Both the position numbers and the translations under genes were made by a program. A stretch of 12,936 bases of DNA from Deltaproteobacteria bacterium. Lineage in GTDB: Bacteria > Desulfobacterota > Desulfobacteria > Desulfobacterales > SURF-15. The DNA is taken from assembly GCA_024644775.1 (NCBI GenBank), contig JAHEHB010000125.1, positions 1-12,936 of the forward strand, read 5' to 3'. Positions 1 through 12,936 of the stretch are shown here, piece after piece (position 1 is the first letter of the stretch; the number at the start of each line of letters is the position of its first letter). Below the pieces are notes generated by a model that saw only the letters and a program-made list of their open reading frames with translations, searched no databases and was not told the DNA's origin.

Positions 1-15
1 AAAAGTAATTGAAAT

Positions 16-60
16 TACTGGATTCCTCCTGGGATCGATCCGGGATCTACCGGAATGACG
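16..60. repeat. Imperfect inverted repeat, REP-like
   Basis: The minus strand reads GTCATTCC, then about 25 bases, then GGAATCCAG. The arms ATTCC (22-26) and GGAAT (52-56) pair around an inner perfect palindrome GGATCGATCC (33-42). Short palindromes beginning GTCATTCC and ending GGAATCCAG are common dispersed intergenic repeats in many bacterial genomes, so this may be a decayed copy. Next to it, positions 1-18 form a tight AT-only hairpin (AGTAAT/ATTACT on the minus strand) ending in T residues, which could act as a weak terminator for the minus-strand unit. Both assignments are by eye, from a single copy. Confidence 0.3.
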
Positions 61-93
61 CAAAAACGTGTTTATCGACTTGTTACGAATCCA

Positions 94-162
94 TCAAGGA
101 AGAATGCGCTCCGATTCGTACCCCATTTCCTTTAAGATTTGTGTCAGGTGGTCGGCATCCAT
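94..162 (-). CDS. Possible 22-aa small protein or gene remnant
   Basis: A 22-codon minus-strand ORF begins MDADHLTQILKEMGY and ends at TGA. A good ribosome site (GGAGG, then CAAAG) sits just before the ATG. It lies about 55 bases downstream of the DUF5329 gene on the same strand. The same frame stays open upstream as far as a TGA overlapping the end of the DUF5329 gene, with protein-like content (LRHGVSQNRLKLEAK). This may therefore be the end of a decayed gene rather than a true microprotein. The N-terminal segment looks like one amphipathic helix. No family is recognised. Confidence 0.3.
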   Translation of the reverse strand: MDADHLTQILKEMGYESERILP

Positions 163-217
163 CTTTGCCTCCAGCTTAAGTCGGTTTTGCGAAACTCCGT
201 GTCGTAAGTTTTCCGAA

Positions 218-634
218 TTAATTTTTCAGCGCTCCCTTCTCCCGGAATCGTTTAAGTTCAGCAGAGAGCCACTTTGCTGTTGAAATTTCCTGATTCCCAC
301 ATCGGACCCAATATTGTTGACCGCTTATACTGCTTTTGCTGGCAATGTACTTGATAAAGTCATCCGCCGTCTGTACCCTTTCCCTGGCATAGTCATACTT
401 CCGCCGAAGATGTTGACCGGCCTTTTTGGCATCATACGCGTTATCATTTCGTATAAACACACAGTCCGAATTTTCGATATATTTTATTAAGTGAAGGATT
501 TCCCCACGGGGTTCTGCCTGAACATCATAAGCTGTAAGTGCAATTAAACCCGTTAGAGATAGAATTAGGGCGCTACGAATATTCGCGGGGAAATGCACTG
601 TAAGCACCATGTTATTACTTTCTTTTTTATGCAT
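218..634 (-). CDS. DUF5329 family secreted protein
   Basis: This 138-aa protein matches the DUF5329 pattern by recognition: an EILxLIKYIENSDCVFIRN block (residues 45-63), HLRRKY (75-80), the ASKSSISGQQY segment (98-108), Cys112 and a C-terminal WL..ELKRFR helix. Residues 15-40 form a signal peptide ending VQA-EP, so the mature protein of about 98 residues should be exported. Cys58 and Cys112 could form a disulfide. The function of the family is not known to me. The gene starts 20 bases after the ion-channel stop codon, on the same strand, and is probably co-transcribed with it. The start is uncertain: neither Met1 nor Met9 has a clear ribosome site, and Met9 still leaves a complete signal peptide. 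Confidence 0.8.
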   Translation of the reverse strand: MHKKESNNMVLTVHFPANIRSALILSLTGLIALTAYDVQAEPRGEILHLIKYIENSDCVFIRNDNAYDAKKAGQHLRRKYDYARERVQTADDFIKYIASKSSISGQQYWVRCGNQEISTAKWLSAELKRFREKGALKN

Positions 635-654
635 ATTAATAGGAGCTTCTAACT

Positions 655-2619
655 CTATAAATTAAGAAAAAGAAAAGCTAAAATAACCAATCCAACTACG
701 AAAACAGACGGATATCCCCAGAGCGTGAATTTATCTGCCCGTGTGACTATTTTGTTCCTGCCGGAAGCATCCATCCGTTTTAAGATAACGTTGCAGACCA
801 CCGTCAAGGCAGTAACGACAAAGCCAAGAATAACGATTGTGTCTAAAAATGTTAAATATCCCAACCGTGGCAGATCCGATCCGATGGCAAAATTAAAAGC
901 GACAAATGTCAGCAGATTGGCAGTGGAAACGTCGACACGCTTGCTGTAATCCTTCATAAAGAAGGTGACCCAGGACACGACAATAATCAAGATCATGGGC
1001 AGAAAAAGGCGAAAGAAATAGTAGCTCAGATGCCGTTTGGCTAACATTCGGAAATTGAACTGCGAGTTTAGCCTTCCCAGACCGGGGTTAAATTTGCTGA
1101 CATAGGTATCGAAGGTTGTGATGCGCCATTCCTCCTCTCCCAATTGTTCACCGACTTTGTTGACCTCCGGGTGTACGGTGTACACATAGAAATCATCTCG
1201 TTGAATGGATACAAGACGAATATAAAACTTTTGAATATCAAAAGGAAATTTACGGAAATCAAAATCCGGAGCCTGCAATGTCATCGTAAATCGCTCAAAA
1301 TAAGTCACTTCACCGTTGGGGCGAACGTTAAAAATTTCCTGCTGAGTCCATCGTTTGCCCTGCTGATTGTAGAAAATAAAATCCGGCCATAAAACCCCTT
1401 TTTCTCCGACAAGTTGCTCAAATCGTGATCTGTTAAAAACTTTTAGCCGGCACTTGCAACTATCCGGGTTGAAAACAAATTCACTGTCCACCCACTTTAA
1501 AAAAAGGTTTCCCACAATGGTAAAATTTTCTGCTTTCTGATCGATGCTGCTAATCTGGTCCAACTGTATACCCACTTGGACCTCTATTGGTTCCCGGACC
1601 AGGGGACGTCCCCTTGATTCGGCTTTTCCCGTGGAGACCCCAGGCGTATTTAGCCCAACCAGCAGCCGAAAGCCGCCGGTGGTCATACGATCCCCCTCGC
1701 CAACGCCCTCAAGACGCAAAGAGGCATTGGGACTTTTCTCCTTGAAAGTATGTTGCAACACAGCGGAACTTTTTTTGCCGTCGACATTATCGAATCCGAG
1801 AATTCGGCCCCCAAAATCGCGTAATTTGAGTGAAGGTTTCAAATCACCGGATGTGGCTTCCACAAATACGTAAAGCGTCTCCCATGGATCAAATCTCACC
1901 AGTTCGAAAGTCATTTCACTTTTGTCACGTGTTAAATTATCGGTGATTTCCTGCACTCTCTGGTGAAAATCCATCGCCGGTTTGGCAATCTGACTGTCAG
2001 TAGACTCAACCTGGCCTGTTAAGATCTCTGGAGTGTTCAACCCCAGGACAAGACGATAGCGCCCGAAAGTGGCATGGCTTTTCTCCTGATCTGACGAAAG
2101 ATACCCACCGGCTACGATCAATTTGTAGTCACCGGGGGTCTCGACAGGAAGTGTCAGGACAGCATTGTTCCATTTTCCACCGTCGTTATTCCAGGCAAGG
2201 AAAACCTTATCGGCAAAATCCGGAAAGGCCGCGAGAAAATCCTGCCCGGCATCCATCTTGGGAAGGACTTGTTCTCTGAATGCCCTTTCAAATGATGCAA
2301 AATCAAATGCATCGTCCGCCAACGCAACGACCGGATCCAAGTTTCCCGAAACCGCTTCGAGATAAAAATAAAGCGTATCACCTTTTTTGAGATTCGAAAG
2401 CTCGTAGAAATGAAATTCTTCCGGTTCCAGGTGTTTCGTCAACACTTGCACATCACGAGCCTTGTCAACACCGAAGGCCATGGAAGGCAAAGTAAGAATA
2501 AGCGCGCTTAAGATGATTCCAATTTCAATGATCGTGCGGCAGTGTTTGGATGATATTTGTAAATTTAAAGTTCTAATATTTCTATCAGATAGAACTGTCT
2601 TTATGGTTTGTAAAATCAT
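655..2619 (-). CDS. Pentameric ligand-gated ion channel with two N-terminal domains (DeCLIC-like)
   Basis: The 654-aa protein has a signal peptide (about 28-50, ending MAFG) and two related N-terminal domains (about 56-200 and 225-335). These share TLYFYLEAVSGNLDP/TLYVFVEATSGDLKP and YRLVLGLNTP/FRLLVGLNTP. A Cys-loop-receptor extracellular domain follows (about 340-530), then four membrane helices: M1 533-555, M2 560-582, M3 586-612, M4 632-653. The signature loop APDFDFRKFPFDIQ (450-463) keeps the central proline but lacks the two cysteines, as in prokaryotic members. AFNFAIGSDLPRLGY at the end of M2 aligns without gaps to the GLIC AFN...LP region. The double N-terminal domain is the architecture of DeCLIC from Desulfofustis, whose gating responds to calcium. 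The protein should form an inner-membrane homopentamer with a large periplasmic part; its ligand is unknown. The start has a GAAGGTG ribosome site 4 bases before ATG. Confidence 0.92.
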   Translation of the reverse strand: MILQTIKTVLSDRNIRTLNLQISSKHCRTIIEIGIILSALILTLPSMAFGVDKARDVQVLTKHLEPEEFHFYELSNLKKGDTLYFYLEAVSGNLDPVVALADDAFDFASFERAFREQVLPKMDAGQDFLAAFPDFADKVFLAWNNDGGKWNNAVLTLPVETPGDYKLIVAGGYLSSDQEKSHATFGRYRLVLGLNTPEILTGQVESTDSQIAKPAMDFHQRVQEITDNLTRDKSEMTFELVRFDPWETLYVFVEATSGDLKPSLKLRDFGGRILGFDNVDGKKSSAVLQHTFKEKSPNASLRLEGVGEGDRMTTGGFRLLVGLNTPGVSTGKAESRGRPLVREPIEVQVGIQLDQISSIDQKAENFTIVGNLFLKWVDSEFVFNPDSCKCRLKVFNRSRFEQLVGEKGVLWPDFIFYNQQGKRWTQQEIFNVRPNGEVTYFERFTMTLQAPDFDFRKFPFDIQKFYIRLVSIQRDDFYVYTVHPEVNKVGEQLGEEEWRITTFDTYVSKFNPGLGRLNSQFNFRMLAKRHLSYYFFRLFLPMILIIVVSWVTFFMKDYSKRVDVSTANLLTFVAFNFAIGSDLPRLGYLTFLDTIVILGFVVTALTVVCNVILKRMDASGRNKIVTRADKFTLWGYPSVFVVGLVILAFLFLNL

Positions 2620-2927
2620 TGTACACCTTCTTTATTCAGTGTATTGTAGAGGTGCACGGTCCCATTTGAAGGCGTAATTGGAACGGTGCAATCGTGGTTC
2701 AAATAACTGCCGACATCTGTGCCAACCATTGCTTCACGCCGGGTCGCCCCGATCTCTGGGTATCCCACCTGCAGGAAAGATATCCACGTACCGTTAATAA
2801 ACCGGCAAAAAGAAAAGGTCAAATCCAATGCGCCAAACAGAAAATATCCCGTTTCGTTGCGAAAATTGGCATATCTCCCATCGACATAGCTTCTATCTTC
2901 AACGAAAATATAACGGTTGAAGCTCAA
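2616..2927 (-). CDS. Uncertain 103-aa ORF upstream of the ion channel
   Basis: This minus-strand ORF of 103 codons has a TTG as its only usable start and no ribosome site in front of it. Its codon use looks coding-like, and its TGA overlaps the ion-channel ATG (ATGA), as is usual for coupled genes. Its last codons also carry the channel's ribosome site. No family is recognised. The middle is aromatic-rich (GYFLFGALDLTFSF) and there are two cysteines. It could be a real small gene, the 3' end of a decayed gene, or chance. An 81-codon ORF on the opposite strand covers much of the same DNA, which lowers confidence. If it is not a gene, 2620-3061 is a 442-base gene-free stretch carrying the promoters of both flanking units. 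Confidence 0.3.
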   Translation of the reverse strand: MSFNRYIFVEDRSYVDGRYANFRNETGYFLFGALDLTFSFCRFINGTWISFLQVGYPEIGATRREAMVGTDVGSYLNHDCTVPITPSNGTVHLYNTLNKEGVQ

Positions 2928-2989
2928 TATACAGTGTGATATGGTTTAAACGATACAACATATTGTAAGATGGCATCTGAATTTTATTT

Positions 2990-3003
2990 GGCGGAACACC
3001 GCC
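2990..3003 (+). other. GC-rich hairpin upstream of the lytic transglycosylase gene
   Basis: GGCGG-AACA-CCGCC is a perfect 5-bp stem with a 4-base loop, about 58 bases before the GTG start. It is not followed by a T tract on either strand, so it is not a classical terminator. It could shape the 5' leader or protect the mRNA. Confidence 0.3.
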
Positions 3004-3061
3004 CCCGCTTTCCTCAAAAGAGCATTACCTAAAATTCAATAAGCTGATAGGGAGATAAAAA

Positions 3062-4912
3062 GTGGCTAAAAAATTAAAATTACTCATAGGCTTGATAATT
3101 GTCGTTTTTGTTGGCCTGTCCGGTTTTTTTGTCGGCTTAAAGGTAAACCAGACTGCATCCGCTGACAAAAAGGATCTTATCGCTTCAAATGAACCTGTTA
3201 AAACGGAAACACCCGCAACCAATAAATCGGCTTTATCAACCGTGAAATCGCCTTCCCGATCAGAGCAGAAACAGGATACCGTTGATAAGGGGGAGTCGTC
3301 GCAAACGAATGATGAGGCTTCATTTGCACTTTTAGATCGGTATAATAAGCCGTTTAAGGGCGATCTTAAACAAATCCGAAAAAGAAGAATTTTGCGGGTG
3401 TTAGTCAGCCACAGCAAGAGCAACTTTTTTATCGATAATGGAAGACCTCTTGGCTTCGAATATGACATGCTAAGCGATTACAGTAAATTCCTAAATAAAT
3501 CCGCAAAAAACAAATACGATGAAACAAAAATGGTATTTATCCCCGTACCTTTTGATCAACTTTTAACGGACCTGCAAAAGGGCAAGGGGGATATCGCCGC
3601 GGCAGGGCTTACCATCACACCGGAACGGCAACAGATCGTTCAATTTACAAATCCGTATATTCAGAACGTAAATGAAGTAGTGGTACTAAAGCGAAGCATA
3701 AAAGACGTACAAACAATCGATGATCTTTCGGATCGAACGGTATATGTTCGGCCGGGAAGCAGTTACGTAACGCATCTTAAGGTTTTAAATAAAAATTTCG
3801 AAAAAGCAAAGAAGAAACCCATTAAGATCGTCACGGCCGATAACACGCTGGCAACAGAAGATATTTTAGAGCTCGTTAATGCGGGGATTGTCGATATCAC
3901 CGTCGCAGACCAGCACATAGCCGAGGCGTGGGCTCAAATGCTTTCAAACATCGTTATTAAAAAAGATTTCAGGATTCACTCGGGCGGAGGCATCGCCTGG
4001 GCGGTTCGAAAAAACAATCCTCAGCTCCTGTCCAGCCTGAACACCTTTACGAAAAAGATCAAGATAGGCTCATTGGTCGGTAATGTTTTGTTCAAACGTT
4101 ACTACAAAGACTCAAAATGGATCAAAAATCCCGTTACCGTAAAAGAGCAGCAGAAATTGGAAAATTTCATATCGCTTTTTGAAAAATATGCTGATCGCTA
4201 CGGGTTTGATTGGCTTGCCGTCGCCGCACAAGCCTATCAGGAATCAGGTTTGGATCAATCAAAGAAAAGTCCTGCAGGCGCCGTCGGAATCATGCAGGTA
4301 CTGCCAAGCACTGCGGCTGATAAGTCGGTAAATATAAGAAAAATCCACGTCATCGATAATAACATCCATGCCGGTGTGAAGTATTTAAATTATGTACGAG
4401 AAAAATATTTTAACGACCCCGAAATCAGTCCGACAGACAGGGTCTATTTTGCCTGGGCCGCCTATAATGCAGGACCCAACAAAATAAACACCCTTCGCAA
4501 AAAAGCGGCGAAAAGAGGCTTTGATCCGAACCAATGGTTTTCCCATGTGGAAAAAATCGCCTCTGAGGTTATCGGTAGAGAAACCGTCGAGTATGTGGCA
4601 AATATCAATAAATACTACATCGCGTATAAACTGCAGCACGGAACCTATGAAAAACGCAGGGAGAAACTGGAAGCCGCCGGTCTTTCTGAAAGACCCGTTG
4701 TAAAGACTAGTACCGGGAAAAACGTCAAAAAAACAGCTCCAAAGACTGTTAAAAAGAAATCCGGTGTACGGTACCATACGGTCCGTTCCGGTGAGACATT
4801 GTACAGTATCAGCCGCCGCTATGGGATTTCTGTTGATAAAATAGCCCGCCTGAATAAACTTAGTAGTAAAAAAGTCATTCACCCAGGCACGAAGCTCCGA
4901 GTGAGTAATTAG
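3062..4912 (+). CDS. MltF-like membrane-bound lytic murein transglycosylase with C-terminal LysM
   Basis: The 616-aa enzyme should cleave the MurNAc-GlcNAc bond of peptidoglycan, leaving 1,6-anhydro-MurNAc. In order it has: an uncleaved-looking membrane anchor (about 5-26, no lipobox Cys), a charged linker to about 100, a family-3 solute-binding-like domain (about 108-350, with LGFEYDML and GDIAAAGLTITPER), and an SLT catalytic domain (about 368-520). The SLT domain carries the presumed catalytic Glu394 in QAYQESGLD, then GAVGIMQVLPSTA and AAYNAGPNKI. A Lys-rich linker leads to one LysM module (about 571-614, YHTVRSGETLYSISRRYGIS) that binds glycan chains. E. coli MltF has the first two domains but no LysM. 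It starts at GTG with AGGGAG eight bases upstream. The gene is divergent from the channel unit and appears to be transcribed alone. Its third positions are far less GC-rich than those of vapBC downstream. Confidence 0.93.
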   Translation: MAKKLKLLIGLIIVVFVGLSGFFVGLKVNQTASADKKDLIASNEPVKTETPATNKSALSTVKSPSRSEQKQDTVDKGESSQTNDEASFALLDRYNKPFKGDLKQIRKRRILRVLVSHSKSNFFIDNGRPLGFEYDMLSDYSKFLNKSAKNKYDETKMVFIPVPFDQLLTDLQKGKGDIAAAGLTITPERQQIVQFTNPYIQNVNEVVVLKRSIKDVQTIDDLSDRTVYVRPGSSYVTHLKVLNKNFEKAKKKPIKIVTADNTLATEDILELVNAGIVDITVADQHIAEAWAQMLSNIVIKKDFRIHSGGGIAWAVRKNNPQLLSSLNTFTKKIKIGSLVGNVLFKRYYKDSKWIKNPVTVKEQQKLENFISLFEKYADRYGFDWLAVAAQAYQESGLDQSKKSPAGAVGIMQVLPSTAADKSVNIRKIHVIDNNIHAGVKYLNYVREKYFNDPEISPTDRVYFAWAAYNAGPNKINTLRKKAAKRGFDPNQWFSHVEKIASEVIGRETVEYVANINKYYIAYKLQHGTYEKRREKLEAAGLSERPVVKTSTGKNVKKTAPKTVKKKSGVRYHTVRSGETLYSISRRYGISVDKIARLNKLSSKKVIHPGTKLRVSN

Positions 4913-5215
4913 TAGAGAAAACATGATTACTGTTTATGCAAGCTGTAGGTAGTCATAAAAAATTTAAAGGAATTCGAACATATTGGCAATGTTTGGCGGC
5001 AAAAGACAGCTGGTTGGACGCATAACGTTACATATTCGATCTATCCCTTTTTTTGCCTTAAACCGTAAAGTGGTTTTATTACCTCGCAAATCGAGCACAG
5101 CTTGGTCAAGGAACAATGGGAATAACGGTCTAATTACAATGTTCTTACCACATTTTATTTCTCGTTCATTATTTACTGTTTGACATACTGATGCATCAAT
5201 GATATGTTTTGATGC
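4913..5215. other. Gene-free stretch between transglycosylase and vapB
   Basis: No convincing gene is present in these 303 bases. A stem ATGATTAC/GTAGTCAT (4923-4956, one G-T pair) lies just after the transglycosylase stop. It is followed by AAAAAATTT rather than a T run, so a terminator role is weak. Short ORFs on both strands (4983-5183 plus, 4964-5269 minus) lack ribosome sites and overlap each other. The right end carries the vapB promoter. The region is AT-rich, unlike vapBC, so the composition boundary falls near 5215. Confidence 0.5.
5180..5208 (+). promoter_or_regulatory. vapB promoter, sigma-70 type
   Basis: TTGACA (5180-5185, perfect -35), a 17-base spacer, then TATGTT (5203-5208, 4 of 6 matches to the -10 consensus). 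Transcription would begin near 5215-5216, which is the A of the vapB ATG. The message is thus predicted to be leaderless, which agrees with the lack of any Shine-Dalgarno sequence before that ATG. Confidence 0.6.
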
Positions 5216-5219
5216 ATGA
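5189..5219. promoter_or_regulatory. Tandem palindromic operator candidate for VapB
   Basis: TGATGCATCA (5189-5198) is a perfect 10-bp palindrome lying between the -35 and -10 boxes. TGATGCATGA (5210-5219, 9 of 10 identical) covers the predicted transcription start and the ATG. The copies are 21 bp apart, about two helical turns, so two RHH dimers could bind the same DNA face. RHH antitoxins commonly repress their own operon from such repeats. Confidence 0.6.
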
Positions 5220-5455
5220 GAACAACCATACGAATAAATGACGATCTCCTGAAACAGGCTAAAAAACACGCGGCGGAAGAAGGGCGCACCCTGACATCAC
5301 TAGTCGAAGATGGCTTAGCGTTCATCCTGACCAAACCGAAAACGTCCCGCCGTAAACGGATTGATTTGCCGATATCCAAAGCCACTGGCGGGGTCCTTCC
5401 AGGGATTGACCTGAACCGGTCCAGTGACCTGGAGGAGGTCATGAACGCGCCGTGA
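5216..5455 (+). CDS. vapB: Ribbon-helix-helix antitoxin, VapB type
   Basis: This 79-aa protein opens with a ribbon-helix-helix DNA-binding fold: strand RTTIRI (2-7), then two helices over about 8-38 (DDLLKQAKKHAAEEG and SLVEDGLAFIL). The polar tail (about 40-79) is the part expected to wrap and inhibit VapC. Its TGA overlaps the vapC GTG start (GTGA), so the pair is translationally coupled. The ATG at 5216 is chosen because the RHH strand begins immediately after it; there is no ribosome site, which fits the leaderless-promoter reading. It likely represses its own operon through the tandem TGATGCAT sites. Confidence 0.87.
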   Translation: MRTTIRINDDLLKQAKKHAAEEGRTLTSLVEDGLAFILTKPKTSRRKRIDLPISKATGGVLPGIDLNRSSDLEEVMNAP

Positions 5456-5877
5456 TCCTTCCCGACGTCAACATTCTCGTCCACGCGTTCCGCGCGGATT
5501 CCTCCGACCATAGGACCTGCCGGAGCTGGCTCGACGGCGTGGTCAACGGCGAAGCGCGTTACGGTTTGGCCCCCCAGGTCCTGAGCGGTGTGATCCGTAT
5601 CACCACCCACCCGAAAGTTTTTGCGGTGCCAAGCAGCCTGGACGAAGTGCTCCGGTTCTGTGACATCCTGCTGGATCAACCCCATTGCGTGGTCATACAA
5701 CCGGGCGAGCGGCACTGGGAGATTTTCAAACGCCTTTGCATCGAAGCGGACGCCCGTGGCAACTTGGTGCCCGACGCATGGCTTGCGGCACTGGCCATCG
5801 AGTCCGGCTGTGAGTGGATTACTCTTGATCGCGACTATTCTAGGTTCTCGGGCCTTCGATGGCGTGTGCCGATGTAA
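5452..5877 (+). CDS. vapC: PIN-domain toxin ribonuclease, VapC type
   Basis: This 141-aa PIN-domain protein has acidic residues in the expected metal site: Asp5 in the opening LPDVNILVHAF, Asp108 in VPDAWLAALAIESG, and Asp126/Asp128 in ITLDRDYSRF. The mid-domain acidic position often found before FLRI-type motifs is Ser45 here (VLSGVIRITTHP). This resembles the actinobacterial-style PIN subfamily, so activity is not excluded. VapC toxins cut tRNA or rRNA with Mg2+ when freed from VapB. It starts at GTG overlapping the vapB stop. The first 52 codons end in G or C in 43 cases (83%), against 13 of the first 30 codons in the upstream transglycosylase gene, which points to recent acquisition. The end (GLRWRVPM) is full length for the family. 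Confidence 0.9.
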   Translation: MILPDVNILVHAFRADSSDHRTCRSWLDGVVNGEARYGLAPQVLSGVIRITTHPKVFAVPSSLDEVLRFCDILLDQPHCVVIQPGERHWEIFKRLCIEADARGNLVPDAWLAALAIESGCEWITLDRDYSRFSGLRWRVPM

Positions 5878-5982
5878 TGTCACTGTCCCGCTTATGAACA
5901 GCGCTCAAATGAGTATTTTCTTAAAACCATTATCCCCAGTAGGAAGGCGACCAAGAAATACCTTGGAGGTGAAAATGACTAA
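5878..5982 (+). pseudogene. 3' remnant of a second toxin gene
   Basis: Directly after the vapC stop, and in the same frame, 34 sense codons run to a TAA at 5980-5982. The reading is C-H-C-P-A-Y-E-Q-R-S then NEYFLKTIIPSRKATKKYLG and GEND. That stop overlaps the start of the antitoxin gene below by eight bases (ATGACTAA), as toxin and antitoxin genes often do. No start codon or front part is present. The basic tail resembles the C-termini of small TA nucleases (BrnT/DUF497-like or a related family; not certain). I infer that the toxin lost its 5' part when vapBC arrived. Confidence 0.5.
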
Positions 5983-6253
5983 AAAACAGAAAAAAATAAT
6001 CCTCGATGAATACGAAAAAGAAATCATAGAGGCTTACGAAAATGGGAGATTAAAACCCTCGAAATCGCAGACTGATTTCCAAAAAATCGCTAGAAACACA
6101 CTAAAAAAGAACCGCAAGATCAATATAAGAATTTCAGAAAATGACCTTTCCGCCCTACAAAGAAGAGCGGCACGGGAAGGCATCCCCTATCAGACACTGA
6201 TAGGAAGTGTGCTGCACAAATATGCCAGTGGCTTTTTAAAAGACGCAGTATAA
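5975..6253 (+). CDS. CopG/RHH-type antitoxin (PF12441-like), toxin partner broken
   Basis: The 92-aa protein has a Lys/Glu-rich helix (1-45), then KINIRIS (48-54) as the RHH strand, and the very recognisable GIPYQTLIGSVLHKYASG end (69-86) of the CopG_antitoxin family. The antitoxin normally binds and neutralises a small RNase toxin encoded immediately upstream and represses the operon. The ATG at 5975 is chosen over an in-frame longer frame that begins inside vapC because it has TTGGAGGTG five bases away. Its expected toxin survives only as an overlapping C-terminal remnant, so this gene is probably an orphan antitoxin. Third codon positions are AT-richer than in vapBC, closer to the resident genes. 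Confidence 0.88.
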   Translation: MTKKQKKIILDEYEKEIIEAYENGRLKPSKSQTDFQKIARNTLKKNRKINIRISENDLSALQRRAAREGIPYQTLIGSVLHKYASGFLKDAV

Positions 6254-6435
6254 AAAGAAACTGGCATAAAGCTTGGGGCCTGCCGCGTTATACCGTTCGG
6301 TTGTACCAAGCCGGTCAAAGGACAGTCTTGATATAGTTTGAAACGATCTCTTTAACAGTTTTTTTCCGTTTCTAATAGACGACAATGATCATTATTGGAA
6401 CAGTTGCAATGCGAATTATTGACGGTTTATAATCA
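6254..6435. other. Convergent intergenic region
   Basis: This 182-base region separates the converging antitoxin and flavodoxin genes. It holds a loose inverted repeat GCTTGG/CCAAGC, a GAAACG/CGTTTC repeat with T7 in its loop (the T run is at about 6359-6365), and a perfect palindrome AATGATCATT (6384-6393). None makes a clean intrinsic terminator. No gene is seen. Confidence 0.4.
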
Positions 6436-6975
6436 CTATCCTTTCATCGCGTCCACAAGATGTTTCGCATCCTGCTTCACTTTCCGCAGATCTTCCTCGT
6501 TGGGCCGGCCACGGATGTCTCCCAATCTTCCCTGGGTATTTCCATTCTCGGACCCATGTAGTTCACCCACTATATACCACTCATTCAGTACCGTGAAACC
6601 CAAGTGCTCAAAGAACTGTCCGGCATACAGCCCCGCCGGTATAACCTCCCGGATACCGGTATGTGGCCCCGAATAAGTACAAAAGACCAATGCGTTTTTC
6701 CCATTCACCCTGGGTGCGCCTGTCTTCACTCGCCCTTGGCTGCGATAGGCGTTGAACTTGTCATTAAGAAACTCATTCATCGGTTGAGGCGGGCTCCATT
6801 GGTACGATGGGAAACCGATGCATACCAGGTCGTAAGCATAGAAATCGACATCTCCAGCTTCTTCCACTCTCTTGAGTATAACGTTCGCCCCAGCCTCCTC
6901 CAAGCCTTCTTGGATGGCCAAGGCCACTTTCTCGGTGTTGCGAGTCTTTGACCAATAGATAATGATCGCATCCAT
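6436..6975 (-). CDS. Flavodoxin-family protein
   Basis: The 179-aa protein has the flavodoxin fold: strand AIIIYWS, the FMN-phosphate loop SKTRNT (9-14), strand DLVCIGFPSYQWSPP (the 50s loop that covers the flavin), and NALVFCTYSGPH for the next strand and loop. The usual loop is T/S-x-T-G-N-T; here the Gly is Arg12, which could alter FMN binding. At 179 residues it is close to long-chain flavodoxins or NADPH-FMN-type proteins. It should act as a cytoplasmic one- or two-electron carrier or FMN-binding subunit. GGAGGTG lies six bases before the ATG. It is the last gene of a co-directional run whose first gene is a cysteine-rich DUF362 protein, a possible redox partner (inference). Confidence 0.85.
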   Translation of the reverse strand: MDAIIIYWSKTRNTEKVALAIQEGLEEAGANVILKRVEEAGDVDFYAYDLVCIGFPSYQWSPPQPMNEFLNDKFNAYRSQGRVKTGAPRVNGKNALVFCTYSGPHTGIREVIPAGLYAGQFFEHLGFTVLNEWYIVGELHGSENGNTQGRLGDIRGRPNEEDLRKVKQDAKHLVDAMKG

Positions 6976-7033
6976 CAGACACCTCCAACGGCGCTACATC
7001 AACAGAGACAGTGATTCCGCCGTCCAACTGGAA

Positions 7034-7222
7034 TCATTCGTATTTTTTCAAATTATATTTCTTAGCCAATCCAATTCTTTCCTGATCGGAAAGAGATAAC
7101 ATATACGCTTTCCATCCAGGGCACCAGGTTGCATGCCATCTCCATATCCGGCCTAAAAATGATCGGGGGTTATTATCGTATTTTGCCCTAAAACCGCAAT
7201 TCTCGCAATTGTGGTTAGCCAT
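7034..7222 (-). CDS. Small CxxC...HxxxC putative zinc-binding protein
   Basis: This 62-aa protein has Cys6-x2-Cys9 near the start and His30-x3-Cys34 in the middle (CENCGF and WRWHATWC), a plausible single zinc site. Between them is a conserved-looking basic, tryptophan-rich segment (SFLGRIWRWH). The C-terminal half is helical (LSDQERIGLAKKYNLKKYE). I recall similar small proteins as conserved hypotheticals but know no function. AAGGAG lies eight to nine bases before the ATG. It sits 43 bases after the epimerase gene and 58 before the flavodoxin gene on the same strand. It could be a nucleic-acid-binding or protein-docking module. Confidence 0.82.
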   Translation of the reverse strand: MANHNCENCGFRAKYDNNPRSFLGRIWRWHATWCPGWKAYMLSLSDQERIGLAKKYNLKKYE

Positions 7223-7265
7223 TCGTAATTCTCCTTAAACCGAAAAATGCTTTGCCGAAAGGAAT

Positions 7266-8138
7266 CTACCCATCCGCCATAAACTCTTCTACAGCCCGCT
7301 TAAAAAGACTGAGAAACCGGAGAAAAGGGGTTTCCTGATATTCTAAAATTCTTTGAGATTCTGATGTATCGTACCAATCGAACGAACCGGGGTTGTCCTG
7401 ATAATCGGCCTCTTCAGCAGGAACCCCCATCACATCATAAATCGCCTGAACGTATTCCTTTCCGCGCATCTGCCATGAACGCCCCCCTGCGATATTGAAC
7501 ACAGTTCCCCGCGCCTTTTCCCGGACAACGGATTGAAAGATCGCTTTGACAACGTCGTTGCGGTTGACGAATTCCATTCTCTGGTCGGGGGTAAACGGCC
7601 ATATTTCAGGTGGTTCCATAAAAGCCGGGATGGAAATGCCGGATATCCGTAAAACGGTATAGGGAAATCCGGAGAAACGGATGATCTTTTCGGCTTCAAT
7701 TTTGCTCCGTGCATAAATACTGGCGGGTTTACAGGTATGCGAGGTGGTGATGGGTGGATCGGCTTTGCTTGTATCCCCGTAGGTCGTCACAGAAGAGGCG
7801 AATATCAGATGCGTTGAGGATTTCCGCTTCAGCACCTCGACGAGCGTCTGTGTGGCATCGACGTTTACCAAAAACGTCTTTTTCTGGTCCCCTTCACTTT
7901 GAGGGGGGAGCAGTGCCGCCAGGTGGACCACCGCATCCACTTCGGACACGGCGTTTTTCAAATCTTTTTCTCTGGTAATATCTCCCGGTATTGTCTCTAA
8001 TCCATCGATTCCTTCCAGGCGGCCGAAATCACAGACCGGCAGATCCAACACTCTCACAAAATAACCGTTTTCAGAAAGAAGCCGGGACAAATCGATTCCA
8101 ATACCCCCGGCTCCTCCGGTGATAAGCACCCGTTGCAT
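7266..8138 (-). CDS. NAD-dependent epimerase/dehydratase (extended SDR)
   Basis: The 290-aa enzyme has the Rossmann motif TGGAGGIG (7-14), the Ser of FASSVTTYG (115-116), and the catalytic pair Tyr142/Lys146 in SIYARSKIEAEK. It belongs to the GalE/WcaG-like extended short-chain dehydrogenase group, which acts on nucleotide sugars or other hydroxy/keto substrates; the substrate cannot be told. The start is set at 8138 rather than an in-frame ATG at 8162. AAGAGGT lies about nine bases before the inner ATG, which begins exactly where SDR proteins start (MQRVLITGG), and the outer ATG has no ribosome site. It is third in the minus-strand run, 63 bases after the small helical protein. Confidence 0.9.
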   Translation of the reverse strand: MQRVLITGGAGGIGIDLSRLLSENGYFVRVLDLPVCDFGRLEGIDGLETIPGDITREKDLKNAVSEVDAVVHLAALLPPQSEGDQKKTFLVNVDATQTLVEVLKRKSSTHLIFASSVTTYGDTSKADPPITTSHTCKPASIYARSKIEAEKIIRFSGFPYTVLRISGISIPAFMEPPEIWPFTPDQRMEFVNRNDVVKAIFQSVVREKARGTVFNIAGGRSWQMRGKEYVQAIYDVMGVPAEEADYQDNPGSFDWYDTSESQRILEYQETPFLRFLSLFKRAVEEFMADG

Positions 8139-8201
8139 ATTTTGAAAACCTCTTATCATCAAAGCAAGTCGCTGGAAAAGCAGCAGATCGTTTTAAACGG
8201 A

Positions 8202-8555
8202 TTAAGTGATCACTGTGCTTCGCATGGACGCTTTTTGGGCAAGTGATTCAAACGCCGTATTGAAATTTTCCATGGCAGTCAGAAATTTTGTGGAATCCTG
8301 CTCTCCTGCATATGTCTGAAGAACCCCCGAAAGTTCCTTTGCACTTTTTAAGCAGGCCGTTGACGGCGGGATACTTGGATTGCTTTTGAGGAAGAATTTT
8401 CCTGAAATTTCCTGCAACCCTTCAATCATACCGGTTATCTGTTCCGTTGCCTTCTCGACATTCACGTTTCCGGCGGAAGACAAATTGTCGAGAGTCGTAA
8501 TAATATCGCGGCATGTATCGATGATTTCGTCTACGTTTTCTTGTCCCTTCGGCAT
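8202..8555 (-). CDS. Small helical hypothetical protein
   Basis: This 117-aa protein is predicted all-helical and soluble, with heptad-like segments (VDEIIDTCRDIITTLDNL and ATEQITGMIEGLQEIS) and a central Pro/Ser hinge (NPSIPPS). Cys15 and Cys68 are present. I recognise no family. AAAGGAG lies nine to ten bases before the ATG. It begins 18 bases after the DUF362 gene, so it is almost certainly co-transcribed, perhaps as a partner or chaperone-like subunit (inference). Confidence 0.8.
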   Translation of the reverse strand: MPKGQENVDEIIDTCRDIITTLDNLSSAGNVNVEKATEQITGMIEGLQEISGKFFLKSNPSIPPSTACLKSAKELSGVLQTYAGEQDSTKFLTAMENFNTAFESLAQKASMRSTVIT

Positions 8556-8573
8556 CCTGAAGCGCTCCTTTCA

Positions 8574-9914
8574 TTATCGAACCAGTGAGAAATCCACCTC
8601 TTTTACCCTGTTAAACCCGTTGCCGTCGAATTTTTCCCGGGGAAAGGGATTCTGGATGGCAAAGTTCCTAGAAAACCTGACGCCTGTCTGTCTGGGATCC
8701 GGCGGGTAATAAAAATTAACCGGATCGGACGGCTCACATTCGATAAGCTCATACGCTTTCGATCCCAAGCCGATTCGAACACCGGTATTAATCTGAATCT
8801 CCTCGCTCATATCAGACAGTGTGGCCGAAGCCGCCGTGAATTTTCTGTCTCCGGATTTTAATACATCGAAATCCTCTGCCAGGGAGCCGGGAACACCCTC
8901 AGACGCGATTACCTTGTCGAGACACGCCTGGTCTATGGCAATAGGGTCCTTTGAGGCGAACACACCCAGGTGCGGAACAAGGGGGATGTCGGCATGGTGA
9001 ACGCAATCACATCTTGGGGAGACATCAATGGCCATATTGATGAATCCCACATTTTCCCTTCCAACGGCTTTCATTGTGGCCAGGCATCCGTCTGCAATGG
9101 CCGCACAGGTGGCTTCATGGTTTTCCTTTGGCATATCCATCACGCCGCACCCGATATTTACCGCCACGTGTGCGTAGCATCCGGTGCACTCTTCTCGACG
9201 CCATTCTATGGAATTTTCCGTTACGGTATAAAGACCCCAGGGGCAGCAGTTCTGGCATAGCTCCCATTGAGGACAGCCGCTTTTTCCCTTACAGTTTTCC
9301 GGCTGGAAATGTGCTGCCGCTCCGAAACCATATGTGGGATGACCGCCCATGTGTACGTTGTGTTTCCCCCGCTTGGACTGAGCACCGATACCCAGGTTCT
9401 TGGTGGATCCCCCGATAACACCGAGGGGATGGCCCTTAAAATGTGTCAATGTTATCAGCACATCCGCCTGGGCAATGGCCTGAGCGATGTACGCCTCTTT
9501 GAGAATGAACCCTTCCGGGATATCCACTCGATAATCGTTTGTGCCAAGATATCCATCGGCAACGATGAAGGGGCACCCGAGTGCTGCCGAGGTGTAACCG
9601 TTTCTTTCCGCTGTAATGCGCATATCCAGTTCGGTGACTCGTGACGGGTAGCTGAAATAAGGCAGGGTAGTGGTATCGCAAACAAATGGCCTGCCTCCCA
9701 ATTGTTTCACCCTATCGGCAAGCGTCCGTGCATATACGGGTCTCAAATATGCGGTATTGTTCCATTCTCCACAGTGAACCTTGATGGCCACAACATCACC
9801 CGGTTTGATCATGTCATCAAAACCGGCTTCCTCAAAAACGGTGAGCATCTTTGGCACGAGACCCGTTTGTACGGAGTCACTTCTTGCATCCATAAAATAT
9901 ACCTTAGATCCCAT
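8574..9914 (-). CDS. DUF362 domain protein, likely iron-sulfur
   Basis: The 446-aa protein has the DUF362 core: VAIKVHCGEWNN near 42-53, LITLTHFKGHPLGVIGGSTKNLGIG (two parts, 153-177) and the late block FASKDPIAIDQACLDKV (319-335). A Cys-rich insert lies at about 205-260 with Cys208, 214, 220, 223, 224, 243, 246 and 256. It contains LCQNCCPWGLY and EECTGCY, the look of one or two [4Fe-4S] sites, although the spacing is not the plain CxxCxxCxxxCP. DUF362 proteins are widespread in anaerobes and are usually annotated as ferredoxin-like with unknown reaction. It has no signal peptide, so it is cytoplasmic. GAGGAGG lies five bases before the ATG. It is the first gene of the minus-strand run that ends with the flavodoxin. 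Confidence 0.9.
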   Translation of the reverse strand: MGSKVYFMDARSDSVQTGLVPKMLTVFEEAGFDDMIKPGDVVAIKVHCGEWNNTAYLRPVYARTLADRVKQLGGRPFVCDTTTLPYFSYPSRVTELDMRITAERNGYTSAALGCPFIVADGYLGTNDYRVDIPEGFILKEAYIAQAIAQADVLITLTHFKGHPLGVIGGSTKNLGIGAQSKRGKHNVHMGGHPTYGFGAAAHFQPENCKGKSGCPQWELCQNCCPWGLYTVTENSIEWRREECTGCYAHVAVNIGCGVMDMPKENHEATCAAIADGCLATMKAVGRENVGFINMAIDVSPRCDCVHHADIPLVPHLGVFASKDPIAIDQACLDKVIASEGVPGSLAEDFDVLKSGDRKFTAASATLSDMSEEIQINTGVRIGLGSKAYELIECEPSDPVNFYYPPDPRQTGVRFSRNFAIQNPFPREKFDGNGFNRVKEVDFSLVR

Positions 9915-10106
9915 CTCTGCCTCCTCGATTTGATTGATTTGTCACGCTGACATCCTTCCCAACAGGTAACGCTCGTTTCTAATTGATATGACATTCGTCT
10001 GAATCTTATAGCCTGGTTTTCCAAGAAAAACAAAATAAAAATCCGTAGACTTTATCGGCAGCCTCCACGCAGACGGGTGGTGGGGAAAGGGGCCACGGCT
10101 CGTCTC
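9915..10106. other. Intergenic region before the DUF362 gene
   Basis: These 192 bases separate the DUF6599 gene from the DUF362 unit. On the minus strand, TATAAG could serve as a -10 about 95 bases before the DUF362 start, but no good -35 was found. After the DUF6599 stop, the minus strand has GTGG/CCAC short pairings and then TTTTTATTTTGTTTTT, a possible but poor terminator. Confidence 0.3.
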
Positions 10107-11126
10107 TTAAGGCGTTTCTTTTTTTCGGATATTGGTTTCATTTTCCTTAATGATTTTCCTGGCAGATTCCTCATCAGGACTTTCAAATACCACTAAAAGA
10201 TACTCGTTGAGCAATTTGTAGGCCAACCAGCCATCCTCTAAGTCAAAAAGATTTGGATTTTTATCGGTGGAAACTGCTGTGATTTCATTCTTGTGCTCCG
10301 GCAGATAAACGTCATGAAAATGATGCAGGGCTTTCAATGCGCGTTCATGATTTTGATATTTTACAAGCAAAAACTGGCACCGTCTGCTGTCACCGGGGCT
10401 GGAAATGATTTCATAGGGTGCAAAAACGGCTTCTGTTGTAATGTCGAGATCTAAGATATTTTCATGGCTCACATAATACATGGAATTTAACACCAGATAG
10501 GAACGAAAAAAGCTCAATCGATCCCGGCGTAGTTTCCAAGCCGAACCGATATGAAGGGGAAGATTCTTAAATAAGTCCGGCTCCGGGGGATTCTTTCGCT
10601 TTGCGGTAATCGCCTTGCCCAGGGTGAGCACGGCTTGTTTGGAGGCAGAAGTGTCGCGGGAAGCCATTACCCGGGCATAGAGCGTATCCGACCAGATTCG
10701 CAATAGGCCTGCCCCATAGAGAGCTCTGGCAGATGAGGTCACAGATGGATCTTTTGTCGCCACGGAAGGGTCACCGAAGGTTATGGGGTCACCACCCCAG
10801 TCTAAGGAAAGCAAACCAAAAGCGTCGTCAGAGGTTTCCATAAAATACAATTCCACCAGTATGTTTTCTTGCTGGTCAGATACATAATCGAACACTTCAA
10901 GACGGTGGAAGCGATAACTCAGGTACAGTTCTCCCGCACCATTCATGTATTTAAAAATATTTTTTGAACTAATGAGTTGTGCTGAATCAGGTCTGGACCA
11001 AAGACCAACGGTTTTCGGGAGATGAATGTCATTTGCTTCCACGATTGCCCCCTTGGAAACGGCGTATAGAGAGAAAACGCATATCAGGAAAGACACTGTT
11101 TTTTGAAACATGTTTATCGTGTACAT
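10107..11126 (-). CDS. DUF6599 family exported protein
   Basis: The 339-aa protein has a signal peptide (about 7-31, hydrophobic FLICVFSLYAV ending near EA-ND). The DUF6599 hallmark follows: IFKYMNGAGELYLSY (57-71), then FHRLEVFDYVS, ILVELYFMETSDDAFGLL, LYGAGLLRIWSDTLYARV and PYEIISSPGDSRRCQFLLVKY. The mature protein should be periplasmic or lipid-free secreted; its function is unknown. It begins 17 bases after the reductase stop on the same strand, which suggests one transcript. The start is uncertain: ATG at 11126 and ATG at 11111 both lack a ribosome site, and both keep the signal peptide. Confidence 0.83.
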   Translation of the reverse strand: MYTINMFQKTVSFLICVFSLYAVSKGAIVEANDIHLPKTVGLWSRPDSAQLISSKNIFKYMNGAGELYLSYRFHRLEVFDYVSDQQENILVELYFMETSDDAFGLLSLDWGGDPITFGDPSVATKDPSVTSSARALYGAGLLRIWSDTLYARVMASRDTSASKQAVLTLGKAITAKRKNPPEPDLFKNLPLHIGSAWKLRRDRLSFFRSYLVLNSMYYVSHENILDLDITTEAVFAPYEIISSPGDSRRCQFLLVKYQNHERALKALHHFHDVYLPEHKNEITAVSTDKNPNLFDLEDGWLAYKLLNEYLLVVFESPDEESARKIIKENETNIRKKETP

Positions 11127-11143
11127 TGCATTTACAAATAATT

Positions 11144-12217
11144 TTATTCGGAATACGATTGCAGTTGTTCAAGGTTTGAGGGGCTGGGCTCTATTTCTCC
11201 AGCTTCCTGTCTCCTCATAAGGGCTGATATGGCCTGGTTCATGGGTGTTTCCACCCCCACCTCGACCCCTATTTTCGCTACATATCCGGTGAGATATTCC
11301 ACTTCGGTTCGTCTGCCTTTCATAACATCCTGTAGAAGAGATGGGCGGGGAGATACCCCCAGATGCTTGAGTTGCTCCGAACTGAGCCTCCATGCAGCGG
11401 TGTTGGTTTTCATTTCGGTTATCAATCCCTGAATATCTTCCTGTGTGCCGGCAGCTGCAAATTTCTGAGCCGGTATGTCCCAAATGGATTCAACGGAGAT
11501 ACCGAGCGATAGCCCTACCCGCACCACCTCACAACCCAAGGTAACCATGATGGTATGCGCCACGGTCTGTTCCTCGCCGCTCAAAGCACCCGGGCCGGTA
11601 CCGATAAGACCTGATAAGACATTGCTCATGCAGTTGATCGCAAACTTAGCCCAGCGAAACCCCCAAATATTGGTGGTACCTTTGGTGGGCCCAATGGTCC
11701 GTAACGCATCAACGACCTCTTTTACCCGGGGAGACAACACACCTGACAACTCACCGATGGTGAAACTATGGGTGGTCATGGGATCGGTCCGAATAACATG
11801 TCCGGGTTCGTATACGCCTCCACCAACGGTTACCACGCAGCCCACGGTTCGCGGATAGCCCACGATCGCTGCCACCGGCTCGTCATTTAAGCCATTTTGA
11901 GCAGGTAGAATGAATCCTGAAGGTTTTAAAACCGGCAGCATGAGATGGGTTGACCAGCAGGTATCGTACGATTTAACCGATAAAAATATGATATCGAAAG
12001 GCTCTCTGATGTTGCAGACCTCGCTGAGATGAAGGGCCTCTGCAGGAACCGTAAAGGTTTCTTTCAGGTTCGTTAATTTAAGCCCTTGACTTTTTATCCG
12101 ATCCACGTGTTCAGCCCATTGATCGATCAAGGTTACATCAAAACCGTCTCTTATCAAATAGGCTCCAATGGTCCCCCCCATAGCGCCTACTCCCATTACA
12201 GCAATTCGCTTGGCCAT
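11144..12217 (-). CDS. Ketopantoate reductase family (ApbA/PanE) protein
   Basis: The 357-aa enzyme has the NADPH motif GVGAMGGTIGAYL (9-21), LSVKSYDT, AQNGL with Asn108, the KxxxN pair Lys191/Asn195 (KFAINCMSN), and the C-terminal SLLQDVMKGRRTEVEYLTG (293-311) with Glu305. All match the catalytic set of 2-dehydropantoate 2-reductase. It may convert ketopantoate to pantoate for coenzyme A, but at 357 residues it is longer than E. coli PanE (303). Members of this family also reduce other 2-keto acids, so no symbol is given. ATG at 12217 is chosen because AAAGGAG lies seven to eight bases upstream; the longer GTG frame begins right on that ribosome site. It is divergent from the thiamine-diphosphate enzyme. 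Confidence 0.88.
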   Translation of the reverse strand: MAKRIAVMGVGAMGGTIGAYLIRDGFDVTLIDQWAEHVDRIKSQGLKLTNLKETFTVPAEALHLSEVCNIREPFDIIFLSVKSYDTCWSTHLMLPVLKPSGFILPAQNGLNDEPVAAIVGYPRTVGCVVTVGGGVYEPGHVIRTDPMTTHSFTIGELSGVLSPRVKEVVDALRTIGPTKGTTNIWGFRWAKFAINCMSNVLSGLIGTGPGALSGEEQTVAHTIMVTLGCEVVRVGLSLGISVESIWDIPAQKFAAAGTQEDIQGLITEMKTNTAAWRLSSEQLKHLGVSPRPSLLQDVMKGRRTEVEYLTGYVAKIGVEVGVETPMNQAISALMRRQEAGEIEPSPSNLEQLQSYSE

Positions 12218-12352
12218 GTGATCCACTCCTTTCTATCTGTTATTCTTTGTTGAAGAACGCGTTGTCCCCCTACATACTGCAATTATTGTAGATTATGCAA
12301 GGGAAACGGTCGAGATTGCGCACGTGTAATGGAGATTTTTTCGATTTCTGAT

Positions 12353-12379
12353 TTGACATGACCGGGTGTTTGTCATACT
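12353..12379 (+). promoter_or_regulatory. Candidate promoter/operator of the thiamine-diphosphate enzyme gene
   Basis: TTGACA (12353-12358) is a perfect -35 box, followed after a short 15-base spacer by CATACT (12374-12379). TGACA (12354-12358) and TGTCA (12371-12375) form an inverted repeat across the spacer, a possible repressor site. About 75 bases of leader follow to the ATG. The rest of 12218-12453 holds the reductase ribosome site and no gene. Confidence 0.4.
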
Positions 12380-12453
12380 TAGACGTTCCAAAAGGGTTGC
12401 AATCATAATAAATGGTTAAACCCAGTTGAAATTTAAACAAGGAGGAATATTAG

Positions 12454-12936
12454 ATGAAAGGTGGAGAAGCAGTAGCAAAAATTTTAAAAACGGAAAATAT
12501 TGATTTTATTACCGGTTTTCCCATGAACCCGCTTCATGATTATTGTGCGACTGAGGGCATTCGATTTATTAAATTCAGAATGGAACGTGCGGCCATTAAC
12601 TGTATTTACGGTTATACGGTGGCCTCTTTCGGTAATCGAACGGGAGTCGCTTCCATGCAATTTGGGCCGGGTATTGAAAATACATTTGCCGGTGTTGCCC
12701 AGGCATATTCTGACAATATCCCGATATTGGTGCTGCCCGGTGGTTATCAGCGGCGTCAGCAGGGATTTTCCCCAAATTTTCTGGCACGAGATAACTACCA
12801 GCATATCACCAAGTGGGTGGATACGGTGAATTTTCCCGACCGGGTACCGGAGATGATGCGGCTTGCCTTCAGTTACCTTAGAAGCGGGCGGCCCGGGCCG
12901 GTGGTGCTTGAACTTCCCATGGATGTGATGCACGGA
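12454..12936 (+). CDS. Thiamine-diphosphate-dependent enzyme, N-terminal part (cut by window end)
   Basis: 161 codons are visible. They show the ThDP-enzyme N-terminal (pyrimidine-binding) domain: GEAVAKILKTENIDFITGFP, the activating Glu44 in RMERAAIN, GVASMQFGPGIENTFAGVAQAYSDNIPIL, and SGRPGPVVLELPMDV near the end. This domain is shared by acetolactate synthase and related 2-keto-acid lyases and decarboxylases. The segment after PGG (YQRRQQGFSPNF) lacks the usual acetolactate-synthase motif, so a non-biosynthetic member is likely. GGAGG lies eight bases before ATG. It is divergent from a ketopantoate-reductase-family gene, which suggests shared 2-keto-acid chemistry (inference). Confidence 0.9.
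   Translation, partial: MKGGEAVAKILKTENIDFITGFPMNPLHDYCATEGIRFIKFRMERAAINCIYGYTVASFGNRTGVASMQFGPGIENTFAGVAQAYSDNIPILVLPGGYQRRQQGFSPNFLARDNYQHITKWVDTVNFPDRVPEMMRLAFSYLRSGRPGPVVLELPMDVMHG

Follow-up and report, generated by a model that had tools for sequence, protein, structure and literature searches.

A probable DeCLIC-type pentameric ligand-gated ion channel with two N-terminal domains and a pore that follows its family

Introduction

The window analysed here, a bacterial DNA stretch of 12,936 nt, encodes a protein in which two N-terminal domains (NTDs) precede the core of a Cys-loop-type receptor. The initial annotation described it as a DeCLIC-like channel with an unusual pore and as a natural variant of a small group, which raises the question of whether this channel really departs from its relatives or represents a typical member of a larger family. 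Taken together, the data presented below favor the latter: with a probability of roughly 0.88, the channel belongs, as an ordinary member, to the branch of prokaryotic pentameric ligand-gated channels typified by DeCLIC.

Gene and Domain Organization

The reading frame of the channel is complete on the minus strand, running without interruption from an ATG at 2619-2617 to a stop codon at 655-657, and frame 1 of the plus strand over 655-2619 contains many stops. A frame or strand problem is ruled out by this intact reading frame. The ligand-binding domain matches Neur_chan_LBD (PF02931) over residues 337-503 with 54.1 bits (cut-off 26), and the Neur_chan_memb model (PF02932) scores 23.0 bits, under its cut-off of 28.1. 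As judged from its sequence, the protein belongs to the Cys-loop/Pro-loop family of pentameric ligand-gated ion channels and is a bacterial relative of human nerve-receptor channels. The monomer model and the PDB matches predict four transmembrane helices including the pore-lining M2, and the hydrophobic stretch of the leader resembles a signal peptide. The features of the locus are collected in Table 1.

Table 1. Features of the channel gene, its neighbours in the window, and an NTD-less relative
Feature	Position	Strand	Basis
Channel gene (654 aa), subunit of a probable DeCLIC-type pentameric ligand-gated ion channel	655-2619	-	ORF, Pfam, PDB sequence match, predicted fold
N-terminal leader, residues 1-50, hydrophobic stretch ~32-48	2470-2619	-	sequence; model helix 25-43
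NTD1, residues 55-200, beta-rich, inserted helices 107-117, 119-123, 128-139	2020-2457	-	model, hhalign, structural alignment
D95, third site 1 side-chain ligand, kept (DeCLIC D76)	2335-2337	-	alignment
N145 and D146, opposite DeCLIC site 1 D123 and D124	2182-2187	-	alignment, PMC12664993
NTD2 (residues 212-332), beta-rich homologue of NTD1	1624-1986	-	model, hhalign, structural alignment
Pro-loop-type ligand-binding domain on the periplasmic side, residues 340-530	1030-1602	-	Pfam, PDB sequence match, model
E364, opposite site 3 ligand E347 of DeCLIC	1528-1530	-	E in 116/120 (best 120 of 554 relatives)
C-x-C motif C388/C390, ligand-binding domain	1450-1458	-	usual in two-NTD relatives
Loop F Q492-E497 (QLGEEE), residues of DeCLIC calcium sites 3 and 4	1129-1146	-	alignment, PMC12664993
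Transmembrane domain M1-M4, residues 531-653	661-1029	-	model helices 531-554, 558-580, 591-618, 622-653
M2 start and pore lining, residues 557-581 (D557 -4', S559 -2', K560 -1', R561 0', D563 2', L570 9', F577 16')	877-951	-	PDB alignments, PMC9897478, relatives' alignment
DUF5329 gene, 138 aa, 20 bp past channel stop	218-634	-	PF17263, E 1.3e-30
MltF-like lytic transglycosylase with SBP_bac_3 (periplasmic-binding-protein), SLT, and LysM domains	3062-4912	+	below curated cut-off of MltF model
Antitoxin-like ORF (DUF6364 above cut-off, VapB below) and PIN-domain protein	5216-5877	+	Pfam
CopG-type antitoxin stretch	6044-6253	+	Pfam
L001, NTD-less channel, 393 aa, Omnitrophota MAG	2449-3630 of JAJDBZ010000659.1	+	sole relative from 10 pattern matches, genome-contig scan

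The profiles of NTD1 and NTD2 align to each other with an hhalign probability of 99.85 (E 6.6e-30, 106 columns), compared with a probability of 0.07 for the control alignment of NTD1 with the ligand-binding domain, and the two N-terminal domains are thus homologous, as first proposed. In DeCLIC, NTD1 is described as a jelly-roll whose βD-βE loop carries inserted helices (PMC12664993). Among solved structures, DeCLIC is the best match by both sequence (6v4a, E 1.2e-125, residues 55-646) and predicted fold (9ev1), and it is followed in the sequence search by sTeLIC and GLIC, which match over the core only. The Foldseek alignment to 9ev1_A covers 603 columns, and the VIA alignment to chain 6v4a_D spans model residues 55-652. 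Superposition on full-length DeCLIC chains gives a large rmsd of about 5 to 6 Å, perhaps on account of NTD orientation. These values refer to a monomer built from 27 aligned sequences with the NTDs modelled within the full chain, in which regions outside 219-654 are covered by few alignment rows, NTD1 depends on the DeCLIC rows, and pLDDT is below 50 at segments 1-5, 7-23, and 44-53. On superposition, the two NTDs of the predicted monomer fit the DeCLIC fold and its extracellular and transmembrane core fits GLIC. The first description of a DeCLIC-like protein with two NTDs is therefore upheld by sequence and fold.

Relatives of the Channel

The group is far from small, contrary to the earlier view, as 554 of 7999 scored candidates are related to the channel at E <= 0.001. 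Residue frequencies were counted in the best 120 of these 554 relatives, and the counts therefore lean towards two-NTD proteins; both NTDs are covered in 119 of the 120, and the nearest kin, P0001 and P0002, are 91% and 87% identical to the channel. With 65 proteins from a further search, the 120 form a pool of 185, comprising 159 two-NTD proteins, 21 short proteins, and five set aside (P0071, P0181, P0183, P0184, and P0185). Among the short proteins, P0121 is the L001 protein itself, and P0122, P0123, P0128, P0135, P0161, and P0166 are fragment-like by their first residues.

A FastTree phylogeny was built from core sequences, with 187 of 189 included and the root set by the analyst. In this tree, the channel forms a group with P0001, P0002, and the P0122 fragment (support 0.995), and DeCLIC forms one with P0160 and P0171 (support 1.0). 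Both groups fall inside an 82-member clade (0.866), with sTeLIC outside. The clades of 9, 14, and 43 members around the channel have supports of 0.131, 0.671, and 0.535. Since the position of the NTD-less proteins near the channel is poorly supported (0.131), loss of the NTDs in these proteins is possible at most.

The search of the phylum gave a match in two of 14 genomes, the second of which is weak (E 5.8e-6, 22% identity) and has no PF02931 match. Searches of plasmid and phage collections gave no match. In viral contigs, either of two short peptide patterns was present in 28 stretches, none of which encoded a relative. At this search sensitivity, a mobile-element home for the channel is unsupported.

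The C-x-C motif is found in 119 of the best 120 relatives, and Cys is present at each of its positions in 148 of the 159 two-NTD proteins of the pool. A tie between the motif and the presence of NTDs is ruled out by P0124 and P0126, two NTD-less proteins of 339 and 334 aa that carry it. The terms "disulfide" and "cysteine" are absent from the main text of the DeCLIC papers searched.

M2 Register and Pore Residues

The phmmer alignment to the GLIC mutant chain 6hz3 is gap-free in M2 and pairs S559 with Glu, R561 with Asn, D563 with Thr, and both L570 and F577 with Ile. The alignment of the channel with DeCLIC is also gap-free in this segment, with L570 and F577 opposite DeCLIC L554 and F561, which are the 9' and 16' residues (PMC9897478). 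The agreement of the two alignments confirms the M2 register and every residue number given in the initial annotation. What was missed there is Asp557, an acidic residue at -4' just before the stretch that it listed.

The residues called unusual turn out to be common. Among the best 120 of 554 relatives, position 0' is Arg in all 120, and 2' is Asp in 72, Glu in 20, Ser in 14, Ala in eight, Met in five, and Asn in one, so that an acid occupies 2' in 92. Position -4' is Asp in 117, Asn in two, and Glu in one, giving an acid in 118, and none of the 120 lacks an acidic residue at both -4' and 2'. At -2', the same set has Gly (41), Ser (31), Ala (24), Thr (14), Val (6), Met (2), Leu (1), and one other, and at -1' Lys (84), Asn (25), Arg (8), Thr (2), and Ile (1). 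The 9' residue is Leu in 119 and Phe in one, and the 16' residue is Phe in all. The commonest combination at -4', 0', and 2' is the D/R/D set of the channel (72/120).

Alignment of M2 across the two-NTD channels of the pool, as the initial annotation had proposed, gave Arg at 0' in 157 of 159 (Gln in the other two) and Asp or Glu at 2' in 131, and all 21 short proteins have Arg at 0' and Asp or Glu at 2'. The sTeLIC M2 has Asp at -4', Lys at -1', Arg at 0', and Asp at 2'. Because of these counts, and because sTeLIC and the NTD-less L001 share D/R/D, the pore of the channel is, at the level of sequence, the family norm and does not go hand in hand with the NTDs. The idea of an unusual pore is not supported, and the combination of Arg at 0' and acidic residues at -4' and 2', as a rule among the listed relatives, settles this point. 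DeCLIC has Asp at -4' and Glu at 2', and it is its Gln at 0' that makes it the exception in the family.

A separate observation concerns 27 of the best 120 relatives, which have Ser, Ala, or Met at 2' together with Asp at -4', and in which -1' is Asn (25 of 27) or Thr (2 of 27). They include the two-NTD proteins P0003, P0004, P0006, P0014, and P0023, and 22 more among P0024-P0057. The paired change at -1' and 2' looks like a coupling of charges.

Residues of the Calcium Sites

In DeCLIC, site 1 contains the triad D76/D123/D124, site 3 has E347, P434, F436, and L477 as ligands, and site 4 has Q476, G478, and E480 (PMC12664993). At the level of aligned residues, site 3 is kept in the channel as E364, P451, F453, and L493, and the counterparts of site 4 are Q492, G494, and E496. 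Site 1 differs in that the triad reads D95, N145, and D146 in place of the full DeCLIC triad, and the position of Y129, which contributes a backbone carbonyl in DeCLIC, is taken by N151. In site 2, G128 of DeCLIC is replaced by W150. Asn at the D123 position occurs in only three of the best 120 relatives (P0001, P0002, and P0085) and Trp at the G128 position in two, and the triad (D or E, D, D) is conserved in 91. The triad is a DeCLIC trait without being a defining one, and membership of the channel in the DeCLIC type stands.

Since the site 3 residues are kept, closure by calcium through this site is likely. With N145 for Asp123 and W150 for Gly128, the contribution of the NTDs to calcium control may be weaker, and stabilization of the NTDs by calcium is less sure than closure through site 3. 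Calcium dependence is thus likely to be shared at site 3 and altered at site 1.

Neighbouring Genes

The DUF5329 gene on the same strand is a probable operon partner of the channel, and its product is probably periplasmic. This neighbour and N145 at calcium site 1 are the traits particular to the channel, and both are modest. A full-text search of the available papers returned none with the term DUF5329. The MltF-like gene lies upstream of the channel, divergent and 442 bases away. Stand-alone binding proteins adjoining bacterial channels have been proposed to cooperate with them (PMC549065). Genes for MltF-type enzymes are common cell-wall genes, and no tie of this one to the channel was seen. 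A 103-aa ORF at 2616-2927 (-), whose TGA overlaps the ATG of the channel, has a codon score of 0.114, within the range of nine genes of the window (0.083-0.169). An ORF on the opposite strand (2694-2939) scores 0.094, and the codon score is therefore indecisive. As the 103-aa ORF also has no Pfam match at E <= 1 and no homologue, it is unsupported as a gene. The window contains no tRNA and no Rfam family at gathering score.

Discussion

DeCLIC was classed as cation-selective because of two acidic rings, and its authors stated in 2022 that clear validation was still needed (PMC9897478), so that selectivity assigned by homology rests on thin experiment. These rings would be D541 (-4') and E547 (2'), with D557 and D563 as their counterparts in the channel. 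It could be argued that the pore of the channel has been rebuilt in a natural variant, in which Lys at -1', Arg at 0', and the lack of an acid at -2' or -1' bring about altered (anion or weak) selectivity, and K560 and R561 are indeed both basic. The Glu at -1' of cation channels, seen in the ELIC filter (PMC12637682) and in the E-[R/K] motif of animal cation channels (PMC549065), is missing, and an acid at -2' or -1' is found in only one of the best 120 relatives. The corresponding motif of animal anion channels is A-[R/K] (PMC549065). In the numbering that puts the ELIC Glu at -1', the basic residue of both motifs would fall at 0'; a positive 0' is therefore usual in cation and anion channels alike and no argument against cations, although the glycine receptor alpha subunit has been printed with Ala at 0' (PMC10011588), at odds with this rule. 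The channel also lacks the Pro-Ala motif known from anion channels (PMC4055736). With D/R/D the commonest set among the relatives, altered selectivity would be no trait of this channel alone and would have to apply family-wide. sTeLIC, which is cation-selective, combines D/R/D with Lys at -1'. An altered pore is accordingly very unlikely, and the suggestion of a possibly different ion selectivity finds no sequence feature that separates the channel from its relatives. The variants with Ser, Ala, or Met at 2' and Asp at -4' provide a natural experiment, in that comparison of such a relative with the channel or sTeLIC would tell which ring sets selectivity, a point left for validation in DeCLIC (PMC9897478).

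For the calcium sites, a tentative reading, which we consider possible but not the probable one, is that sites 1 and 2 of the NTDs no longer bind calcium well and that calcium is sensed mainly by site 3 of the ligand-binding domain. The replacements N145 and W150, their rarity among the relatives, and the conservation of the triad speak for it. D95 and D146 are still present, however, and Asn is itself able to ligate calcium. In addition, three of the six named site 1 contacts and all named site 2 contacts of DeCLIC are backbone carbonyls (PMC12664993). A functional partnership between the channel and the DUF5329 protein is unlikely. The two genes lie on the same strand with a gap of 20 bp, the PF17263 match is strong, and periplasmic binding proteins have been proposed as operon partners of bacterial channels (PMC549065), but the adjacency is known from one locus, and G001, the one further channel genome searched, lacks DUF5329 (0/1). 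E. coli, which belongs to a set of 14 control genomes, has DUF5329, and a PF02931 match occurs in none of the 14, so that DUF5329 also exists without such a channel. The fuller version, a functional pair in which DUF5329 acts as a ligand or lid and the NTD calcium site is weakened, is more doubtful again; if true, it would give DUF5329 a functional link.

An ordinary DeCLIC-type channel would, by homology, work as follows. Five copies would form a channel in the inner membrane, with the ligand-binding domain and both jelly-roll domains on the periplasmic side. Calcium bound at the interface, where the β1-β2 loop (E364) and the Pro-loop meet the neighbouring subunit's loop F, would favor the closed pore, which would be shut at the rings of L570 (9') and F577 (16'). 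Depletion of calcium, perhaps together with another ligand or pH, would then lead to opening, and D557 and D563 at the cytoplasmic mouth would confer cation selectivity, as proposed for DeCLIC. The cryo-EM structures of DeCLIC in PMC12664993 have closed pores even without calcium, and its gating conditions are described there as an open question; the titles of two PDB entries, 9fth and 9fti, name open conformations at pH 5.

Compared with known systems, the channel is closest to DeCLIC from Desulfofustis (PDB codes: 6v4a, 6v4s, 7q3g/h, 9ev1, 9ev7-9eva, and 9ftg-9ftj), with which it shares the order NTD1-NTD2-ECD-TMD, the gates formed by Leu at 9' and Phe at 16', acidic residues at -4' and 2', the calcium site 3 and loop F residues, and the C-x-C motif. 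The two proteins are 29%, 27%, 42%, and 47% identical in these four domains, respectively, and differ at 0' (Arg versus Gln), 2' (Asp versus Glu), and -1' (Lys versus Arg), and at the NTD1 calcium sites, where the channel has N145 and W150 and DeCLIC has D123 and G128. L001 is identical to the channel at 22 of 25 M2 positions, including the D/R/D set, but is 393 aa long and has neither of the NTDs nor the C-x-C motif. Unlike the channel, sTeLIC (PDB codes: 6fl9 and 9ex6) has neither N-terminal domains nor the C-x-C motif. GLIC (PDB code: 3eam and many others) resembles the channel in its core ECD-TMD fold and ungapped M2, whereas it has no NTDs and carries Glu at -2' and Asn at 0'.
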